Positions 1 through 64,000 of a stretch of 64,000 nt of DNA are shown here, one piece after another. Origin of the DNA: Pirellulaceae bacterium. Its GTDB lineage: Bacteria > Planctomycetota > Planctomycetia > Pirellulales > Pirellulaceae. The stretch covers positions 957,621 through 1,021,620 of the forward strand of contig JAHBXS010000002.1 in the NCBI GenBank assembly GCA_019636375.1, given 5' to 3'. Both the position numbers and the translations under genes were made by a program. Below the pieces are notes generated by a model. That model did not search any database. It was not told the DNA's origin and worked only from the letters and a program-made list of their open reading frames with translations. The number at the start of each line of letters is the position of its first letter. The first letter of the stretch is position 1.

Positions 1-54
1 TGAGCGAGTGGACCGTTTTCCCTCACTTACGTTTCGGGTTTCAATAAAATCAAC

Positions 55-115
55 AAGTCGTCAAGACTTTCGGCATTTTGGCGATTTACTCGAAACTCTT
101 AACGAGTTCCGCTAC
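55..115. repeat. GTAGCGGAA-family palindromic repeat, copy 1 (left end degraded)
   Basis: This is one of three copies in the window (others at 11252-11319 and 31130-31196). The complete form begins GTAGCGGAAGTCGTCAAG and ends with a near-inverse arm, CTTGACGAGTTCCGCTAC, around a short centre, so the transcript could form a long hairpin. This copy keeps the right arm and part of the left arm. It is followed by a stretch resembling the sequence after copy 2, which ends in CCTTGACAAAGC, so the repeated unit is somewhat longer than the palindrome. Confidence 0.8.
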
Positions 116-200
116 CCCATAGTTAAGCCTTGACAAAGCACTCGTCGCTAATTCAAAAACTAAATTCGAGGCACAAAATCGGATGCTTGAACATAGGTTT

Positions 201-425
201 TTACGAGAAACTCGGCAGCATTTGACCGGCCTCTCCCACCCGAGAATTAGCTGCGACACTTAGGGTTTTTCCGATTTTCCCGAAAGTAGCAATTGCATTC
301 GGGCTGCGATTTCTGTTAGTTTCCCATTCAGGAGCCTCAGAAACCGTTAAGATTGAACGGGGCTTTGCGAAGACATAGAAGGCAAACAGGCAAACGACTA
401 CGATTGCGAATGGGGTGGCGTCCAC
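201..425 (-). CDS. Possible small membrane-anchored protein, unknown
   Basis: A 74-residue reading frame with a GTG start that would be transcribed divergently from the bPH2 gene. Residues 5-20 form one hydrophobic segment (FAIVVVCLFAFYVF), and the rest is polar with no recognised domain. There is no convincing ribosome binding site and no family match that I recognise. It may be a chance frame in an intergenic region. It is listed because the hydrophobic N-terminus followed by a soluble tail is a common design for small planctomycete proteins. Confidence 0.3.
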   Translation of the reverse strand: MDATPFAIVVVCLFAFYVFAKPRSILTVSEAPEWETNRNRSPNAIATFGKIGKTLSVAANSRVGEAGQMLPSFS

Positions 426-481
426 CCGAACCTTTGTCGAACTGAGACCATTTGGAAATTACCCTCGAAACATCATTGTCA

Positions 482-1189
482 ATGGAAACTGATTACCCGA
501 AACAACCCGACCCGTCCTCCACTACCGAGAGTTCCGAGTTGAGGGACAGAGTCGGGCAGAAAGAGCCCAGCATTGTTTTCCTGGGCGATGACCATTCTTT
601 GATGCCTCAAGAAACAACCCTTGGTAATAACACCCTGGCGGAGCATCCCGTCGAAATCAACTCGGGCACGCTTGAACATCGATTAGGCGACAACGCCGAA
701 TCTGCCGAATGGTATTCGCTTGATCCGCAGTTCGTCGGATTCACCCGCATGGTTGGCTTGATCACGACGGCAGTGTTGGGCATTCTGGGACTTATTGGTG
801 TTGTGGCGTTGTGGTTATTTGTATCGGAACAAATTTGGTGGATGCTGGGATTGGGATTGTACGCTGTGGTGATCTCTGGACTTTTGGTCATGGCGCTGGT
901 TTGGCCCAAGATCGAGTACCGCCATTATTTTTGGCGGCTTGATGACAAAGGCTTAGAAATTAAACGGGGCGTGTTGTGGCGGCACCGAATTTCTGTCCCA
1001 ACGGCCAGACTCCAACATGCCGACATCAGCCAGGGTCCCGTGCAGCGAATGTTTGGGCTCTCGAAACTCACCGTCTATACTGCGGGAACCTCTAACGCCT
1101 CGGTGGAACTCGATGGCTTGTCGCATGACACGGCTGCTTGGGTTCGCGATCAATTGATACTTCGTCGCGAGGAACTCGATGTCGTCTGA
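482..1189 (+). CDS. bPH2-domain membrane protein (YdbS-like)
   Basis: The product is a membrane protein with a bacterial pleckstrin-homology domain (bPH2, formerly DUF304). After a polar N-terminus of about 80 residues there are two hydrophobic segments (near VGLITTAVLGILGLIGVVAL and MLGLGLYAVVISGLLVMALV). The bPH2 core follows, with the family-like stretch RISVPTARLQHADISQGPVQRMFGLSKL. The ATG at 482 is chosen over an in-frame TTG at 452; neither has a strong ribosome binding site. Its end overlaps the start of the next bPH2 gene by 11 bases, the usual YdbS/YdbT arrangement, which suggests translational coupling. The biochemical role of this pair is not established. Confidence 0.85.
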   Translation: METDYPKQPDPSSTTESSELRDRVGQKEPSIVFLGDDHSLMPQETTLGNNTLAEHPVEINSGTLEHRLGDNAESAEWYSLDPQFVGFTRMVGLITTAVLGILGLIGVVALWLFVSEQIWWMLGLGLYAVVISGLLVMALVWPKIEYRHYFWRLDDKGLEIKRGVLWRHRISVPTARLQHADISQGPVQRMFGLSKLTVYTAGTSNASVELDGLSHDTAAWVRDQLILRREELDVV

Positions 1190-2903
1190 CCCTCTTGCCG
1201 GAGAATCATCGCGAGAACCCGAACTGGTCGCCGAGATTCTTCTCGAAAAACCCACATTGGCCGAATTGGTCGAGTCGCCAGCAGCGGACAATTCGCCGAA
1301 CGCCAAGGCCGGTTCGGGGAGCTACCATTTTTTGCACTGGTCGTCATTGTTCTTTGACATCATCAGTCGGTTTCGGCAGTATTTGATTCCGCTTATATTT
1401 GCCTTTTTAAGTGCCCGAAACCAAGACTGGTTTTTTGGGGTCTTGGCGGGTGTCTTTCTGATCGGCTCCCTGATGCGGACCTTCGTCAGATACTTTACGT
1501 TGCAATACGGAATTGCTAACGGTGAACTGGTCGTCAAGCAAGGCTTGATTTTTCGTAGTATCCGCACGGTCCCCACCCGCAAAATTCAAAACGTCAATTT
1601 GCGGCAAACCATTTTCCATCGTGTCTTGGGGGTCTACGAAGTCCACGTGGAGACGGCTAGTGGGCAAGAAGCCGAGGCCGTGTTGAGAGTCTTGGCCAAA
1701 GCGCAAGTCGACAGTTTGCGGCATGAGATTTTTGCGGCGCGACCGGCAGGGGGAAATGGCCCTTCATCTGCGACCGCCGTCAATTCAATCGGTGAAGTTC
1801 CGGCAGTTGATCCGTTCAGTGTCGACGCTCAAGTTTCGGAGGATCTAATCGACGGGACGGTTGCAGGGTCGGCATCGGCAGAGCGATTGCTTCTAAGGAT
1901 TCCCGCTGGGTGGCTGGTGAAAGTCGGCCTGGCGAGCAACCGGGGTTGGCTGGTGGTCGGTGTGGCGTTTGGTCTATTTTTTCAATTCGGTTCTTTCGAC
2001 GAGGAACGCTGGATCAAGCAAGCGATCAATTTTATCGGCAGTGCCTTTGACGCTCTGCACTTAGGATTTTTGCAATACGTGGTACTGGCGGTGATCGGAC
2101 TGATTCTGCTGAAACTCTTCGGCGTCGTTTGGTATCTGACGCGATTTTTTGGATACCGTTTGACTCGCGCGGGTGACGACTTGCGAATCACGTGCGGGCT
2201 CCTCACCAGTTATAGTGCCACGATCCCGCGCAAACGAATCCAAGTCATCAGTGTTCAGAGCTCTTGGTTGATGCGTCAGATGGGAGTTGTCCGCATTTGT
2301 ATCGAAACCGCTGGGGGAGGCGGAAACGACAATGACAAAGAAAATAGTCATACGCAAATCACTCGCAGTTCGTTTGTTCCAGCACTGGCGGAGGACGATG
2401 TGCCTCGTTTAATAAGTGAACTCCGCCCGGATTTGAAATGGGTTCCCGAAGACTTGCATTGGGTCTCCGCTGCGGGCAAGACGGCCTATCGCCGGGCGCG
2501 GATCAATTTGATAGTTTCCCTGTTGATCACGGGCGTGGTGAGTTGGTTTTATTGGCCGTGGGGACTGGGGGTCATTCTATTACTGGGTCCGTGGTCGGTT
2601 TTGCAAGCTCGGTTGTATGCCCGCAGCCTTAAGTATGCACGAACCGCAGACGGTGTGATCTTCCGCAGTGGCGTGTTGACTCGGAAGACGAGCCTCGCGT
2701 TTTTTGATCGGGTGCAGACTTTGTCGGTTTCGCAGTCGCCGTTTGATCGCCGCTGGAAGATGGCGGCAATCACGATCGACACCGCCGCCGCAGGCCCTGC
2801 CGATCATCCATTAACGATTCCCTATTTAGACGCCCCATTTGTGCTGGAGGAAATCGAAGCCCTCCGCCACCACGTCGCCACTCACCGCCCCCAATGGGCA
2901 TAG
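1179..2903 (+). CDS. Multi-bPH2-domain membrane protein (YdbT-like)
   Basis: A 574-residue partner of the preceding gene. Three bPH2 modules can be seen, each with the basic -P-x-R-K-I-Q- or R-V-Q-like strand: near residues 110-190 (TVPTRKIQNVNLRQTIFHRVLGV), 325-385 (TIPRKRIQVISVQSSWLMRQMGV) and 490-560 (LAFFDRVQTLSVSQSPFDRRW). Hydrophobic pairs precede the modules (around 45-90, 245-315 and 445-475), as in YdbT proteins. The acidic, low-complexity linker around residues 200-235 separates modules one and two. The four-base-phase overlap with the upstream gene indicates an operon. It is probably an inner-membrane protein; the function is unknown. Confidence 0.85.
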   Translation: MSSDPLAGESSREPELVAEILLEKPTLAELVESPAADNSPNAKAGSGSYHFLHWSSLFFDIISRFRQYLIPLIFAFLSARNQDWFFGVLAGVFLIGSLMRTFVRYFTLQYGIANGELVVKQGLIFRSIRTVPTRKIQNVNLRQTIFHRVLGVYEVHVETASGQEAEAVLRVLAKAQVDSLRHEIFAARPAGGNGPSSATAVNSIGEVPAVDPFSVDAQVSEDLIDGTVAGSASAERLLLRIPAGWLVKVGLASNRGWLVVGVAFGLFFQFGSFDEERWIKQAINFIGSAFDALHLGFLQYVVLAVIGLILLKLFGVVWYLTRFFGYRLTRAGDDLRITCGLLTSYSATIPRKRIQVISVQSSWLMRQMGVVRICIETAGGGGNDNDKENSHTQITRSSFVPALAEDDVPRLISELRPDLKWVPEDLHWVSAAGKTAYRRARINLIVSLLITGVVSWFYWPWGLGVILLLGPWSVLQARLYARSLKYARTADGVIFRSGVLTRKTSLAFFDRVQTLSVSQSPFDRRWKMAAITIDTAAAGPADHPLTIPYLDAPFVLEEIEALRHHVATHRPQWA

Positions 2904-2907
2904 GATT

Positions 2908-3138
2908 ATGGAACATTTTGCATCGAGTCCGCAGCCGACTGATTTGCATCGAAAAACGGTTCGCAAGATTTCGCTTTCCGAAGAAGGTGTCGATCGGGAA
3001 TACTCGTCGATGACCGCTGAAGAGCGTATCCTAATGGTCTGGCCCTTGACGCTCGCTGCCTGGCAATTCGCCAATCCCGAAGGATTTGAATCCCGAGTTC
3101 AACGGCACATCATTCGCATTGAGCGAAACGACTTCTGA
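2908..3138 (+). CDS. Conserved-looking small protein, unknown function
   Basis: A 76-residue protein whose ATG lies four bases after the stop of the bPH2 gene, so it is probably the last gene of that operon. A longer frame upstream overlaps the bPH2 gene and is not preferred. The protein is soluble and contains the motif MTAEERILMVWPLTLAAWQF in its middle. That motif resembles small planctomycete proteins in which an acidic helix precedes an aromatic-rich helix. No domain is recognised and no function can be assigned. Confidence 0.65.
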   Translation: MEHFASSPQPTDLHRKTVRKISLSEEGVDREYSSMTAEERILMVWPLTLAAWQFANPEGFESRVQRHIIRIERNDF

Positions 3139-3238
3139 TGTATTTCGCCGGGCCGACTTAATCAAAAACAAAACTGCTACCGGACGCCCAAAAGACCTTG
3201 CCGATATCGCCGCTCTTGACGTTTGGGAAGACGGCTAA
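3125..3238 (+). pseudogene. C-terminal remnant of a nucleotidyltransferase-type gene
   Basis: The forward frame ending at the TAA at 3236-3238 reads RRADLIKNKTATGRPKDLAD followed by IAALDVWEDG. This is the characteristic C-terminal end of small nucleotidyltransferase-superfamily proteins, where a conserved helix reads approximately LI.NK.A.GRPKDLADI..L. No start codon or upstream catalytic domain (G-S-x-D type) can be found in this frame, because it runs into the end of the preceding small gene. I read it as a truncated relic. The minus-strand frame over the same DNA is its shadow. Confidence 0.7.
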
Positions 3239-3499
3239 GCAACGAGTTGTGGGGCAAGATCGCCATTTTGCCTTCGCGAACGTGCTGCATTAGAATCGTC
3301 TGCCTCCTGCGCTCATCGGGCCAAGCCAATTTCTTCCAGGTTATCACTAAATTGGCATCGCTCGGCAATTGTCTTTGTGATTGAGCGTTTGGGCTTGCGG
3401 TGGTTATAATGGGAGGTGGACGAGCGGCTTTGGTGGTCAGTTCGCCATATTTTGTTCGTCTTTGAATGTTGTCGCTACTTTTTAAACATTAGGAACTTT
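3239..3499. other. Intergenic stretch with no gene seen
   Basis: The stretch lies between the nucleotidyltransferase relic and the NfeD start. It holds no frame with recognisable protein features. An AGGAAC ribosome-binding-like sequence sits at 3491-3496, immediately before the GTG start of the NfeD gene. Confidence 0.5.
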
Positions 3500-4081
3500 G
3501 TGGACCCACTGATCGCCGCTATCATCCTGCTGGTGTTGGGATTGCTGTTTATTGTGTTGGAACTCTTTGTTCCGTCAGCCGGGATTTTGGGGATTCTGGC
3601 CGGAGTCTGCTTGACTGCGGGTATCGTGGTGGGCTTTATTCACTCGTTGATGACGGGAGTGATCATGCTGCTGGTCGTCGTGCTGGCATTGCCCATCGTA
3701 TTTGCCTTGATGATCAAAATCTGGCCAAGCACACCGATTGGCCGCCGGATTTTGGTCAAGCCGCCGACCAAAGAAGAAGTGCTACCAACCGGGGCCCATC
3801 TCGATGAACTTCGCGAAACCGTGGGAAAGGTCGCGGTGGCCAAGACTAAAATGCTCCCCAGTGGCATCGTCACCATCGACCGCCGACAATACGATGCTGT
3901 TTGCGAGGGTTTTGCCGTGGAGCCCGGCGATCAAGTGAAAGTCGTGGCGGCTCGGTCCGGCCGCTTATATGTCCAACCCTACGACCCCAACGAAGACCTC
4001 GCAACTAAGTTCGGGGACGCGAACTTACTCGATAAATCTTTGGACGAACTCGGAATCGATTCGCTCGAAGAGCCCCGTTAA
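3500..4081 (+). CDS. NfeD family membrane protein (short form)
   Basis: A 193-residue protein of the NfeD family, which acts in the membrane, usually alongside SPFH/flotillin-type proteins or proteases. The N-terminus carries two to three hydrophobic segments (IAAIILLVLGLLFIVLELFV, then ILGILAGVCLTAGIVVGFI and VIMLLVVVLALPIVFALMI). The C-terminal half is the OB-fold NfeD domain, with the typical stretch LPSGIVTIDRRQYDAVCEG and a following GDQVKVV. The GTG at 3500 is chosen because it follows AGGAAC and begins directly at the first membrane segment; an upstream start at 3416 would add 28 unconvincing residues. A long NfeD protease occurs at 28689-30905, but no flotillin gene is adjacent here. 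Confidence 0.85.
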   Translation: MDPLIAAIILLVLGLLFIVLELFVPSAGILGILAGVCLTAGIVVGFIHSLMTGVIMLLVVVLALPIVFALMIKIWPSTPIGRRILVKPPTKEEVLPTGAHLDELRETVGKVAVAKTKMLPSGIVTIDRRQYDAVCEGFAVEPGDQVKVVAARSGRLYVQPYDPNEDLATKFGDANLLDKSLDELGIDSLEEPR

Positions 4082-4131
4082 TCAAAGCCTATTTTTGTTG
4101 GTGTTTGCCGGACGTTGGCTTGATAGTGCTT

Positions 4132-4179
4132 GGCGGGCAGGATGCCCGCGATCCCGGGAACGCGGGCATCCTGCCCGCC
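4132..4179. repeat. GGCGGGC palindromic repeat, copy 1
   Basis: Two perfect 19-base inverse arms, GGCGGGCAGGATGCCCGCG and its complement, surround the ten-base centre ATCCCGGGAA. Related copies lie at 37316-37363 and 38541-38587, with the same centre and compensating changes in the arms. It sits in the 380-base gap between NfeD and kdsC, which otherwise shows no gene. Conservation of pairing rather than exact sequence suggests a structured, REP-like mobile hairpin. Confidence 0.85.
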
Positions 4180-4464
4180 CCACGTGAAATTCAATCCACT
4201 CGTAAACATTCCTCCTCCCCCTCGATTCGAATGCTAGCACGCTTTTGAGTTGTTGATTTGAATGCTGCCAACTAGAATCACCCGCTGGAAAAAACCAGAG
4301 TCCTCAGTTTTATCGATGCATGGCGTGCAAATCGCAAATTGTTCCCCATCTAGCATTTTTGACAGTCCGAACAATTGAGGACAATTGTTCTACTAACCGT
4401 CGTTTTTAAAATCGAGAGGAGCCTGTACAGGGTGTTTTCAGCATCGACAAAACTCGAACAGCGA

Positions 4465-4962
4465 ATGCAAGCGATCCAACTGATCCTTTCGGATGTCGAC
4501 GGGGTCCTGACCGACGGCGGCATCGCTTATGACAACCAAGGGGTCGAGGTCAAGCAGTTTCATGTCCGCGACGGATTGGGGATCAAGCTCTGGCAACAAG
4601 CCGGTCTGAAATTCGGTGTGCTCACCGCTAGAAACTCCCACATCGTCAAAGTCCGCGCGATGGAACTGGGGATCACCATTGTCCGCCAAGGGTTTTCGGA
4701 AAAACTCCCTGCGGCGATGCAAATCATCGAAGAGAACAACCTCAAACCGGAAAACGTATGCTACATCGGCGATGACCTACCCGACTTGCCGGTGATTCGC
4801 TCGGTCGGCTTGGGGGTGGCTGTTTCCAACGCCGTCGCCGAGGTCCGCGCGGCGGCTCATTACACCACCAAAGCGGCAGGTGGGCAGGGTGCCGTGCGAG
4901 AGTTGATCGAACTAATCCTAAACCATCAAAAACGCTGGAGTGAAATCGTGGCCAAATATTAG
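4465..4962 (+). CDS. kdsC: 3-deoxy-D-manno-octulosonate 8-phosphate phosphatase (KdsC)
   Basis: A HAD-superfamily phosphatase of the KdsC family. It removes phosphate from KDO-8-phosphate to give KDO for the lipopolysaccharide inner core. The 165 residues from the ATG at 4465 match the compact KdsC length. Motif I is LILSDVDGVLTDG near the N-terminus with both catalytic aspartates. Motif II lies in GVLTARNS, the motif III lysine in SEKLPA, and motif IV in YIGDDLPDLPVI. There is no cap domain, as is usual for KdsC tetramers. An in-frame upstream start at 4375 would add 30 residues and is disfavoured. It is followed directly by a very large LPS-export-like gene, which supports an envelope role. 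Confidence 0.92.
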   Translation: MQAIQLILSDVDGVLTDGGIAYDNQGVEVKQFHVRDGLGIKLWQQAGLKFGVLTARNSHIVKVRAMELGITIVRQGFSEKLPAAMQIIEENNLKPENVCYIGDDLPDLPVIRSVGLGVAVSNAVAEVRAAAHYTTKAAGGQGAVRELIELILNHQKRWSEIVAKY

Positions 4963-7900
4963 GCGATGTCCAAAAAAAGAACTTTCTCAATCAATTGAAA
5001 AACTTCCTCTAGGCTACCCGTCGTTGAAATCGTCTCAACTCTTTGTCCGCTATCTCGTCACGTTGGCTGGAACGATTGCCGCCTACGTGATGTACGCTGC
5101 GCTGATCGTGCCGCGAATCGAAGGGCAAGGATTCGACTTGGGGATCGAAAATCTGCAACGTCCGATCGTCAAAGGCCAAGAAGTCAGCCCCGACCAAGAA
5201 CTCCTCGCTTGGCTCCCTGCCGACAGTTGGGAGCACCAGCCCTGCAAACGCTTGGAAATGGACGACGGGATTCTTTTTTTCCAAGACTACCAACCGCGCG
5301 AGGGGGGATTGGTCGAGGTATTCCCTTTCACCCTCGTGCTCAAAAAAACCAAACCTGCCTACGGTCCTGGCCCCGACAAACCCGAATCACCGATCATCAT
5401 CCGCGCATCGCGCCAAGCGGAATTACGTTTCGACCGCCCCTTCGAATTAGGTCAAGGCTCGGCTGGGAAACTGATCGAGTGCCAACTGCAAGGGGACGTT
5501 AACGTCTACCGCCAACAAATCGAAGGGGTCGAGGGCTTCAGCATTTGGACTCGCAACGTGCAGATGACCCCTCAACGTGTGATCTCGCTCGATGAAGTCC
5601 GCTTTCAGATCGGTCCCCACAGCGGTTTGGGTAGAAATCTCTTGATGGACCTGGAACACAAAACACCCTTGAACAGTCTCAACACCAGCTTTAACAACAT
5701 CAAGGGGATCGCTCGGTTGGAACTTGCGTTTGTCGAGCGGATTCGCCTAATCCCCGACAGCCGGGAACCTGCGTCACCTACTCGCCAAGCCTCCGCAGAA
5801 GATTTGCGCAGCCTCGCGTCCGCCCCCATCGACATCGTTTGCGCCGGTCCCTTTGTGATCGATTTCCAAGCCCAACTCGCCGAGTTCCGCGACCAAGTGG
5901 AAGTCACTCGGCTCGATCAATATCGCGATCAACTTCACGCGGACCTTTTGCGATTGCATTTTGTCGAAGTCCCCAAACCCGACGCTGTCGATGAGGAAAG
6001 CACAAGCCTCAAGTTGGCTCGCGTTCAAATGCAAGGGGCTCCAGCGCGGCTAAACCTCCCCTCAGAATCAGCCACGGTCAGCGGCGGAAGATTAGACTAC
6101 GACTTGATCAAAGGCGAAGTGATCGGGAACGACCCCCAAGTCGTCCGTATCCATCACTCCGACAAAAAATTTGCGTCGCAAAAAATCCGCTATACGCTAC
6201 GGGCCGATGGTGGATTGGGGAACCTGATTGCCGAGGGCCCCGGTGAACTGGAGCAAATCCCCACCTCGACCGGCGACTCAGAAGCGTTTCACTTGCGATG
6301 GGCCAACCACCTCACCACGACCGACCAAGCTGGCAAAAAACTTGTCACCGTCTCCGGTAATGTGATTGCCCAAGTCAATCACTCGACCACTGTTTCGGGG
6401 GACAAAGTGGAACTTTGGTTGCAAGAAAATGTCGTCTCCATCCCATCCCAATACGGAACCGAACCGCGTTCGAAAGTCGAGTATAGCCCCATCGAGTTGC
6501 TGGTCGACAACCAGGTCCGCATTCGCTCGCCAGAGGTCGATGGCACGACGCGGCTCTTGAAATTGATTTGGCCAGCGGGCACACAAAGTCGCCTTTCGAA
6601 AACCTCGCCGATCGAGCAGGTGACTCCCCGCCCAGATTCGCGAGAACACCGAACCCTACGAGTCCCAACCCCAGCACCGACTCCCCATCGCGATCCAGAC
6701 AACTCTCCCGGCAACCAAATACCACCAATCGGCCCCCAAACCCCACCGCCGCAGAATCGGATGCCCCCGCTTTCGGCTTCACCGCAGCAGTTTGGCGTTC
6801 CAACTTCACCCGCTCCGCCGCTGCTGGTCACGGGAGATGTCATCACGGTATTCTTAGGAGCGAGTCCGACAACGACGACGACTGCGGCCCCAAGAAATTT
6901 CGAGCGGTTGGAGATTGACGGCAACGTTCGTATCAACAAACCGAACGCCGCAGACCCAAACACCATCGAGTTCAAGGTCAGCGGGAATCGACTGCAACTG
7001 ACCCCCCAAGGCTCCGACCTCCACGAGTGCCAAGTCACAGGGGCGGCTCATGTCGAAACGCCTGAATTGACAATCAAGGGAGAATCGCTGCATCTCAATC
7101 AGCGTGACAATCGCGTCTGGGTCAGCGGAGCAGGGTCGCTCGTCGCTCACCGTCAATCCAAATCGACCCCGACTCAGAACCCTGCCGCCAATCCACCTCC
7201 AGGAATGCAAATCGCCGATCTCGCTCAATCCGACCAACCGATTCATGTTGAATGGGGCGCGGGAATGATCTTTGACGGCGAGAAGATTTACTTCGAACAA
7301 GACGTGCGGGCTCGCACCGAACAACACAACCCAACTCAAGGCACCAAAGGCATCATGCGGTCCACGAGTGAGGGACTCAGCCTGCAACTCAACCGCCGCA
7401 TCGAGCTTGCCAAAGCAAACACGCAAGGCGCTCAATCAGACATCAGTGTGGTTCACGTGATTCTGACACATCAGATCGCCGATCGGGCTTTCCCCAAATC
7501 AGAGTCCCGCACACCTCCGGAAAATGTGGTCCTCGAACGGACCAATGTCGATCAACAAAACGCCCCCTTTGAAAAGCAAATGATCATCGTCCGGCACCTT
7601 TCGGTAAACCTTCCTACCGGAGACATTCGCGGTTCGGGGCCTGGCGGCATCATTTCTTGGCGAGCCGCAGGGGATGGTTCGGAGTCCTCCAAATTTAAGC
7701 TTGCATCACAAAATAACAACGACTCGAAACAACGCAAGTTTCCAATCCAGTACATTCACGCCAACTTCAATGAACGCCTCGTGGCCAACACGAACCAAGA
7801 ACGCATGCTACTGGTCGGCAACGTCCGAACCCTTTACGGCGGAGTCGCACGGTGGGACCAGCAACTCGACCCCGAATCGACACGTGTGCCCCCGGATGCG

Positions 7901-8233
7901 ATTCGGATTACTTGCGATCAACTCGATGTCTCTCGCTGGCAACCACGCGGTGCAGAGGAGCCGACCACGGAACTTCAGGCACTTGGTAACGTTCGCGTCG
8001 TCAGTCAGCAGTTTGAAACAACGTCGCATCGACTGACTTACGACGAGCTCAGCGACATGCTGACCATCGAAGGTGACGAACGCAACGCCGCGAATCTGTG
8101 GCAAAAACGGACGCCGAACAGTCAAGCCAACCACTTATCCGCCGGAAAAATCCGCTACCGCCCTTCGGATGAATGGACCAGCATCGACGGGGTTAAAAAG
8201 GCCACCCTCCGCGACCTCCGCCCGGGGAATTAA
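4940..8233 (+). CDS. Giant LptA/LptC (OstA-like) LPS-transport-type protein
   Basis: A protein of up to 1097 residues with one N-terminal membrane anchor (LFVRYLVTLAGTIAAYVMYA, about residues 34-53) and a long periplasmic part. The body is rich in alternating beta-strand patterns such as ARLNLPSESATVSGGRLDYD, LVTVSGNVIAQVNHSTTVSG and LTYDELSDMLTIEGD. These resemble OstA/LptC repeats that carry LPS between membranes. A proline-rich linker lies near residues 555-630. The GTG at 4940 overlaps kdsC by 23 bases; a TTG at 5024 would start just before the membrane anchor and is an alternative. Ordinary LptA or LptC proteins are about 180-200 residues, so this is several-fold longer. The assignment rests on fold pattern and on kdsC adjacency. 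Confidence 0.7.
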   Translation: MKSWPNIRRCPKKELSQSIEKLPLGYPSLKSSQLFVRYLVTLAGTIAAYVMYAALIVPRIEGQGFDLGIENLQRPIVKGQEVSPDQELLAWLPADSWEHQPCKRLEMDDGILFFQDYQPREGGLVEVFPFTLVLKKTKPAYGPGPDKPESPIIIRASRQAELRFDRPFELGQGSAGKLIECQLQGDVNVYRQQIEGVEGFSIWTRNVQMTPQRVISLDEVRFQIGPHSGLGRNLLMDLEHKTPLNSLNTSFNNIKGIARLELAFVERIRLIPDSREPASPTRQASAEDLRSLASAPIDIVCAGPFVIDFQAQLAEFRDQVEVTRLDQYRDQLHADLLRLHFVEVPKPDAVDEESTSLKLARVQMQGAPARLNLPSESATVSGGRLDYDLIKGEVIGNDPQVVRIHHSDKKFASQKIRYTLRADGGLGNLIAEGPGELEQIPTSTGDSEAFHLRWANHLTTTDQAGKKLVTVSGNVIAQVNHSTTVSGDKVELWLQENVVSIPSQYGTEPRSKVEYSPIELLVDNQVRIRSPEVDGTTRLLKLIWPAGTQSRLSKTSPIEQVTPRPDSREHRTLRVPTPAPTPHRDPDNSPGNQIPPIGPQTPPPQNRMPPLSASPQQFGVPTSPAPPLLVTGDVITVFLGASPTTTTTAAPRNFERLEIDGNVRINKPNAADPNTIEFKVSGNRLQLTPQGSDLHECQVTGAAHVETPELTIKGESLHLNQRDNRVWVSGAGSLVAHRQSKSTPTQNPAANPPPGMQIADLAQSDQPIHVEWGAGMIFDGEKIYFEQDVRARTEQHNPTQGTKGIMRSTSEGLSLQLNRRIELAKANTQGAQSDISVVHVILTHQIADRAFPKSESRTPPENVVLERTNVDQQNAPFEKQMIIVRHLSVNLPTGDIRGSGPGGIISWRAAGDGSESSKFKLASQNNNDSKQRKFPIQYIHANFNERLVANTNQERMLLVGNVRTLYGGVARWDQQLDPESTRVPPDAIRITCDQLDVSRWQPRGAEEPTTELQALGNVRVVSQQFETTSHRLTYDELSDMLTIEGDERNAANLWQKRTPNSQANHLSAGKIRYRPSDEWTSIDGVKKATLRDLRPGN

Positions 8234-8362
8234 AACGCCACTCTTCTCCTAAATCCCCAACTTCACAAAACTGTCAGATTCGCCCTTGTCCAGCCGGGAC
8301 AGGATTGTTACAAGTCCACTTCTTTACGTACCCTTGATCCGATTTTGGGGAACTGTTGATCG

Positions 8363-9340
8363 ATGCCCACTTCCGTTTCGTTTTCTGTGTTTGCCGCCAA
8401 ATCGCGCGCCGACCAGACTAGCCGAAACTGCCCACGTAGCGCCACCATCGCGTGGGATCGGTTCCTTTGGATGGTAACTTTTTTCGTGATTGGCGCTACC
8501 ACTGGTTGCCAAAGTCTGGTCCAAAACAATCTTCGTGATCGCCTGATTCCGACCAACGATCGCAATTGGGTTACCGACCTCTCGCGGACCCCTTACGGTG
8601 AAATGCATGACGGCGTTGTGACCGTTCACAATGTCCGCAACTGTGAATACATCACGGAGCACGACTACGTCTGCGATTTCTACGAAGAGACTTTTAGGTT
8701 AGAGGACATCCAAAGCGTCGATTTCCTTGTCGTCCCTTTTCAATCGACACCGATCATCGCCCACACGATGCTGAGTTTTGTTTTGAGCGATGGGCGGGTT
8801 CTCTGCGTCTCAGCGGAAATTCGCAAAGAAGTCGGCGAAGACTACTCACCGATGCTCGGCATCCTCAACCAATTTGAACTCGTCTACGTGATTGCCGACG
8901 AACGCGACTTGATTCGACTCAGGACGCATCATCGAGACGCAGAGGTCTATGTCTATCCCACCGTGGCAACTCCCGAAGTTGCCCAACAATTGTTCCTCGA
9001 CATCATGCAACGGGTGAATCAGTTGGCTGCCAAACCGGAGTTTTACAACACCTTCACCAACAACTGCACGACGAACATCGCGGTCCATGTCAACAATGTC
9101 ACGGAGCTGCCCACTCTGAACCGGATGAATTGGCAAGTGCTACTCCCCGGCAAGTCTCCGCGTTATGCTTACGACCTGGGTTTTCTGGATCAGACACTCC
9201 CCTTCCATGAACTTCGACGGTTGGCGTTGGTCAACGATCTATCGGACAAGTACTATGACGATCCAGAATTCTCTCAAAAAATCCGCAAGCGTCATGCGGA
9301 AATTCATCAATGGGCAGACCGATCTTTCGAGTCGGACTAA
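8363..9340 (+). CDS. DUF4105-type lipoprotein
   Basis: A predicted outer-membrane or periplasmic lipoprotein. The N-terminus has a polar stretch, then FLWMVTFFVIGATTGC, where the cysteine fits a lipobox. A shorter start at the internal methionine before VTFFV is possible. The central region matches the DUF4105 (Lnb N-terminal-like) family: VDFLVVPFQSTPIIAHTMLS, later a central hydrophobic strand pattern, and the signature FTNNCTTNIA containing the conserved Asn-Cys-Thr. This family is thought to include cysteine-dependent hydrolases, but the substrate is unknown. The length of 325 residues is typical. No partner genes suggest a pathway. Confidence 0.8.
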   Translation: MPTSVSFSVFAAKSRADQTSRNCPRSATIAWDRFLWMVTFFVIGATTGCQSLVQNNLRDRLIPTNDRNWVTDLSRTPYGEMHDGVVTVHNVRNCEYITEHDYVCDFYEETFRLEDIQSVDFLVVPFQSTPIIAHTMLSFVLSDGRVLCVSAEIRKEVGEDYSPMLGILNQFELVYVIADERDLIRLRTHHRDAEVYVYPTVATPEVAQQLFLDIMQRVNQLAAKPEFYNTFTNNCTTNIAVHVNNVTELPTLNRMNWQVLLPGKSPRYAYDLGFLDQTLPFHELRRLALVNDLSDKYYDDPEFSQKIRKRHAEIHQWADRSFESD

Positions 9341-9370
9341 TCAAAATGGGTGACCTCTTAGCGATCTCGA

Positions 9371-9507
9371 GTAGGGTGTGTGGAGTCGGCAAATTTGAAT
9401 GGTGTGTTCCGCAAGTCGGTGGTCTGGTAGTTTAATCTTTTGGGCGACCCAAACTTGTTTGCCGACGCAACACACCATCTGATGCTGACTTGCTTTACAC
9501 ACCCTAC
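9371..9507. repeat. GTAGGGTGTGTG cruciform element, tandem copy 1a
   Basis: A 137-base element bounded by GTAGGGTGTGTG and CACACCCTAC-type inverse ends. Nested inner inverse segments (GGTGTGTTCCGCAAGTC against GCCGACGCAACACACCATC) pair around a non-pairing centre. The same family occurs at 9571-9707, 32096-32233, 52135-52272 and 52284-52421. After this copy comes a triplicated ten-base motif ACGGTACTAC (about 9504-9535). Confidence 0.9.
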
Positions 9508-9570
9508 ACGGTACTACACGGTACTACACGGTACTGATCAAAATGGAAACTGTGGGTCTTCAAATCTCAA

Positions 9571-9707
9571 GTAGGGTGTGTGGAGTCGGCAAATTTGAAC
9601 GGTGTGTTCCGCAAGTCTGTGGTCTGGTAGTTTGATCAATTAGGCGACCCAAACCTTTTTGCCGACGCAACACACCATCTGATGCTGACTTGCTTTACAC
9701 ACCCTAC
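9571..9707. repeat. GTAGGGTGTGTG cruciform element, tandem copy 1b
   Basis: This is the second unit of a tandem duplication with a 200-base period, almost identical to the unit at 9371-9507. The spacer between the two units (about 9533-9566) repeats the 3' end of the creatininase-family gene. Read on the minus strand it still encodes EDPQFPF followed by a stop, like the true gene end at 9718. The duplicated segment therefore included the gene tail plus the element. Confidence 0.9.
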
Positions 9708-9717
9708 ACGGTACTAA

Positions 9718-10506
9718 TCAAAACGGAAACTGCGGGTCTTCAGCGTCGGCACCTGACAACTCGACCAAAAAACTGGCCAACCGCTCGACTGCCGTTTGCA
9801 CCAATCGTTTCCCCTTCTCGGCTGTAGCGGCGTGTGGATTCCCCGCTCCGGAATTTGTTGTCAGCAAATGCCACGGTCGCGAAATCGAAACCCAACCTTG
9901 ATTGATCGCCTCAAATTGTGTCGGTCGCTTGGCCCCATCGTCAGCCGCCAACGTGCCATCAGGGTTCTTGGCAACGAAATCGGCAAAGTATGCCAAGGCA
10001 AAACTCGTTTCCATTTCCCCCGCGTGATCATCGGCATGCTCAAGGACCTCGCGGGTTCGGTCTGCAATCGCCTGATACCAGTTGTACAAAAACACGTGCG
10101 CATCCACTTGCCCGTACAACTCCCGCAACACGGGCTTGAAATCGTTCCCTCCGTGGCTGTTCAAAATCACGACCTTCCGAATACCACTCTGAACCAGCGA
10201 GGTCACGATGTCCCGAATCACCAGCAACAACGTCGAGGGATTCAAATTGATCGCCAGCGGAAACTCTCGCAGATTTGTCTCCGTGCCAAACGGGATCGTC
10301 GGGAGCAACACGACCGAGGCTCCCTCCCGTGTTGCCTGTTGACAGGCGAGGTCGCCAATGGTTTGAGCTTCGAAGCAATCGGTGCCGTAGGGAAGGTGCA
10401 AGTTGTGCGGCTCCGTGGCCCCCATCGGCAACACCGCGACTTCGAATTTCGCTTGCTTCACAAAACCATAATTCATCTCGGCCAACCGCCAAGAGTCCTT
10501 GGTCAT
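9718..10506 (-). CDS. Creatininase family amidohydrolase
   Basis: A metal-dependent amidohydrolase of the creatininase/MftE-like family. Family motifs are in order: LPMGATEPHNLHLPYGTD near the N-terminus (metal-binding Glu, His and Asp), VVILNSHGGND in the middle, and DHAGEMETS further on with the conserved His and Glu. The true substrate cannot be told; members act on creatinine, formamides or mycofactocin precursors. The start at 10506 is preferred because AAGGAAAGAGG lies just upstream; the longer frame to 10530 begins with GTG and includes the ribosome binding site. The last codons are duplicated in the downstream repeat. The adjacent upstream gene is the thioredoxin-like candidate selenoprotein on the same strand. 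Confidence 0.88.
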   Translation of the reverse strand: MTKDSWRLAEMNYGFVKQAKFEVAVLPMGATEPHNLHLPYGTDCFEAQTIGDLACQQATREGASVVLLPTIPFGTETNLREFPLAINLNPSTLLLVIRDIVTSLVQSGIRKVVILNSHGGNDFKPVLRELYGQVDAHVFLYNWYQAIADRTREVLEHADDHAGEMETSFALAYFADFVAKNPDGTLAADDGAKRPTQFEAINQGWVSISRPWHLLTTNSGAGNPHAATAEKGKRLVQTAVERLASFLVELSGADAEDPQFPF

Positions 10507-10592
10507 ACCTCTTTCCTTTTCAACTTGCACGATGAACGCACTCGGGCCATTCCCAGCCCACTGCCCCCCATTTTGGCAGATTCTTAGAGTTA

Positions 10593-10967
10593 CTAAAAGA
10601 AGGAACTCGGGCTGCGAAACAGATACCGCAGACGACTTGTCGATGCATTGCCCGAAATCCGCCGCACTTCCTCCCCACCCGAAATGAACACGAACGTTGG
10701 AATTCGACGAATTTGATAACGTTCGGTGCGCGCCCGATCGAACGCCACATCAACCTTTTCGAAATGATAGCCTTCTTTGCGTAGCTCGGCGACCGCCGAG
10801 GGTTCTTTGCAAGGGCCTCAGCGGGAGTTGACGAAGTACAACACGTAGCCATGTCTTGGGCTGACATCGGCGGCGGAAAGCTCTTCGTGATACTTCCAAG
10901 CGATGACCCCCAAGACGGGCACCAAAAAACAAACCGCGTTCAGCCACAAAATTGATTTAAAACTCAT
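10593..10967 (-). CDS. Candidate selenoprotein: membrane-anchored thioredoxin-like protein (UGPC active site)
   Basis: This gene is split by one in-frame TGA (10820-10818, codon 50) when read conventionally. Read through, it gives 124 residues: an N-terminal anchor (ILWLNAVCFLVPVLGVIAW), then a thioredoxin fold. The strand YVLYFVNSR leads straight into U-G-P-C-K-E-P, where thioredoxins have W-C-G-P-C-K. Later comes the cis-proline loop IRRIPTFVFISGGEEV. The TGA thus replaces precisely the nucleophilic cysteine while the resolving Cys53 remains. The ATG has GGAAGG five to six bases upstream. A perfect six-base-pair hairpin with loop GGUC follows the TGA by 23 nt. The alternative is a nonsense mutation of TGC or TGT, but the reading frame on both sides is otherwise intact. 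Confidence 0.8.
10785..10800 (-). promoter_or_regulatory. Candidate bacterial SECIS hairpin of the thioredoxin-like gene
   Basis: On the coding (minus) strand the sequence CTCGGC-GGUC-GCCGAG forms a perfect six-pair stem with a four-base GGUC loop. Twenty-three nucleotides separate it from the in-frame TGA. Bacterial SECIS elements sit inside the coding region just after the UGA and present a loop guanine/uracil to SelB; the Escherichia coli fdhF element also has a GGUC-containing loop. Weaker outer pairing (TTGC with GCAA) is possible. Confidence 0.7.
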
Positions 10968-11251
10968 GCTCGCCTTCCGACGTTGATGGACGCGATATTG
11001 AAAACCGGGTTCTAAAAATGTGCGTTTCAGACGGAAAAGTCTAGGTTTTCGAGATTGAAAGCCCAAACGCAAACCCGACACTTACACTCCCGAATCAATG
11101 GGTTAAATTCCTGTTGTGATTGTTGTACCGATTTCGCACCCCTTGCAGAAACGAAACCATGTCTCACGATGCGGTCTCAAAATTCCTAAACGTGCTTGGG
11201 ATTTGTCAAAGCTTAGAGTTCCGGTTCACCGTCGCGGAAGTCGTCAAGGTA

Positions 11252-11319
11252 GTAGCGGAAGTCGTCAAGACTTTCGGCATTTTTGCGCGTTATTCGAAAC
11301 TCTTGACGAGTTCCGCTAC
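11252..11319. repeat. GTAGCGGAA-family palindromic repeat, copy 2 (complete)
   Basis: A 68-base imperfect palindrome from GTAGCGGAAGTCGTCAAG to its inverse ending TTCCGCTAC. A partial extra left arm (GTCGCGGAAGTCGTCAAGG) lies immediately upstream at 11231-11249, so the left arm is duplicated. The 510-base gap from 10968 to 11478 contains no other feature that I can support. Confidence 0.85.
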
Positions 11320-11478
11320 CCCAAACCGTAAGCCTTGACAAAGCGCTAACCAGCGAGTTTCCCTAGTTGCAAACCGACCGACAAAACCGCCTCCCGACTA
11401 CAAACCGACGAAATCAAGTATATTGGTTGAGATTTGATTTTTACTTCAGAACGATCCTTCGGAACACCAACTACCACG

Positions 11479-12423
11479 ATGAGCTCAAACGATATTTTTC
11501 GCGGCTGCATTCCCGCTTTGATGACCCCTTGTGATGCGCAGGGGCGACCGGACTTCGATGAATTGGTGGCTCGTGGAGAGGCTCTCGTCGGCGCCGGGAT
11601 GCGGGGTGTCGTCTACTGCGGTTCGATGGGGGATTGGCCGTTGCTGACCGACGAGCAGCGACAGGAAGGGGTCGCGCGACTTGTTGCCGCCAAGATTCCC
11701 GTGGTGGTCGGAACCGGTGCCATCAACTCGCAAATCGCCGCCGAGCACGCCGCTCATGCTCGCAAGGTCGGGGCGGCGGGACTGATGGTCATCCCGCGGG
11801 TCCTTTCGCGAGGAACATCCACCGCAGCCCAACGCCATCATTTCGCAGGCATCTTGCGGGCGGCAGAAGGGCTACCGTCTGTGATCTACAACAGCCCGTA
11901 CTACGGTTTTGAAACGAAGGCCGATTTGTTTTTTGACCTGCATCGTGAGTTTCCTCATCTGGTGGGCTTCAAAGAATTCGGCGGTGCCGAGTCGCTGCGG
12001 TACGCTGCCGAACACATCACGCATCGCGACGCGAAACTCACGCTGATGGTGGGAGTTGATACTCAAGTCTTCCACGGGTTCGTGAACTGCGGAGCCCAAG
12101 GGGCCATCACCGGAGTCGGCAACGCCCTCCCCCGCGAGGTCTTGCGCTTGGTCGAGCTCTGCCAAAAGGCCCAGACGGGTTGCGTCGAGTCCCGCCGGTT
12201 GGCGAAAGAACTCGACGATGCCCTGCATGTCTTGGCGACCTTTGACGAAGGTCCCGACCTCGTGCTGTACTACAAACGACTGATGGTTCTCGAAGGCCAT
12301 GCCGCCTACGAACACCATTTCAATTCCAGCGACCGACTGACCGACAGCCAAAACGAATACTTGACCGCCCAGTGGCAACTGTTCCGCAACTGGTGGAACG
12401 CCTGGCCTGGACGAAGAGGTTGA
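11479..12423 (+). CDS. DapA-family lyase, possibly 1-pyrroline-4-hydroxy-2-carboxylate deaminase
   Basis: A class I aldolase-type TIM-barrel enzyme of the dihydrodipicolinate synthase family (314 residues from the ATG at 11479). The Schiff-base lysine lies in LVGFKEFGG and the catalytic tyrosine in VIYNSPYYGF. The N-terminus (GCIPALMTPCDAQGRPDFDE) is typical. The motifs NSPYYGF, MVGVDTQVFHGFVNCGAQGA and FDEGPDLVLYYKRLM resemble, as far as I recall, the subgroup that deaminates 1-pyrroline-4-hydroxy-2-carboxylate in hydroxyproline breakdown. No other hydroxyproline genes are adjacent, so the substrate stays uncertain. A longer frame from 11434 has no supporting ribosome site. Confidence 0.8.
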   Translation: MSSNDIFRGCIPALMTPCDAQGRPDFDELVARGEALVGAGMRGVVYCGSMGDWPLLTDEQRQEGVARLVAAKIPVVVGTGAINSQIAAEHAAHARKVGAAGLMVIPRVLSRGTSTAAQRHHFAGILRAAEGLPSVIYNSPYYGFETKADLFFDLHREFPHLVGFKEFGGAESLRYAAEHITHRDAKLTLMVGVDTQVFHGFVNCGAQGAITGVGNALPREVLRLVELCQKAQTGCVESRRLAKELDDALHVLATFDEGPDLVLYYKRLMVLEGHAAYEHHFNSSDRLTDSQNEYLTAQWQLFRNWWNAWPGRRG

Positions 12424-12656
12424 GTTTCTTTTGGCATTGAAATAGTTGCCGCAAAGATATCTGCCGTGCACGCACCATTGGCTTTTCGCAGGCAAATTTG
12501 CCATCGTCCCGAATTGCCCAACTCGCTAGAATTTCGCAGATGAGAAACTCCCTTCCATTGCGAGAATTGCGGCAACTTGGCGACAGGCGCGGAGCCTGCA
12601 CTGCCTGTCACCTACCGAATTTAATTCGAGTCGCGACCAATTGCAGGTTGCGACTA

Positions 12657-13484
12657 ATGTTCTTGCCGCTGTTGTTCGCCGTGATCGGATTCAGCGTCAA
12701 TGAGTGCCTCGCTCAACCGATAGACGAGTCGTCGGTGGCCAACGCTCCCTTTGATGCCGGGCAAGAAATCGACCAACTGCTGACCCAACTGGTTTTAGAC
12801 GCCATCCCGCATACTTTTGAAGACACCAAAAATTGGGGCTTGATCGAAGAGAAAAAAACGCTCCCCCGTCTGCGCCGTGACCCCGACGGTAAGATCGAAA
12901 CCCATCGACCACGCGAAATGTTCAACCACGGCGATTGGCACAAATATGCCGTCGCACTCACAAACCCGGCCGAACAATTTTCAGTGCAAGTCAAAAACAT
13001 CCGCTCCGCTCCCGGCGGTGAAATGTTGTTCGATGTCGTGTGTACGTCCGCTCTCACGATGACCGGGCGACACGCTAAATGGGTCCGTGGAGTCCAGTTG
13101 TACAGCGTCGGGGTTGACGGCAAGGCCGAAATCGAACTGACTCTTGAATGCCAAATGAAAACATCGCTGGACTTAAAGTCTTTCCCACCCACTTTGGTCT
13201 TCGATCCCCAAGTTCTCGATTCTCATCTCGACGTCAAAGAATTTCGGATCGACCACGTTGGCAAAGTCGGCGGCGAAGTGGCCCAACAAGTGACTCGTGT
13301 GGCCCGCAAAACCTTAGACAAAAAAGTCGCAGAGAAACAAGAGTCGATCACCTCGAAACTCAATCAAGGGATCGAAAAGAACCGCGAAAAACTACGACTC
13401 TCCACCACCCGAGCCAGCAAACTCCCCTGGGCCGAACAAGCCAAACCACACCTCGCCCCCGAAATCCAGCAGTCGCTCAAGTGA
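12657..13484 (+). CDS. Secreted protein of unknown function
   Basis: The ATG at 12657 gives 275 residues with a clear signal peptide (MFLPLLFAVIGFSVNECLA, cleavage likely before Gln-Pro). An upstream in-frame start at 12498 would add 53 residues that look like non-coding DNA. The mature protein is soluble and alternates beta strands (FSVQVKNIRSAPGGEMLFDV, AEIELTLECQMK) with a highly charged, Lys/Glu-rich C-terminal helix from about residue 215. I do not recognise the family. It lies 52 bases upstream of nadA on the same strand. Confidence 0.75.
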   Translation: MFLPLLFAVIGFSVNECLAQPIDESSVANAPFDAGQEIDQLLTQLVLDAIPHTFEDTKNWGLIEEKKTLPRLRRDPDGKIETHRPREMFNHGDWHKYAVALTNPAEQFSVQVKNIRSAPGGEMLFDVVCTSALTMTGRHAKWVRGVQLYSVGVDGKAEIELTLECQMKTSLDLKSFPPTLVFDPQVLDSHLDVKEFRIDHVGKVGGEVAQQVTRVARKTLDKKVAEKQESITSKLNQGIEKNREKLRLSTTRASKLPWAEQAKPHLAPEIQQSLK

Positions 13485-13535
13485 TGTTGGGTATAATCAT
13501 ATTTTTCTAGCTACACATTTTAGGCGACGCCACCG

Positions 13536-14666
13536 ATGTCAACGACGGTTTCTCTGTCTAACTTCAACATCAACGACTACCGCACCCTGCTCCCCGAAGA
13601 GTTGAACGCTCGCATCGTGGCCGCGAAACGTGCATTGGGGGACCGACTGTTGATCCTGGGGCATCACTACCAACAAGATGAAGTCATTGCCCACGCCGAC
13701 TTGCGCGGTGACAGTCTGGAACTCAGCCGGATGGCCGCCGAACGTCCTTGCGAGACGATCGTTTTTTGTGGCGTCCACTTTATGGCCGAAACGGCAGACA
13801 TCGTTTCCAATCGCCCCGAACGATTACGAGCCCGCGAGGGACGACGAACGACGGTGATCCTCCCCGACCTTGCCGCCGGTTGCTCGATGGCCGACATGGC
13901 GGCGATTGATCAAGTCGAAAACGCTTGGGAAGACCTCTCCCAAGTCATCGACACGCGCGACATCACCCCCGTGACCTACATCAACTCGGCGGCCAGCCTC
14001 AAGGCCTTCTGCGGCAGGCACGGTGGCATCGTGTGTACGTCCAGCAATGCCGCCAAGGTCTTGGAATGGGCCTTCGAGCGGTCGAAACGAGTTTTGTTCT
14101 TTCCAGACCAACATCTCGGTCGCAACACCTCGCTGAAAATGGGGATCACCAACGACCAGATGCCAGTCTGGGACCCGTATGCGGGGGAACTCGGTGGCTC
14201 GACGCGCGAAGCCTTAGAGCAAAGCCGCGTGATTTTGTGGAAGGGACATTGCAGCGTCCACCAAATGTTTCGTCCCGAGCACGTCGCCAATTTTCGCAAA
14301 CAAGTTCCGGGCATCCAGATTCTGGTTCACCCTGAATGCCCCCAAGAAGTCAACGACATTGCCGACCTCTCGGGCTCGACAGGTTACATCATTCGCACCA
14401 TTCGCGAAGCACCGGTAGGTTCGAAATGGGCCATCGGTACGGAACTTCATCTCGTCAATCGTTTGAAGAAAGAACATCCTGAGCAAGAAATCCATTTCCT
14501 CTCGCCGGTTCTGTGCATGTGCGCGACGATGTATCGGATCGACTTGCCGCATCTCTGTTGGACGCTAGAAAATCTCGTCGCAGGAACTGCGGTCAACACG
14601 ATCCGCGTCGACGACGACACCTCCGCCTTCGCCCTCCTCGCCCTCGAACGCATGTTGGCCCTTTAA
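13536..14666 (+). CDS. nadA: Quinolinate synthase
   Basis: An iron-sulfur enzyme condensing iminoaspartate with dihydroxyacetone phosphate to quinolinate in NAD synthesis. The family motifs are visible: LLILGHHYQQDEVI near the N-terminus, IVFCGVHFMAETADIV, a central CTSSNAAKVLEWAF, the HPECPQEV loop, and the C-terminal CMCATMYRIDLPHLCWTLENL region carrying cysteines. Three cysteines among these would bind the 4Fe-4S cluster. The length of 376 residues suits the longer NadA forms. nadB and nadC are not in the window. The last 126 bases of the gene are repeated, diverged, at 16555-16680 beyond the next gene. Confidence 0.95.
   Translation: MSTTVSLSNFNINDYRTLLPEELNARIVAAKRALGDRLLILGHHYQQDEVIAHADLRGDSLELSRMAAERPCETIVFCGVHFMAETADIVSNRPERLRAREGRRTTVILPDLAAGCSMADMAAIDQVENAWEDLSQVIDTRDITPVTYINSAASLKAFCGRHGGIVCTSSNAAKVLEWAFERSKRVLFFPDQHLGRNTSLKMGITNDQMPVWDPYAGELGGSTREALEQSRVILWKGHCSVHQMFRPEHVANFRKQVPGIQILVHPECPQEVNDIADLSGSTGYIIRTIREAPVGSKWAIGTELHLVNRLKKEHPEQEIHFLSPVLCMCATMYRIDLPHLCWTLENLVAGTAVNTIRVDDDTSAFALLALERMLAL
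14537..14662 (+). repeat. nadA 3'-end direct repeat, left copy (within nadA)
   Basis: This segment of nadA, from GATCGACTTGCCGC to ATGTTGGCCCT, aligns without gaps to 16555-16680. By eye about a dozen of the 126 positions differ. The two copies bracket the DUF4365 gene in direct orientation. Confidence 0.9.
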
Positions 14667-14794
14667 AAAGAAAAATGAAAAAACATGATGGTGCCTTATT
14701 CGGGGGTGGCAGTCTATTGAAGGCAAATCAAGCTGACTAAAATTGCGAAATCGACACAGTGCCATTCTTCCCATGTTTTTTCGAAAAATCCAAT

Positions 14795-16399
14795 ATGAAA
14801 CGCCCCAAATCCCATAAAATCAACGAAAAGGGAATGCGAATCTTCGAAAGTGCAATCCCCGAAAATTGGGTGGCGAACCCGCAATCCAAGGACTATGGCA
14901 AAGACTTTGTGGTTGAAATTGGAAACCCTTGCGATGAACTCTCTGGGGAATCGTTTTATGTCCAACTCAAGAGTACTGCCAACGTAAAGAAACTCAAGAC
15001 TGGTAAGTTTATTATTCAAGATCTCGAATCGCGTCATGCTCGCTATTTCGCGAACGTAAAAGACTTACCGGTTTACCTTATTGTCGTTGACGTCAATTCG
15101 GGAAATGGATGGTTCGTTTTCCTACAGCCAATTCTCTTGGCCAACCAGAGTTGGAAATACAATCGGCAAATTTCAATACGAATTCCAGAAGACAATTTGC
15201 TAACTGATCACGATGCCCTACTTCAGGACGTTCAAAACGCAAAGAAATGGCTTCGCGCACATCATCCATCAGCAATTTTTGACGCAATCGAAGCTAAGAA
15301 ACAACAACTTAAGCATATTGACTCTCGATTTGAGCCAATACTGAGTTATAAAGATAATTGCTTAAATATTCGGATGTGCCCTACTGAATTTGTACCGCTA
15401 ACGATTCAGGTAAAATGCACATCCGCAACTGAGAAAATTCGCAACGTAATTGAGCTTGGGAAACCCGCGACGTTTTCGTCTGCAGAAGTGTCGATTTCTG
15501 GGAGTCCGCTTTTCGATGATTTAAAAAGCTCTGAAATCAGCTTGTATCCGGACAAGAACCATGCGATACTATTGTTTTCAAACACATCTTCTATTTCCGA
15601 AAGCACATTTAGAACTTCGGAGTTTCATGCGATTGTCGAAGGCGGTACGAAACAGATCGCGTTCTATTCGAAAGTAGAGGGATCTCCATTAATGATTGAG
15701 GTGATCATAAATACCGAAAAAGAATCGCCAGCCAGTATTAAGTTTGGAATCGATCCATGCGTTTGGAATGATGCCCCTATCTCTCAGCTCCAGCATTTAT
15801 CTACCGCAATTGAATTGTTTGCACTTCTAAAAAAACGAGGAAAGGTTTACCTTCATCTTATTAAAGACGGAAATCCGATTTCAAGTTCAATGTTCGAGGT
15901 TGATGATTCGAATTTAATTTTGCCTATTTATGAATTTTTGATTGATATCCGTAAGGCCCAAGATTTTGCAAAACGGTTTAACGTCAATCCTTTCTGGGAT
16001 TTGGAATCGTTCGAAAAAATGCGTGTGGAACTGCTAAAGTTTCACGATTTGGTTGACACCGGAATCTGGATTGGTCCTTGCCCCCATTTAGAATTAGCGG
16101 GCAAAATTAAACCAAATAGTTCGGAAGCAGTTCGTCAAGTTGTGAATGACGGCAAACATTATCGGCAATTGTTGTTGACAAGCGAAATTTGGTTTGACTT
16201 TTTTGGGGAGGAAGTGCGTCTGGGAAAAATCGTTCAAGAGTTTTCTGAAATGCGACCGGAATTGGGTTCGTCCAACTCACGAAACTCGGGAAGAAAACGA
16301 AAACGACAAATTGCTTCAACGCCAACTACTATTCCATTTCGCTTCATAGCTTCAAAAAGCTGTGTACAAACTCTACGATTCGCCAAAGATGAAGAATAG
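14795..16399 (+). CDS. DUF4365-domain protein (PD-(D/E)xK-like N-terminus), probably acquired
   Basis: A 534-residue protein from the ATG at 14795 (a frame from 14759 is possible). The N-terminal 150 residues match DUF4365, a domain related to restriction-endonuclease folds: an acidic DYGKDFVVEI strand followed by ESFYVQLKST, fitting the D...(Q/E)xK active-site pattern, then PVYLIVVDVNSGNGWFVFLQ. The remaining 380 residues are unassigned. The gene is visibly richer in A+T than its neighbours (many AAT, ATT and TTT codons). It lies between nadA and a second copy of the nadA 3' end. DUF4365 proteins are often found in defence or accessory loci; a defence role here is inference only. Confidence 0.8.
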   Translation: MKRPKSHKINEKGMRIFESAIPENWVANPQSKDYGKDFVVEIGNPCDELSGESFYVQLKSTANVKKLKTGKFIIQDLESRHARYFANVKDLPVYLIVVDVNSGNGWFVFLQPILLANQSWKYNRQISIRIPEDNLLTDHDALLQDVQNAKKWLRAHHPSAIFDAIEAKKQQLKHIDSRFEPILSYKDNCLNIRMCPTEFVPLTIQVKCTSATEKIRNVIELGKPATFSSAEVSISGSPLFDDLKSSEISLYPDKNHAILLFSNTSSISESTFRTSEFHAIVEGGTKQIAFYSKVEGSPLMIEVIINTEKESPASIKFGIDPCVWNDAPISQLQHLSTAIELFALLKKRGKVYLHLIKDGNPISSSMFEVDDSNLILPIYEFLIDIRKAQDFAKRFNVNPFWDLESFEKMRVELLKFHDLVDTGIWIGPCPHLELAGKIKPNSSEAVRQVVNDGKHYRQLLLTSEIWFDFFGEEVRLGKIVQEFSEMRPELGSSNSRNSGRKRKRQIASTPTTIPFRFIASKSCVQTLRFAKDEE

Positions 16400-16554
16400 T
16401 GAAGTCACGGCTACATGGCGAGATTGTCAGGTTTAGACAAGTCTTCCGTGCTGAAAAATTTGAGGCTCAGGGAATGAAAAGACTCATATTTCGGCACTTT
16501 AGAGTAAAAGTTGATGATTTTTTTGGGACCAAAATAAAAATCAATGTCGGTTCA

Positions 16555-16680
16555 GATCGACGTGCCGCATCTCTGTTGAGCCCTCAAAAATCTCGTCGCA
16601 GGAACCGCCGTCAACACGATTGGCGTCGACGACGACACCTCGACCTTCGCCCTCCTCGCCCTCGAACGCATGTTGGCCCT
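16555..16680 (+). pseudogene. Detached copy of the nadA 3' end
   Basis: A gap-free, diverged duplicate of the final 126 bases of nadA (14537-14662), lacking any start or upstream part. It reaches the same final codons (...ATGTTGGCCCT), then diverges. Several differences change amino acids, so it is not under nadA selection. The remaining bases between 16400 and 16793 show nothing else I can support; the long plus-strand frame here is a shadow of this relic. Confidence 0.85.
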
Positions 16681-16793
16681 AGTGTAAAACGTATCGGAAC
16701 CCTCAACGTTTTTCGACATCCATTTTCGTATCGAAAGCGGTCGAAAACGTATAACTATATGCGTGACGTTTTTCGACTAGAGGCTTCTTACGG

Positions 16794-18812
16794 CTAATGC
16801 AATTCGATTTTGCAGGGGGGGAGGGAGTCGAGGAACATGCGGCCGTAATATTTTGTTTTAATTCGTGGGTCGAGTACCACCACGATCCCAGAATCCGTTT
16901 GCGATCGAATCAAGCGGCCAAAGCCCTGCTTGAATTTTATCACAGCTTCGGGGAGCTGGTATTCATTAAACGGATTTCCGCCCCGCTCCCGGATCGCTTC
17001 CAAGCGGGCCTCCAGCAGCGGGTGGTCCGGTACGCTAAAGGGCAACTTCGTGATGATCACATTCCGCAGCGCGTCACCCTGCACATCAACCCCCTGCCAG
17101 AAACTTTCCGCCCCAAACAACACGCTCCGCGGTGTCGATTTGAATTTTTCCAACAATTGCGTTCGCGGAGTCCCCTCCCCTTGGCTCAAGATCGGCATCC
17201 GTTGCTCGATCAGCCAATCGCTGAGCGCCCGTACCGTTTTGTTGAGCATGTCAAAACTGGTGAACAACACAAAGGCATGGCCATCGGTTTGTGCCAAGTA
17301 ACGTTTGATCGCGTCGACACATTGTTGCTGATGAAGTTGTTTGTCCTGGGAGGGGTCCGCGAGGTTTCGAGCAATGATTAATCGGCATTGATTGGCGTAG
17401 TCAAAAGGGCTGCCCAGTTGCTGCGTGACCGGATTGGCCAACCCCAACCGCTTCCCGAAAAAATCAAACGACTTCTGTTTTCCCGCAGCAATCGTCGCGC
17501 TGGTCAGGATGCACGTGTCAGTCTTGTTGAACAACCAGTCCCGCAAGACCCCGCCGACTTCGATGGGGGCAAACATCAGCTTGACGTTCATCCCGCGCCT
17601 ACTTTTTTCGGCCTCGGTCCAGTAGACATTCGACTCTTCGGGTTGAGTACGCCAGGCTTCGATGGTTTCAGCGAGGGTTTTTAAGCGTTCAGATGCTGAC
17701 GTGAGGTCTTTTTTGTTCGACGGGTCGCTTTGGGTTTCAGCCCGTGCTCGTAGAACTTTTGCCAAGAGCGTCAGGGGTTCTGACAGTCGATTCGCCACGG
17801 CTCCGGGTTTGCGGAACCGGAGGCTGCGATTGTCAACATTTTGGGTTTGGAGTTCTCGCCGCATGACCGCTTCCACATCGTCGAAGAACTCCTGGGCCGC
17901 GACATGGCAACGAACGACCTGCCGCATGGCGTCTTCCATGTTGAGGGATACCAAGAGCCCTTTTTGGGAACTATCTGAGTACAGACGGTTGAGAGTAAAT
18001 TGAACTTGGCGGAACGATACCGAGGCTCCCAGGTGCTGACTCGCGACGGCCTCCAAAGTGTGAGCTTCGTCAAACACAACCACTTGGTAGTCGGGCAAAA
18101 TATTAACGCCCACTTGCCGCAACGCCAGATCGGTAAAGAACAACGCATGATTGACGACGATGATGTCGGCATTGTGCAGTCGATTGCGGGCGGCGAAGTA
18201 ATGGCATTTCTGAAAGGTCGGACACTGCTTGCCGAGGCAATTGCCCGAGTCACTGCTCGCCTCTTCCCAAACTGACGAGTAGACCTTGAACGGCAGGGTT
18301 GACTTCGAGCCGTCGGGGGTCCCCTTGGCCCACTGCTGCAAGTCTCGTAACTGGTTGAGTTCGGTGGGATCGGCGAACAGAGCCCCTCCTTTTTTGGCAG
18401 CGGCCTCGAGGCGTCGCAAGCTGACGTAGTTCGCTCGCCCCTTCCCCAAGACGGCTGAGAATTCCAGCGGGATGACGCTATTGAGCAACGGGATGTCCTT
18501 GCTCATCAATTGCTCTTGCAGGGCGATCGTGTGAGTCGAAATGATGATCCGTCGTTTGGGTGGTTTGTTTTGGGGATCGTCGTCGGCGTCAGGCTTGGCC
18601 TCTTGTTGCTCGGCGAGACTGAGGATTGTCGGCACGAGGTAGGCGAAACTTTTTCCAACCCCCGTCCCGGCCTCGACGATCAAATGCCGCTTGTTGGAAA
18701 TCGCGTCCGCGACCGCTTCGGCCATTTGCAGTTGCTCCGTTCGATGCTCGTAGCTCGGCAATCGTCTGGCGATCAATTGCCCTGGCCCTAACACATCAAA
18801 CGAACTCAGCAT
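16794..18812 (-). CDS. DinG/XPD-type ATP-dependent DNA helicase
   Basis: A superfamily 2 DNA helicase. The ATG at 18812 follows GAGGAAATC, giving 672 residues; a longer frame to 18872 is not supported. Walker A is VEAGTGVGKS (about residues 46-55), the DEAH box is VVFDEAHTLE, and C-terminal helicase motifs include ATIAAGKQKSFDFFGKRLGL, FVLFTSFDML and the motif VI QGFGRLIRSQTDSG. An iron-sulfur segment is present with three cysteines (near 192, 197 and 203 in NCLGKQCPTFQKC). Where DinG proteins have the first cluster cysteine the sequence reads GRANYVSLRRL, with Ser instead of Cys. It is probably a DNA repair helicase acting on R-loops or replication intermediates. Confidence 0.9.
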   Translation of the reverse strand: MLSSFDVLGPGQLIARRLPSYEHRTEQLQMAEAVADAISNKRHLIVEAGTGVGKSFAYLVPTILSLAEQQEAKPDADDDPQNKPPKRRIIISTHTIALQEQLMSKDIPLLNSVIPLEFSAVLGKGRANYVSLRRLEAAAKKGGALFADPTELNQLRDLQQWAKGTPDGSKSTLPFKVYSSVWEEASSDSGNCLGKQCPTFQKCHYFAARNRLHNADIIVVNHALFFTDLALRQVGVNILPDYQVVVFDEAHTLEAVASQHLGASVSFRQVQFTLNRLYSDSSQKGLLVSLNMEDAMRQVVRCHVAAQEFFDDVEAVMRRELQTQNVDNRSLRFRKPGAVANRLSEPLTLLAKVLRARAETQSDPSNKKDLTSASERLKTLAETIEAWRTQPEESNVYWTEAEKSRRGMNVKLMFAPIEVGGVLRDWLFNKTDTCILTSATIAAGKQKSFDFFGKRLGLANPVTQQLGSPFDYANQCRLIIARNLADPSQDKQLHQQQCVDAIKRYLAQTDGHAFVLFTSFDMLNKTVRALSDWLIEQRMPILSQGEGTPRTQLLEKFKSTPRSVLFGAESFWQGVDVQGDALRNVIITKLPFSVPDHPLLEARLEAIRERGGNPFNEYQLPEAVIKFKQGFGRLIRSQTDSGIVVVLDPRIKTKYYGRMFLDSLPPCKIELH

Positions 18813-18907
18813 GATTTCCTCAAAAAATAAAAGACCCTGTGTGAATCGCTGGCTCGCTGCCAACATCCCCACAGGGTCGGTTTATTCTATCGCAAAATCA
18901 AGCGAAA

Positions 18908-19324
18908 TTAACGGGCCTTGAGGGCGTCCCGAATTTCGCGCAGCAGCACCACGTCCTCAGGTGGTGCGGCTGGCGGTGCGGCAGCTTCGGCCTTTTTAAG
19001 GCGATTCATCACCTTGACCATCATGAAGATTGCAAACGCCAAAATAATGAAGTTAATCACCACAGTGATGAAGCTTCCGTAGGCCAACACCGGCCCTTGT
19101 GTTCTCGCAACTTCAATCGACGCACCCTCGGCGATGTTTGCGGAAAGCGGAAAGTACATACTCGAAAAGTCTGCTTTGCCAAAAATCCCAATGATCGGCA
19201 TCACCATGTCGGAAATCAGTGAGTTGACGATTCCCCCAAAAGCCCCGCCGATCATAATCCCCACGGCCATATCGACCACGTTTCCGCGCATCGCGAAATC
19301 TTTAAACTCTTGAATCATTCCCAT
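18908..19324 (-). CDS. mscL: Large-conductance mechanosensitive channel
   Basis: A 138-residue MscL channel that releases solutes on hypo-osmotic shock. The N-terminal amphipathic helix and first membrane helix are clear (MIQEFKDFAMRGNVVDMAVGIMIGGAFGGIV), followed by SLISDMVMPIIGI, a periplasmic loop, the second membrane helix (GSFITVVINFIILAFAIFMMVKVMNRL) and a C-terminal coiled helix ending in LLREIRDALKAR. AAGGGA precedes the ATG by about eight bases. Downstream on the same strand lies the helicase gene; upstream is the insertion sequence. Confidence 0.96.
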   Translation of the reverse strand: MGMIQEFKDFAMRGNVVDMAVGIMIGGAFGGIVNSLISDMVMPIIGIFGKADFSSMYFPLSANIAEGASIEVARTQGPVLAYGSFITVVINFIILAFAIFMMVKVMNRLKKAEAAAPPAAPPEDVVLLREIRDALKAR

Positions 19325-19480
19325 CTTTTGTTCCCTTATATATCATTTCACGGATTAGAAATCGTTCCTTGACAAATTAGGAACGCGAAATGATTTTAAG
19401 GATTCCCAAGGAAGGTCCAATACCAATTTAGGACAGAAACGGGGTCAGGTACGAATGGCACTGTCGGGTTTTAAGTTGTC

Positions 19481-20914
19481 TTATGTACACGTTTTTCGCA
19501 ATTCATTGCGCAATACCTGCCTGTGTTTCTGCATAAGTTTATAGCCGTGTCGCCTTCGTTTCAATACACGTGGCTCTAGCCTGCCTGGGCGATTGGCGAC
19601 CTCGCAGGCCGCGATCTGTTTGAGCATCAGCCTCAAGTAGCCATCGAGTCGCGCCGGATCAATGATCGCGAGAGACAATTGCATCCACGATGCCAGCACG
19701 TATTGGCAGGTGCTGGTAAAACTTATTTGGCGGGGCTGTTTGTGGTGGAGCAGAGCAGCTCCAGCAGCAGTTGTGCGAATGAGGTTGTAGCCGAGAATCG
19801 TCGTCCAGACTTCTCGATAGATCATTTCAGGTTTTTTGCAGCGAACATGAGCCAGATTCAGATTGGACTTGATGCTACGGATGTCCAATTCCGAATTCCA
19901 GCGAAATCCATACAATTCGGCAATGTCTTCGACGGTATGCTGCTCGGGATTCGTCAGTGTTGTGATGATTTCGATGGTTTGTGTACGACGACCAGGCTCG
20001 ACAATCTGAAAACGCAACTCGCGCAAAGTCAGTGTTTCCGGAATCATTGCATACGTTGCCTCGTCCATCCAACTGGGCTTTTCTGGTCGAGTCCACACGA
20101 TGAGGTGGTCGTTCTTGCCGAGTCTCTTGCCACGTCGGAAATCGGTCTTATGACGCCGGTGATGCTTGCGGGCACAGGTCTGGATTCCTTGACAATGCAG
20201 CAACGCGATCATCATAAACGAACAATAGTACCGGTCCATCACGGCAATATCTCCTTCTGCAAACGAATCAAGAATCTTCCTCAGTAAGGCAGATTCGCCT
20301 GTTTCTTTGCCTTGGTACGGCCCGAATTCCATGTCCATTACTGTGGCAGTTGCCAATGAGATAATGGCTACGGCGCGAGCAATGGGCAAACCGACTCCGG
20401 GTGTTTGTGATTTTGGATGGGGGTACATGGCTTGGTTCTCCGGTGTATCAGGCATCGTGAAGGTAAAGCCATCGACGAGTTTGGCGTGATGGACTCCTTT
20501 CCACAGCCAAGACGGCTCAGCCGCTTGTTCCAGCTCTTCGGCTATTTCGCCGCTGAGGTCACGTAATGCCGCGCCTGATAGTTTAGCGCGAGCTTTGCAG
20601 TAATCGCCGGTGTCTTCCGTCGGTACGTCTAGCCCTTGTAGCTCACAGTAGCTGACGACGCGTGCCACCGCTGATTGGCACGAAGCCTCCTTGCCATCTC
20701 TTAGGACTTGCGAGAGAAAGGCCCAAACCACAATGGCTGTCGAGTAAATGCCATGCAGGCCAAACAACGCTCTGTGTTTTCGGAAGACTCGTTCGATACG
20801 CTCAGCCGAGAGAATCTCGGCAAAGGGTAGGCCCTTACCCGATAGAAATACATCCACAACTTTTTGATAATTGCGACTGTCCTGAGGCGGAAATTTTGGT
20901 ATATCTCCAGACAT
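19481..20914 (-). CDS. IS4-family DDE transposase
   Basis: A 477-residue transposase. An N-terminal helical domain (FRKHRALFGLHGIYSTAIVV, later KARAKLSGAALRDLSGEIA) precedes the DDE catalytic domain. The first Asp is likely in LVDGFTFTMPDT, the second in IAVMDRYYCSF, and the Glu in the YREVWTTILGYNLIR region or the family Y-(2)-R-(3)-E-(6)-K signature, here read as YGFRWNSELDIRSIKSNL. The frame is uninterrupted. The start codon lies six bases after a hairpin whose 3' arm is the only ribosome binding site, so translation is probably kept low. Confidence 0.93.
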   Translation of the reverse strand: MSGDIPKFPPQDSRNYQKVVDVFLSGKGLPFAEILSAERIERVFRKHRALFGLHGIYSTAIVVWAFLSQVLRDGKEASCQSAVARVVSYCELQGLDVPTEDTGDYCKARAKLSGAALRDLSGEIAEELEQAAEPSWLWKGVHHAKLVDGFTFTMPDTPENQAMYPHPKSQTPGVGLPIARAVAIISLATATVMDMEFGPYQGKETGESALLRKILDSFAEGDIAVMDRYYCSFMMIALLHCQGIQTCARKHHRRHKTDFRRGKRLGKNDHLIVWTRPEKPSWMDEATYAMIPETLTLRELRFQIVEPGRRTQTIEIITTLTNPEQHTVEDIAELYGFRWNSELDIRSIKSNLNLAHVRCKKPEMIYREVWTTILGYNLIRTTAAGAALLHHKQPRQISFTSTCQYVLASWMQLSLAIIDPARLDGYLRLMLKQIAACEVANRPGRLEPRVLKRRRHGYKLMQKHRQVLRNELRKTCT

Positions 20915-20920
20915 GAAAAA

Positions 20921-20960
20921 CCCTCCTTGGCTTTTTCACTGCCCAGTGAACCAAGGAGGG
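20921..20960 (-). promoter_or_regulatory. Hairpin hiding the transposase ribosome binding site
   Basis: On the minus strand CCCTCCTTGG pairs perfectly with CCAAGGAGGG, whose AAGGAGGG would be the Shine-Dalgarno sequence six bases before the ATG. Nested inside is a second perfect hairpin, TTCACT-GGGC-AGTGAA. A transcript entering from outside the element would fold this structure and block translation. That is a known type of protection of insertion sequences against read-through. Confidence 0.75.
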
Positions 20961-21183
20961 CTTCATTTTAATACCAAGGTCGGCTCAATTTCGCAAGATC
21001 GCCTTGGCTGGAGCAGATTTTAAAAAATTGTCCGCTTCAGTCCTAGATCAATCTGCGCGCATTCATCAACCCGACAGTGCCATTCGGGTCAGGTACCGTT
21101 GTGCGAAGCACCCGAAGGGCCGTTCCGGCAACGGTACCTGACCCCATTTCTACCCGACATCTATTAACAGGTTCAGTAGTCTT

Positions 21184-22647
21184 TTAGGCAAGATTTTCAA
21201 TCGCCTGGACGATCGTGCGTACGAAACAACCGCTGGCACCGGCATCGACCCAGGGCGGAGCTTTGTCATTAAAACTTGGTCCGGCGATGTCGATATGAAC
21301 CCAGGGTCGATTGCCGACAAACTCTTCCAGAAATTTTGCGGCCGTGATCGCTCCACCCCAGCGACCGTCTCCCACGTTTTTAATATCGGCCACCGAGCTG
21401 CGAATATGTTCTCCATATTCGGCAAACATCGGTAGCTGCCAAATCGGCTCGCCACATTGTTTGGCCGCCGCAGCGATGTCGGCATACCAGCTTTCGTCGT
21501 TGGTCATCCCCCCAGCAACCGAGCGTCCCAGGGCCACCATGCAGGCCCCCGTGAGCGTGGCCAGATCGATCAAGCGTTGAGCATCGCATTCCAACGCGAC
21601 ATCCAAAACATCCGCCAACACCATTCTCCCCTCGGCGTCCGTGTTGTGAACCTCAATCGTCTTGCCGTTCCGCGCTTGGATCACATCCCCCAGCCGATAG
21701 CTTGTCCCGCTGATCATGTTTTCGACAAGGCCCACCAAGCCCACAACATTGGCCGGCGTCTGCAATTGCGCCAGTGCCGTCATCGCTCCCAGAACCGTCG
21801 CCGCTCCGGCCATGTCGCATTTCATATCGAGCATCGACTCACTGGGCTTAAGCGATAAACCTCCAGAATCAAACGTGACACCCTTGCCGACCAGCCCAAC
21901 CGGGGCGTGATCAAGCGGGGCTCCCTGATAACGCATGATCACGAGACGAGGTTCACGAGCCGATCCTTGAGCGACCGCGAGGAGTGAACCGCAGTTCTCT
22001 TGTTCAAGTCGCTCGCGGTCCCAAACTTCAACTTCGAATCCGCAACGTTCCCCTTGTTCCACGCAAATATCGGCAAACGACTCCGGATAAATTTCGTTTG
22101 CGGGAGCGTTGACCAGCCGTCGCGTTAGATTCACGGCATCGCCCAACACATGCCCACGCATCAACAGGTTCGGGTCTCCATCGACAATCATCAACGACTC
22201 GAAGGGAAACAAGGTCCGTTGCTTGCGGTAAAGGTCTTGACCCAACGAACCCACCATCGCCCCAGCGACCAACTCGTCCTGGGGTTCCAAATCCAGCGCA
22301 AACAAAACAGTTCGCCGCTGTTTATCGGCCAGCGTCTTGGCCGCCGCGCCTGCCGCTCGAAAGGCTAATCCAGGTTCGGCCGCTTCAGGCTTCCCCAACC
22401 CAACCACTAACAACGACTTTGCCCGCAACCCGGTTGGTTCGTAAACCCGTGTGCAGGCCAGCGACTTCGTAGAGACTTCGCCGTCGTCGATTAGTCGCTT
22501 AAGTAGTCCGCTGGTAAGCTGATTGATTTGATCGGCCAGCGGACCCAGTTCGAGCGCCCCGTCGTCATTTTTGTCCCACACGGAAACCACGATCGCATCG
22601 GCGGCAACTTGCGGCAACTCTTCTGCTAAAAATGATGAAATCTGCAT
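21184..22647 (-). CDS. pepA: Leucyl aminopeptidase (M17)
   Basis: A cytosolic M17 metallo-aminopeptidase that removes N-terminal residues from peptides. The 487 residues match the family length. The catalytic C-terminal domain has VGLVGKGVTFDSGGLSLKPS (metal lysine and aspartate), DMAGAATVLGAM and the signature NTDAEGRMVLADVL. It ends with the expected GGAITAAKFLEEFV and WVHIDIAG stretches. The N-terminal macro-like domain begins at once. It is transcribed away from the UbiD-family gene across a 270-base divergent region in which I see no clear motif. Confidence 0.95.
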   Translation of the reverse strand: MQISSFLAEELPQVAADAIVVSVWDKNDDGALELGPLADQINQLTSGLLKRLIDDGEVSTKSLACTRVYEPTGLRAKSLLVVGLGKPEAAEPGLAFRAAGAAAKTLADKQRRTVLFALDLEPQDELVAGAMVGSLGQDLYRKQRTLFPFESLMIVDGDPNLLMRGHVLGDAVNLTRRLVNAPANEIYPESFADICVEQGERCGFEVEVWDRERLEQENCGSLLAVAQGSAREPRLVIMRYQGAPLDHAPVGLVGKGVTFDSGGLSLKPSESMLDMKCDMAGAATVLGAMTALAQLQTPANVVGLVGLVENMISGTSYRLGDVIQARNGKTIEVHNTDAEGRMVLADVLDVALECDAQRLIDLATLTGACMVALGRSVAGGMTNDESWYADIAAAAKQCGEPIWQLPMFAEYGEHIRSSVADIKNVGDGRWGGAITAAKFLEEFVGNRPWVHIDIAGPSFNDKAPPWVDAGASGCFVRTIVQAIENLA

Positions 22648-22918
22648 CGCGAATCCAAGGTATCAATCGGAATGAATTAGGGTTGGGGAAATCTACCAGC
22701 ATCGTGGTTATTTTTTCGATACTATAATTTTAAATCCATTTTGGGGAAGTAAGCAACAACCGGGTAGAGAAAGAACCACGATTGCCCAGCCGCGTTGTAG
22801 AACCTACCCCAGGTGCGGTACAACAGACAGGGACTTGTAAAGGTAACGGACAACCGTCCAGCGGGTTCTCGGCACTCGATTTCCATTTTCCGTTTAAAAC
22901 ATCCTCGGCATCAGATTC

Positions 22919-24748
22919 ATGGGCTATCGCAACTTACAACAATGCGTTCGCGACTTGGAAAAACACGGCCATTTGATCCGCTTTGCAGAGCCCGTCAAAG
23001 GCCACCTCGAAATTGCCGAAATCCAACGCCGCTGTTACCTTAACAACGCCCCTGCGGTTTTATTTGAAAAGGTAGAAGGCTGCCATTTTCCGGTTTTAGG
23101 CAACTTGTTCGGAAATTTGGAGCGGGCACGGTTCTTGTTTCGGGACACACTCGAATCGGTCCGGCGGGCGATTGAATTGAAGATCGACCCGCAGTCCTTC
23201 GCCCGCAACCCGCTGCGATATTGGCGAGCCCCGTTGACCGCACTTCACATGCGACCTCGACGGACTCGCCGCGCGGCGGTGATGGCTAACTCTTGTCAGC
23301 TTTCCGAACTCCCGCAAATCGTTTCCTGGCCAGACGACGGCGGGCCCTACATCACTCTCCCCCAAGTCTACAGTGAAGACGCGCGGCAACCGGGCTGGCA
23401 ACGATCCAACCTCGGCATGTACCGAGTGCAAATCGCTGGCAATGATTTCATGCCCGACCGCGAGATGGGGTTGCACTATCAGATTCATCGCGGGATCGGC
23501 GTTCACCACAAGGCCGCGCTCGATGCGAAGAAACCCTTTCGTGTCAATATCTTCGTGGGGGGCACTCCGGCTATGACTTTGTCGGCGGTCATGCCGCTGC
23601 CTGAAGGGATGAGCGAACTCGGCTTCGCAGGAGCCCTCGCCGGGCATCGCATCCCTTTGACGCCCTACCAAGGAACCCATCTCTACGCTGACGCCGATTT
23701 CTGCATCACCGGAGTGGTTGACCCTCAACAGCAAAAACTCGAGGGGCCCTTTGGCGATCACTTGGGCTATTACAGTTTGCGACATGAGTTCCCGCTCTTG
23801 CATGTCGAGCGGGTCTTTCATCGAGCGGGAGCCATCTGGCCGTTCACTGTCGTCGGACGCCCTCCGCAAGAGGACACGACCTTTGGCGAGCTCATCCACG
23901 AGATCACCGGTCCCGTTTTGCCGACCGTGTTGCCGGGTATCAAACAAGTCCATGCCGTCGATGCCGCAGGGGTTCATCCGTTGCTGTTGGCGATTGGCAG
24001 CGAACGCTACGTCCCCTATCGACCGAGTGATCGCCCCAGCGAGTTGCTGACCCAAGCCAACGCGATTCTCGGCCAGGGCCAACTGTCACTCGCCAAACAC
24101 CTGTGGATCATCGACGAAGCCTGCGTTCCCGAATTGGATTTGCACCACATCGACCAATTTTTTATGGCGATGCTGGAACGGGTCAATTGGGAACGCGACC
24201 TCCATTTTCAAACTGAGACGACCATCGACACTTTGGACTATTCGGGGACCGGTTTTAATACGGGTTCCAAAGTCGTCATCGCTGCCGTCGGCCCACCAAT
24301 TCGCGAGTTGCCGCGCGAGGTCCCCAGAGATCTGCGGCTTCCCGCCGGTTTTGGCGACCCGCGTCTGTGCCTACCGGGCGTGCTGGCCGTGAAGGGTCCT
24401 CCATTTCAAGGCGAAGCCGATCGTTTGGAAGAATCGTTCTGTACGAAAATTTCTCTGGACGATCCGCTCAACCGTTTTCCGCTGGTGGTTGTGGTTGACG
24501 ACAGCGAGTTCACCGCTCGCTCGCTGAATAATTTTCTGTGGGCCGTTTTCACGCGGAGCAATCCGGCCCATGACATCGGTGGTATCGGAGCCTTTACAAA
24601 CTTTAAGCACTGGGGCTGTCGCGGCAGCCTCGTCATCGACGCCCGCATAAAACCTCACCACGCTCCGCCGTTAATCGAAGACCCCACCGTCACCCGCCGC
24701 ATCGACTCCCTCGCCACTCAAGGTAGCGAACTGTCGCGATATTTGTAG
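22919..24748 (+). CDS. UbiD-family decarboxylase
   Basis: A 609-residue member of the UbiD family of prenylated-FMN-dependent (de)carboxylases. Features include the N-terminal LRQ-like start (MGYRNLQQCVRDLEKHGHLI), the NLGMYRVQIAGNDF segment, the catalytic-region motif EGPFGDHLGYYSLRHEFPLL with the conserved E-(G)-P-F-G-(D/E), and the C-terminal FTNFKHWGCRGSLVIDARIK. UbiD proteins act in ubiquinone or menaquinone (futalosine pathway) synthesis or on aromatic acids. No ubiX or other quinone genes are near, so the substrate is open. About 490 residues is usual, so this is somewhat long. Confidence 0.9.
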   Translation: MGYRNLQQCVRDLEKHGHLIRFAEPVKGHLEIAEIQRRCYLNNAPAVLFEKVEGCHFPVLGNLFGNLERARFLFRDTLESVRRAIELKIDPQSFARNPLRYWRAPLTALHMRPRRTRRAAVMANSCQLSELPQIVSWPDDGGPYITLPQVYSEDARQPGWQRSNLGMYRVQIAGNDFMPDREMGLHYQIHRGIGVHHKAALDAKKPFRVNIFVGGTPAMTLSAVMPLPEGMSELGFAGALAGHRIPLTPYQGTHLYADADFCITGVVDPQQQKLEGPFGDHLGYYSLRHEFPLLHVERVFHRAGAIWPFTVVGRPPQEDTTFGELIHEITGPVLPTVLPGIKQVHAVDAAGVHPLLLAIGSERYVPYRPSDRPSELLTQANAILGQGQLSLAKHLWIIDEACVPELDLHHIDQFFMAMLERVNWERDLHFQTETTIDTLDYSGTGFNTGSKVVIAAVGPPIRELPREVPRDLRLPAGFGDPRLCLPGVLAVKGPPFQGEADRLEESFCTKISLDDPLNRFPLVVVVDDSEFTARSLNNFLWAVFTRSNPAHDIGGIGAFTNFKHWGCRGSLVIDARIKPHHAPPLIEDPTVTRRIDSLATQGSELSRYL

Positions 24749-24776
24749 AATGAATTTCCAGGACGAAGGTGAAGCT

Positions 24777-25199
24777 CCCCCGGATGAAATCCGGGGGCAT
24801 CGGGGGTTTCGGGGTTCTGGTAGTTTTCTGGTAGCTGGTGCTTAGGCTGCTTAGGCAGGTGGTAACCATCCCCCGGTTAAAAACCGGGGGCATTCGCTGA
24901 ACACGAGACATTCGCAAAACTGAGTGTGTACGATGAACACCAGGCATTCGCAATACCAAGGACATTCGATGAATCGAAGGCATACGATGAATTTTGGGCA
25001 TTCGCTGAACCGGAGGCGAGTGCCCACGATGAACAGGGGGGCATTCGGTGAAACGTGGGCGTTCGATGATCTGTGGACATTCACTGAATCGCGGAGGTGG
25101 AGCAGGAAGCCCCCGGTTTTTAACCGGGGGAGGCTCACTTTCAGCCTAAAGAGACTGGAGCAAACACTCAGAAAATGCCCCCGGGTTTTTAACCGGGGG
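24777..25199. repeat. Four CCCCCGG hairpins framing a tandem array
   Basis: Perfect hairpins of the form CCCCCGGTT...AACCGGGGG lie at 24777-24797 (CCCCCGGAT/ATCCGGGGG), 24870-24890, 25110-25130 and 25178-25199. Two stand left and two stand right of an 18-base tandem array. They differ in loop (GAA, AAA or TTT) while keeping the stems. In translated shadows they produce PPVFNRG-like peptides, so any protein called across them is spurious. Confidence 0.85.
24891..25095. repeat. Degenerate 18-base tandem array, 11 units
   Basis: Eleven consecutive 18-base units fit the consensus CATTCGMTGAAYMSRRGG, with a single seven-base insertion at 25017-25023 between units 7 and 8. Units start at 24891, 24909, 24927, 24945, 24963, 24981, 24999, 25024, 25042, 25060 and 25078. 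There are no constant-repeat/variable-spacer features of CRISPR. Because 18 is divisible by three, the minus strand shows a six-residue periodicity (RMPSIH-like), but no gene start supports a protein. Confidence 0.85.
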
Positions 25200-25240
25200 A
25201 TTTTTACCTCTAAGCCTGCTTGCGGACAGCCCACCATCTC

Positions 25241-25257
25241 CGGCCCAACGGGCCAAC
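25241..25257. repeat. CGGCCCAACGGGCCAAC palindrome (REP-like)
   Basis: A short palindrome, GGCCC-AAC-GGGCC, followed by AGATCA. The same sequence occurs at 36291-36307 and 36331-36347 and, inverted, at 36924-36940 around the REP-associated transposase gene. This solitary copy lies at the edge of the repeat island. Confidence 0.8.
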
Positions 25258-25490
25258 AGATCATCTTCACCGACAATTACCGAAAAACACAATCATTAAT
25301 CAAAGCGGGTGAGTATCTTCAAAAGGTGAAGTCCAGCCATGATTAACTCTTCTCGCAGGTCCGAGACTCGCTAAAAAGCACTGCGTTTAACCAGAGGCGT
25401 ATTCCCCTCAGTTTCTCCACGTATGTTTGGTTTTGGACTATCATATTGGAGAGTTTGCATTTTGTTTTCTTTCGAAGCGGAGGTTTAAAC

Positions 25491-26258
25491 GTGAAATTTT
25501 GTTGCATTGGAAATAAGGTCGCTTTGGTGACGTTAGGAATGTTGTTGTTGGGCTGGGTTGGCTCCAAGGGGCTCGTTCCTCAAGACGAGTATCTCAGTGG
25601 GATCGTCTGGCCAGAACCACCGGTCGTCGACCCAGGTGATGCGACGACAGCACCCAGCGACGCGGTTGTTCTCTTTGATGGTACCGATATGTCGGCCTTC
25701 GAAGGGGGGAATTGGAAAGTCGAAAATGGCTATGCCGAAGTTCGCGGTGGTGGGGTAAAAACCAAACAAGCCTTCGGAAGCTGCCAGCTCCACATCGAAT
25801 TCGCCACACCAGAAGAAGTCAAGGGAAATGGTCAAGGTCGCGGAAACAGCGGTGTCTACCTAATGGAACGCTACGAAATCCAAGTCCTCGACTCGTATGA
25901 AAATCCGACCTATTTCGACGGCCAATGCGGAGCGATCTACAAACAGCAACCACCCGCCGTCAACGCCAGTCGCAAACCCGGTGAATGGCAATCCTATGAC
26001 ATCATCTTCGATGCGCCCACGTTCGACGAAGAGGGAAAATTAACCAAGCCGGGTTACGTGACGGTCCTTCACAATGGCATCGTGATTCACCATCACTTTG
26101 AAATTCAAGGAGGCACCTTCTATAACCAGCCGCCGCATTACACGGCCCATCCTGAGAAATTGCCGATCCACATCCAAGACCATGGCGACCCCGTCCGGAT
26201 TCGCAATGTTTGGGTCCGTGAAAACATTGGACCACTTATTGGGAAAAAACCGGAGTAA
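25491..26258 (+). CDS. DUF1080 (3-keto-disaccharide hydrolase) family secreted protein
   Basis: The GTG at 25491 follows CGGAGG by eight bases and gives 255 residues. The signal segment is [16 protein letters not shown]. The DUF1080 beta-jelly-roll domain covers about residues 65-250, with hallmark stretches [55 protein letters not shown] and the C-terminal [20 protein letters not shown]. Planctomycetes encode many of these; some hydrolyse 3-keto-glucosides. It probably acts in the periplasm or outside the cell on carbohydrate. A bidirectional terminator follows. Confidence 0.9.
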
Positions 26259-26325
26259 TCTAGTGTTTGTTCGATTCCTCCTCAAAGGGGACGTGTTGGC
26301 CAAACGATTCTTAACAGCTACAAAC

Positions 26326-26365
26326 AAAACGACCTGACTGCCAAATGGCGATCAGGTCGTTTTTT
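26326..26365. terminator. Bidirectional terminator
   Basis: AAAACGACCTGA (26326-26337) pairs perfectly with TCAGGTCGTTTT (26352-26363), with T-runs on both strands. It stands between the converging DUF1080 and LolA-like genes and can stop transcription from both. Confidence 0.88.
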
Positions 26366-26399
26366 AAAGAAATTGGTGGTTGACGAAACGTGTTGTGGA

Positions 26400-27158
26400 C
26401 TATTTGTCCAGCAATGCCTTCACGTCGCTTGGCAACTCAAAATCAGCATCACTCAGGTTGGGATTGAATTCGACCTTTTCGATCTTCATCGACATTTCGC
26501 CTTGCGACATAACGGTGACTTGTTTGTGAGCAACCATAAAGTCGCCAACCTTGCGGTAGTCGGAAGTGAAGGTTTCAACTTCGCCCGCCATTGGATTGCT
26601 GCCGACGGTTTTGAGGACCATCAAAGTTTCTTTGTCGAAAAATCGTTGAGTTGTAGAGGCACCTTCTTTGAATCTCAAGTGATAACAATCCTTGCCGTCC
26701 ACTTTTTGCGAACCAGCGACTTCAATATTTTCCAGTGACTCCAACCACTTCAGTACCGGAAAGACTTCAGACATCTCTTCTGCGCTCGCCCCCAAATCTT
26801 CTTTGTTCATAATTTGAGGACCAGTCATGGCGTTGGTGGCCCAGAATACCTTGCCATCTGTCCCTTGTTTCATTTCGCCGAATTGATCCATGTCAATGAT
26901 GATGACGGCCTTTCCATCCTTTTGTTTCGTCTTAATGGAGGCTTTCATTTCCCCAAAGGGACCTTCCATCGTCATGGTCGCTTCAGTAACCATCGACTTG
27001 GCTTCCTTCATTTTTTCGACTGGCCCCAGAGCAGCCAAATGTTTTTCAATGATTGTCTTGGCATCAGGTAGGTCTTGGGCTGCCGAGTAAGAACCCAACT
27101 GAGCCATCAAACAACACATCAACGCACCCAACCACAAACTTCGTTTCGTAATTTTCAT
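26400..27158 (-). CDS. Secreted LolA-like protein, unknown role
   Basis: A 252-residue protein with a signal peptide (LWLGALMCCLMAQLGSYSAAQ). The mature part reads as a curved beta-sheet protein like LolA/LolB or outer-membrane lipoprotein-sorting proteins: KSMVTEATMTMEGPFGEMKA, AVIIIDMDQFGEMKQGTDG, VDGKDCYHLRFKEG, ETLMVLKTVGSNPMAGEVE. There is no lipobox. Such proteins may carry lipids or lipoproteins across the periplasm; no partner is adjacent. The 300-base divergent region to the fasciclin gene should hold promoters for both. Confidence 0.65.
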   Translation of the reverse strand: MKITKRSLWLGALMCCLMAQLGSYSAAQDLPDAKTIIEKHLAALGPVEKMKEAKSMVTEATMTMEGPFGEMKASIKTKQKDGKAVIIIDMDQFGEMKQGTDGKVFWATNAMTGPQIMNKEDLGASAEEMSEVFPVLKWLESLENIEVAGSQKVDGKDCYHLRFKEGASTTQRFFDKETLMVLKTVGSNPMAGEVETFTSDYRKVGDFMVAHKQVTVMSQGEMSMKIEKVEFNPNLSDADFELPSDVKALLDK

Positions 27159-27459
27159 AAAACTTTCTTTCTGAGTCCAAAGGTCAAAAAACGCGATTCG
27201 TCATGCGAAATTGTCGATCTGAATTTTCGCAAATCCACATAACTTTACATACGACTAAAGGTCCCAAGCATTGTAGCAATTAAACAAACGCTTGAACTCC
27301 TGCACAATCAACGAAATCAAAAATATCTTTTTTTTCCCAAAAACATCGTTGTTCATCTGAACTCTCTACGGTCAGTCTCACCGTGCCAAGAGTACACTTT
27401 ACGGCTTCCAATTGTCGGACGCCGGTTAGACACCCGTTTTAAGATTCTAGGAGTCAGAA
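27159..27459. other. Divergent intergenic region
   Basis: About 300 A+T-rich bases between the LolA-like and fasciclin genes, with runs of T near 27330 and no gene or clear hairpin. Promoters for both flanking genes are expected here, but I cannot name boxes with confidence. Confidence 0.4.
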
Positions 27460-28014
27460 ATGAAGAAGTTGACATTGTTGGTTTGTGGTTTGTTGTTCGC
27501 TGGATTCACCTCACAAGTATCCGCTCAAGAGTGTGCAAGCACATGCCAAAAGGCTTGCCCGAGCACTCAGTTGGTCTCCGCACCGGTCGTGGAAGACAAA
27601 GACATCGTTGACACCGCCGTCGGTGCCGAAGCTTTCTCGACGCTGGTTGCCGCCGTGAAGGCAGCCGGTCTCGTTGATGTCCTTAAGGGTGATGGTCCCT
27701 TCACCGTATTCGCACCAACCAACGAAGCATTTGCAAAAATCCCCCAAGAAACTCTGGAAAGTTTGCTGAAGCCAGAAAACAAGGACCAATTGGTCGCCAT
27801 CCTCAAGTATCACGTGGTTGCCGGTAACGTCATGGCCGCCGATGTGGTGAAACTGACCGAGGCGGAAACTGTCGAAGGTTCAAAAGTCACCATCAAAGTC
27901 GAAGACGGCAAAGTCATGCTGAATGGTAGCTCTCAAGTCGTCAAAACCGACATCAAGTGCAAGAACGGCGTGATTCACGTGATCGACACCGTAATCCTCC
28001 CACCAGCAAAATAG
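27460..28014 (+). CDS. Secreted fasciclin (FAS1) domain protein
   Basis: A 184-residue protein with a signal peptide ([22 protein letters not shown]) and a short cysteine-containing linker ([12 protein letters not shown]). A single FAS1 domain follows. The FAS1 H1 motif is [19 protein letters not shown], the YH motif is [10 protein letters not shown], and H2 is [16 protein letters not shown]1 proteins mediate adhesion or matrix contacts; bacterial ones are secreted. The ribosome site TAGGAG lies before the ATG. A strong terminator follows the gene. Confidence 0.94.
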
Positions 28015-28049
28015 TTTGGTAATCATCGCGAGATGAGTTAACTTTTTAG

Positions 28050-28080
28050 AAGGTGGCCAATTTCTTGGCCACCTTTTTTT
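28050..28080 (+). terminator. Rho-independent terminator of the fasciclin gene
   Basis: AAGGTGGCCAA pairs with TTGGCCACCTT across a short TTTC loop and is followed by a run of seven to eight T. Confidence 0.93.
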
Positions 28081-28215
28081 GCTGGAGCCCCGAAAATAAG
28101 TGTTTATGGGCCGCTCCTTTAACAGTAAACTAACAATTCGACTCAGAAGGTTGAATCAAGATGTCGATTCAACTTCTACAGGTTTGGTGTTTTTTCAATT
28201 TTTTGGAGAAAGAAA

Positions 28216-28578
28216 ATGTTAGCAAAGAAATGGCTTTGGCTTCCGACCGCTGTCGCCTTGGTGGCGATTGGCTGCGGAACCACAACAACGTCGACCGAGA
28301 CCGGCAATTCGGGAACAACCCAACTCGCAAGCTCGGCGGAATCAGGTGAAGTCGAGGGAATTCACGTCGTCCTCAAAGTCCCCAACATGACGTGAGCGGG
28401 CTGTCCCGCGTTGGTCCAACGCGATTTAGAAAAGATCGAAGGCATTGCCAATATCAAAACCGATCGTGCCACCCGCACTGCCAGTTTTACCCTCACCAAA
28501 CCTGATGTCGACTACAAGGCTAAACTGGAAGAGTTCGCCAAAACGAACTCGAAAATAAAAGGTTTTGAAATTCAGTAG
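28216..28578 (+). CDS. Candidate selenoprotein: MerP-like HMA-domain lipoprotein (MTUAGC)
   Basis: Read through one in-frame TGA (28393-28395, codon 60) this gene gives 120 residues. GGAG lies seven bases before the ATG. The N-terminus is a lipoprotein-type signal (LPTAVALVAIGC), then a Ser/Thr-rich linker. From about residue 50 it is a heavy-metal-associated domain: HVVLKVPNMT-U-AGCPALV, then LEKIEGIANIKTD and the C-terminal strand KIKGFEIQ. HMA domains read GMTCxxC; here the first metal-binding Cys is the TGA and Cys63 is kept. A hairpin with a GGUC loop starts 11 nt after the TGA. Conventional annotation would end the protein at T59. It may bind or reduce a thiophilic metal at the cell surface; that is inference. 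Confidence 0.82.
28407..28423 (+). promoter_or_regulatory. Candidate bacterial SECIS hairpin of the HMA gene
   Basis: CGCGTT-GGUCC-AACGCG forms a perfect stem of six pairs (seven if the loop closes to GUC). Seventeen nucleotides lie between the TGA and the GGUC, close to the spacing in Escherichia coli fdhF. The loop is the same as in the thioredoxin-like gene at 10785-10800, although the stems are unrelated in sequence. An alternative small hairpin, GCGGG-CTGT-CCCGC at 28396-28409, overlaps its left side. Confidence 0.75.
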
Positions 28579-28627
28579 CACGGAGTCTCCCGACTCTGTC
28601 ACACCGCAACAAAAGGTGTCATCACCC

Positions 28628-28659
28628 AGGCGACGGCTCATTCGATTCGTCGCCTTTTT
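28628..28659 (+). terminator. Rho-independent terminator after the HMA selenoprotein gene
   Basis: AGGCGACG (28628-28635) pairs with CGTCGCCT (28648-28655), followed by a T-run. Its position 50 bases after the TAG at 28578 supports that stop, rather than the TGA, as the real gene end. Confidence 0.88.
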
Positions 28660-28688
28660 CGTCCAAAAAGAGTAGCGGGGTCAGACCG

Positions 28689-30905
28689 CTATGACAAATC
28701 GCGTACCACGATGCGGTTGCCAACCGCCTCTACGATTTCCACTTGTGCCGCCGTCTCAATCACCGCACCGTCGCTAATCACGTCGAAGACTCGATTGCCA
28801 ATTCGAGCCTTGCCCGTAGGCATCAGTTTCGTCACCGTCACACCACGCTGGCCGACTTCGACTGCGAATTCCGATCGCGATAATTCCCGCTCGTACTCCG
28901 CTTCAGCCTCGGGTGGTTCCAGCATCATCTCACGCACCACCGGAAACTGCCGCGCGTAACGCCGCAGCACCATCAACGTCACCAAACAACCGGACGCCAA
29001 CGCCAACCCCATCCCCAGCGTGTACGGCAAATGCTCAAACTCCCGCTGCGTTCGGGGGATAATAAAACTCTGTGTCGCCAGCACTACAGCGGTGATCATC
29101 ATCAGGAGACCGCCGATCCCAAAAATTCCAAACCCCGGCAAGACAAACAACTCGATGACCAAAAAAATCGCGCCTGTCAGAAACAATAAAATCTCAAACC
29201 AGGTCGCATTGCCACCGAAATACTGACTCCAAAAAAACAACACCAAAAAAACCGTCCCCAAGAAACCGGGCACGCCCAACCCAGGAGAGCTGGACTCGGT
29301 AGACAGCAACATAATCGCAAACATTACCAACCAAAACGACACCAGCGGCGAAGACAAAAAACTTGCGAAATTGGCCAGCATTCGATCAGCTTCGGTTGGC
29401 TTTATCAACTTCGGAGATTCACGAAGCTGATAATAGACCGAAATTTCTTCTTCGCTTTTTAACAACATCCGCACGACCCCTTGGTTCTCGCACTCGGCCG
29501 CTGTCAATGCTTGATTCAATTCGAGTGGACCACGATTGACCCATTGCTTGGCCGGTTCCAAAACTGCCTCTTCTTCGGGATCAATCCAACGGGCCTCACC
29601 TGAAAGCAAATTTTGCACCCGCACTGGACGCCACTCCAAATCAATCATCCCCCGCAATAATCCAAGGTCTCGCTCGCGAACGTCACTGATGAACGGCAGG
29701 TCAGCAACAATGGCCTTGATCTCATCGGGGTACAACATCGGAGCATAACTCCCCCCTAGCTCTGCGTTCTGCTGCATCAACACGTGATGACAGGCCAGGG
29801 CAACGATCGCCAGCGGACCCGACGCCCCCCCGCGATCAATGTAGGCCGTCGTTTGAATCTCTTCCGGATTCAATTCGGCAAGATACCGCGCCAAGCGCAT
29901 CGCGACTTTGTAATTGCCCGACCCTCCGGAGAGATGAATGATCACCAAATTCGCCCCGCTCGACTGAATCTGATTTTCAATCGCTCTAATTCCCCAATCC
30001 ACACTACGCTGGTCCAGCATCTGGGGGACTTCAAATCGAACGGCCTTCCACTCGCGAGTTCCGCGATTGTCGATCTCCGTGGCCTGTAAACCCACACCTA
30101 ATTTGGAGGCAAGTTCATTGCGATCCGCTGCGATCAAGCAGTTCGGCGAAATGCGAATGAGCTGTTGCGCGGAATAGGCCGCCAAGTCGCCGACCTTTTT
30201 GAGCGTCTCGGACTGCACGACCCGACCGGCGCTTTCAAGTTGGCTCAACTGCTCGCGATCAACCAACTCCTCCCCTTGAGCCGTGGTCGCCCAATGCAAC
30301 GAAGCTCGCGGATCAACGAAGGTCATCGCGACCGACAAAGGCAACGTCAGCCGCCGACTCGCGATGTTTTTGTAAACATCGACCGTGAGCGAGTCGAAGC
30401 GATCTTCGCTTGAAACCGCACTCCCTAGCACAGTTTCGGGATCCAGCACGATTTGCTCTGTCGCCAAAGCCACCAGCACCGCGTGACCCTCCAAAACCGG
30501 ACCCCTCCGCGAGGCCGGATCAAGCGCCATGCGACTCGCCCGCAAGCCTGGCACATAAGCCACCGTCCGCACCCGCGCAAACCGCTCGCTGGTGAGTATC
30601 GATGCAATCTCCTGACAATCGGCCAGCTTGCTACCCGCCCCGGTTTGCCCGCGATCGGTCTCAAATTGCAAGATCAACGTCGGCCGTGTCTCAGCTCTGA
30701 CGGTCGGTGGAAATCGATCCAGTACGGACTCGGCCCCTTTCACGATCTGCTCGCGAACCCGCTGGTCAATCGGCAAGGGGACTCGGATGATAACGGGGTT
30801 TGCAAGCTGCGAATCTCCCTCTTTTTGGTCAACTTGTTGCCCCCACAGCCCGCACGGACCGAAAGCACCCAACAGACTGATTATTACGAAAAAAACTCGC
30901 TGCAT
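28689..30905 (-). CDS. NfeD-family membrane protease with two ClpP-like domains
   Basis: A 738-residue protein: a signal peptide (MQRVFFVIISLLGAFGPCGLWGQ), an N-terminal ClpP/crotonase-like domain (about 40-250), and a second ClpP-like domain (about 285-435) with LVIIHLSGGSGNYKVAMRLA and a candidate serine in DRGGASGPLAIVALACHHVLM. Membrane helices follow (SFWLVMFAIMLLS, FLGTVFLVLFFWS, WFEILLFLTGAIFLVIELFVLPGFGIFGIGG). A C-terminal NfeD OB domain ends it (ELSRSEFAVEVGQRGVTVTKLMPTGKARIGNRVFDVI). Long NfeD proteins cleave stomatin-like partners. Ser-Lys catalytic residues are not fully evident here. Confidence 0.85.
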   Translation of the reverse strand: MQRVFFVIISLLGAFGPCGLWGQQVDQKEGDSQLANPVIIRVPLPIDQRVREQIVKGAESVLDRFPPTVRAETRPTLILQFETDRGQTGAGSKLADCQEIASILTSERFARVRTVAYVPGLRASRMALDPASRRGPVLEGHAVLVALATEQIVLDPETVLGSAVSSEDRFDSLTVDVYKNIASRRLTLPLSVAMTFVDPRASLHWATTAQGEELVDREQLSQLESAGRVVQSETLKKVGDLAAYSAQQLIRISPNCLIAADRNELASKLGVGLQATEIDNRGTREWKAVRFEVPQMLDQRSVDWGIRAIENQIQSSGANLVIIHLSGGSGNYKVAMRLARYLAELNPEEIQTTAYIDRGGASGPLAIVALACHHVLMQQNAELGGSYAPMLYPDEIKAIVADLPFISDVRERDLGLLRGMIDLEWRPVRVQNLLSGEARWIDPEEEAVLEPAKQWVNRGPLELNQALTAAECENQGVVRMLLKSEEEISVYYQLRESPKLIKPTEADRMLANFASFLSSPLVSFWLVMFAIMLLSTESSSPGLGVPGFLGTVFLVLFFWSQYFGGNATWFEILLFLTGAIFLVIELFVLPGFGIFGIGGLLMMITAVVLATQSFIIPRTQREFEHLPYTLGMGLALASGCLVTLMVLRRYARQFPVVREMMLEPPEAEAEYERELSRSEFAVEVGQRGVTVTKLMPTGKARIGNRVFDVISDGAVIETAAQVEIVEAVGNRIVVRDLS

Positions 30906-31129
30906 CGTCGAATTACTCGTTCTTTACAAATGCTAAAACAATTGGCTCTACACCCAAATAGGCCCGCATCCCTTGTCGCATCAACAACTTCACTTTTCGG
31001 CCAAAATACTCGACAGCGACCGGACACCGGAACACTATTCTACGCGATTGGTCGGCAATAAAGAAACATTTACGCGATTTTTACACATCTCCCGAATCGC
31101 CAGCAAATCGATAGAAAGCTGTGCGAAAC

Positions 31130-31196
31130 GTAGCGGAAGTCGTCAAGACTTTCGTCAATCGCGATAAAACTCGAAACTCGTGATGAATTCCGCTAC
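31130..31196. repeat. GTAGCGGAA-family palindromic repeat, copy 3
   Basis: A 67-base imperfect palindrome starting GTAGCGGAAGTCGTCAAG and ending AATTCCGCTAC. It sits between the protease gene and a small membrane-protein gene and has diverged in the centre and right arm compared with copy 2. Confidence 0.82.
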
Positions 31197-31230
31197 CCTG
31201 AAATCAACGTTTGACGGACCTCATGGTGCA

Positions 31231-31674
31231 TCAATCCGTAATGGCCTTGCTCGACCGCGATGAGGTTGTCGGAATATACCTACCTGCCAGGAAAAAACCC
31301 AACAAAAATCCAAACCCTAGCAAAAAGGCAAACGTCTCCGTATCCGACGTTTCGGTCATCCATGCATAGCTTCCCATCCCCAATGCTGTCGCGATGCCAT
31401 AGCCGCTCAAACGCCAAAGCACTCGCGGGTCTCTAACCGCCGCTTGGAAAATCGCTCTCGACACTCGATCAATTTCCCGCGCGATCAAGGCCATTCCGAC
31501 CGTACCTATCCAAACGTAAAAAAAAGCGATTGACCAATTGATGATCGGCGAGAATCGTTCTGACGCGTGGCTCCAACTCATGGCAAGATGCCATAGAGTC
31601 AGCACGATGCCTGCGCCACCTCCAGCAAGCATCACCCAAAAGGTCCGCGAGTTTGCAAGTTGTCTGATTTCCAT
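31231..31674 (-). CDS. Small integral membrane protein, unknown
   Basis: The ATG at 31674 has GGAG nine bases upstream and gives 147 residues. Four hydrophobic segments can be seen: TFWVMLAGGGAGIVLTLWHLA, WSIAFFYVWIGTVGMALIA, LSGYGIATALGMGSYAW and TFAFLLGFGFLLGFFLAG. No domain is recognised. The C-terminus is Ser/Arg rich. No context suggests a role. Confidence 0.7.
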   Translation of the reverse strand: MEIRQLANSRTFWVMLAGGGAGIVLTLWHLAMSWSHASERFSPIINWSIAFFYVWIGTVGMALIAREIDRVSRAIFQAAVRDPRVLWRLSGYGIATALGMGSYAWMTETSDTETFAFLLGFGFLLGFFLAGRYIPTTSSRSSKAITD

Positions 31675-32095
31675 CGAACGACGCTCCAACAAAAAGTTTT
31701 TTTGTTTCGACGTAAAAACTTAGCATCTAATTTTGAGTTATTCTGAGTGGCAAAGACTCATGGAACTGCGGCAATGAAACATCATAAACAGATTGAGCCG
31801 ATTGTATTGATCACAAGGTCTGGTCTTAAAACGATCGAATCCCTCACGCAATCTTAATCATTTCTTCACAACGCGATGCTATTTTGACGAGCCGTACGGA
31901 GCATTTCCGTGCAAAAAATCGGTTTGTTGTGTAAGCTGGCGAGTACCCTCATTTCGGGCTTTCTTGAAAAGTCTAAAATGGTGGCGGTTAGGTCAGACTT
32001 GTTGTCCGGCCGCTTCTCAACGTCAGGAGCTATCCAGACAACGAGCAATACGAACCCGACGCGCAAGCAAGTGTACCAATCACTTACAAAAACGC

Positions 32096-32233
32096 GTAGG
32101 GTGTGTGGAGTCGGCATATTCGGTTGGTGTGTTCCGCAAGTCGGTGTGTTGGTGATCTGAAATCGCTTTAACACCCGGCACTGTTTGCCGACGAAACACA
32201 CCATCTGTCGCCGACTTGCTCCACACACCCTAC
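32096..32233. repeat. GTAGGGTGTGTG cruciform element, single copy
   Basis: A 138-base member of the family at 9371 and 52135, with the same inverse ends and inner pairing arms. It is flanked by near-identical 19-base sequences exactly 200 bases apart (CCCGACGCGCAAGCAAGTG at 32055 and CCCGACACGCAAACGAGTG at 32255). A minus-strand frame across it (31866-32228) is spurious. The rest of 31675-32095 shows no gene. Confidence 0.88.
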
Positions 32234-32308
32234 GACGACTACGACGACGACAAGCCCGACACGCAAACGAGTGAACTAATTTTTTTTAATGGTTGATACA
32301 GAACTAAC

Positions 32309-33004
32309 ATGCGTACCACCAAAGTACTCTTGGTTGAAGATGATCGCCCCTTGGCCGAAATCATTGAATACAATCTCAACGCTAATGGCTTTGAAGTCAT
32401 CCGTTCGAGCGACGGACAAGACGCCTTGAACCAAGTCCACCAGCGAAACCCTGATATCATCTTGCTGGATTTAATGATCCCGGTGATCGATGGACTAGAG
32501 GTATGCCGCCGTCTGCGGGCCAGTGTCGAAACCGCGAGCATTCCAATTTTGATCCTTACCGCCAAAAGTGAAGAGGTCGATCAAATCGTCGGGTACCGTG
32601 TCGGTGCTGACGATTACGTGACCAAACCGTTTAGCGTGCGGGTCCTCATGGAGCGGATTAAATCGCTGTTGCGACGCCAACAACCGACGAATTCGAATTT
32701 AGTGACCGTCCCCCGTTCTGGCATCGTTGTGGATCGACTAAAACATATGGTGATGTTAGACGAGCAACCGATTGACCTGACCCCTAGCGAATTTCGCTTG
32801 CTCGACACCTTGATCCGGCAACCCGGTCGCGCTTTTGATCGCATGGAACTGATCGATTCGGCTCTGGGCTCCGACACCGTTGTCTTGGACCGCACGATCG
32901 ATGTTCACATTCGCAGCCTCCGAAAAAAATTGGGGGGCAAAGCCGACTTTATTCAAACCGTCCGCGGAGTTGGCTACCGATTCCAAGACCCGAATACCAT
33001 TTAG
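32309..33004 (+). CDS. OmpR/PhoB-type response regulator, no adjacent kinase
   Basis: A 231-residue DNA-binding response regulator. The receiver domain has LLVEDDRPLAEII, the phospho-acceptor Asp in DIILLDLMIP, the switch Thr in ILILTAK and the lysine in DDYVTKPF. The winged-helix domain ends with SDTVVLDRTIDVHIRSLRKKL and VRGVGYRF. Its regulon and signal are unknown because no histidine kinase gene lies next to it; the downstream frame is a DUF1559 protein, not a kinase. The PhoB group is the closest type by sequence feel. Confidence 0.93.
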   Translation: MRTTKVLLVEDDRPLAEIIEYNLNANGFEVIRSSDGQDALNQVHQRNPDIILLDLMIPVIDGLEVCRRLRASVETASIPILILTAKSEEVDQIVGYRVGADDYVTKPFSVRVLMERIKSLLRRQQPTNSNLVTVPRSGIVVDRLKHMVMLDEQPIDLTPSEFRLLDTLIRQPGRAFDRMELIDSALGSDTVVLDRTIDVHIRSLRKKLGGKADFIQTVRGVGYRFQDPNTI

Positions 33005-33977
33005 GGCACAGTCGGCTGGTGACGCAACTCGCGAGTCGAGCTTTGTTCAATGCAGTAGGCATTATCGATCTGTCTCAATCGCCCGCGCCGGTTTTTCGAG
33101 TCTCGATCTTTTGATCACCGTTATCGCAATCGGTTTCTTGGCAGTTTTGATTTCTCTTGTAATCTCGAACCGAAAAACCACTTCGAACAGCAACCTTTGC
33201 AAGTACCGTTTGTCGCAACTGACAACCGCTACGCAAGAGTTCGAAAACGTCTCACAAAGACTTCCCTCAGGTTTGTGGTACCAAGAAATCATGGCCTTTA
33301 CAGGTAGCCCTCTTTTTAATCAAGTCTTGGTCGATCGCGATTTCCCCGACGAGCAAATCGAAGCCCTCACCTGCCCTGCAGATCATGGAGACTCGCATCT
33401 TGCACCCAATGGCTACTCGAATTTCGTGGCCAATCATGGTGTTTGGCCGCTACGTCCTGAACTCGCCGGACCAGTTAAATTCTATTCCGATGCTCAAACT
33501 CACGCACTTCGCATGTCGGACATTGCCGACGGAACACATTCGACCGCGTTGTTCAGCGAGGTATTGCGCGGAGGCAACGGGAGGCTGAGGATGATTTGGA
33601 GCTTGGAAGAAGGCCCCTTTGAGGCCGATCAACTCGATGACTTTGCAGCAGCCGCCCAGCAACTCCCTAAAGACCCTGAGAAGCAAGGGTTTGTCGGCCA
33701 CAAATCGACGAAAGGTCGAATCATCGCTCGTTCGCTGGCATCAGGCAATCCAATTATCTATTCCGAAGGGCTCGGACGCTCACTCTATAATCACGGGACG
33801 CTACCCCAAACTCCTGCTTGTCAAAACGGCACCATATCTCGCGACTCATTGGTTCCACCTTCCAGCGCCCACAAGGACGTTCATGTCGCCTTCTGCGATG
33901 GCCGTATCGAATCCGTCACCCGCCAAATCAACCTCCAAATCTGGCGTGCCTACGGCAGCACCGCCGCCAACGACTGA
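32970..33977 (+). CDS. DUF1559 protein with degenerate pseudopilin N-terminus
   Basis: The body of this frame matches planctomycete DUF1559 proteins: a pseudopilin-like segment (AGFSSLDLLITVIAIGFLAVL), a variable beta-rich middle with HALRMSDIADGTHSTALFSEV, and the C-terminal DVHVAFCDGRIESV. No ATG or GTG exists between the response-regulator stop at 33004 and the pilin segment. The start given is a TTG inside the regulator gene, so the true start is unknown. The usual G-F-T-L-I-E-L processing site is altered to G-F-S-S-L-D-L, with Asp at the place of the conserved Glu. It may be a decaying gene or may use an unusual start. Confidence 0.65.
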   Translation: MATDSKTRIPFRAQSAGDATRESSFVQCSRHYRSVSIARAGFSSLDLLITVIAIGFLAVLISLVISNRKTTSNSNLCKYRLSQLTTATQEFENVSQRLPSGLWYQEIMAFTGSPLFNQVLVDRDFPDEQIEALTCPADHGDSHLAPNGYSNFVANHGVWPLRPELAGPVKFYSDAQTHALRMSDIADGTHSTALFSEVLRGGNGRLRMIWSLEEGPFEADQLDDFAAAAQQLPKDPEKQGFVGHKSTKGRIIARSLASGNPIIYSEGLGRSLYNHGTLPQTPACQNGTISRDSLVPPSSAHKDVHVAFCDGRIESVTRQINLQIWRAYGSTAAND

Positions 33978-34102
33978 GCCAACAACCTGTCGATTGGTTC
34001 CGTCTTCAAACGATCCAGTAAAAGAGGCAGCGGAAAGGTTGCGCGCAAAGGCGCCAAGCCGCAAAGATTCAGTTGCTCAATTCGATTTGGTAAAATATGT
34101 GG

Positions 34103-34471
34103 GGTAAAAGATGGTGGGTAAAAGATGAATTCGATTTCGTAGTTCCTGAAGCCCTCGTCGAAGAATCGACTTAACCTAGAACCTGCGGCGATAGAAATCG
34201 TTTAACCCAGAGCCAACGGCGACCACTCGTACGTAACCAAACACTAATTGTCACTAATCTCCACTAATCGTTGTCATTTCGATTTACGGAAAGCACAGAC
34301 GACTCCCATTCCGCGATGATGAATTAGCGAAAATCAGTGTCGATTAGTGTTCCCCTACAATCGCCGTGCCGCAAAAGCCCTGCCTGCATTTCCTTTGCGC
34401 CTTCGCGTCTTCGCGCGCATCCCTACCCACCCCTGCCTCACTCCCCCATCTTTTACCCAACATCTTTTACC
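34103..34471. repeat. Element bounded by 25-base inverted repeats
   Basis: GGTAAAAGATG appears twice at the left (34103-34113 and 34117-34127) and, inverted, twice at the right (34447-34457 and 34461-34471). Together they form 25-base arms with one mismatch around about 320 bases of non-coding DNA. The inside contains further short repeats (CACTAAT-type triplets near 34240-34270 and their inverse near 34345, and an AACCTAGAACC/AACCCAGAGCC pair). Just outside left are Cys-poor, GGCGC-rich repeats (GCGCGCAAAGGCGCCAAG). No frame with protein features is present in 33978-34479. Confidence 0.7.
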
Positions 34472-34479
34472 ATACCAAT

Positions 34480-35898
34480 TTAATGATGCTGCATTTCGAT
34501 GACGCGCATGGTTTTCCATTTGCCTTGCCAGAAACGGACGAGGAAGATCGAGCCGAGGAGGCAGACCCAGGCGGTGATGAGTATCCAACAGGCGTAGATG
34601 CCCCAGCGGAAGACCTCGACCGAAAGGTAAGTCGATACCGATAACAAAATGGCCATCAGCAAACTGACCCGCATCACGAACCAGGTGTCACCGGCCCCCT
34701 TGATGGCACTGGCGAAGATCAGCAACATGGCGTCAAACAAATTGTAGGCGGCGACAAACCGCAATAGGATGATCGCCAATGCCCGCGAGGCGTCGGCGGT
34801 CGATTCGTGGATTTCTCCCGGAGGAACGGCTGCAAAAAAGCCACTCAAAAAGAATTCGGGAATCAGACAATAGAACACCGAAATCACCGCCATGTAGCTC
34901 ATCGCCATCCCCAACGAGACCCAGGTGGCCCGCTCGGCGAGGTCGGGACGGTTTTCTCCCAACCGCTGACCAACCAGAATACTCGCAGCTAACGACAGCC
35001 CGAAGATCGGCATGAAGGCAAAACTGCTGATGCTGAACGCCATCGAACTGGCTTCGGCTTGCACCGCACCCAACCGCCCCAACAACAGACAGAATATCGA
35101 AAACCCGGCGACATCCAGAAACATTTGCACGCCACTTGGACCACCAAACTTGAGCATCCGCTTCACCAACGACCAGTCGATCCCAATGGTCCCGGTCCCG
35201 TAGTCTTGGCGGTACTTCGATCGCAACAACAGCAACACGTAGGTGATCGCCTTGAGCCATAGCGAAATCGCGGTGGCGTACCCGGCTCCGACAATCCCCA
35301 ACTCCGGGAAGCCCAAATAGCCGAAAATTAAAATGTAGTCGAGCACCAGATTCAGTAACGCGAACAGGCAATCGATGACCATCACGATCCGCGTTTTGCC
35401 CCGGCCACTGAAGAAAGCCGAGGCGGCTTGGGATATCAAAATCCCGCCGCTCCCCCAACAGAGAATTTGGAAATAGACAATTTCCAGCGATTCGATTTCC
35501 GGCCCGTGATTGGACCACGCGAAGATCGTAGGTGCGGCGAACATCCCCAACCCGACAAACGGTACACATCCCACGGCAAACCAGATCGCCTGCCAAACCG
35601 CACGCCCAATTTGTCGATACTGACCGTCACCAAAATACTGCGAGACAAAGGTATTGGCGTAGGCACAAATTCCAAGCGGCAGGGACAAAAAAGTAAACCA
35701 AACGATATTGGCTTGGAAGGCTGCCGACATCGCTTCGCCGCTGACCCAGCGGAGCATCACGCGGTCCACAAAAGTCATAACGGTCCAGGACAGACTGGAA
35801 ATGACCAGCGGGAGGGCAACGATCGCGACCTCGCGCAGCCCCGATGGCCCGTTAATCCATTGCCCCCAGCCAGCTGGGGTTTGTTCGTTGTTGCTCAT
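34480..35898 (-). CDS. MATE-family efflux transporter
   Basis: A 472-residue MATE/NorM-type exporter that expels cationic drugs or metabolites using a Na+ or H+ gradient. The ATG at 35898 follows AGGACAGGGA. About twelve hydrophobic segments are present in two related halves. The first half has EVAIVALPLVISSLSWTVMTFVDRVML, with the conserved MATE Pro and the D-x-x-(M/F)-L stretch, and FVSQYFGDG. The second half has FGGPSGVQMFLDVAGFSIFC and ILVGQRLGENRPDLAERAT. No regulator is adjacent. Confidence 0.9.
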   Translation of the reverse strand: MSNNEQTPAGWGQWINGPSGLREVAIVALPLVISSLSWTVMTFVDRVMLRWVSGEAMSAAFQANIVWFTFLSLPLGICAYANTFVSQYFGDGQYRQIGRAVWQAIWFAVGCVPFVGLGMFAAPTIFAWSNHGPEIESLEIVYFQILCWGSGGILISQAASAFFSGRGKTRIVMVIDCLFALLNLVLDYILIFGYLGFPELGIVGAGYATAISLWLKAITYVLLLLRSKYRQDYGTGTIGIDWSLVKRMLKFGGPSGVQMFLDVAGFSIFCLLLGRLGAVQAEASSMAFSISSFAFMPIFGLSLAASILVGQRLGENRPDLAERATWVSLGMAMSYMAVISVFYCLIPEFFLSGFFAAVPPGEIHESTADASRALAIILLRFVAAYNLFDAMLLIFASAIKGAGDTWFVMRVSLLMAILLSVSTYLSVEVFRWGIYACWILITAWVCLLGSIFLVRFWQGKWKTMRVIEMQHH

Positions 35899-36356
35899 TC
35901 CCTGTCCTTGTTGTTTACGCCCAGTCAAACCTAACGTGACTCGTTTGTCGAGACCAAGGTTCAGGATGCGGCAAAAAGGCGGTGATGGGCGGGGGAAACG
36001 TTCTCGGTTGGCTATCGTCGCCAGAAGGTCAGAACTCCTGATCTAGGCGGAAAATAAGTTGGCACATTTGTGGCCTGGTTGCTACGTTCGCCAGAAGGTA
36101 GATGTAAAAATGCAAAATGCAAAATGCAAAATGCAAAATGGAAAGTCAGAGTAATTGATTGAGAGGATGCGTCGGATGGGGTCGTTTGTTTGTCCGAAGG
36201 ACTGGAGTCTCCCAGCCCAGGGCAAAGCGGGTTTGTGTTCGAAGAACACGAACCCGCACCGCCCTGGGTAAATGGCCCACCCCATCCCCTCGGCCCAACG
36301 GGCCAACGGATCACCTCGCGCTAATCGTGTCGGCCCAACGGGCCAACATATCACAA

Positions 36357-36812
36357 TCAATCCCAAACATAACGTTCGTCAATTTCGATTTCATGCCGAG
36401 CACATAAAATCCGAAATTCATCTTGAAAAGACAATTTCTCGTGATGTTGTTCTTGGTTTTCAACATATTTCAAAACACCTTCGAGCATCGATTGACTTAC
36501 CGAAAACACACCATATCCATTTTGCCAATAAAAATCGGACCATTCCGAGGTACGATCTTTGGCCCATCGCGAAGTTTCTCTTTTGATCTCTTCAACCAAC
36601 TTGGCAATTTGAATTGTTCGTGAAAGGCCACAAACAATATGAACATGGTCGATCCAGCCCCCGACCTTTGCCGGTGGACAATCGAGTTTTTTTGCTTCGT
36701 GCCCCAACATGGAAAACATTTCGTTTCTCAAATCTTTGTCTTTGAAAAATGGAAAACGATTTTTCGTGCTGAACACAAGATGTAACCAAACGCGAGAAAG
36801 TGATTGAGGCAT
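36357..36812 (-). CDS. REP-associated tyrosine transposase (IS200-like, Y1/HUH)
   Basis: A 151-residue HUH-type transposase. AGGAGG lies nine bases before the ATG. The family features are WLHLVFSTKNRFPFF at the start, the HUH pair in GWIDHVHIVC, and the catalytic-tyrosine helix LKYVENQEQHHEKLSF with the conserved N-Q-x-x-H-H. Such proteins nick and join REP hairpins and are thought to spread them. The frame is intact, and the expected REP-like palindromes flank it. Confidence 0.93.
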   Translation of the reverse strand: MPQSLSRVWLHLVFSTKNRFPFFKDKDLRNEMFSMLGHEAKKLDCPPAKVGGWIDHVHIVCGLSRTIQIAKLVEEIKRETSRWAKDRTSEWSDFYWQNGYGVFSVSQSMLEGVLKYVENQEQHHEKLSFQDEFRILCARHEIEIDERYVWD

Positions 36813-36917
36813 TTTTTGAATCCTCCTGCGATTGTGGGAATGATTGGATCGGTTTAATTGTCAATGGAATCGTCGCCAATTTCAATCATGACCTGAAGAT
36901 GATGAAGACGATGAAGG

Positions 36918-37024
36918 AGATCGGTTGGCCCGTTGGGCCGAAGGTGGGAATGGGGTGACCGTGACCCAGGGCGGCGCTGCGGTTCGATTGACATCGAACC
37001 TCCGCTTTGCCCTGGGCTGGGAGA
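36918..37024. repeat. Right REP arm (inverted copy of the left arm)
   Basis: It reads GGTTGGCCCGTTGGGCCGA, then GACCCAGGGCGGCGCTGCGG, a short hairpin around CGATTGACATCG, and ends TTTGCCCTGGGCTGGGAGAG. It is the inverse of 36206-36310 in overall order. The 450 bases from here to the CBS gene hold only the GGCGGGC palindrome and no gene. Confidence 0.82.
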
Positions 37025-37315
37025 GAATAGCCCGTTGGGCAAATGCACGTTTTTGGGATGACGAATGCGCTTATTTGGAACGACGTTTGCGCGTTTTCGG
37101 GATGATGAATGCGCGTTGTGGCCGTTCACGATTTTTCTTATTAAAAGGTTGACGTTCACGAAATTGTTGGAGTAAACGCTTGAGCGTGCCGAGCGCTGAA
37201 AAGTCTAAATCGGTTGCGTGCAACACACTAAAGCATGGACTCCAACCTCTTGCCGACTTCGTGCAATTCGAACAAATTCCGTGAACGTTTTCGTCAAAAA
37301 CGACTACAAGGGTTT

Positions 37316-37363
37316 GGCGGGCGAGACGCCCGCGATCCCGGGAACGCGGGCGTCTCGCCCGCC
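37316..37363. repeat. GGCGGGC palindromic repeat, copy 2
   Basis: Arms GGCGGGCGAGACGCCCGCG and its exact complement surround ATCCCGGGAA. Relative to copy 1 the arm differs at its middle (CGAGAC for CAGGAT), with the matching change in the other arm. Confidence 0.88.
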
Positions 37364-37473
37364 TGATTCAGGGTTCTTCTGGCCGATTCAACATTTACCT
37401 GTCTCTAAAACCGTGAACGGCTACATTTTTACTTGCCGCTCGCTTTAAACAACGGAACAAACGGCTGCGATTT

Positions 37474-38373
37474 TTATTCGAGTGACGGGGGGAGAGATTC
37501 GTTGACGGCGCTGAGGTAGAGGGGTTTGACTTGTTCCTTAGGTTGTTGGGGGCGGAGCATTTTGGCGGCGACTTCCAGCAAGTCGCGACGACTGACTTGG
37601 CCTACCAACCGACCGTTCTCCAAAATCGGCAAGCGGCGATAAGGGGAATTCAAAAACGCTTCGGCGATTTCGAGTAAGTCACTTGATGGAGTCTTCGTAA
37701 GAGCGTGCCGGTCCACATAGTCGCCGATACAACGCTGCTCCAGACTCGTTTTGCGCTGGGCAACTATCCACTGCTGAGCCGCAGCGATCACGTCACGGCG
37801 GCTGACTTGCCCTAGTAGCCGCTCTCCCTCTAAGACTGGGAGACGGCGATAGGGTGTTTTGATAAATACTTGTGCGGCGTCAAGAATCGTCGCGCGGGGG
37901 TCGAGCAAACGATTGCGGTCAAGGTTCATGTAGCGGCGAATCGTGCTGCCGGGGAGATGCTCGAAGAGGGCTCCGACGATGACTTGCATCGCCGTCTTCT
38001 CGGAAAAGATGCCCAGATAGTTTTGATTTTCATCCACAACCGGAGCGCCTGAAATTCTTTTGGCCAACAATTCATCGATGGCTTCGAATACGTCGGTGTC
38101 TGGAGCTAAAGTGTGAACTTTGCGGTTCATGAACTCCGCGACGGAGGTCAGCGACTGGGCGTGATCGGGAAAGCTCTCGATGACTTCGGCCAGCCCCTGA
38201 ATACAACTCTTTTCGGCAAACACTCCCAGAAAGCGACCTGACGCATCGACGACCGGAGCTCCGGTGATGCGGTTGTCTAGGAGTTTGGCGACTCCTTGGG
38301 ACAGTCCGTTGTCAGGGCCGAGCGTTGTCAGCTCGCGACGCATAAAGTCTTTAGCGGTGATGACCTGGGACAT
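37474..38373 (-). CDS. Protein with four CBS domains
   Basis: A 299-residue soluble protein made almost only of CBS domains: two tandem pairs (Bateman modules) at about 5-125 and 130-280. Each repeat shows the ending GAPVVD or RLPVLE followed by (R/Y)LxGxxS. CBS pairs bind adenosine-type ligands such as AMP, ATP or SAM and control partners. No catalytic domain is fused, so it is probably a stand-alone sensor. GGGAG precedes the ATG. Confidence 0.9.
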   Translation of the reverse strand: MSQVITAKDFMRRELTTLGPDNGLSQGVAKLLDNRITGAPVVDASGRFLGVFAEKSCIQGLAEVIESFPDHAQSLTSVAEFMNRKVHTLAPDTDVFEAIDELLAKRISGAPVVDENQNYLGIFSEKTAMQVIVGALFEHLPGSTIRRYMNLDRNRLLDPRATILDAAQVFIKTPYRRLPVLEGERLLGQVSRRDVIAAAQQWIVAQRKTSLEQRCIGDYVDRHALTKTPSSDLLEIAEAFLNSPYRRLPILENGRLVGQVSRRDLLEVAAKMLRPQQPKEQVKPLYLSAVNESLPPSLE

Positions 38374-38540
38374 GATTCGACTCCCGGAAAAAGAGAAGGT
38401 CTGGTTTCACTCCACGTATGTTAAACCTTTATTTACTGCAATCCAACCATTTTTTGTTGATGCGGAAGATATTTTTGAAGTTTTTTTGCGAGGGTTATGG
38501 AGTCTGGAGGCGAACTGTTATTAAGCAGGCAGGTTTTTTT

Positions 38541-38587
38541 GCGGGTAGGATGCCCGCGATCCTGGGAGCGCGGGCATCCTGCCCGCC
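38541..38587. repeat. GGCGGGC palindromic repeat, copy 3
   Basis: GCGGGTAGGATGCCCGCG, centre ATCCTGGGAG, then CGCGGGCATCCTGCCCGCC. It has one G-T wobble relative to copy 1. Confidence 0.85.
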
Positions 38588-38689
38588 TTCGGTTCTCACC
38601 GCAGGTGGATCGTTGTGATAGAATATCGTTGTAGAAGACGTGGCTGCAGTCACACAAGATTTTCATCATCAACCCAAAAACGGATTGGG

Positions 38690-38795
38690 CTTTGTTTCTA
38701 AAGGTCAAAGATTGGGTAGCCACGTTCACGAGTGCGTGGATTTTTGCGAGGATTCTCTACGCTCTGGTGAGCGTAGCTACCGTTTAGAAACAAAG
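38690..38795. repeat. Inverted repeat in the leader of the MoxR gene
   Basis: CTTTGTTTCTAAA (38690-38702) is the inverse of TTTAGAAACAAAG (38783-38795). Inside, GGTAGCCACG and CGTAGCTACC pair, and each half forms its own small hairpin (CCACGTTCACGAGTGCGTGG and CTACGCTCTGGTGAGCGTAG). It lies 85 bases upstream of the MoxR start. It could be another mobile palindrome or could influence expression. Confidence 0.75.
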
Positions 38796-38879
38796 TCTAG
38801 ATTTTTTATTGCCGGACGATTGAAAGGTCGATCTTCCCGGCCGTTAACTCTATTTCACTCTCTGAATCAGCAACAGCTT

Positions 38880-40061
38880 ATGGCCGCCAAAGACAAAATT
38901 GAAATTCAGGGCGTTCAATTGACGCTCAGCCAGCCCCACGAAACCACGGTCGAATGGATTGGCCAACAAGAAATTTTGAAACAAATTCTGGCCTGTTGGC
39001 TTGTCGTCAACGAACGGGACTTGCCCCTCACGCCGCGCATCGTCGGCGTTCCTGGGATTGGCAAGACGACGTTGGGAACAGCGGCGGCTGCAGCGCGAGG
39101 CCAAGACCTTTACATCTATCAATGCACCGCCGATACGCGCCCGGAAGACTTGCTGGTCACCCCCGTCCTGGCCGATAACGGACGGATCGCCTATCACGCT
39201 TCGCCACTAGTGACCGCCATGATTCGCGGCGGCGTTTGCGTCTTGGACGAAGGGAATCGGATGAACGAAAAATCGTGGGCGTCGCTGGCACCGCTGCTCG
39301 ACCATCGACGTTATGTCGAATCGATTGTGGCCGGGATTTCCATTGCCGCTCATCCAGAGTTTCGATGTGCGGTCACGATGAACCAAGACGAATCGACGTT
39401 TGAGATTCCCGACTATATTTTAAGCCGTTTGCAACCGACACTGACGATGGGTTTCCCCGACCCAGCGGACGAAATGGCGATCTTGCAATACCATTTGCCG
39501 TTTTGTAGCGGTGAATTGCTCGACATGACGGTGGAGTTTTTGCAAAAGGCCCATTCGCTCAAACTGGATTTCTCGACGCGGGACGGGATCAACTTGTTGC
39601 GATACGCGGTCAAACTGATTGCTCAAGACAAGGATCATCCGTTGGCGAACGATGTAGCCTGGCGCGAGGCGTTGGAGAAATGCCTTGGAAGTGAAGCGTT
39701 TGACCTGGATCGTTTGGCTCGGAATCGCGTTTCGTCGCTGGGAGGGCAGACGTTGCCGATGGGATTTGCCGATTTCTTTTTTAACCCCAACGATCCGCTA
39801 CGACCTGGATTTGCAGAGGGCGAGGAAGTAGACGAGGACTCGGCGGAATATCTGTTTGATGACGACGAGGACGAAGACGACTTCGAAGATGATGATCTGG
39901 ACGATGATGACTCGGACAGTTCGGAAGAAGACTTCGAGCCTTCTGAGGAGGAAATGCAAGAATTTCGCGACATCTTGGAGGAACTTGAAGAGCCGTTCAA
40001 GGACATCTTTCCCGAACTAAAAGACCCGCCCGATGATGACGACGTGCGTCCACCGTTTTGA
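38880..40061 (+). CDS. MoxR-type AAA+ ATPase with acidic C-terminal tail
   Basis: A 393-residue AAA+ ATPase from the ATG at 38880 (the upstream part of the frame is leader repeat). Walker A is [15 protein letters not shown], Walker B is [17 protein letters not shown], sensor 1 is [11 protein letters not shown], and the arginine-finger region is [16 protein letters not shown]. The final ~75 residues are extremely acidic (runs of Asp and Glu from about residue 318). MoxR ATPases remodel partner proteins, often with a VWA protein; here the partner would be the 620-residue product of the next gene, 24 bases downstream. The acidic tail is unusual. Confidence 0.87.
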
Positions 40062-40085
40062 TGAACTGGAACTGAGGAAGTGACG

Positions 40086-41942
40086 ATGGACTTGTTGCAA
40101 ATCGGACCGCGTGTGACAGCGCTGCCAGTGATTCACGGGAGCGCGGATTTTGCTTGGGAGGTGCGGCGACTGATTTTGCAGATGCAGCCGGATTGCCTCG
40201 CGGTGCCACTCCCTCCGTCGTTTGCTAGGCCGGTGATGGAAGCGGTGCTCGAGTTGCCGCAACCAGCCCTCGTCGCGCAGCGAGTGTTGAACGATGGAAG
40301 TGATGGGTTTGGAGACTCGGAGGACGAGGGGAAGGCAGAAGCCAGCTATGTGCCGATCGATCCCTGTCAGCCGGTGATTGCCGCCTTGCGCGTCGCCTTG
40401 GAAGAACGTATCCCTTTCCGCTTCATCGATTTGGAAACCAATCGCTTTCGACCGTTAACACGAGTCTTACCCGATGCCTACGCGCTCAAGAAGGCGTCGC
40501 TGGAACAGTTCTCTGCTGCCGTGTTGCCGTTTTTACGCCGCTCGTCCAATCGGCAGTGGCAGCGGCGCGTCGCTGAGATGGCTTGGCAACTCAGGGAGTT
40601 GTCTATCGATTTCAAAAACATCGCGTTTGTCACCGGACTTCTGGAGTGGCCCTACGTGCGGGAGGCATTTTTGAATCAGGGGCTGGAGCGACCGGAGCCG
40701 AATCGGACTGCCGAACCCCAGCCATTTACACCGGAGGCAAACTCGCTGTATTTTCTATTCGGAGAACTACCCTACGTCACCGCCCTTTATGAGCGGGCTC
40801 GCGCCGAATTGGAAGACGATTCGGCTTTGTCGATCGACTCGGTGAAACATGTCTTGATCGAAGCCCGCCGACGTTACATGCAGGAAGAAGGGAAACGGGC
40901 TCGGAAGATTCCTCCGAAACTATTGGCTCAATGTTTGCAATACATCCGCAATTTGACTTTGGTCGAACGTTGCTTCACTCCGCAATTGATCACCATTGCA
41001 ACTGCGGCCAAACAGATGATGGGGGACAGCTACGCGATTCAAGTTTTAGAAACGGCGAAAGACTACGGCCGCTTGATTGTCCCGTGTTACCCGACTGCTC
41101 GAATGGGAATCGACTCGATCGCGGCCAAGGAATTGGGGTTGGTGAAAGGCGTTAGTCGCCTTCCTGGTCCGCCTTTGGTCTGGTCGAATCTGGAACTATT
41201 GCCCCGTCCGTCGCGGGCTCAACAAGCCGACTGGCAGCAACGTTGGAACCCGAATACGCATTGCAGTTGGCCGCCGGAAGACGAGACGATCGAAAATTTT
41301 CGGCAGGCCGTATTTGATCGTGCCAAGGAAGTTCTTGGAACCGACATGATCAAAACGGAAAAATTCACGTCGAGTATTAAGGATGGGATTGACATCCGCG
41401 ATACGTTGCGGAATTGGCATACGGGGGAGTTGTACGTCAAAGTCATGCCTCCCAATCGGGGGAAACTGGATTGTGCCGTGATGTTGTTTGATTCACCGGC
41501 TGATCCCCGCGATTATCCGTGGCGGACGACTTGGTTTGCCGAGCATCCAAACGAATCGACCTTGGCGTTTTATGCCACAAATTTTCTGGACGAACCGATT
41601 GGTCCGGGGATTTGCATGGCGACCTATGGCGGGGCGATGTTTATTTTTCCGCCGATTTCGATACCCGATATTTGGACTGATCGCGATTTGGATTTCGCGG
41701 AGACGTTGGAAGAGCGGCTGATCAGTGCGGCCTGCATCTACAGTCGTTGCCGCCATATCGCGCTCGTGAGCCCTGGTCCGCCGGGGATTGCTTGGAAGCG
41801 GCTTGCCAAACATTTCGGAAAGACCCTGGTCCATTTGCCGCTGGGTCGTTTCAGTGATTCTACAGTGCAACAACTGCGAATGGTCCACGTGCTGAATGGC
41901 AAACAAGTCCGCAGCTACGCCGCACATTTCATTCGAAAATAA
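40086..41942 (+). CDS. Large MoxR-associated protein, unknown (weakly TraB/DUF5682-like)
   Basis: A 618-residue soluble protein following the MoxR gene, clearly co-transcribed. The start has VIHGSADFAWEVRRLILQMQ then PDCLAVPLPPSF, recalling TraB/PrgY and DUF5682 proteins, where a His-Gly is followed by an arrangement in which a ligand-binding domain judges PD-(C/V)-(L/V). Further on are PFRFIDLETNRFRPL and KIPPKLLAQCLQYIRNLTLVERCF. The C-terminal third (LAFYATNFLDEPIGPGICMATYGGAMFIFPP) is distinctive but unrecognised. There are no membrane segments. A MoxR-substrate relation is inferred from adjacency. Confidence 0.7.
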   Translation: MDLLQIGPRVTALPVIHGSADFAWEVRRLILQMQPDCLAVPLPPSFARPVMEAVLELPQPALVAQRVLNDGSDGFGDSEDEGKAEASYVPIDPCQPVIAALRVALEERIPFRFIDLETNRFRPLTRVLPDAYALKKASLEQFSAAVLPFLRRSSNRQWQRRVAEMAWQLRELSIDFKNIAFVTGLLEWPYVREAFLNQGLERPEPNRTAEPQPFTPEANSLYFLFGELPYVTALYERARAELEDDSALSIDSVKHVLIEARRRYMQEEGKRARKIPPKLLAQCLQYIRNLTLVERCFTPQLITIATAAKQMMGDSYAIQVLETAKDYGRLIVPCYPTARMGIDSIAAKELGLVKGVSRLPGPPLVWSNLELLPRPSRAQQADWQQRWNPNTHCSWPPEDETIENFRQAVFDRAKEVLGTDMIKTEKFTSSIKDGIDIRDTLRNWHTGELYVKVMPPNRGKLDCAVMLFDSPADPRDYPWRTTWFAEHPNESTLAFYATNFLDEPIGPGICMATYGGAMFIFPPISIPDIWTDRDLDFAETLEERLISAACIYSRCRHIALVSPGPPGIAWKRLAKHFGKTLVHLPLGRFSDSTVQQLRMVHVLNGKQVRSYAAHFIRK

Positions 41943-41954
41943 TCGGAATCAATC

Positions 41955-43373
41955 CTACGGGAAGATTCCCATGTCGGTGTAGCAGAGGGCGATCATGTCG
42001 ATGGCTTGAATGAAGGATGCGGTGCGGAGGTCGGCTCGACCGTCGAAGCTTTTCGATGTCGCGCGAATCTTTTGATACGTGCGACACATCGTTTCTTCGA
42101 GTCCGGAATAGACGAGGTCTTTTTCATCTGCTCCACGTGCAATTCGATCCGTCGATTCTTGGCTGAAGTTTGTTTCAGTGGTTTCCTCGATGGCCTTTAG
42201 AATTCTGCGGAAGGCCTGCTCCTCGAACCGCTTTTCCATTCGCCCGAATCGAACATGGGACAAGTTCTTAAGCCACTCGAAATAGGAAACCGTGACGCCA
42301 CCGGCATTGATATAGGCGTCGGGAATCACGAGCACGCCACGGTTGAAGAGGGATTCGCTGGCTCCAGACGTGATCGGGCCATTTGCTCCTTCAGCGATGA
42401 TCTTGGCCTTGATGCGGTCTACGTTTTCTTCGTGGATAACATTCTCGAGCGCGGCCGGAATCAAAATATCGCAAGAAATCTCCAGACCCTTGGTTGAGTC
42501 TACGTTCGATTCGGTACCAGGAAAATTTAGAATCGATCCGGTCGTCTTGCGAAACGTCATCAGCTCTTCAAGATCGATGCCGGTAATCGACTGAATCGAC
42601 CCTTCACGTTCGCAGACACCGATCAAAATCGCTCCGGCTTCGCAGAAAAATTTCGCCGCGTGATAGCCAACGTTCCCCAGACCTTGGACGACGATCCGCT
42701 TGCCTTCGATGCCTGTCGAGAGGCCTAGCTTTTGCATATCTTCTTGGATGGAGCAGGCCTCGCGAACGCCATAGAAAATCCCGAGCCCCGTCGCCTCAGT
42801 ACGCCCGTTGATGCCGCCGAAAGGAACAGGTTTTCCAGTAACGCAGGCGAGTGCGTCGACTTCGTTGTTAACAAGCGACTGATAGGTGTCGGCTATCCAT
42901 GACATCTCCCTAGCACCGGTACCGAAGTCAGGAGCCGGAACATCGACGCCAGGACCTATAAAATTTTTGCGATAGAGCTCGAAAGTATAACGGCGAGTGA
43001 TTCGTTCGAGTTCACCAACAGAGTAATTATTGCGATCGATGCAGATTCCGCCTTTAGCTCCTCCAAATGGTACATGCACGATCGCACATTTGTAGGTCAT
43101 CAAGGCTGCAAGAGCACAGACTTCGTCTTCGTTGACATCCAGGGCGTAACGAATCCCTCCTTTTGTCGGAAGTTTGTGATGACTGTGTTCGGCTCGCCAA
43201 CCGTGAACCACTTCGATCGTACCGTCATCGCGACGAAGTGGAAAAGACATATGATAGACGCTGTTGCATTCACGAATCTGATTCAACAAAGTGGGATGGT
43301 GCTTGGTCAGGGCTGCAGCTTTGTCGAAATTGCGATTGACTTGGTCGAAGAAACTGATGGGGGCATGCAACAT
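41955..43373 (-). CDS. Glu/Leu/Phe/Val-family dehydrogenase (glutamate dehydrogenase)
   Basis: An NAD(P)-dependent amino-acid dehydrogenase interconverting glutamate with 2-oxoglutarate plus ammonia. The start at 43373 (MLHAPISFFDQVNRNFDKAA) is preferred to 43424. The catalytic-lysine region is KLPTKGGIRYALDVNEDEVCALAALMTYKCAIVHVPFGGAKGGI, with the conserved PFGGAKGG. The Rossmann motif is VVQGLGNVGYHAAKFF, then NGPITS and the C-terminal NAGGVTVSYFEW. The length of about 472 residues is usual. The substrate is probably glutamate, though leucine-type members look alike. Confidence 0.9.
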   Translation of the reverse strand: MLHAPISFFDQVNRNFDKAAALTKHHPTLLNQIRECNSVYHMSFPLRRDDGTIEVVHGWRAEHSHHKLPTKGGIRYALDVNEDEVCALAALMTYKCAIVHVPFGGAKGGICIDRNNYSVGELERITRRYTFELYRKNFIGPGVDVPAPDFGTGAREMSWIADTYQSLVNNEVDALACVTGKPVPFGGINGRTEATGLGIFYGVREACSIQEDMQKLGLSTGIEGKRIVVQGLGNVGYHAAKFFCEAGAILIGVCEREGSIQSITGIDLEELMTFRKTTGSILNFPGTESNVDSTKGLEISCDILIPAALENVIHEENVDRIKAKIIAEGANGPITSGASESLFNRGVLVIPDAYINAGGVTVSYFEWLKNLSHVRFGRMEKRFEEQAFRRILKAIEETTETNFSQESTDRIARGADEKDLVYSGLEETMCRTYQKIRATSKSFDGRADLRTASFIQAIDMIALCYTDMGIFP

Positions 43374-43574
43374 AAAGGTTACCTTAGAGACTTGACGATG
43401 GCTGGCAAACGACGAAAAACCCATTGATGATTGTTATTGTGATTTAACGACAAAAAGGCCGCAATACGAACTTGTAAAAATTTTCAGCGGCGAATAGGAA
43501 AAGGGGGCGAGTTGCCAAATCATGGGGGGTGTGCCACAATAAGGGCCGCTTAATTTAGACCTGTCGGAGCCATT

Positions 43575-43922
43575 ATGGACAAGCTGCAACTTTTCAACAA
43601 CCTCGTTAACATGGCCTCGCTGGACGATAAATTCACCGACCAAGAGATCGAATTCTTGGTGTCCCGAGCCGAACGCTGGGGCATCCCGAACGACGAGTTT
43701 GAAACCATTCTGGTGGGGATTCACGAACAAGGGCCGACCTTTGAAATCCCCGCCGCTCAGTCAGATCGTCAAACCCTGCTCGAGGAAATGATTCGAATGA
43801 TGGCCGCCGATGGTGAATTAGCAGCGGTTGAAAAGGAACTATTGGCGACCGTCAGCGGGAAAATGGAGTTTTCGGCGGACGAGTTCAAGCTAATTCTTGA
43901 AGGGGTGATTGCAGGCCGATAG
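43575..43922 (+). CDS. TerB-like small protein
   Basis: A 115-residue acidic, all-helical protein resembling the TerB/DjlA N-terminal fold: LVNMASLDDKFTDQEIEFLVSRAERWGI and MAADGELAAVEKELLATVSG, each with the (A/M)-x-x-D-x-x-(F/L)-(T/A)-x-x-E pattern. TerB-like proteins bind divalent metals through these acidic turns. It stands alone, 73 bases upstream of tRNA-His. No function beyond this is clear. Confidence 0.72.
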   Translation: MDKLQLFNNLVNMASLDDKFTDQEIEFLVSRAERWGIPNDEFETILVGIHEQGPTFEIPAAQSDRQTLLEEMIRMMAADGELAAVEKELLATVSGKMEFSADEFKLILEGVIAGR

Positions 43923-43995
43923 TCGTTCGCAAGAATTGGGGCCAGCGTTGACCGAATCGACGGGGCTGGTTAGAATCATTTCCTGCCGAGTAGAT

Positions 43996-44070
43996 GGTGG
44001 CTGTAGCTCAATTGGTTAGAGCGTTGGATTGTGGCTCCAGAGGTTGTGGGTTCGATTCCCATCAGCCACC
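43996..44070 (+). tRNA. tRNA-His (GTG)
   Basis: The acceptor arms GTGGCTG and CAGCCAC pair perfectly, with the extra 5' G (43996) opposite C73 (44070), as in tRNA-His. The anticodon loop reads TTGTGGC, with anticodon GTG. The T-loop is TTCGATT. CCA is not encoded. The HlyD gene converges on it from 15 bases away. Confidence 0.97.
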
Positions 44071-44084
44071 CTGCTATTCATTTC

Positions 44085-45293
44085 TCATTCATTCTCAACT
44101 GTTTTTGCCTTGGCGGACACCCCGTCGGCCACTTGGTCGCTGGGATAAATCACCACAAGCTCGCCGGGCTGCAAGCCCGAAATGACTTCAGCGAATGCCG
44201 TACTGCGATGCCCAATTTCAACTCCCCGCTGCACCGCCCGATTTTCTTCGACAACGAAAACGTTCCATCTTCCACGCGACCGAAACAACGCCGCCGTGGG
44301 AACCTGAACAACATCGTCATGTTGCCAGATCACAATTTCGGCTTCGACCCGATAGCCGTCACCAAGGCTTTTGACACCTGTGATTTGCTCGTGAAAGTCG
44401 CCGATCACGTTGACGCGCTGTTCTTCCACGCCCAACGCGCTGATCTTTGTGAAGGCAGCGGGTTCGACTACCCGGACGGTCGCGGACAATGTTTCATCAC
44501 CACCCCAATGCAGCAAGCGAATTTCGTTTCCGGGAACAATTTTTACCGCGTCTGTACTTAAGACATCGATGACCACCTCCAGGTCTTGAGGGTTGCCGAC
44601 TTCCAACAGCGGAACACCGGGGAGTACCACGGAAGCGCTCTCTTGAAATACTCGTAAGACCATCCCATCAATCGGAGCCCGAATTTCAAAGTCTCGATCG
44701 CCTCCTGACTCGGCAGTGATCAGCCCAAGGGCGGCTTGAGCCTGCTCGTACTCGAAGCGAGCAATTTCCCGTTCGAACGTGGCGACTCGCAATTCTTCTT
44801 GGCGGGAACGTAGTGCTGCCTCCGCCGCCTCCAACTCCTCTGCGGGAATCGCGCCTGTTTCTCGTAGTCTTTTGGCGCGAGCGAACTGGGTTTCCGCCAA
44901 ATCATTGGCGACACGCGCCTGCTCGCGTCGCGCGTCAGCGCGGTCAATCATCAGCTTGGCCGCCGAAGCTCGGGCTTCGGTCTCGGCGACTTGGCGCGCG
45001 TCCAGCATCGACGGGTCACTCGGTCGTATAGTGGCTAACAACGTTTCGCTCCCCACAATCGCATCGCCACTTCGCAATTCGATTCGCAGCAACTGACCTG
45101 TGACGGGAGAGGAAACTTGATAGCGCTCGCGCACCCGTGTTACTCCATCCTCGTTGATCGTGACTTGTAACAGACCACGGCGAACCCGCACGACCTCGAC
45201 CGCGACAGGATCGGGAAGTAGCGCATAAATTGTCCCGGCGGCTATCACCGCAACCACTCCCAGCCATAACAACCAGCTTCTGATATTCTTCAA
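44085..45293 (-). CDS. Periplasmic adaptor (HlyD/RND-MFP family)
   Basis: A 402-residue membrane-fusion protein linking an inner-membrane ABC transporter to the outer membrane. The N-terminal anchor is SWLLWLGVVAVIAAGTIYALL. A lipoyl/barrel half is split by a long coiled-coil hairpin (about 105-190, rich in ARVANDLAETQFARAKRLRE and EELEAAEAALRSRQEELRVA). The second lipoyl half holds IRAPIDGMVLRVFQESASVV. A beta-barrel then follows. It is the last gene of an ABC operon; the FtsX gene ends six bases upstream. Confidence 0.9.
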   Translation of the reverse strand: MKNIRSWLLWLGVVAVIAAGTIYALLPDPVAVEVVRVRRGLLQVTINEDGVTRVRERYQVSSPVTGQLLRIELRSGDAIVGSETLLATIRPSDPSMLDARQVAETEARASAAKLMIDRADARREQARVANDLAETQFARAKRLRETGAIPAEELEAAEAALRSRQEELRVATFEREIARFEYEQAQAALGLITAESGGDRDFEIRAPIDGMVLRVFQESASVVLPGVPLLEVGNPQDLEVVIDVLSTDAVKIVPGNEIRLLHWGGDETLSATVRVVEPAAFTKISALGVEEQRVNVIGDFHEQITGVKSLGDGYRVEAEIVIWQHDDVVQVPTAALFRSRGRWNVFVVEENRAVQRGVEIGHRSTAFAEVISGLQPGELVVIYPSDQVADGVSAKAKTVENE

Positions 45294-45299
45294 GGCCCC

Positions 45300-47666
45300 T
45301 TACTCCCGAGTTTTCAAAACTGCAATCAAATCGAGTTGGCGAATTCGCTGCAAAACTACCCACCCGGACAATCCAGAAGCCACGACCACAACCAATGCCG
45401 CAAACCCGTAAGTTGTCCGCTCGATGATCAAAGGAATTCGATAAATTTCTGTGTCTAACCCGGTCACCAAAATCGCCGCCAATCCGTATCCGATTAGCCA
45501 TCCCAGCGGAATTGCTGCGAAAGTCAAGATGGCTAACTCACCCAATAAAATCAAGCTGACTTCGTATTGTGTGAACCCAATGACCCGCAACGTCGCCAAC
45601 TCGCGACTCTGCTCGGCCAGTGAAATTCGGGCACTGTTATAGACCACGCCAACCGCAATCACAATCGAAAACAGGATATTGAATGTCCGCATCATCAAAA
45701 TATTTTCGGCAATGGTATCTTCGAAGCTTTGCAACATCGCTCGCTTGAGCATCACGCCACCGACCTGCGGGATTTGTTTAAGCCGTGCGAAGAGACTGGG
45801 CTCAACATCTGCCTCGGTCCCTAAAAATGCTCCGGAAATCAATTCCGACTCGTTCATCAGTCGCTGCAAGGCACGGCGATTCATGTAGGCATTCACGCCG
45901 CCGTATTCGGTAATGATCCCCGTGACTATCAGGTCGCGGATCGGTCGTGAGCCCTCCAAAACGGAGAGGGTCACTGATTCTCCGAGGGTAACCCCCAAGA
46001 TCTGGGCCAGTTTGTCGTTCAGCACGATACCTTCTTCGGGCAACACAAATGGTTGCTCGTCGATATTCAGCAGGCGAAACATCTCCCCTTCTCCATCGAG
46101 CCCCATCACGGCGACGCGACGCCAGCGATGACCGTGGCGAATATTCGTCGCGACCGCTCGAAACGGCTGCACCTGGGTGACTCCAGGAAGTTGTTGCAAA
46201 TCAAAGCGCGCGGTCGAGGAAGTCGGTTCCACAAATGAAACGGTCACTTGCTGTCGTTGAGCCAAACGAAATTGGAAATTGATGATGTAACGAATTGCGT
46301 CGAGCGAAAAACTCCCCAGCATCAAGATCGCGACACTCATCGCCACGCCGAGGATTGCCGTCAGCGACTTGATCGGCTTTCGTTCTATCTGACGGAGGAT
46401 CATTCGGGCGATCTGAGGCACGAATCGTGCCAGCCCAATCCGCTCGATCAAGGTCGGACCATATTTGGGAGGGGGCTCGGGTCGCATCGCCTCGGCGGGT
46501 GGCAAACTTACCGCTCGGCGAACCGCAGCCAAAGCCCCCAGACTGGCTGCCGCAAAACTAACGGTCAACGCACCCAACACCACTCGCGGCGGCATCATGA
46601 CTTCGAATGTCGGGAATTGATACAGTTCAGAATAAATCCTGGTTAACCCCCGCGCCAGCCAATAGCCAAACAACGTCCCGAGAACCGCTCCCACCAAAGC
46701 GATCAACAGAACCATCTTGAGGTAATGCCAGCCAATCGCTGATTTGCTATACCCGAATGCCTTGAGCGCCGCGATTTGTTCCCGCTGCAATCCCACCACC
46801 CGGGCCAGGACGACATTTAAGAGAAACGCCGCCACCCCCAAAAAAATGGTCGGTGCAATCAGGGCCATCGTGCTCAACTGACGAATCTCGTCGCTGATGT
46901 AAGCGTGTGACGTTTGTTGTGCTCGTCCGTAGGCCCCCGTACAACCATACGGCTCAAGGAGGCGATCAATGTGACCAATCACTCGTTGTTCATTGGCACC
47001 GCGTTCCATCAAAAAGGAGACATCATTGAAGGCCCCGGACATTTCAAAGGCTGCCGCCATCTGCCGCTCATTCATCCAAAACACACCAAAGCGACGATGA
47101 TCGGGGAGCAAACTTCCGGGCTGGATTTGGATGATGTACTCGGGAGTCAAAGCAACACCGACAACGGTCAAATCTTGCTGCTTGCCGTTGATAATTCCGC
47201 GAATCGTCGACCCCAACTCAAGCTGGTGTGCTTCGACAAACGATTTTGATGCCAGGACTTCTTGTGGCCGATCTGGATCGAGCATTCTTCCGCGAATCAA
47301 GTAAAGATCGTTCAGTGCCGGTCGCACATGATCCGGAACTGAAATAAATCGTCCCATTGCCGGCTCATTCATTCCGGGCACATCGAGGGAAACTTGCGCC
47401 ACAATGCGCGGATAAACGCGAGCCACGCCCGGAATTTCTTCTAGCCTTGCTACCAGATTGAGCGGCACCCGTTTGGCGGTAGCAAAAATCTCTGCGAAGC
47501 GATAGCGAACATAGTAGTCCCGCTGACTGCCGGATAGGGAAAAGAGGGCGCTGAGGGCCATGATAAACATCGCGACACCAGCCGCCATCACCAGGGCAAT
47601 CGCAAAAGCCTGGCTTTTGATCTGGCCCAAATCCCGCAGCAGCTTGCGATCCAGCATCGAAATCAT
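45300..47666 (-). CDS. FtsX/MacB-type ABC transporter permease
   Basis: A 788-residue permease with two FtsX domains. The N-terminal helix is SQAFAIALVMAAGVAMFIMAL, followed by a large MacB-like periplasmic domain. Then come two sets of three helices (TMALIAPTIFLGVAAFLLNVVLARVV, then LIALVGAVLGTLFGYWLARG; and near the C-terminus NILFSIVIAVGVVYNSARISL, ELAILTFAAIPLGWLIGYGLAA, FAALVVVVASGLSGWVVL). This 2x4-helix form exports lipids or molecules in the DevC/MacB style. The ATPase gene ends four bases upstream. Confidence 0.9.
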   Translation of the reverse strand: MISMLDRKLLRDLGQIKSQAFAIALVMAAGVAMFIMALSALFSLSGSQRDYYVRYRFAEIFATAKRVPLNLVARLEEIPGVARVYPRIVAQVSLDVPGMNEPAMGRFISVPDHVRPALNDLYLIRGRMLDPDRPQEVLASKSFVEAHQLELGSTIRGIINGKQQDLTVVGVALTPEYIIQIQPGSLLPDHRRFGVFWMNERQMAAAFEMSGAFNDVSFLMERGANEQRVIGHIDRLLEPYGCTGAYGRAQQTSHAYISDEIRQLSTMALIAPTIFLGVAAFLLNVVLARVVGLQREQIAALKAFGYSKSAIGWHYLKMVLLIALVGAVLGTLFGYWLARGLTRIYSELYQFPTFEVMMPPRVVLGALTVSFAAASLGALAAVRRAVSLPPAEAMRPEPPPKYGPTLIERIGLARFVPQIARMILRQIERKPIKSLTAILGVAMSVAILMLGSFSLDAIRYIINFQFRLAQRQQVTVSFVEPTSSTARFDLQQLPGVTQVQPFRAVATNIRHGHRWRRVAVMGLDGEGEMFRLLNIDEQPFVLPEEGIVLNDKLAQILGVTLGESVTLSVLEGSRPIRDLIVTGIITEYGGVNAYMNRRALQRLMNESELISGAFLGTEADVEPSLFARLKQIPQVGGVMLKRAMLQSFEDTIAENILMMRTFNILFSIVIAVGVVYNSARISLAEQSRELATLRVIGFTQYEVSLILLGELAILTFAAIPLGWLIGYGLAAILVTGLDTEIYRIPLIIERTTYGFAALVVVVASGLSGWVVLQRIRQLDLIAVLKTRE

Positions 47667-47670
47667 GGGC

Positions 47671-48414
47671 TCACCATTTCAATTCACTGGGGGAGACTTG
47701 GACAGGATTCTGCTCAATCGAATGAACACGCCCGTCAGATAAATGGACCACGCGATGAGACATCTTGGCGATCACGGCGTTGTGGGTAATCACGGCGGTC
47801 GTCGTCCCTAGCTCGCGATTGACTCGTTGAATGGCCTCCAGCACCAAGATTCCCGTTGAGACATCGAGAGCCCCTGTCGGCTCGTCGCACAGGAGGACCG
47901 CAGGCCGTTTAGCGATGGCCCTTGCGATCGCCACCCGCTGTTGTTCGCCTCCCGACAATTGGGCCGGAAAGTGATCGCGGCGATGGTGCATGTTGACGAG
48001 CTCAAGAGCTTCGCCAGGGTCCATCGGTGCCTCTGAAATCTCAGTGATCAGCGCCACGTTTTCGAGGGCCGTTAAACTGGGGATCAAGTTGTAAAACTGA
48101 AACACAAAACCAACGTTGGACCGTCGAAAACGTGTCAGTTCGGCATCGCTCCAAGCCGTCAGCTCTTGATTTCGATAGAAGACATGTCCACTGGTCGGCG
48201 TGTCCAGACCGCCAAGGATGTTCAACAAGGTAGACTTGCCGCTGCCCGACGCCCCGAGCAGCACAATGAACTCGCCGGCGTGCAACTCCAAGTCGATCCC
48301 GCGCAAGGCCTCGACTTTGACGTCACCCATTTGGTACACCTTCGTCACGCCTTGAGCCTTGAAAACCGGGGGCGCTTCGTTGCTCGTCGTGGGTGGCTGG
48401 AACGAGGCAGGCAT
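47671..48414 (-). CDS. ABC transporter ATP-binding protein (LolD/MacB type)
   Basis: A 247-residue ATPase partnering the permease and adaptor genes. It has Walker A ([18 protein letters not shown]), a Q-loop in [20 protein letters not shown], the signature [19 protein letters not shown], Walker B ([12 protein letters not shown]) and the H-loop in [12 protein letters not shown]. The N-terminal 17 residues are an extra flexible extension. The operon is ATPase, permease, adaptor. It follows rhamnulokinase on the same strand by 16 bases, which could extend the operon. Confidence 0.94.
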
Positions 48415-48430
48415 GGGAGGCTCCGCAGAT

Positions 48431-49876
48431 TTAACTTACTTGCTCTGGATGATAGACCTGCATCTCGCGGACTCCTGAGTGTACCGCTTGTCGAAGATCG
48501 GCCAGGTCTTTCAACTCCCCAAGTGCAAGAGCCTGCACCAAGCCGTTGCCGAGCGCCGTGGCTTCATAAGGTCCAGCGATCACAGTGCGGCCTGTTGCGG
48601 CGGCGGTCAGACGATTTAACAAGTCGTTCCGCGCTCCGCCACCAACCAAATGAATTTTGGCAAAATGACCCCCGGTCGCCTTTTCCATCCGGTCCAGCGT
48701 CTGCCGGTAGGCGTCGGCTAAACTATCCAACGCACAGCGGACCGTTTGTGCAGGGGTCTCGGGAACCGGCTGCCCCATTTCTCTCGCAAGTCGAGCGATC
48801 TTGGCGGGCATCTCGCCGGGGGATTGAAAGTCTGGCCAAGTGGTATCGATGATCGTACGATTCGGTTCGGCAGCCTCCGCCAGTTTCGTCAACTCGGTGT
48901 AGTCGAGCCCCATCCCTTGCGACTCCCATTCGCGGCGACATTCCTGGACGAGCCACAGACCGGCGATGTTTTTGAGAAAGCGAATCTTGCCCCCGACGCC
49001 AACTTCGTTCGTAAACATCGCCGCCTGAGCTTCCGAATTGGTCAAACACTCGTCAAGCTCACAGCCGAGCAGTGACCAGGTTCCACTTGAAAGGTAACAC
49101 CAATCATCTCCCGCCAGTGCCGGAACCGCCGCAACTGCACTGGCCGTGTCGTGCGAACCGGGTGTGATGACTTTGACAGTGGAGGATAAACCTGTCTGAC
49201 GAGCGACCTGCGGTTGAAGTTTTCCCAGCAGCGTGCCCGCAGGGACAATCTCACTGAGCGGATGCTGCGGAATCCCCAGCGGCTCCAGTAACTCGCGAGC
49301 CCAGTCTCCTGTGCGGGGATCGACCATTTGACTGGTTGAGGCAATTGTCCGCTCGACAGCAATCTCACCCGACAACCAGTAGTGAAACAAATCGGGCATA
49401 AATATCAGATGAGCCGCTGCATCGACAAGTTCTGGGTCTAGCGAAACGGTCGCAAACAGCGAGTACAGCGAATTGATCGGCATCATTTGAATGCCGGTCG
49501 TTTGATAGATGCGTTCGACCGACAGACGCTTGACAGCCTCTTCGTAAAAGGGCCCATTGCGTGGATCGCGATAGGCATGGGGGAGCCCCACCAACTCGCC
49601 TCGCCGATTGAGCAGGCACCAATCAACGCCCCAGGTATCGACACCGACGGAAGCGATCTCGTGCCCTTGTTTACTGGCCCAAGTAGCCGCTTCTTTCAAG
49701 CCCTGGATAATTTCACTCCAGATTTGCGCGACGTTCCAATGCAAACCTGTCGGGAGTTCGACGGGACGATGCCCAAAGCGATGACACTCTTCAAAGTGCA
49801 ACGCCCCCGCTTCTAATCCGACAGCAATCACCCGTCCTGATTCTGCCCCTAAATCGACTGCCAAATGAACTTGCAT
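48431..49876 (-). CDS. rhaB: Rhamnulokinase
   Basis: A FGGY-family sugar kinase that phosphorylates L-rhamnulose for aldolase cleavage. It starts [20 protein letters not shown] and reads [18 protein letters not shown]. The typical [16 protein letters not shown] (ATPase and sugar-binding) is followed by [25 protein letters not shown] and the C-terminal [23 protein letters not shown]. The length of 481 residues fits RhaB. The matching rhamnulose-phosphate aldolase is 10 kb away (59568-61772), so the pathway is split. Confidence 0.92.
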
Positions 49877-50135
49877 GATTGCTAATCAAATCTTGAAAAT
49901 TTACCGAAGACCGACGAGGATGAGCGCGAGCGTTTTCACCTCTCGTCCATCACCTCTCTTCATTCTACACGATTACTTCGGCGTTAAGCTCACCACACCT
50001 GATCATCGAGGCAAACCTTGAAATTTGCATGAGCCTCTACATCAGTCGGCTCATTTCACCATGCTGATCAGTGAACATTTAGTCGTCTAAGTCTGCGGGC
50101 AAACCCGGCCAACCTGGCGGGCAATTAGGGCCCGT
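49877..50135. other. Intergenic region with no gene seen
   Basis: About 260 bases between rhaB and a tiny gene. It includes a small palindrome near 50010-50040 (GAGGC...GCCTC). No coding frame has protein-like features. Confidence 0.4.
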
Positions 50136-50294
50136 TCACGAAGGGAGCCCCGATTTTGGCAAGACAAAAAAGTAGACCAGAATCCACATCACAAAAATGG
50201 ACAAGAAGACAACGGTCTCCATCCAATTCCCACCCCTTACAACCCTGCGGGGTCGGGGTGAAACGGATTCAGGTTGGGTAGGTATTTCTTCCAT
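50136..50294 (-). CDS. Very small single-pass membrane protein
   Basis: This 52-residue frame was found directly in the sequence. It begins MEEIPTQPES, then basic residues (PRPRRVVRGGNW), then one strongly hydrophobic helix (METVVFLSIFVMWILVYFFV) and a short tail LPKSGLPS. The pattern (polar, positive, helix) is that of a real membrane peptide. It lies 88 bases downstream of the sulfide:quinone oxidoreductase gene on the same strand, so it may close that operon. No family is known to me. The ribosome site is weak. Confidence 0.55.
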   Translation of the reverse strand: MEEIPTQPESVSPRPRRVVRGGNWMETVVFLSIFVMWILVYFFVLPKSGLPS

Positions 50295-50381
50295 CAGCTT
50301 TTCAAAAGGTTAGTTGGCGATCATTTAAATGCGATTCACGGCTTTGCAGTCTGTCCGTAAAACCGCCGGGCACTTCTCACC

Positions 50382-51563
50382 TCACGCCCGCCCACGCAAC
50401 ATGCCGCTCCAGTACAAACGGGGCAACAGATATTTTTTCAATAAGTACATGCTATACCGTTCCTTCGACTGGTCAAATGGAAACGTCTCTTCCGGTTTTA
50501 AATCGTAATCAAATTCCGCCAAGATCAAGCTTTTGTAGCCCGTCACCAACGGGCACGAGGTGTAGCCTCCGTATTTTGCCGTAGGCGATTTGCCGTCCAA
50601 CTGTGCGAGGAGATTGGCAACAGCGACGGGAGCCTGTTTGCGGATGGCGGCACCGGTCTTCGACGTGGGAAGGCTCGACGCATCTCCCAATGAGAAGATA
50701 TTGGAAAACTTGTTGTGCCGGAGGCTTTGTTTATCGACGTCACACCAGCCAGCCGCATCGGCCAAAGGGCTCTCGGCCAAGAATTTCGGCGGTCCCATCT
50801 TGGGGGTCACGTGCAACATGTCGTATTTGATCGTGACCGTTTGATCTGTTTCGAGAATTTGAAATACCGCCTCATGCTCGGCGGGTCGGACCTCGATCAA
50901 ATCGTGTTTGAAATGGGTCACGATTCCCCGGCGTGAAATCGTTTTCTCCAATGCCGTCGCATATTTGTCAACTTGAAAAATTCGGGGTTGGGCAGATGCA
51001 AAAACGACTTGGCATTTGTCGCGAATCCCTTGGCGGCGAAAGTAGTCTTCGGCAAGGTAGCAAATCTTTTGGGGGCCACCCCCACACTTAACGGCTCCGA
51101 ACGGATGAGTGAATAGGGCCGTGCCGCCGCGAAACTTTCGTAACTGCTCCCAGGTCGAATTGACAGTCTCGAAGCTGTAGTTGCTGCAAATGTTGTGCTG
51201 CCCCACGTTGCCGGCCAAACCACGGATCGCATCCCATTTGAGCTGGATACCAGGGCAAACCACGAGAGCATCGTAAGCAATTTGTTTTTTGCCACGTGTG
51301 ACGACGACGTTTCGCCCGGGCTCGAAGGCTTCGACAAAATCCCGCTCCCAGGTCGCTCCGCGCGGAATGTAGTCTTCCTCCCGGCGCTCGGAGGCTTCGC
51401 GGGGGAACACGCCGGCACCAACCAACGTCCATAACGGTTGATAGTAATGTTTGTCGGAAGGCTCGACGATCGTGACCTGCAAGCTCTTACGTTTTCGCAG
51501 TAACTGAGCAGCAACCGTCAGGCCCGCAGCACCGCCGCCGACAATCACAACACGCTGACTCAT
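50382..51563 (-). CDS. Sulfide:quinone oxidoreductase, type II (SQOR-like)
   Basis: A flavoprotein that oxidises sulfide to (per)sulfide sulfur and reduces quinone. AAGGAGAAGG lies before the ATG at 51563, giving 393 residues. The FAD motif is VVIVGGGAAGLTVAAQL. Redox cysteines appear in VCPGIQLKWD, PFGAVKCGGGPQKICYLAED and TSCPLVTGYKSLILAEFDYD. The KCGGGPQKI and CPLVTGY stretches resemble the mitochondrial SQOR type. The C-terminal part ends with LPRLYWSGMLRGRA. It is part of the sulfide operon, with a persulfide dioxygenase-rhodanese upstream. Confidence 0.88.
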   Translation of the reverse strand: MSQRVVIVGGGAAGLTVAAQLLRKRKSLQVTIVEPSDKHYYQPLWTLVGAGVFPREASERREEDYIPRGATWERDFVEAFEPGRNVVVTRGKKQIAYDALVVCPGIQLKWDAIRGLAGNVGQHNICSNYSFETVNSTWEQLRKFRGGTALFTHPFGAVKCGGGPQKICYLAEDYFRRQGIRDKCQVVFASAQPRIFQVDKYATALEKTISRRGIVTHFKHDLIEVRPAEHEAVFQILETDQTVTIKYDMLHVTPKMGPPKFLAESPLADAAGWCDVDKQSLRHNKFSNIFSLGDASSLPTSKTGAAIRKQAPVAVANLLAQLDGKSPTAKYGGYTSCPLVTGYKSLILAEFDYDLKPEETFPFDQSKERYSMYLLKKYLLPRLYWSGMLRGRA

Positions 51564-51632
51564 GGACCTTCTCCTTAGTTGATTAAAAATCGAGATGAAC
51601 CATTCGGGCTTCACAACGACGAGGCGAAAACT

Positions 51633-52064
51633 TTAATGCGGCAACATCGGCTTCAAAACTGCGTACAGATAGACACCGAGAACCGCTCCTAATAGTGTAA
51701 ACCAAGCCATCCACTCTAGGCCACCAATTTGAGCGTAAATCGGACCTGGACAGGCTCCGGTCATGGACCAACCCGCCCCAAAACAAATACCCCCAATAAT
51801 CACGCCGGGATGGAATGGTTTTGGTTTGTATTTGATGGCCTCGCCCGACAATCCGCGAGCCTGAATCCCTTTCAAAATCGCCAGCGACACCGCCGCGACC
51901 ACAATTGCCGTCGTGATGATCAAGTACATGTGGGCCTCCCGGAAGAGGAACATGTCGTGTACCCGCTCCCAACGCACTACTTCCGCTTTGGTCATGACGA
52001 TCCCAAAGTAGGTCCCTAAAATCAAAGCCACGGTCCCGTGCCAATATCGATTACTGCCGATCAT
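51633..52064 (-). CDS. YeeE/YedE-type membrane protein, DUF6691 form
   Basis: A 143-residue protein from the ATG at 52064, preceded by AAGGAAC. Four to five hydrophobic segments are seen (WHGTVALILGTYFGIVM, YLIITTAIVVAAVSLAIL, GVIIGGICFGAGWSMTGACPG, MAWFTLLGAVLGVYLYAVL). The G-A-C-P-G signature has the cysteine used to pass sulfur. YeeE/YedE proteins import thiosulfate or other sulfur species. It pairs with the gene at 52436; between them lies a tandem repeat element. A second frame in the same DNA is a shadow. Confidence 0.85.
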   Translation of the reverse strand: MIGSNRYWHGTVALILGTYFGIVMTKAEVVRWERVHDMFLFREAHMYLIITTAIVVAAVSLAILKGIQARGLSGEAIKYKPKPFHPGVIIGGICFGAGWSMTGACPGPIYAQIGGLEWMAWFTLLGAVLGVYLYAVLKPMLPH

Positions 52065-52134
52065 TAGATTGTTCCTTGTTATGTTCAAGCCGTCCGAAAA
52101 GTCTTAATTCTTTATTCAAATCCGAGAAGTAGCC

Positions 52135-52272
52135 GTAGGGTGTGTGCAGCAAGTCGCATCAGAAATGGTGTGTTGCGTCGACACGATGATGAATTAGCTC
52201 GCAGCCTTCGATACTCAAAGTCACCGACTTGCGGAACACACCACTTACACTTGCCGACTCCACACACCCTAC
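52135..52272. repeat. GTAGGGTGTGTG cruciform element, tandem copy 3a (inverted)
   Basis: A 138-base copy in the opposite orientation to the copies at 9371 and 32096. It ends ATAC/CACACCCTAC-type, with inner arms AAGTCGCATCAGAAATGGTG and CGGAACACACC. Confidence 0.9.
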
Positions 52273-52283
52273 AATCTGCAGCC

Positions 52284-52421
52284 GTAGGGTGTGTGCAGCA
52301 AGTCGCATCAGAAATGGTGTGTTGCGTCGGCACGATGATGAATTAGCTCGCAGCCTTCGATACTCAAAGTCACCGACTTGCGGAACACACCACTTACACT
52401 TGCCGACTCCACACACCCTAC
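52284..52421. repeat. GTAGGGTGTGTG cruciform element, tandem copy 3b (inverted)
   Basis: A near-exact duplicate of 52135-52272 with a 149-base period; I see one difference (TCGACACG against TCGGCACG). The high identity suggests recent duplication. The pair interrupts the two YeeE/YedE-type genes. Confidence 0.92.
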
Positions 52422-52435
52422 AGTCTAGGGTCCCC

Positions 52436-52942
52436 TTATTCCAAGCCGAGAAATGTCCCGAACAAGAATCCGCCCAAACCCCAGGTCACCGCGAGGCCAC
52501 CAATAAAGAAGCAAACGGTCGCGACCAAGCTGGGCCAATTTAGATTGGCGATTCCAGTGATCGCATGACCCGAAGTACAGCCCCCGGCATACCTCGCACC
52601 GAAGCCGACTAATGCCCCTCCGACCAGGAGCAGCACTGCCCCGGGCCATGAGCGAAAGTTGCTCGGCAAAAACTGCACCGGTTCACTTGCGAGCCATTGG
52701 GAAGCGATCCACCCACCTGCTGCCATCCCCAGCACAAATAGCAACGTCCAAGCGTGTGCCTGTCGATCATGGCTACGAAAATATTCGAGATTGGAGTTGG
52801 GAGTAATCGTGCAACTCAATTGTTGCAAACTGGTTGAAACTCCAAACCACTTCCCGGTCAACAGCCACAATACTGGCACCGTCAAGCCGATCAGAATTCC
52901 CGAGAGCCACCAGGGCCACGGTTGTGTCATTAGCCAATCCAT
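52436..52942 (-). CDS. YeeE/YedE family sulfur transporter half
   Basis: A 168-residue membrane protein. The ATG at 52942 is chosen because TGGAG precedes it and family members start with MDWLM-like sequence followed by PWPWWLSGILIGLTVP; longer frames to 53020 exist. Hydrophobic segments occur at WWLSGILIGLTVPVLWLL, WTLLFVLGMAAGGWIASQW, PGAVLLLVGGALVGFGARYAGGC, SLVATVCFFIGGLAVT. The G-G-C-T-S-G-H signature holds the transport cysteine. Together with the DUF6691 protein it forms a split YeeE-type transporter near sulfide-oxidation enzymes. Confidence 0.88.
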   Translation of the reverse strand: MDWLMTQPWPWWLSGILIGLTVPVLWLLTGKWFGVSTSLQQLSCTITPNSNLEYFRSHDRQAHAWTLLFVLGMAAGGWIASQWLASEPVQFLPSNFRSWPGAVLLLVGGALVGFGARYAGGCTSGHAITGIANLNWPSLVATVCFFIGGLAVTWGLGGFLFGTFLGLE

Positions 52943-53051
52943 AAATTTCTCCACTACAAAAAATTTCATTGAAATCGATCCCAGATGAGAGCGCACAGGG
53001 AGCCCGCTGCTTTGGTTCATCCACCGAGATCAGGTTACAGCCAGTTGTTGA

Positions 53052-54488
53052 TTACACGGTTTGGCAAACGCCACCCGAGCAGTCTTGCCCAATTGTTGGG
53101 AGACCTGCGTTGCGCCAAGCCATTATTCCCCCGGTTAGATTAATCACTTGCTTGATGCCGGCCCGTTGCAAGACGCTCGCGGCAATCGCCGAACGAGCAC
53201 CGCTACGACACTGCACGACGACGGGACGGCCCGCGTCGACGCCATCCAAGTTTTGCGGCAATTTCCCGAGAAACCGATGATCGGCCTGCTCGATATGACC
53301 TTCCTGCCACTCTCCTTCTCCGCGCACATCAAGCAACTTTAGCTCGCCGGAAGTGATCTTGTCTGCCAACTCGGACGGAGTTGCCGTCGAAAATCGTTCG
53401 GTATTCAAACCCGCCCGAGCAACGTCCTCCGCATCGATATACCCAGCCACTGTGTCGATCCCGATACTACGCATCCGGATTCCAATCTCGGCAACCTGTT
53501 GTGGATTGGCAATCAGATAGACCGGTTGATCATAGTCGATCAACCACCCCCCCCAGGCGACGACGGAACTGGTTGGCAGAAGCAAAGAGTTAGGTACATG
53601 CCCAGCGGCGAATCGATCGGCAGACCGAGTATCGACCAACTGCGTTTGGGTTGGGAAATTTTCCAGGGCCTCGACGGAGTGTTTTGAAACTTGCGGATCA
53701 GCCCCGACGATTTGTGGACCGACTTTATTAACGCGCTTCATCACCGCGAAATATTTTGGCGCCTCTGGTTGCTCGGACAGGATGTATCTGACGAACGATT
53801 CTTCGTCTTGGTAGCGGAACGCCGGATTAAAGCGTTTTTCGTAGCCGACCGTGCTGGAGGGAATCGCTCCGAGCCCTTTACCGCAAGCGCTTCCCGCCCC
53901 GTGAGCCGGCCACAACTGCAGGTAGTCGGGCAAATCCATGAATCGCTTGATGGACCGATACAACTGCCGAGCTCCAACGTCGGCACTGCCAATGACTCCG
54001 GCGGCTTCTTCCAACAAGTCTGGCCGTCCAATCGAACCGACGAACACAAAGTCCCCGGTGAAAATCCCCATCGGCTCGTTCGCCCCGCCGCCACGGTCGG
54101 TGAGCAAAAACGAAATGCTTTCGGGCGTGTGGCCTGGAGTCTCAAGAACCTCGAACTCGATATTCCCTACGCCAAACTTCGAGCCGTCCTTGAGCAATTG
54201 ATGAGAATACTCGTGAACGTATTCATACTTCCAGTCAGCAGGTCCCGAGTCAGACACATACAGCTTGGCCCCGATACGAGCGGCCAGTTCGCGCATGCCG
54301 GAAACATAGTCGGCGTGGATATGCGTCTCCGCCGCACCGACGATCGTCAGCCCCTCTTTGCGAGCGGCCTCGATATACGGCTCGATGTGCCGACCTGGAT
54401 CGACCACGATCGCTTCTCCCGTACGCTGACACCCCACGAGGTAGGAAGCATGAGCAAGTGCTTGGTCATAGAAATACTTGAGCAACAT
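53052..54488 (-). CDS. Persulfide dioxygenase-rhodanese fusion (MBL fold)
   Basis: A 478-residue fusion that likely oxidises glutathione persulfide to sulfite. AAAGGAG lies before the ATG at 54488. An N-terminal metallo-beta-lactamase domain of ETHE1 type has THIHADYVSG (metal motif), ETPGHTPESISFLL and GDFVFVGSIGRPDL, plus PAHGAGSACGK. Two rhodanese domains follow. The first (QLVDTRSADRFAAGHVPNS) has VYLIANPQQV where the active Cys loop would be, so it is probably inactive. The second has VVQCRSGARSA with the catalytic Cys. It lies in the operon between TauE/SafE and the YeeE genes. Confidence 0.9.
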   Translation of the reverse strand: MLLKYFYDQALAHASYLVGCQRTGEAIVVDPGRHIEPYIEAARKEGLTIVGAAETHIHADYVSGMRELAARIGAKLYVSDSGPADWKYEYVHEYSHQLLKDGSKFGVGNIEFEVLETPGHTPESISFLLTDRGGGANEPMGIFTGDFVFVGSIGRPDLLEEAAGVIGSADVGARQLYRSIKRFMDLPDYLQLWPAHGAGSACGKGLGAIPSSTVGYEKRFNPAFRYQDEESFVRYILSEQPEAPKYFAVMKRVNKVGPQIVGADPQVSKHSVEALENFPTQTQLVDTRSADRFAAGHVPNSLLLPTSSVVAWGGWLIDYDQPVYLIANPQQVAEIGIRMRSIGIDTVAGYIDAEDVARAGLNTERFSTATPSELADKITSGELKLLDVRGEGEWQEGHIEQADHRFLGKLPQNLDGVDAGRPVVVQCRSGARSAIAASVLQRAGIKQVINLTGGIMAWRNAGLPTIGQDCSGGVCQTV

Positions 54489-54522
54489 CTGAGTTCTCCT
54501 TTTGAAAAATAAAGTCAGTTCC

Positions 54523-55338
54523 TCAACCAGCCGTCGCTGTAGGGGTCGAATCTCGCCCACCACTACCTGCTGACATTTTGGGAACCTCCTGCATCAAAAC
54601 AAACATACCGATTAAGATTAAGAATACCGCAAACGCGCGCCGCATGTGGCGTTCGTTGAGGTGCCGCTGGACGGATTCGCCTACCAGCGAGCCCGCAATC
54701 CCAACGAATACCAAGACCCCGATGGTCAGCCAGTTCACTTCCTTTTGAAGCGCCGACAAGACCACCCAATGTTTCGAAAAACCGACGACCGAGTTCATGA
54801 CGATGATCACAAGACTTGTTGCTACTGCCCGATTCATGGGGACTTTGGCGAAAATCGTCAGGGCGGGAATGATTAAAAAACCTCCACCGACACCCACGAA
54901 TCCAGTCATGACTCCGACCAGCAATCCTTGGAGGCCGAGCAAGATCGCTGCTGACCCTGCAAGTTTTGCAGTCCCAACGCCCGAATCGTCGCGATCCTCG
55001 CCGTTGCGAAACATCAGCGCCGACGCGAGGAGCAGCAGACCAGCAAAGGTCATGAGTTGCACAGAAGCGACAACGAACTGGCTGAGCCAGGCTCCCAGAA
55101 AGGCTCCGAGCATCGACACGAGTCCGAATTGCCAGACATGCAGCCAACTGATTTTTGAATGCTGTCGGATCGAGGAAACAATCGCTATCAGCCCGACGAT
55201 CAACAAACTCTCGGCGATCGCTAGTTTTGGTGAGTGGCCGAGAAGATAGACCAGTAGCGGGACGGTCAGAATCGACCCACCTGAGCCAAACAAGCCCATC
55301 GTCAAACCAATGATTGCCGCTCCGACCCAAACCCACAT
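54523..55338 (-). CDS. TauE/SafE-family sulfite exporter
   Basis: A 271-residue permease that probably expels sulfite or other sulfur anions. GAAGGG precedes the ATG. The family halves each open with a G-x-x-G-x-G-G motif: LTMGLFGSGGSILTVPLLVYLL and VGVMTGFVGVGGGFLIIPALTIF. About eight hydrophobic segments follow the typical spacing. Its end is about 34 bases before the dioxygenase start. The pairing with a persulfide dioxygenase, whose product is sulfite, makes a sulfite-export role sensible. Confidence 0.9.
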   Translation of the reverse strand: MWVWVGAAIIGLTMGLFGSGGSILTVPLLVYLLGHSPKLAIAESLLIVGLIAIVSSIRQHSKISWLHVWQFGLVSMLGAFLGAWLSQFVVASVQLMTFAGLLLLASALMFRNGEDRDDSGVGTAKLAGSAAILLGLQGLLVGVMTGFVGVGGGFLIIPALTIFAKVPMNRAVATSLVIIVMNSVVGFSKHWVVLSALQKEVNWLTIGVLVFVGIAGSLVGESVQRHLNERHMRRAFAVFLILIGMFVLMQEVPKMSAGSGGRDSTPTATAG

Positions 55339-55401
55339 GGAAACCCTTCGAAAAAATGCAATACCTAAAACTACTCTGGCTAAACGAACAATGCGGGTTT
55401 G

Positions 55402-55713
55402 TCATCCACCGAATCGTTGCGAAATACAGTTCATTAAATCTGCCAAATGGGGCTCGGCAACTTCATAATAAACTTCGCGTCCCTCGCGAATACTGGCCAG
55501 GAAACCACAGCGTTGCATGAGTCGCAGATGATCCGACATTTGCGGTTGGCTGACCTCGCATAACCCTGCTAAATCGCAGACCGTATAGCGATCTCCGGCC
55601 AAGAGAAGATTGACAATTCGTAGTCGGACGGGGTGGGCCAAGGTTTTCAGGCATTCAGCCGCCTGGGCGAACGCCGCTGGGTTCATTTGAGGTTTTTTGG
55701 TTTTGGTTTTCAT
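55402..55713 (-). CDS. ArsR/SmtB-family repressor, likely of the sulfur operon
   Basis: A winged-helix repressor of about 103 residues from the ATG at 55713; other in-frame starts reach 55863 but run into repeat DNA. The helix-turn-helix is VCDLAGLCEVSQPQMSDHLRLMQRCGFL, followed by the wing IREGREVYYEV. Cysteines are numerous (ECLKTL, VCDLAGLC, RCGFL, MNCISQ), so it may sense metals, arsenite or persulfide through thiols. As the first gene of a sulfide/persulfide gene group it is a candidate persulfide sensor like SqrR/BigR; that is inference. Downstream genes begin 60 bases away. Confidence 0.88.
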   Translation of the reverse strand: MKTKTKKPQMNPAAFAQAAECLKTLAHPVRLRIVNLLLAGDRYTVCDLAGLCEVSQPQMSDHLRLMQRCGFLASIREGREVYYEVAEPHLADLMNCISQRFGG

Positions 55714-55765
55714 GGGTGTTGTCTTAGGGGCCATTGATTGCGGGGGATTTCGGAGGGTTGTGGAT

Positions 55766-55820
55766 TGTGTTGACCGTGTTGACGTTGATGACCGTGTTGA
55801 CGTAGTTGACGTAGTTGACA
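55766..55820. repeat. TTGAC-rich short tandem repeat
   Basis: A stretch of irregular 9-10 base repeats (GTGTTGACC, GTGTTGACG, TTGATGACC, GTAGTTGAC and similar) just upstream of the ArsR gene on its promoter side. On the minus strand it spells a Ser/Thr/Arg-rich peptide, which I do not treat as coding. Confidence 0.7.
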
Positions 55821-55870
55821 GGCGAAGGGGCAAAAGGCACCGAGTTGACGCCTCGCCGGCCAAAGCCTCA

Positions 55871-55990
55871 CAAGCCCGACGACTTACAAGCCCGACGACT
55901 TACAAGCCCGACGACTTACAAGCCCGACGACTTACAAGCCCGACGACTTACAAGCCCGACGACTTACAAGCCCGACGACTTACAAGCCCA
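55871..55990. repeat. Perfect 16-base tandem repeat, seven units
   Basis: Seven identical units of CAAGCCCGACGACTTA (55871-55982), then a partial unit (CAAGCCCA). A 16-base unit changes reading frame at each copy, so it does not encode a conserved repeat peptide. It lies between the ArsR gene and the RNA-binding protein gene. The rest of 55991-56487 shows no gene. Perfect identity suggests ongoing slippage. Confidence 0.95.
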
Positions 55991-56345
55991 ACCCCCTACG
56001 ACACGGCGGTCGGGGCCAGGGTTGGGGTTGGGACCGGGAACTTTCGCCGCCCACATTCAAATATATCGTTATATTTCTATATGTCAATGACCCAAAATAC
56101 CGGTGATTGGCGAATTTTCTAGAATTCTCCTGCGATCCTCTGGATCGGCCGACTCGAATGACGGGTTGGATGGGCCGGATGATTGGAAATGTCTCAGAAT
56201 ACCTAAACGACTGATTCACGTGGCTGGCACAAGCTCAAGCGTACGGTTCGGGGCACCTGAGCAAGAGTCGAGGCATCTTTCGTATTGAGGAGTATGGAGG
56301 GGATTTGCCCTTGTTTTGATTTCGTGGGCATTTGACCTTCGCGCA

Positions 56346-56393
56346 TAAAAAAACCGCCCACAACTAAAAAAAGCTGTTTGCGGTCTTGCGGTT
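56346..56393 (-). terminator. Likely terminator of the RNA-binding protein gene
   Basis: On the minus strand AACCGC near 56393 pairs with GCGGTT near 56352 (with inner pairs AAC/GTT), and a run of seven T follows. It lies about 95 bases after the RRM gene's stop. Confidence 0.6.
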
Positions 56394-56487
56394 AACTGTC
56401 AGCAGGCTTCTCAAGAACCCGCCGAATCACGATTAACGTCGAGTCGCTCAATCACAGGGCGGAGAACGACTGGAATTTTGATCAAAA

Positions 56488-56787
56488 TTAGTTGCGACCG
56501 CGGTAGCCGCCTCGGCCACCACCGCCACCACCACCTGAACGTTCCGTGCGTGGGCGGGCTTCATTCACCGTCAAGCGGCGACCGTCCAACTCGAAATTGT
56601 TCATTTGCTCGACGGCTTGATCACCACCGTCTGACATCTCGACGAAACCAAAACCGCGAGACCTGCCGGTCTCTCGATCCATGACCACAGAAGCCGAAGT
56701 CACTGTACCATGCGATTCAAACGCACGACGCAGATCATCAGAAGTCGTCTTGAACGAAAGGTTTCCGACATACAAATTCTTACTCAT
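56488..56787 (-). CDS. Glycine-rich RNA-binding protein (RRM)
   Basis: A 99-residue single-RRM protein of the kind common in cyanobacteria and planctomycetes. RNP2 is KNLYVGNLSF and RNP1 is GRSRGFGFVEM. The C-terminal tail is Gly/Arg-rich (GGGGGGRGGYRGRN). It binds RNA, often in cold or stress response. The first helix has TSDDLRRAFESHG, a classic RRM stretch. An A+T-rich leader of about 350 bases lies upstream. Confidence 0.95.
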   Translation of the reverse strand: MSKNLYVGNLSFKTTSDDLRRAFESHGTVTSASVVMDRETGRSRGFGFVEMSDGGDQAVEQMNNFELDGRRLTVNEARPRTERSGGGGGGGRGGYRGRN

Positions 56788-57136
56788 ACAACTTTCCTAA
56801 CATGCCCAGCAAAGGGCTCAACCAAAAAACACATTCAACGGTATCCGCGGGATATCGTTGATAGACCACGCGAGGCAAACATCGAAATGCCGACTCACGA
56901 CCCATACTTTCCCCCTTAAACGGGAGGAGCTTGAGCAGGGGTCAGTTTACCAGCCTTACCAAGTGAATCCAGATCAGAAATTACAAAAATGATACTTTTT
57001 TCCTGAATTTTCCTGATTCTCTGTTAATCGGCCCAATTCCTTAGTCCGTTCGCTGGGTTTTTGCTTAGGAATTAGGCAAAACAACTTAAAGCTCATCATC
57101 TGGGCAAGGCAACGAAATTTGCTAGGTTAGAGCAAG
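56788..57136. other. Divergent leader region
   Basis: About 350 bases between the RRM gene and the P-type ATPase gene. It has no gene and no clear hairpin except a GGTATCCGCGGGATATC-like partial palindrome near 56840-56858. Promoters for both genes are expected here. A long 5' leader for the RRM gene, as in cold-shock genes, is possible but not shown. Confidence 0.4.
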
Positions 57137-59011
57137 ATGACCTCAATTTCTATCATGCATTTATTCTGGAAGAACCGCTCGTCCCTAATCGCTGGGTTGA
57201 GTATTATCGGAATTGCGCTCCATCTGGTCTGGCATTTCGGTTATGGAGATTCCGAGCGGGCTCTCTATCCGTTGTGGGGCGTCTTACTCCTCGGTGGCAT
57301 CCCTCTTGTTTTCGAGTTGGCCTGGAAATTGGTCCATCGTGAATTCGGCTCAGATTTGTTGGCGGGAATTTCGATCGTTACTTCGATATTATTGGAAGAG
57401 TATCTCGCCGGCTCGCTCGTGGTGTTGATGCTCTCTGGCGGCGAAGCGATCGAGGCGTACGCCATTCGCAGCGCGTCGAGCGCGTTGCGAGCGCTCAGCA
57501 AGCGAATGCCGGCCACGGCTCACAAAAAAGTCGGTCATTTAATCGAAGACGTTGAGCTCGAAGCGATCCAGGTCGGAGACCTGCTGACCGTTTTTCCTCA
57601 CGAAGCCTGCCCGGTGGATGGCGTGGTCATCGAAGGTCATGGGGTGATGGATGAAAGTTACTTGACAGGCGAACCCTATTTAATGCAGAAGTCGCCTGGT
57701 GCCCATGTCCTTTCTGGCTCGATCAACGGCGAAACGGCTTTGGTGATTCGTGCTGAAAGGATTGCCGAAGATTCTCGCTTCGCGAAAATTCGCCAGGTCA
57801 TTCAAGCTGCCGAGGAAAAACGTCCGCGAATTCGGCGGCTGGCAGATCGGCTGGGAGCATGGTACACACCCCTCGCATTGGCGTTGGCAATTTTTGGCTG
57901 GGCAATTTCGGGGGACCCGATTCGGTTTTTAGCTGTACTTGTTGTCGCGACCCCCTGCCCTTTGTTGATCGCGATTCCCGTGGCGATTATCGGCTCCATT
58001 TCGCTAGCCGCCAAACGGGCGATCATCATTCGCGACCCCAGTGCTCTCGAAATGGCCGATACTTGTCAGACGATCATCTTCGACAAGACTGGAACGCTAA
58101 CCTATGGAAAACCGAAGCTGGTGGGACTGTTTTCAGCAGACGGCGTTGAGCCTTCCGAAGTTCTCGCTTTGACGGCCAGTTTGGAACGACTTTCTAAACA
58201 CCCTTTGGCCGAAGCGATTGTCCGCGCGGGAACTGAACGGAAGGTCGCTCAGTTTGAAGCGGAACAGATGAGCGAGCGCCCTGGAGAAGGCTTGTCTGGA
58301 ATCGTCAACGGGAGACAGGTTCGCGTGACGAGCCGCAAGAAATTTTTGGCGACACACCCTGAAGCAAGCCCTCAACTCCCGCCGACCTCGGTAGGTCTCG
58401 AGTGCGTGATTCTTTTGGACGAACAATACGCCGCGACGTTTCAATTCCGCGACGCGCCACGAAGGGATGGTCGCTCGTTCATTAGCCACCTTTCGCCGCG
58501 ACACCATCTTAACCGATTACTCCTGGTTTCTGGTGATCGAGAGTCCGAAGTCAGTTATCTCGCCGAGCAAGTGGGCATTGAGCATGTATTCGCAGGCCAA
58601 AGCCCGGAAGAGAAACTTGTGATCGTCAATCGCGAAACAACGGCGAGCCCAACAATTTTCGTGGGCGACGGGATCAACGATGCTCCCGCATTGCTAGCCG
58701 CAAGCGTCGGGATTGCATTTGGGCAGAACAGCGACGTGACGACTGAGGCAGCCGACGTTGTGATCCTCGATAGTTCACTGCAGAAAATCGATGAGTTTTT
58801 GCATATTAGCCGGCGGATGCGGCAGATCGCCCTGCAGAGTGCCTTGGGCGGTATGGCGCTAAGTGTTTTGGGGATGGGATTCGCCGTTGCGGGACTGTTG
58901 CCGCCGGTTTGGGGGGCGATATTGCAAGAAGCGATTGATGTTTTCGCAGTGCTTAATGCGCTCCGAGCGGCCTGGGCGCCGAAAGCCCTATTTGATTATT
59001 CCCTTGATTGA
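57137..59011 (+). CDS. P1B-type metal-translocating ATPase without HMA domain
   Basis: A 624-residue heavy-metal ATPase. N-terminal helices (LIAGLSIIGIALHLVWHFGYG, GVLLLGGIPLVFELAWKLV) precede the actuator motif LTGEP, then the membrane metal site in VVATPCPLLIAIPVAI (T-P-C-P-L), the phosphorylation motif DKTGTL, the N-domain HPLAEAIV and the hinge GDGINDAPALLAA. There is no HMA or Cys/His-rich N-terminus. The T-P-C-P signature differs from CPC copper pumps and resembles less characterised P1B classes, so the metal is unknown. No regulator is adjacent; the downstream small gene is on the other strand. Confidence 0.9.
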   Translation: MTSISIMHLFWKNRSSLIAGLSIIGIALHLVWHFGYGDSERALYPLWGVLLLGGIPLVFELAWKLVHREFGSDLLAGISIVTSILLEEYLAGSLVVLMLSGGEAIEAYAIRSASSALRALSKRMPATAHKKVGHLIEDVELEAIQVGDLLTVFPHEACPVDGVVIEGHGVMDESYLTGEPYLMQKSPGAHVLSGSINGETALVIRAERIAEDSRFAKIRQVIQAAEEKRPRIRRLADRLGAWYTPLALALAIFGWAISGDPIRFLAVLVVATPCPLLIAIPVAIIGSISLAAKRAIIIRDPSALEMADTCQTIIFDKTGTLTYGKPKLVGLFSADGVEPSEVLALTASLERLSKHPLAEAIVRAGTERKVAQFEAEQMSERPGEGLSGIVNGRQVRVTSRKKFLATHPEASPQLPPTSVGLECVILLDEQYAATFQFRDAPRRDGRSFISHLSPRHHLNRLLLVSGDRESEVSYLAEQVGIEHVFAGQSPEEKLVIVNRETTASPTIFVGDGINDAPALLAASVGIAFGQNSDVTTEAADVVILDSSLQKIDEFLHISRRMRQIALQSALGGMALSVLGMGFAVAGLLPPVWGAILQEAIDVFAVLNALRAAWAPKALFDYSLD

Positions 59012-59045
59012 AACGGTTTTGAATGCGATCTGACGAAACCTAGTA

Positions 59046-59342
59046 TTAGTCGCTCAGTTTTCGCGTCTTGCCTGGAAGGCGACGCGTCTTGGGAAAACTT
59101 CGATTGTCGGACGAAACAGAAGCTTCGTTGGCGATCAGCGGCGATTCCAATTCGTGTTTTACTGAGTCCAATTGCGCCAACTTCATCGTAAATAACAGGG
59201 CTGCTGTTAACATTACAATGACCCAGCAGACGAGCAGTGCCAACATCCAAGCCCGCCGATTGAAAAAATCCGCAATAGAATTTGACTGGTTGATATTCGG
59301 CTGGTTTTTCTGTCCAGCTTTTCCCGCGAGGATGGTTGCCAT
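59046..59342 (-). CDS. Small single-pass membrane protein, unknown
   Basis: A 98-residue protein with AAAGGGAG seven to eight bases before the ATG. A polar N-terminus (MATILAGKAGQKNQPNINQS) leads to one helix (WMLALLVCWVIVMLTAALLF), then a charged tail that may form a short coiled helix (MKLAQLDSVKHELESPL). No domain is recognised. It converges with the P-type ATPase gene across only 34 bases. Confidence 0.65.
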   Translation of the reverse strand: MATILAGKAGQKNQPNINQSNSIADFFNRRAWMLALLVCWVIVMLTAALLFTMKLAQLDSVKHELESPLIANEASVSSDNRSFPKTRRLPGKTRKLSD

Positions 59343-59567
59343 CGTTTCTCCCTTTTTTCAGAGCAATGCGCAATGAATTTTTGGAAAAACTAGGTCAAGA
59401 TAAAACCTGCGGCCAATGCGGATGAGTGATTCTAGGAAAACTTTTTCGATCCGCGCAGCACAACCCGCGAATGCCCCCTATTCAGAACAGTCCATTGGAC
59501 ATGCGATTCGAATTTTGACGATTGATCTGAAGATTCGTGCTAAAGATTGCACAAAGCGATATTCTTT

Positions 59568-61772
59568 TTACCGTACAAAGGCATCTTGCAAACCACCATC
59601 GACGGCCAGCAATTGACCAGTCGTTTTCGCGGAGCGATCACTGGTAAGAAACCAGATGGCTTCGGCTTGGTCTTGAGGCAAGATCGGGGTCTTGGTCAAC
59701 GTGCGTTCCGCATAAAACTGGGCCAGCTTGTCGCGCAGGGCTTCCGTCGTTTCCTCGGCAGAATGCGGGATATTGTATTTCGCAAGCGAAGCAATCACCC
59801 GATCACGAGGAAACATCGCCGACCCCGCTACAACGGTCGCCGGTGCAACGGCGTTTACCCGAATAAGCGGGGCCAGCTCAACCGCCAACTCGCGCACCAA
59901 ATGGTTGGCGGCAGCTTTGGAAGAATCGTAGGCTAGACTCCCTTTTTTACTGACCATTCCATTGACGCTGGTCGTGACCACCGCGCTGCCACGCAGTCCC
60001 TGGGCTTGCCAAATTCGGCGAGCCTCGTCGCAAACCATAAACGGCCCAATCACATTGACATCAAAGGTCAACCCCCAAGCCTCATCCGGAATCGTCCCAT
60101 CGGGACGTGGCGAAACATAGATGCCAGCCGTAACAATTAAATGATCGAGGCCACCGTAAGCGAGAAGGGTTTGCCGCAAAGCTGCCGAGACGCTTTCACG
60201 ATTCGTAATGTCAATGCCGGTCGCAATCGCTGGCCCGCATCCGGAAATACCAGAACCGGCGACTCCGATTCCCAATCCATATTTGCGAGTCAACTCATCG
60301 GCGGTCGCCTGAGCGGCGTTTGCGTCCAAGTCGGCGCAAACGACATGAGCCCCTTCGGCAGCCAGCCGAAGTGCCGTTTGTCGGCCGATACCGCTTCCCG
60401 CACCAACAATCAACACGACCCGCCGCGCCATTTCTTTTTCTGCGGGCATCCGTTTCAATTTCGCCTCTTCGAGCAGCCAGTACTCGATGTCAAAAGCCTC
60501 TTGCTCCGGAAGAGCAATGTACTCATCCATCGCTTCGGCACCGCGCATCACTTCGACAGCGCAGTTGTAGAACTCGGCAGTCACGCGCGACTCACTTTTG
60601 TTTTTTCCCCAGGCGATCATTCCTAGTCCTGGAATCAAAATCACCGTCGGGTCGGCACCCCGCATCGCTGGAGAATCCGGACGTTTGCAGCGTTCATAAT
60701 AAGCGGCGTAGTCTTGGCGATAAGCTGCAACGCCCTCTTCCAACGCGGCTTGCAGTCCCGCCAAATTGCCAGTTTGCGGATTCCAATCGACATACAGCGG
60801 CTTGATCTTCGTTCGTAAAAAGTGGTCGGGGCAACTTGTTCCAAGTTCGGCCAACCGCGACGCATCGTTGCTGTTCACGAAACGCATCATCCGCTCGTCA
60901 TGCTGCACCGTGCCGATCACCCTATGCGCTGACGACAAGCGACCACGCAACCAAGGCAACAACGCCACGAGCAAATCATCACGCTGATCTGCTGGCAAAG
61001 TCTGATACTTGGCACCCCCAAAGGTCTGATCGCCTCGATCTCGCGATTCGATAAACTCGGCTGCCCGTTCAATTAGGTCGAGGGACAGCTTGTAGCATTC
61101 CAAATCGTCATCGGCTCCATTGATCAACCCGTGTTGGCCAAGCACAACCCCTTTAAGATTCGGACGCTCTGCCCAAATTCGCTCGAGTGTCAGGCCCAGT
61201 TCAAATCCAGGTCGCATCCAAGGGGTCCAAACCACCTCTTCGCCGAAAATTTCTGTGGTCAAGGCTTGCGAGCGCCGGCAAGCGGCGACGGCAATCACCG
61301 AGTTAGGGTGCGTGTGATCAACATGCTTGTAGGGCACAAATGCGTGCAATGGCGTATCAATCGACGAGGCTCGCGGATTGAGATTGTAGGTGCAATGAGG
61401 GTAGTAGCTGACCATCTGATCTTCGATGGCCGTTTTCGCGCCGCGTTCGGGTGCCGCTTCGTAGATGCCCTTGAGGTTCACCAATTGGCTCATGTAGAGG
61501 GACGCAAAATTTTCAGCAGTGCTGGTTCGCAAGTCACCCCCCGAGCCCTTGACCCACAACACTTCGACTTGTTCTCCGGTCAACGGGTCGGTTTCCATGA
61601 TCTTGGATGACGTGTTGCCACCCCCCGTGTTGGTGATTCGACCATCCGTTCCCAAGATATTTGATCGATAAACCAGTCGTCCGATACCATTTCGGCCCTT
61701 CAACTCCGCATCGTTCCACAAATCATCGACGTATTTGTAAGCCTTGGCTGCTGCACTCATACTCAAACTCAA
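59568..61772 (-). CDS. Bifunctional rhamnulose-1-phosphate aldolase / short-chain dehydrogenase
   Basis: A 734-residue fusion. The N-terminal class II aldolase domain (to about 420) has TGGGNTSSKIME, WVKGSGGDLRTS and the zinc histidines in FVPYKHVDHTHPNSVIAVAA with a later GVVLGQHGLI. It cleaves rhamnulose-1-phosphate to dihydroxyacetone phosphate and lactaldehyde. The C-terminal short-chain dehydrogenase (from about 450) has VLIVGAGSGIGRQTALRLA and the Y-x-x-x-K in YDSSKAAANHLV. It likely oxidises lactaldehyde. This fused enzyme is known from planctomycetes and other bacteria. Rhamnulokinase lies 10 kb away. Confidence 0.93.
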   Translation of the reverse strand: MSLSMSAAAKAYKYVDDLWNDAELKGRNGIGRLVYRSNILGTDGRITNTGGGNTSSKIMETDPLTGEQVEVLWVKGSGGDLRTSTAENFASLYMSQLVNLKGIYEAAPERGAKTAIEDQMVSYYPHCTYNLNPRASSIDTPLHAFVPYKHVDHTHPNSVIAVAACRRSQALTTEIFGEEVVWTPWMRPGFELGLTLERIWAERPNLKGVVLGQHGLINGADDDLECYKLSLDLIERAAEFIESRDRGDQTFGGAKYQTLPADQRDDLLVALLPWLRGRLSSAHRVIGTVQHDERMMRFVNSNDASRLAELGTSCPDHFLRTKIKPLYVDWNPQTGNLAGLQAALEEGVAAYRQDYAAYYERCKRPDSPAMRGADPTVILIPGLGMIAWGKNKSESRVTAEFYNCAVEVMRGAEAMDEYIALPEQEAFDIEYWLLEEAKLKRMPAEKEMARRVVLIVGAGSGIGRQTALRLAAEGAHVVCADLDANAAQATADELTRKYGLGIGVAGSGISGCGPAIATGIDITNRESVSAALRQTLLAYGGLDHLIVTAGIYVSPRPDGTIPDEAWGLTFDVNVIGPFMVCDEARRIWQAQGLRGSAVVTTSVNGMVSKKGSLAYDSSKAAANHLVRELAVELAPLIRVNAVAPATVVAGSAMFPRDRVIASLAKYNIPHSAEETTEALRDKLAQFYAERTLTKTPILPQDQAEAIWFLTSDRSAKTTGQLLAVDGGLQDAFVR

Positions 61773-61853
61773 TCTTTCTATCTAAAGTAATTTTGTATTT
61801 CAGAAGAGACCGGCGACAAAAGGCCTGGCTCTCATTCGTTTTTTGAAACTCAA

Positions 61854-64000
61854 TTAACGCTTGTCAAACGCCGCTTCGGAAACAGCCCGCATGTAGGCCA
61901 GCAAATCCAGCACTTCGTCACGACTCATCGTGTCGAGCAGGCCGGTTGGCATCATGGAAATTTCCGAGGGCTTAAGGTCGACGATGTCGCCGACGCGAAT
62001 GTTGGTGAATCGGCCTGGATCGTACAAGTCGGTTTGGACCATATAGGTATCGCCGCTCAGGTTGGCCACGCGGCCCATCACGGTCCGCCCGTCATCGAGT
62101 TCAAACACGGTAGCTCGATACTGATCGGAGACTTCTTTGCTGGGAACGATGATCGCCTCAAGGAGATCGCGGACGCCAAACCGTCGGCCCGCAGGGGTCA
62201 AGTCGGGGCCGACGCTCCCTCCCGCTCCTTCCAAGCGATGGCACTTCCAACACAGCCCGACGGAAAACATCTTCTCGCCATTTTTCAAATCGCGGTTTTG
62301 AAAATCCTGATCGGAAATGGGGAGCAAATCATCGACTTTCCAGTGTTTCACAATTGCCCGCTGTGTGAGTTCTTCATCGGGGCGGGCCTCGATCGGCTTT
62401 TGTGTAAGTAAGTCACCCAGGGTCGCCTTCGTGTTTTCGTCCAACCGAGCAATCGCATCGTCACGGGTGTTGAGCAAGAAACGGGCAAACGAATGTCCGC
62501 CGCGGAAACGCCCCGCATCAACAAACCACTGAAAGTATTGACGTCTGTTTTCCGGCGTCCAATCATGCGAGCAAACTCGGAGAACAAAGTTGTAATGGAC
62601 TTGTTCTTCCTGAGAAGGAGAGTTTCGCATCAATTTAAGAGTCGGTCCAACGATTCCAGGAACGTCCATCCCACATAGCAAACGAGCAATTTCCATGTCG
62701 ATAAAGGTTTGCCCCGTCGGAAATTTCGGCAAAAGATAACTTGTGATCTGATCTCGTTTTTCCTGAGTCACTTCCCCTCTTCGCAACCAATGCAGCCCCA
62801 CCGTTCGGAGCCAATGCAACCGTTGGGCAACATCCAAGTTCTCCCAGCGCATCTGCAACAGTCGTTCCAGGGTTCGTCGCGCTAGCTCATCGTCGCCTGC
62901 TCGGGCCACAGTCAACGAACTCTCTAAAATTCCTTGCGTGTCTCGGGGCTGCAAAATCGCCTCCCGCCAACTATCAACCGGCATTCGCTCCAGAGCGACC
63001 CTCGCCGTATATCGCACAAATCGATCGACGTGACTTAGGTTGGGAATCGCTTGAGCAACAACGGTCGCAGCTTGCTCGGGAGTTGCTGTCAACAATGATT
63101 CCAATGATCGCCGATGTTGTTGCATCTCCGTCAGCGGTGGTACTGAAACGGGGGCGGTTGACTCTTCACCTCGGTAACTCACTCGATAAAGAGCCGACTG
63201 ACTTCGGCGTCCACCTATCGCGAAATACAAACAACCGTCCTGTGGGTTGATCACCATATCAGTTACAGCCAATCCAGGTCCGGTTACAAAGTTTTCCGGT
63301 TCCCCCACAAACGAGGCCCCTTGTGGTGACAGATGCACAGCATAAATGACTCCGTAGCTCCAATCCGCGATGAATAGTGCCTGTTGGTACTTCGCTGGAA
63401 ATTTTGCACCGGTTCCAAACAACACTCCTGTCGGTGAACCCGGCCCAATGTCAACGGTCGCCGGCAAACTGTCGGGGTAGTACTCGGGCCACTTACCGGT
63501 TCCACTGCGCCAACCAAATTCGCTTCCGGGAATCGCATGGCACAATCGTGTTGGCCGATACCAAGGGAGGCCAATATCCCATTCCATATCGGCGTCAAAC
63601 GTAAATAGTTCGCCGTTCGGGTCAAACGCGATGTCGTATTGGTTGCGAAACCCCATCGAAATCAATTCCAAAGTCGAACCATCCGGAGCCATCTCGCAAA
63701 TCCAACCACCTGGGGCCAGAATTCCCGCCGCATGTCCGTTGGCGTCCCACATGCGGGGCACAACTTGATCCTCTTCCCAATTTTGGGGAACACGAGAAGC
63801 GGTCGTGGGAGGAAGTTGCGTGTGATTACCGGCACAAATCGTGATCGATTTTCCATCAGGAGAGAGCACGATCGCGTGGGGACCATGCTCGCCACTCCCT
63901 TTCAGCGGTAACAACAACTCAACCTTATCGAATTGATCATCGCCGTTGGTATCTTGGAGACGGTACAGACCACTCTGTTGCCCATCCCCTTCGTGACTCA
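61854..64000 (-). CDS. Membrane-bound dehydrogenase/HEAT-like protein with PVC-type haem domain (5' end outside)
   Basis: The frame continues past position 64000, so the N-terminus is missing (a methionine at 63917 is internal). The visible N-part is a PQQ/glucose dehydrogenase-like beta-propeller (GPHAIVLSPDGKSITICAG, FRNQYDIAFDPNGELFTFDADMEWD, PGLAVTDMVINPQDGCLYFAIGG). HEAT-like helices follow (about 265-540 of the visible part). The C-terminal domain has a CxxCH haem site in GLCWKCHRLEG, then SVGPDLTPAGRRFGVRDLLEAII and a terminal GLLDTMSRDEVLDLLAYM. Such proteins are planctomycete hallmarks. The substrate is unknown. It ends about 82 bases before the rhamnose gene's start. Confidence 0.88.
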   Translation of the reverse strand, partial: SHEGDGQQSGLYRLQDTNGDDQFDKVELLLPLKGSGEHGPHAIVLSPDGKSITICAGNHTQLPPTTASRVPQNWEEDQVVPRMWDANGHAAGILAPGGWICEMAPDGSTLELISMGFRNQYDIAFDPNGELFTFDADMEWDIGLPWYRPTRLCHAIPGSEFGWRSGTGKWPEYYPDSLPATVDIGPGSPTGVLFGTGAKFPAKYQQALFIADWSYGVIYAVHLSPQGASFVGEPENFVTGPGLAVTDMVINPQDGCLYFAIGGRRSQSALYRVSYRGEESTAPVSVPPLTEMQQHRRSLESLLTATPEQAATVVAQAIPNLSHVDRFVRYTARVALERMPVDSWREAILQPRDTQGILESSLTVARAGDDELARRTLERLLQMRWENLDVAQRLHWLRTVGLHWLRRGEVTQEKRDQITSYLLPKFPTGQTFIDMEIARLLCGMDVPGIVGPTLKLMRNSPSQEEQVHYNFVLRVCSHDWTPENRRQYFQWFVDAGRFRGGHSFARFLLNTRDDAIARLDENTKATLGDLLTQKPIEARPDEELTQRAIVKHWKVDDLLPISDQDFQNRDLKNGEKMFSVGLCWKCHRLEGAGGSVGPDLTPAGRRFGVRDLLEAIIVPSKEVSDQYRATVFELDDGRTVMGRVANLSGDTYMVQTDLYDPGRFTNIRVGDIVDLKPSEISMMPTGLLDTMSRDEVLDLLAYMRAVSEAAFDKR

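What the first reader, a model, noticed from the sequence alone, without database searches (positions are those of the whole stretch)
28216..28578. MerP-like HMA lipoprotein with TGA in place of the first metal-binding cysteine
The frame shows MT-U-AGC where HMA domains have MTCxxC. Everything else about the gene is healthy: ribosome site, lipoprotein signal, uninterrupted reading after the TGA, a stop at 28578 and a terminator 50 bases later. Conventional gene callers would lose the functional half. A selenium-containing HMA domain on a cell-surface lipoprotein would be a candidate metal or mercury handling, or thiol-redox, protein. I cannot tell whether this family has been described.
Basis: partly seen in the sequence, partly recalled or inferred. 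Interest (0 to 1): 0.93.

Follow-up and report, generated by a model that had tools for sequence, protein, structure and literature searches.

The report
Selenium-armed metal-binding envelope protein
A gene of a likely planctomycete bacterium has a TGA codon where the heavy-metal-binding protein fold normally has its first metal-gripping cysteine; the same TGA and a hairpin after it recur in dozens of related genomes, so it is very likely read as selenocysteine and would put selenium into the predicted metal-binding site of a likely cell-envelope protein, of which the protein database searched here holds only a stub.

Summary
Observation confirmed. Frame 28216-28578 runs ATG to TAG with one TGA (28393-28395) at codon 60, where the HMA motif has its first cysteine. 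In the window's family, 53 of the 64 genomes (of 241) with a matching domain carry the TGA. Of 98 distinct domains fetched, 71 have TGA at this codon, 26 Cys, 1 was misaligned, none TAA/TAG. A strict hairpin follows in 58 of 70 TGA domains tested and 0 of 26 Cys domains, with compensatory changes. Selection continues past the TGA. The genome has selA, selB, selD and a TCA-anticodon tRNA-Sec. Cys versions lie inside the TGA clade. So it is very likely a selenoprotein: a predicted lipoprotein with a MerP/Atx1-type domain. A canonical mercury system is not supported: MerA is over cut-off in 0 of 25 genomes, though sub-threshold relatives exist in all 25. Soft-metal binding, perhaps Cu(I), is my best guess; thiol-selenol redox is the main rival. 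Relatives fuse the domain to YceI, and one frame carries four such domains with four TGAs. Sec in metal-binding proteins of this type has precedents: a new variant of a known kind.

The parts
28205..28208 (+). Ribosome-binding site GGAG, 7 nt before the ATG
   Evidence: read directly
28216..28578 (+). Selenoprotein gene: 120 residues if TGA60 is read as Sec; 59 residues if it stops there
28216..28275 (+). Signal peptide with lipobox-like AIGC ending at Cys20 (predicted lipoprotein)
   Evidence: sequence; motif rule recalled
28369..28533 (+). HMA domain, residues 52-106
   Evidence: PF00403 E 2.9e-11; model and fold match
28393..28395 (+). TGA at codon 60, position of the first Cys of MTCxxC; likely Sec
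28402..28404 (+). TGT, Cys63, second residue of the UxxC pair; invariant in the 51-row alignment
28407..28423 (+). SECIS-like hairpin CGCGTTG-GTC-CAACGCG (7 bp; apical GGTC), starting 14 nt from the first base of the TGA
   Evidence: SECIS ggttgcaggtctgcacc used in E. coli, quoted in PMC3834832 (passages)
28629..28659 (+). Terminator-like stem GGCGACG...CGTCGCC followed by TTTTT
   Evidence: read directly; not listed by the scan (loop of 12)

Best explanation
The gene at 28216-28578 likely encodes a selenoprotein: its in-frame TGA at codon 60, followed by a hairpin whose base pairing is kept across relatives, would be decoded as selenocysteine by the Sec machinery genes found in the genome, giving a predicted envelope lipoprotein with a MerP/Atx1-type HMA domain whose Sec60-Cys63 pair likely binds soft metal ions, most likely Cu(I). 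Shown by sequence: the TGA, its conservation, the hairpin with compensatory changes, purifying selection beyond the TGA in relatives, selA/selB/selC/selD in the genome, and the HMA domain by profile. Predicted: the fold model, export and lipidation. Inferred: Sec insertion itself. Inferred and least certain: the metal-binding role, in which the selenol-thiol pair would hold or pass on a metal ion outside the cytoplasm, with loop-5 Lys113 (His in most aligned relatives) beside the site.
For: Same TGA at the same codon in 71 of 98 distinct domains, never TAA/TAG. 53 of the 64 family genomes with a match (241 searched) carry it (my count from the listing), and it recurs in other families and classes of the phylum. 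Hairpin: Watson-Crick stem of 5 bp or more whose loop, closing bases included, holds GU, in 58 of 70 TGA domains against 0 of 26 Cys domains; window 7 bp, p 0.006 against synonymous recoding. Covariation: 79.6% of cells paired against 67.5% shuffled (0 of 500) and at most 45.8% in slid registers; 41 cells with both sides changed. pN/pS after the TGA 0.175, before it 0.224, pooled over 23 chosen pairs. Machinery: selA 551 bits, selB 340, selD 264, tRNA-Sec 70.7 bits with anticodon TCA. selA over cut-off in 52 of 60 TGA genomes against 4 of 11 family genomes whose matches lack TGA. Cys forms with codons seen (L005, L057) lie inside the TGA clade. Fold: pLDDT about 92 over the domain; best PDB match oxidised MerP 1osd, then PacS, a plant HMA protein and Atx1. 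Met58, residue 60, Cys63 and Val67 invariant in 51 rows; loop-5 His 38 of 51, Lys 10 of 51. Four tandem domains in one relative, each with TGA.
Against: No direct evidence of selenium. Hairpin stability alone is unremarkable for the window (z -0.2 to -0.8; MFE test p 0.076), and 12 of 70 TGA domains lack the strict stem. Rfam at gathering scores reports only a tRNA in the window. 8 of 60 TGA genomes lack selA over cut-off; all but one (G158, 92%) are under 90% complete. In the 60-genome set G028 has no selB and G002 no tRNA-Sec over cut-off (both under 80% complete). Some pairs show weaker constraint after the TGA (ratios 0.36-0.56 in L093, L095, L104, L113). For metal binding: no metal gene beside it and no conserved neighbourhood found, no MerA over cut-off. 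UxxC and the third Cys in 38 of 51 rows would also suit redox chemistry.
Confidence: 0.6

Rival explanations
1. Same selenoprotein, but a redox domain: Sec60 and Cys63 would cycle between selenol/thiol and a selenylsulfide to reduce disulfides, peroxides or sulfenic acids in the envelope; the HMA fold is reused as a scaffold.
For: UxxC motif; the 2026 inventory holds that most uncharacterised prokaryotic selenoproteins likely serve redox functions (PMC13188914, section 7 parts 1-2 read); a third Cys on strand 3 in 38 of 51 rows; best structural match is oxidised MerP.
Against: Fold and motif are those of metal chaperones, not of a thioredoxin-like protein; the third Cys is absent in the window (Ala89); no conserved partner gene found next to it.
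Confidence: 0.3
2. A selenium or metal reservoir: multi-domain forms would store or pass on selenium, or trap toxic metals, like a bacterial counterpart of selenoprotein P or metallothionein.
For: L072 has four HMA domains with four in-frame TGAs in one 450-aa frame; two-domain forms P0002 and L195.
Against: The members listed other than L072, the window included, show a single TGA domain; a Cys form would be useless for selenium storage, yet Cys forms occur more than once in the clade.
Confidence: 0.07
3. Not recoded: a truncated 59-aa lipoprotein, with a decayed or misread 3' part.
For: The database holds only a 55-aa downstream stub. Termination at UGA would make some truncated product in any case (recoding in E. 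coli 30-40%, abstract start of PMC4513850 seen in the listing). One relative, L073, does look decayed.
Against: Codon-level conservation of TGA across genera, hairpin covariation and purifying selection downstream.
Confidence: 0.02
4. TGA read as tryptophan or another ordinary residue by a changed code or suppressor.
For: Some database entries read it as Trp (MTWGGC), which looks like a code-4 gene-calling artefact.
Against: TGA ends 10 of 34 long ORFs here; relatives without TGA have Cys, not Trp, at this codon; full Sec machinery.
Confidence: 0.01

Closest known systems
NF041115 UxxU_metal_bind, metal-binding (seleno)protein (formerly putative mercuric reductase)
   Same: Metal-binding protein with Sec in the motif; similar over residues 50-81
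   Different: Motif UxxU with 2 Sec (table of PMC13188914), not UxxC; score 28.3 against cut-off 95
NF045683 MerT/CopZ fusion-like heavy metal transport selenoprotein
   Same: A named NCBIfam selenoprotein family whose model matches our HMA domain
   Different: 235-position MerT/CopZ fusion model, score 25.2 against cut-off 375; Pfam finds no MerT part in the window protein. Which residue is Sec there was not checked
Mercuric transport protein MerP, selenoprotein entry of the Global Ocean Sampling survey (PMC2398784)
   Same: A Sec-containing MerP was listed in 2008 (2 sequences, 1 cluster; table passage seen); could be kin
MerP (TIGR02052), periplasmic mercury binder
   Same: Extracytoplasmic HMA fold; best PDB match 1osd
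   Different: 33.5 bits against cut-off 92.55; Cys-Cys (recalled), not Sec-Cys; no MerA over cut-off in the 25 genomes searched
Atx1/CopZ copper chaperones and ATP7A/B metal-binding domains
   Same: Fold, MTCxxC position, tandem arrays in some relatives
   Different: These are cytosolic and have Cys (recalled); ours is predicted exported and likely has Sec
Selenoprotein P (animals)
   Same: Several Sec in one exported protein (listing), as in the four-domain relative
   Different: Different decoding system and, as recalled, an unrelated fold; the window protein has one Sec

Membership tests
Bacterial selenoprotein | In-frame TGA at a conserved Cys position with Cys homologues | tested here: met
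   71 TGA and 26 Cys of 98 domains; Cys forms inside the TGA clade. Rows L060-L071 came from a search pattern that required Cys
Bacterial selenoprotein | Stem-loop just 3' of the TGA with a small apical loop containing G (feature as stated in PMC1088965, passages) | tested here: met
   12 of 70 TGA domains miss the strict form
Bacterial selenoprotein | selA, selB, selC, selD in the genome | tested here: met
   anticodon TCA
Bacterial selenoprotein | Selenium shown in the protein | not testable with these tools
   needs 75Se or mass spectrometry
HMA domain PF00403 | Profile score over the gathering score | tested here: met
   44 against 24.8 bits (Cys written for TGA)
HMA domain PF00403 | Ferredoxin-like beta-alpha-beta-beta-alpha fold | tested here: met
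   the last strand is not resolved as a full strand in the model
HMA domain PF00403 | Two motif cysteines (MxCxxC) | tested here: not met
   first is TGA; met only if Sec counts as Cys
HMA domain PF00403 | Metal binding | not testable with these tools
   needs purified protein
MerP (TIGR02052) | Score over the equivalog cut-off | tested here: not met
   33.5 against 92.55
MerP (TIGR02052) | Mercury system in the genome (MerA) | tested here: not met
   0 of 25 genomes over cut-off 454.45; all 25 have sub-threshold matches, best 398.2, own genome 388.4 bits
NF041115 UxxU metal-binding selenoprotein | Score over cut-off; UxxU motif | tested here: not met
   28.3 against 95; motif is UxxC
NF045683 MerT/CopZ selenoprotein | Score over cut-off; MerT part | tested here: not met
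   25.2 against 375; only HMA found by Pfam
Bacterial lipoprotein | Signal peptide with lipobox Cys | tested here: inconclusive
   AIGC at residues 17-20; no dedicated predictor run. A narrow pattern found a lipobox upstream of 33 of 66 TGA domains

The most novel reading that the evidence does not exclude
A phylum-wide, uncatalogued family of exported selenoproteins in Planctomycetota builds metal sites from Sec-Cys HMA domains, combined freely with YceI or helical domains and strung into arrays of up to four Sec per chain: a selenium-based metal trap or relay working outside the cytoplasm.
Probability: 0.4. Interest if true: 0.85.

Novelty: new variant of a known kind. Interest (0 to 1): 0.72.

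Why it matters
It adds a large likely selenoprotein family that gene callers hide: of 25 database entries read, 11 are stubs after the TGA and 7 have Trp at the Sec position. It would put selenium in a classic metal-binding loop outside the cytoplasm, which makes a clean question testable: does Sec serve metal capture or redox? The four-TGA relative exceeds the 2-3 Sec that the 2026 inventory gives for its small multi-Sec subset (PMC13188914). Natural Cys versions inside the family give matched controls.

Tried and rejected
Pseudogene or sequencing error: rejected by TGA conservation, hairpin and selection. Changed genetic code: rejected, TGA also ends ordinary ORFs here. Canonical mercury resistance: not supported, but sub-threshold MerA-like proteins occur in all 25 genomes searched (best 398.2 bits against 454.45), so a divergent mercuric reductase is not excluded. 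Operon or partner inference: 20 stretches (the window and 19 fetched loci) compared; shared neighbour families were common types (response regulators in six loci, sulfatase-like proteins in four; names by eye) or pairs and triples in two or three loci, some within one genus, one pairing window 26400-27158 with L081; I did not follow these up and saw no conserved operon. A folding-energy test for the hairpin was weak for the window, so a stem test against synonymous recoding was used as well; both are reported. The Rfam scan of the window gave only a tRNA. A first translation of minus-strand loci was in the wrong orientation and redone. A first hairpin alignment had offset rows and was replaced by A5. 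The tree has few columns for its rows and an unsettled bootstrap; I use it only for the scatter of Cys forms, and for its P rows the DNA was not seen.

Full report
OBSERVATION. The frame 28216-28578 on the + strand runs from ATG to TAG with a single in-frame TGA at 28393-28395, codon 60. The protein read through the TGA matches the HMA domain (PF00403, E 2.9e-11, residues 52-106), and the TGA falls on the first cysteine of the MTCxxC motif. A GGAG lies 7 nt before the ATG, the N-terminus is hydrophobic and ends in AIGC (Cys20), and a GC-rich stem with a T run follows 51 bases after the stop. TGA ends 10 of 34 non-overlapping ORFs of 200 aa or more in the window, so it is also an ordinary stop.

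ORGANISM. That the group is planctomycete follows from contigs of the same length: G033:C70 matches CALMEE010000070.1, an uncultured Planctomycetaceae bacterium, and contigs of the lengths of G030:C92 and G045:C129 hold stubs named from Planctomycetes and Pirellulales bacteria (P0045, P0054). Kinship groups are those of the search tool.

CONSERVATION. In 60 related genomes, 14 had a match at E 1e-3 or better; 11 of 16 matches contain exactly one TGA and 5 none. In the window's family, 64 of 241 genomes had a match to the 12-row profile at E 1e-6 or better; by my count of the listing, 53 of these 64 have at least one match with TGA, two of them (G103, G020) with two TGAs; 11 have none, several of these being distant HMA proteins. 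From all loci fetched by then I extracted 98 distinct domains: at the codon of the first Cys, 71 TGA, 23 TGC, 3 TGT, and one row (L130) misaligned. No row has TAA or TAG there; one TGA row, L073, looks decayed, with TAGs elsewhere in its frame. The Cys rows L060-L071 come from a scan whose pattern required Cys, so the TGA:Cys ratio is not a census. Wider searches with a 36-row profile at E 1e-8 found matches in 62 of 396 genomes of the order, 24 of them with TGA, and in 57 of 392 of the phylum, 10 of them with TGA (TGA counts mine from the listings; the rest have no stop). Strong TGA forms outside the family are in G045, G267, G303, G382, G400, G513 and, outside the order, G834. I then read the loci of all eight weaker TGA hits (G646, G550, G858, G899, G588, G569, G717, G784): all place a TGA at the same motif position, some as UxxC and some as UxxxC. 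The window's own genome has a second member, a YceI-HMA fusion on C6 with motif MFUTGC.

HAIRPIN. After the TGA the window reads CGCGTTG-GTC-CAACGCG (28407-28423); relatives read CGCCTCG-GTC-CGAGGCG, CTCGTCG-GTC-CGACGAG, TCAGTGC-GGTCT-GCACTGA, GCTTC-CGTGC-GAAGC and so on. A SECIS used in E. coli is ggttgcaggtctgcacc (PMC3834832, passages seen), with the same GGTC at its apex; a small apical loop with a guanosine is a stated feature of bacterial SECIS elements (PMC1088965, passages seen). Against random synonymous recoding, a Watson-Crick stem of 5 bp or more whose loop, closing bases included, holds GU occurs in 58 of 70 TGA domains (mean 5.7 bp, null mean 2.6; 50 of 70 at p 0.05 or less; window p 0.006) and in 0 of 26 Cys domains (Fisher p 1.3e-14; related rows are not independent). 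One TGA row (L127) was left out because its second TGA stops the recoding. The 12 misses are L004, one domain of L072, L073, L093, L095, L097, L098, L099, L102, L113, L115 and L120. On 58 distinct sequences in one register (rows of L072, L009, L015, L125, L126, L127 and L073 left out as shifted or odd, and rows identical over the 38 bases counted once), 79.6% of cells pair against 67.5% in shuffles (0 of 500 as high) and at most 45.8% in slid registers; 6 of 7 pairs have changes on both sides and 41 cells do. Folding energy alone is unremarkable for the window (z -0.2 to -0.8; p 0.076); across the set the energy test gives mean z -1.32 for 70 TGA domains and -0.52 for 26 Cys domains.

SELECTION. 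Over 23 pairs of related genes that I chose, pooled pN/pS is 0.224 before the TGA and 0.175 after it. The downstream half is under similar or stronger constraint overall; single pairs reach 0.36-0.56 (L093, L095, L104, L113), pairs share sequences, and in two pairs with L042 only 2 codons before the TGA were compared. It is a descriptive figure.

MACHINERY. The genome has selA (551 bits), selB (340), selD (264), all over NCBIfam cut-offs, and a tRNA-Sec of 70.7 bits with anticodon TCA. The selB and tRNA-Sec models also ring weakly in every genome, controls included, so only scores over cut-off count. In 71 genomes searched for selA, it is over cut-off in 52 of 60 that carry a TGA form and in 4 of 11 family genomes whose matches have none. 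The misses are G146, G095, G174, G158, G169, G267, and partial hits in G159 and G513; all but G158 (92%) are under 90% complete. In the 60-genome set, 11 genomes have a TGA form, of which 10 have selB over cut-off (not G028, 78% complete), against 24 of the other 49; G002 (77%) lacks tRNA-Sec over cut-off.

FOLD AND SITE. AlphaFold2 with 51 rows gives pLDDT about 92 over the domain (76.9 overall) and beta-alpha-beta-beta-alpha order, with residue 60 in the loop before helix 1. The best PDB match is oxidised MerP 1osd (E 4.4e-5, TM by target 0.76), followed by PacS, a plant HMA protein and Atx1. In the 51 rows Met58, residue 60, Cys63 and Val67 are invariant; strand 3 has a third Cys in 38 of 51 (Ala89 in the window), and loop 5 has His in 38 and Lys in 10 (Lys113 in the window). 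That loop 5 lies by the metal in HMA proteins is recalled.

ARCHITECTURE. Many members are short proteins with a signal peptide by eye; a narrow lipobox pattern finds 33 of 66 TGA domains, and more show one by eye. Others are YceI-HMA fusions (PF04264 E 1.1e-28 in L016), fusions to a charged, probably helical region (by eye; LTXXQ only below its cut-off in L009), and L072, one 450-aa frame with four HMA domains each with MTUGGC. P0002 and L195 have two. I saw no conserved operon; two- and three-locus neighbour matches were not followed up.

EVOLUTION. In a tree of 97 domains the 66 TGA rows cluster, and Cys rows sit among them: L005 and L057, whose codons I saw, and P0006, P0007, P0009 and P0015, whose DNA I did not see; the TGA label needs 9 changes. 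P0009 differs from L007 over its length by one residue besides Cys for TGA. This is the Sec/Cys exchange expected of selenoproteins.

DATABASES. The profile search found 127 proteins, 120 listed; I read 25: seven have Trp at the Sec position (P0002-P0005, P0008, P0013, P0025), five have Cys (P0006, P0007, P0009, P0015, P0024), eleven are stubs starting after the TGA, P0011 has a different start, and P0019 is a diverged sequence. The window's gene itself is a 55-aa stub (P0023).

FUNCTION. Shown: sequence, conservation, hairpin, machinery genes. Predicted: fold. Inferred: Sec insertion (about 0.95 likely), export. Open: role. I favour soft-metal binding, most likely Cu(I), because fold, motif and invariant Met are those of metal chaperones. 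Mercury resistance proper looks unlikely: no MerA over cut-off in the 25 TGA genomes searched (25 of 60 known), though all 25 have sub-threshold matches, best 398.2 bits against 454.45 and 388.4 in the own genome, and MerP-type models are below cut-off. Redox is the strongest rival.

KNOWN OR NEW. The 2026 inventory of 119 prokaryotic selenoprotein families (PMC13188914, section 7 parts 1-2 of 3 read) has no PF00403 entry in the table read, and a term search of the main text finds none; [quoted passage not shown] It lists NF041115 (UxxU), a MerT-like protein and a cation ATPase with UxxC. NCBIfam also has a MerT/CopZ selenoprotein. The 2008 ocean survey lists a MerP selenoprotein with 2 sequences (PMC2398784, passages seen). 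The 2022 review PMC9312934 (passages) lists similar metal-related entries; deep-Sep PMC12013277 has none of the terms I looked for. Literature searches listed no paper that by title or abstract start describes this family; the library lacks most subscription papers and I could not read supplements, among them the selenoprotein table of two planctomycetes in PMC4807772 (passages seen). So: a new variant of a known kind.

Noticed in passing
L072:6534-7886 (G106:C92:36533-37885): One 450-aa frame with four HMA domains and four in-frame TGAs, plus a Cys-rich stretch (CCASKKACCKACET) between the first and second domain.
   Followed up: partly
L125, L126 (G261, G259) and several loci among L192-L198: A spaced form of the motif, UxxxC instead of UxxC; in other planctomycete groups L194 and L197 have two TGA forms in separate frames, L195 two in one frame.
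   Followed up: partly
L127 (G020:C224), about 3949: Motif MHUGFSU with two TGAs, possibly Sec at both metal-site positions; seen in one genome, not checked further.
   Followed up: no
L073 (G106:C275): A decayed-looking copy: TGA kept but second Cys changed and in-frame TAGs nearby.
   Followed up: no
28145-28177: Near-perfect inverted repeat (GTTGAATC...GATTCAAC core) between the upstream gene's terminator and the ribosome site, read by eye; possible operator.
   Followed up: no
27460-28014: Upstream gene on the same strand reads like a fasciclin-domain secreted protein (recalled, not searched), with a terminator-like stem and T run at about 28050.
   Followed up: no
24690-25346: Frames here read as many short repeated RMP/HRM-like units, suggesting a repeat array in DNA.
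   Followed up: no
Protein database entries P0002-P0005, P0008, P0013, P0025: TGA-HMA proteins stored with Trp at the Sec position; the three of these seven that carry a source name are called copper chaperone CopZ.
   Followed up: yes
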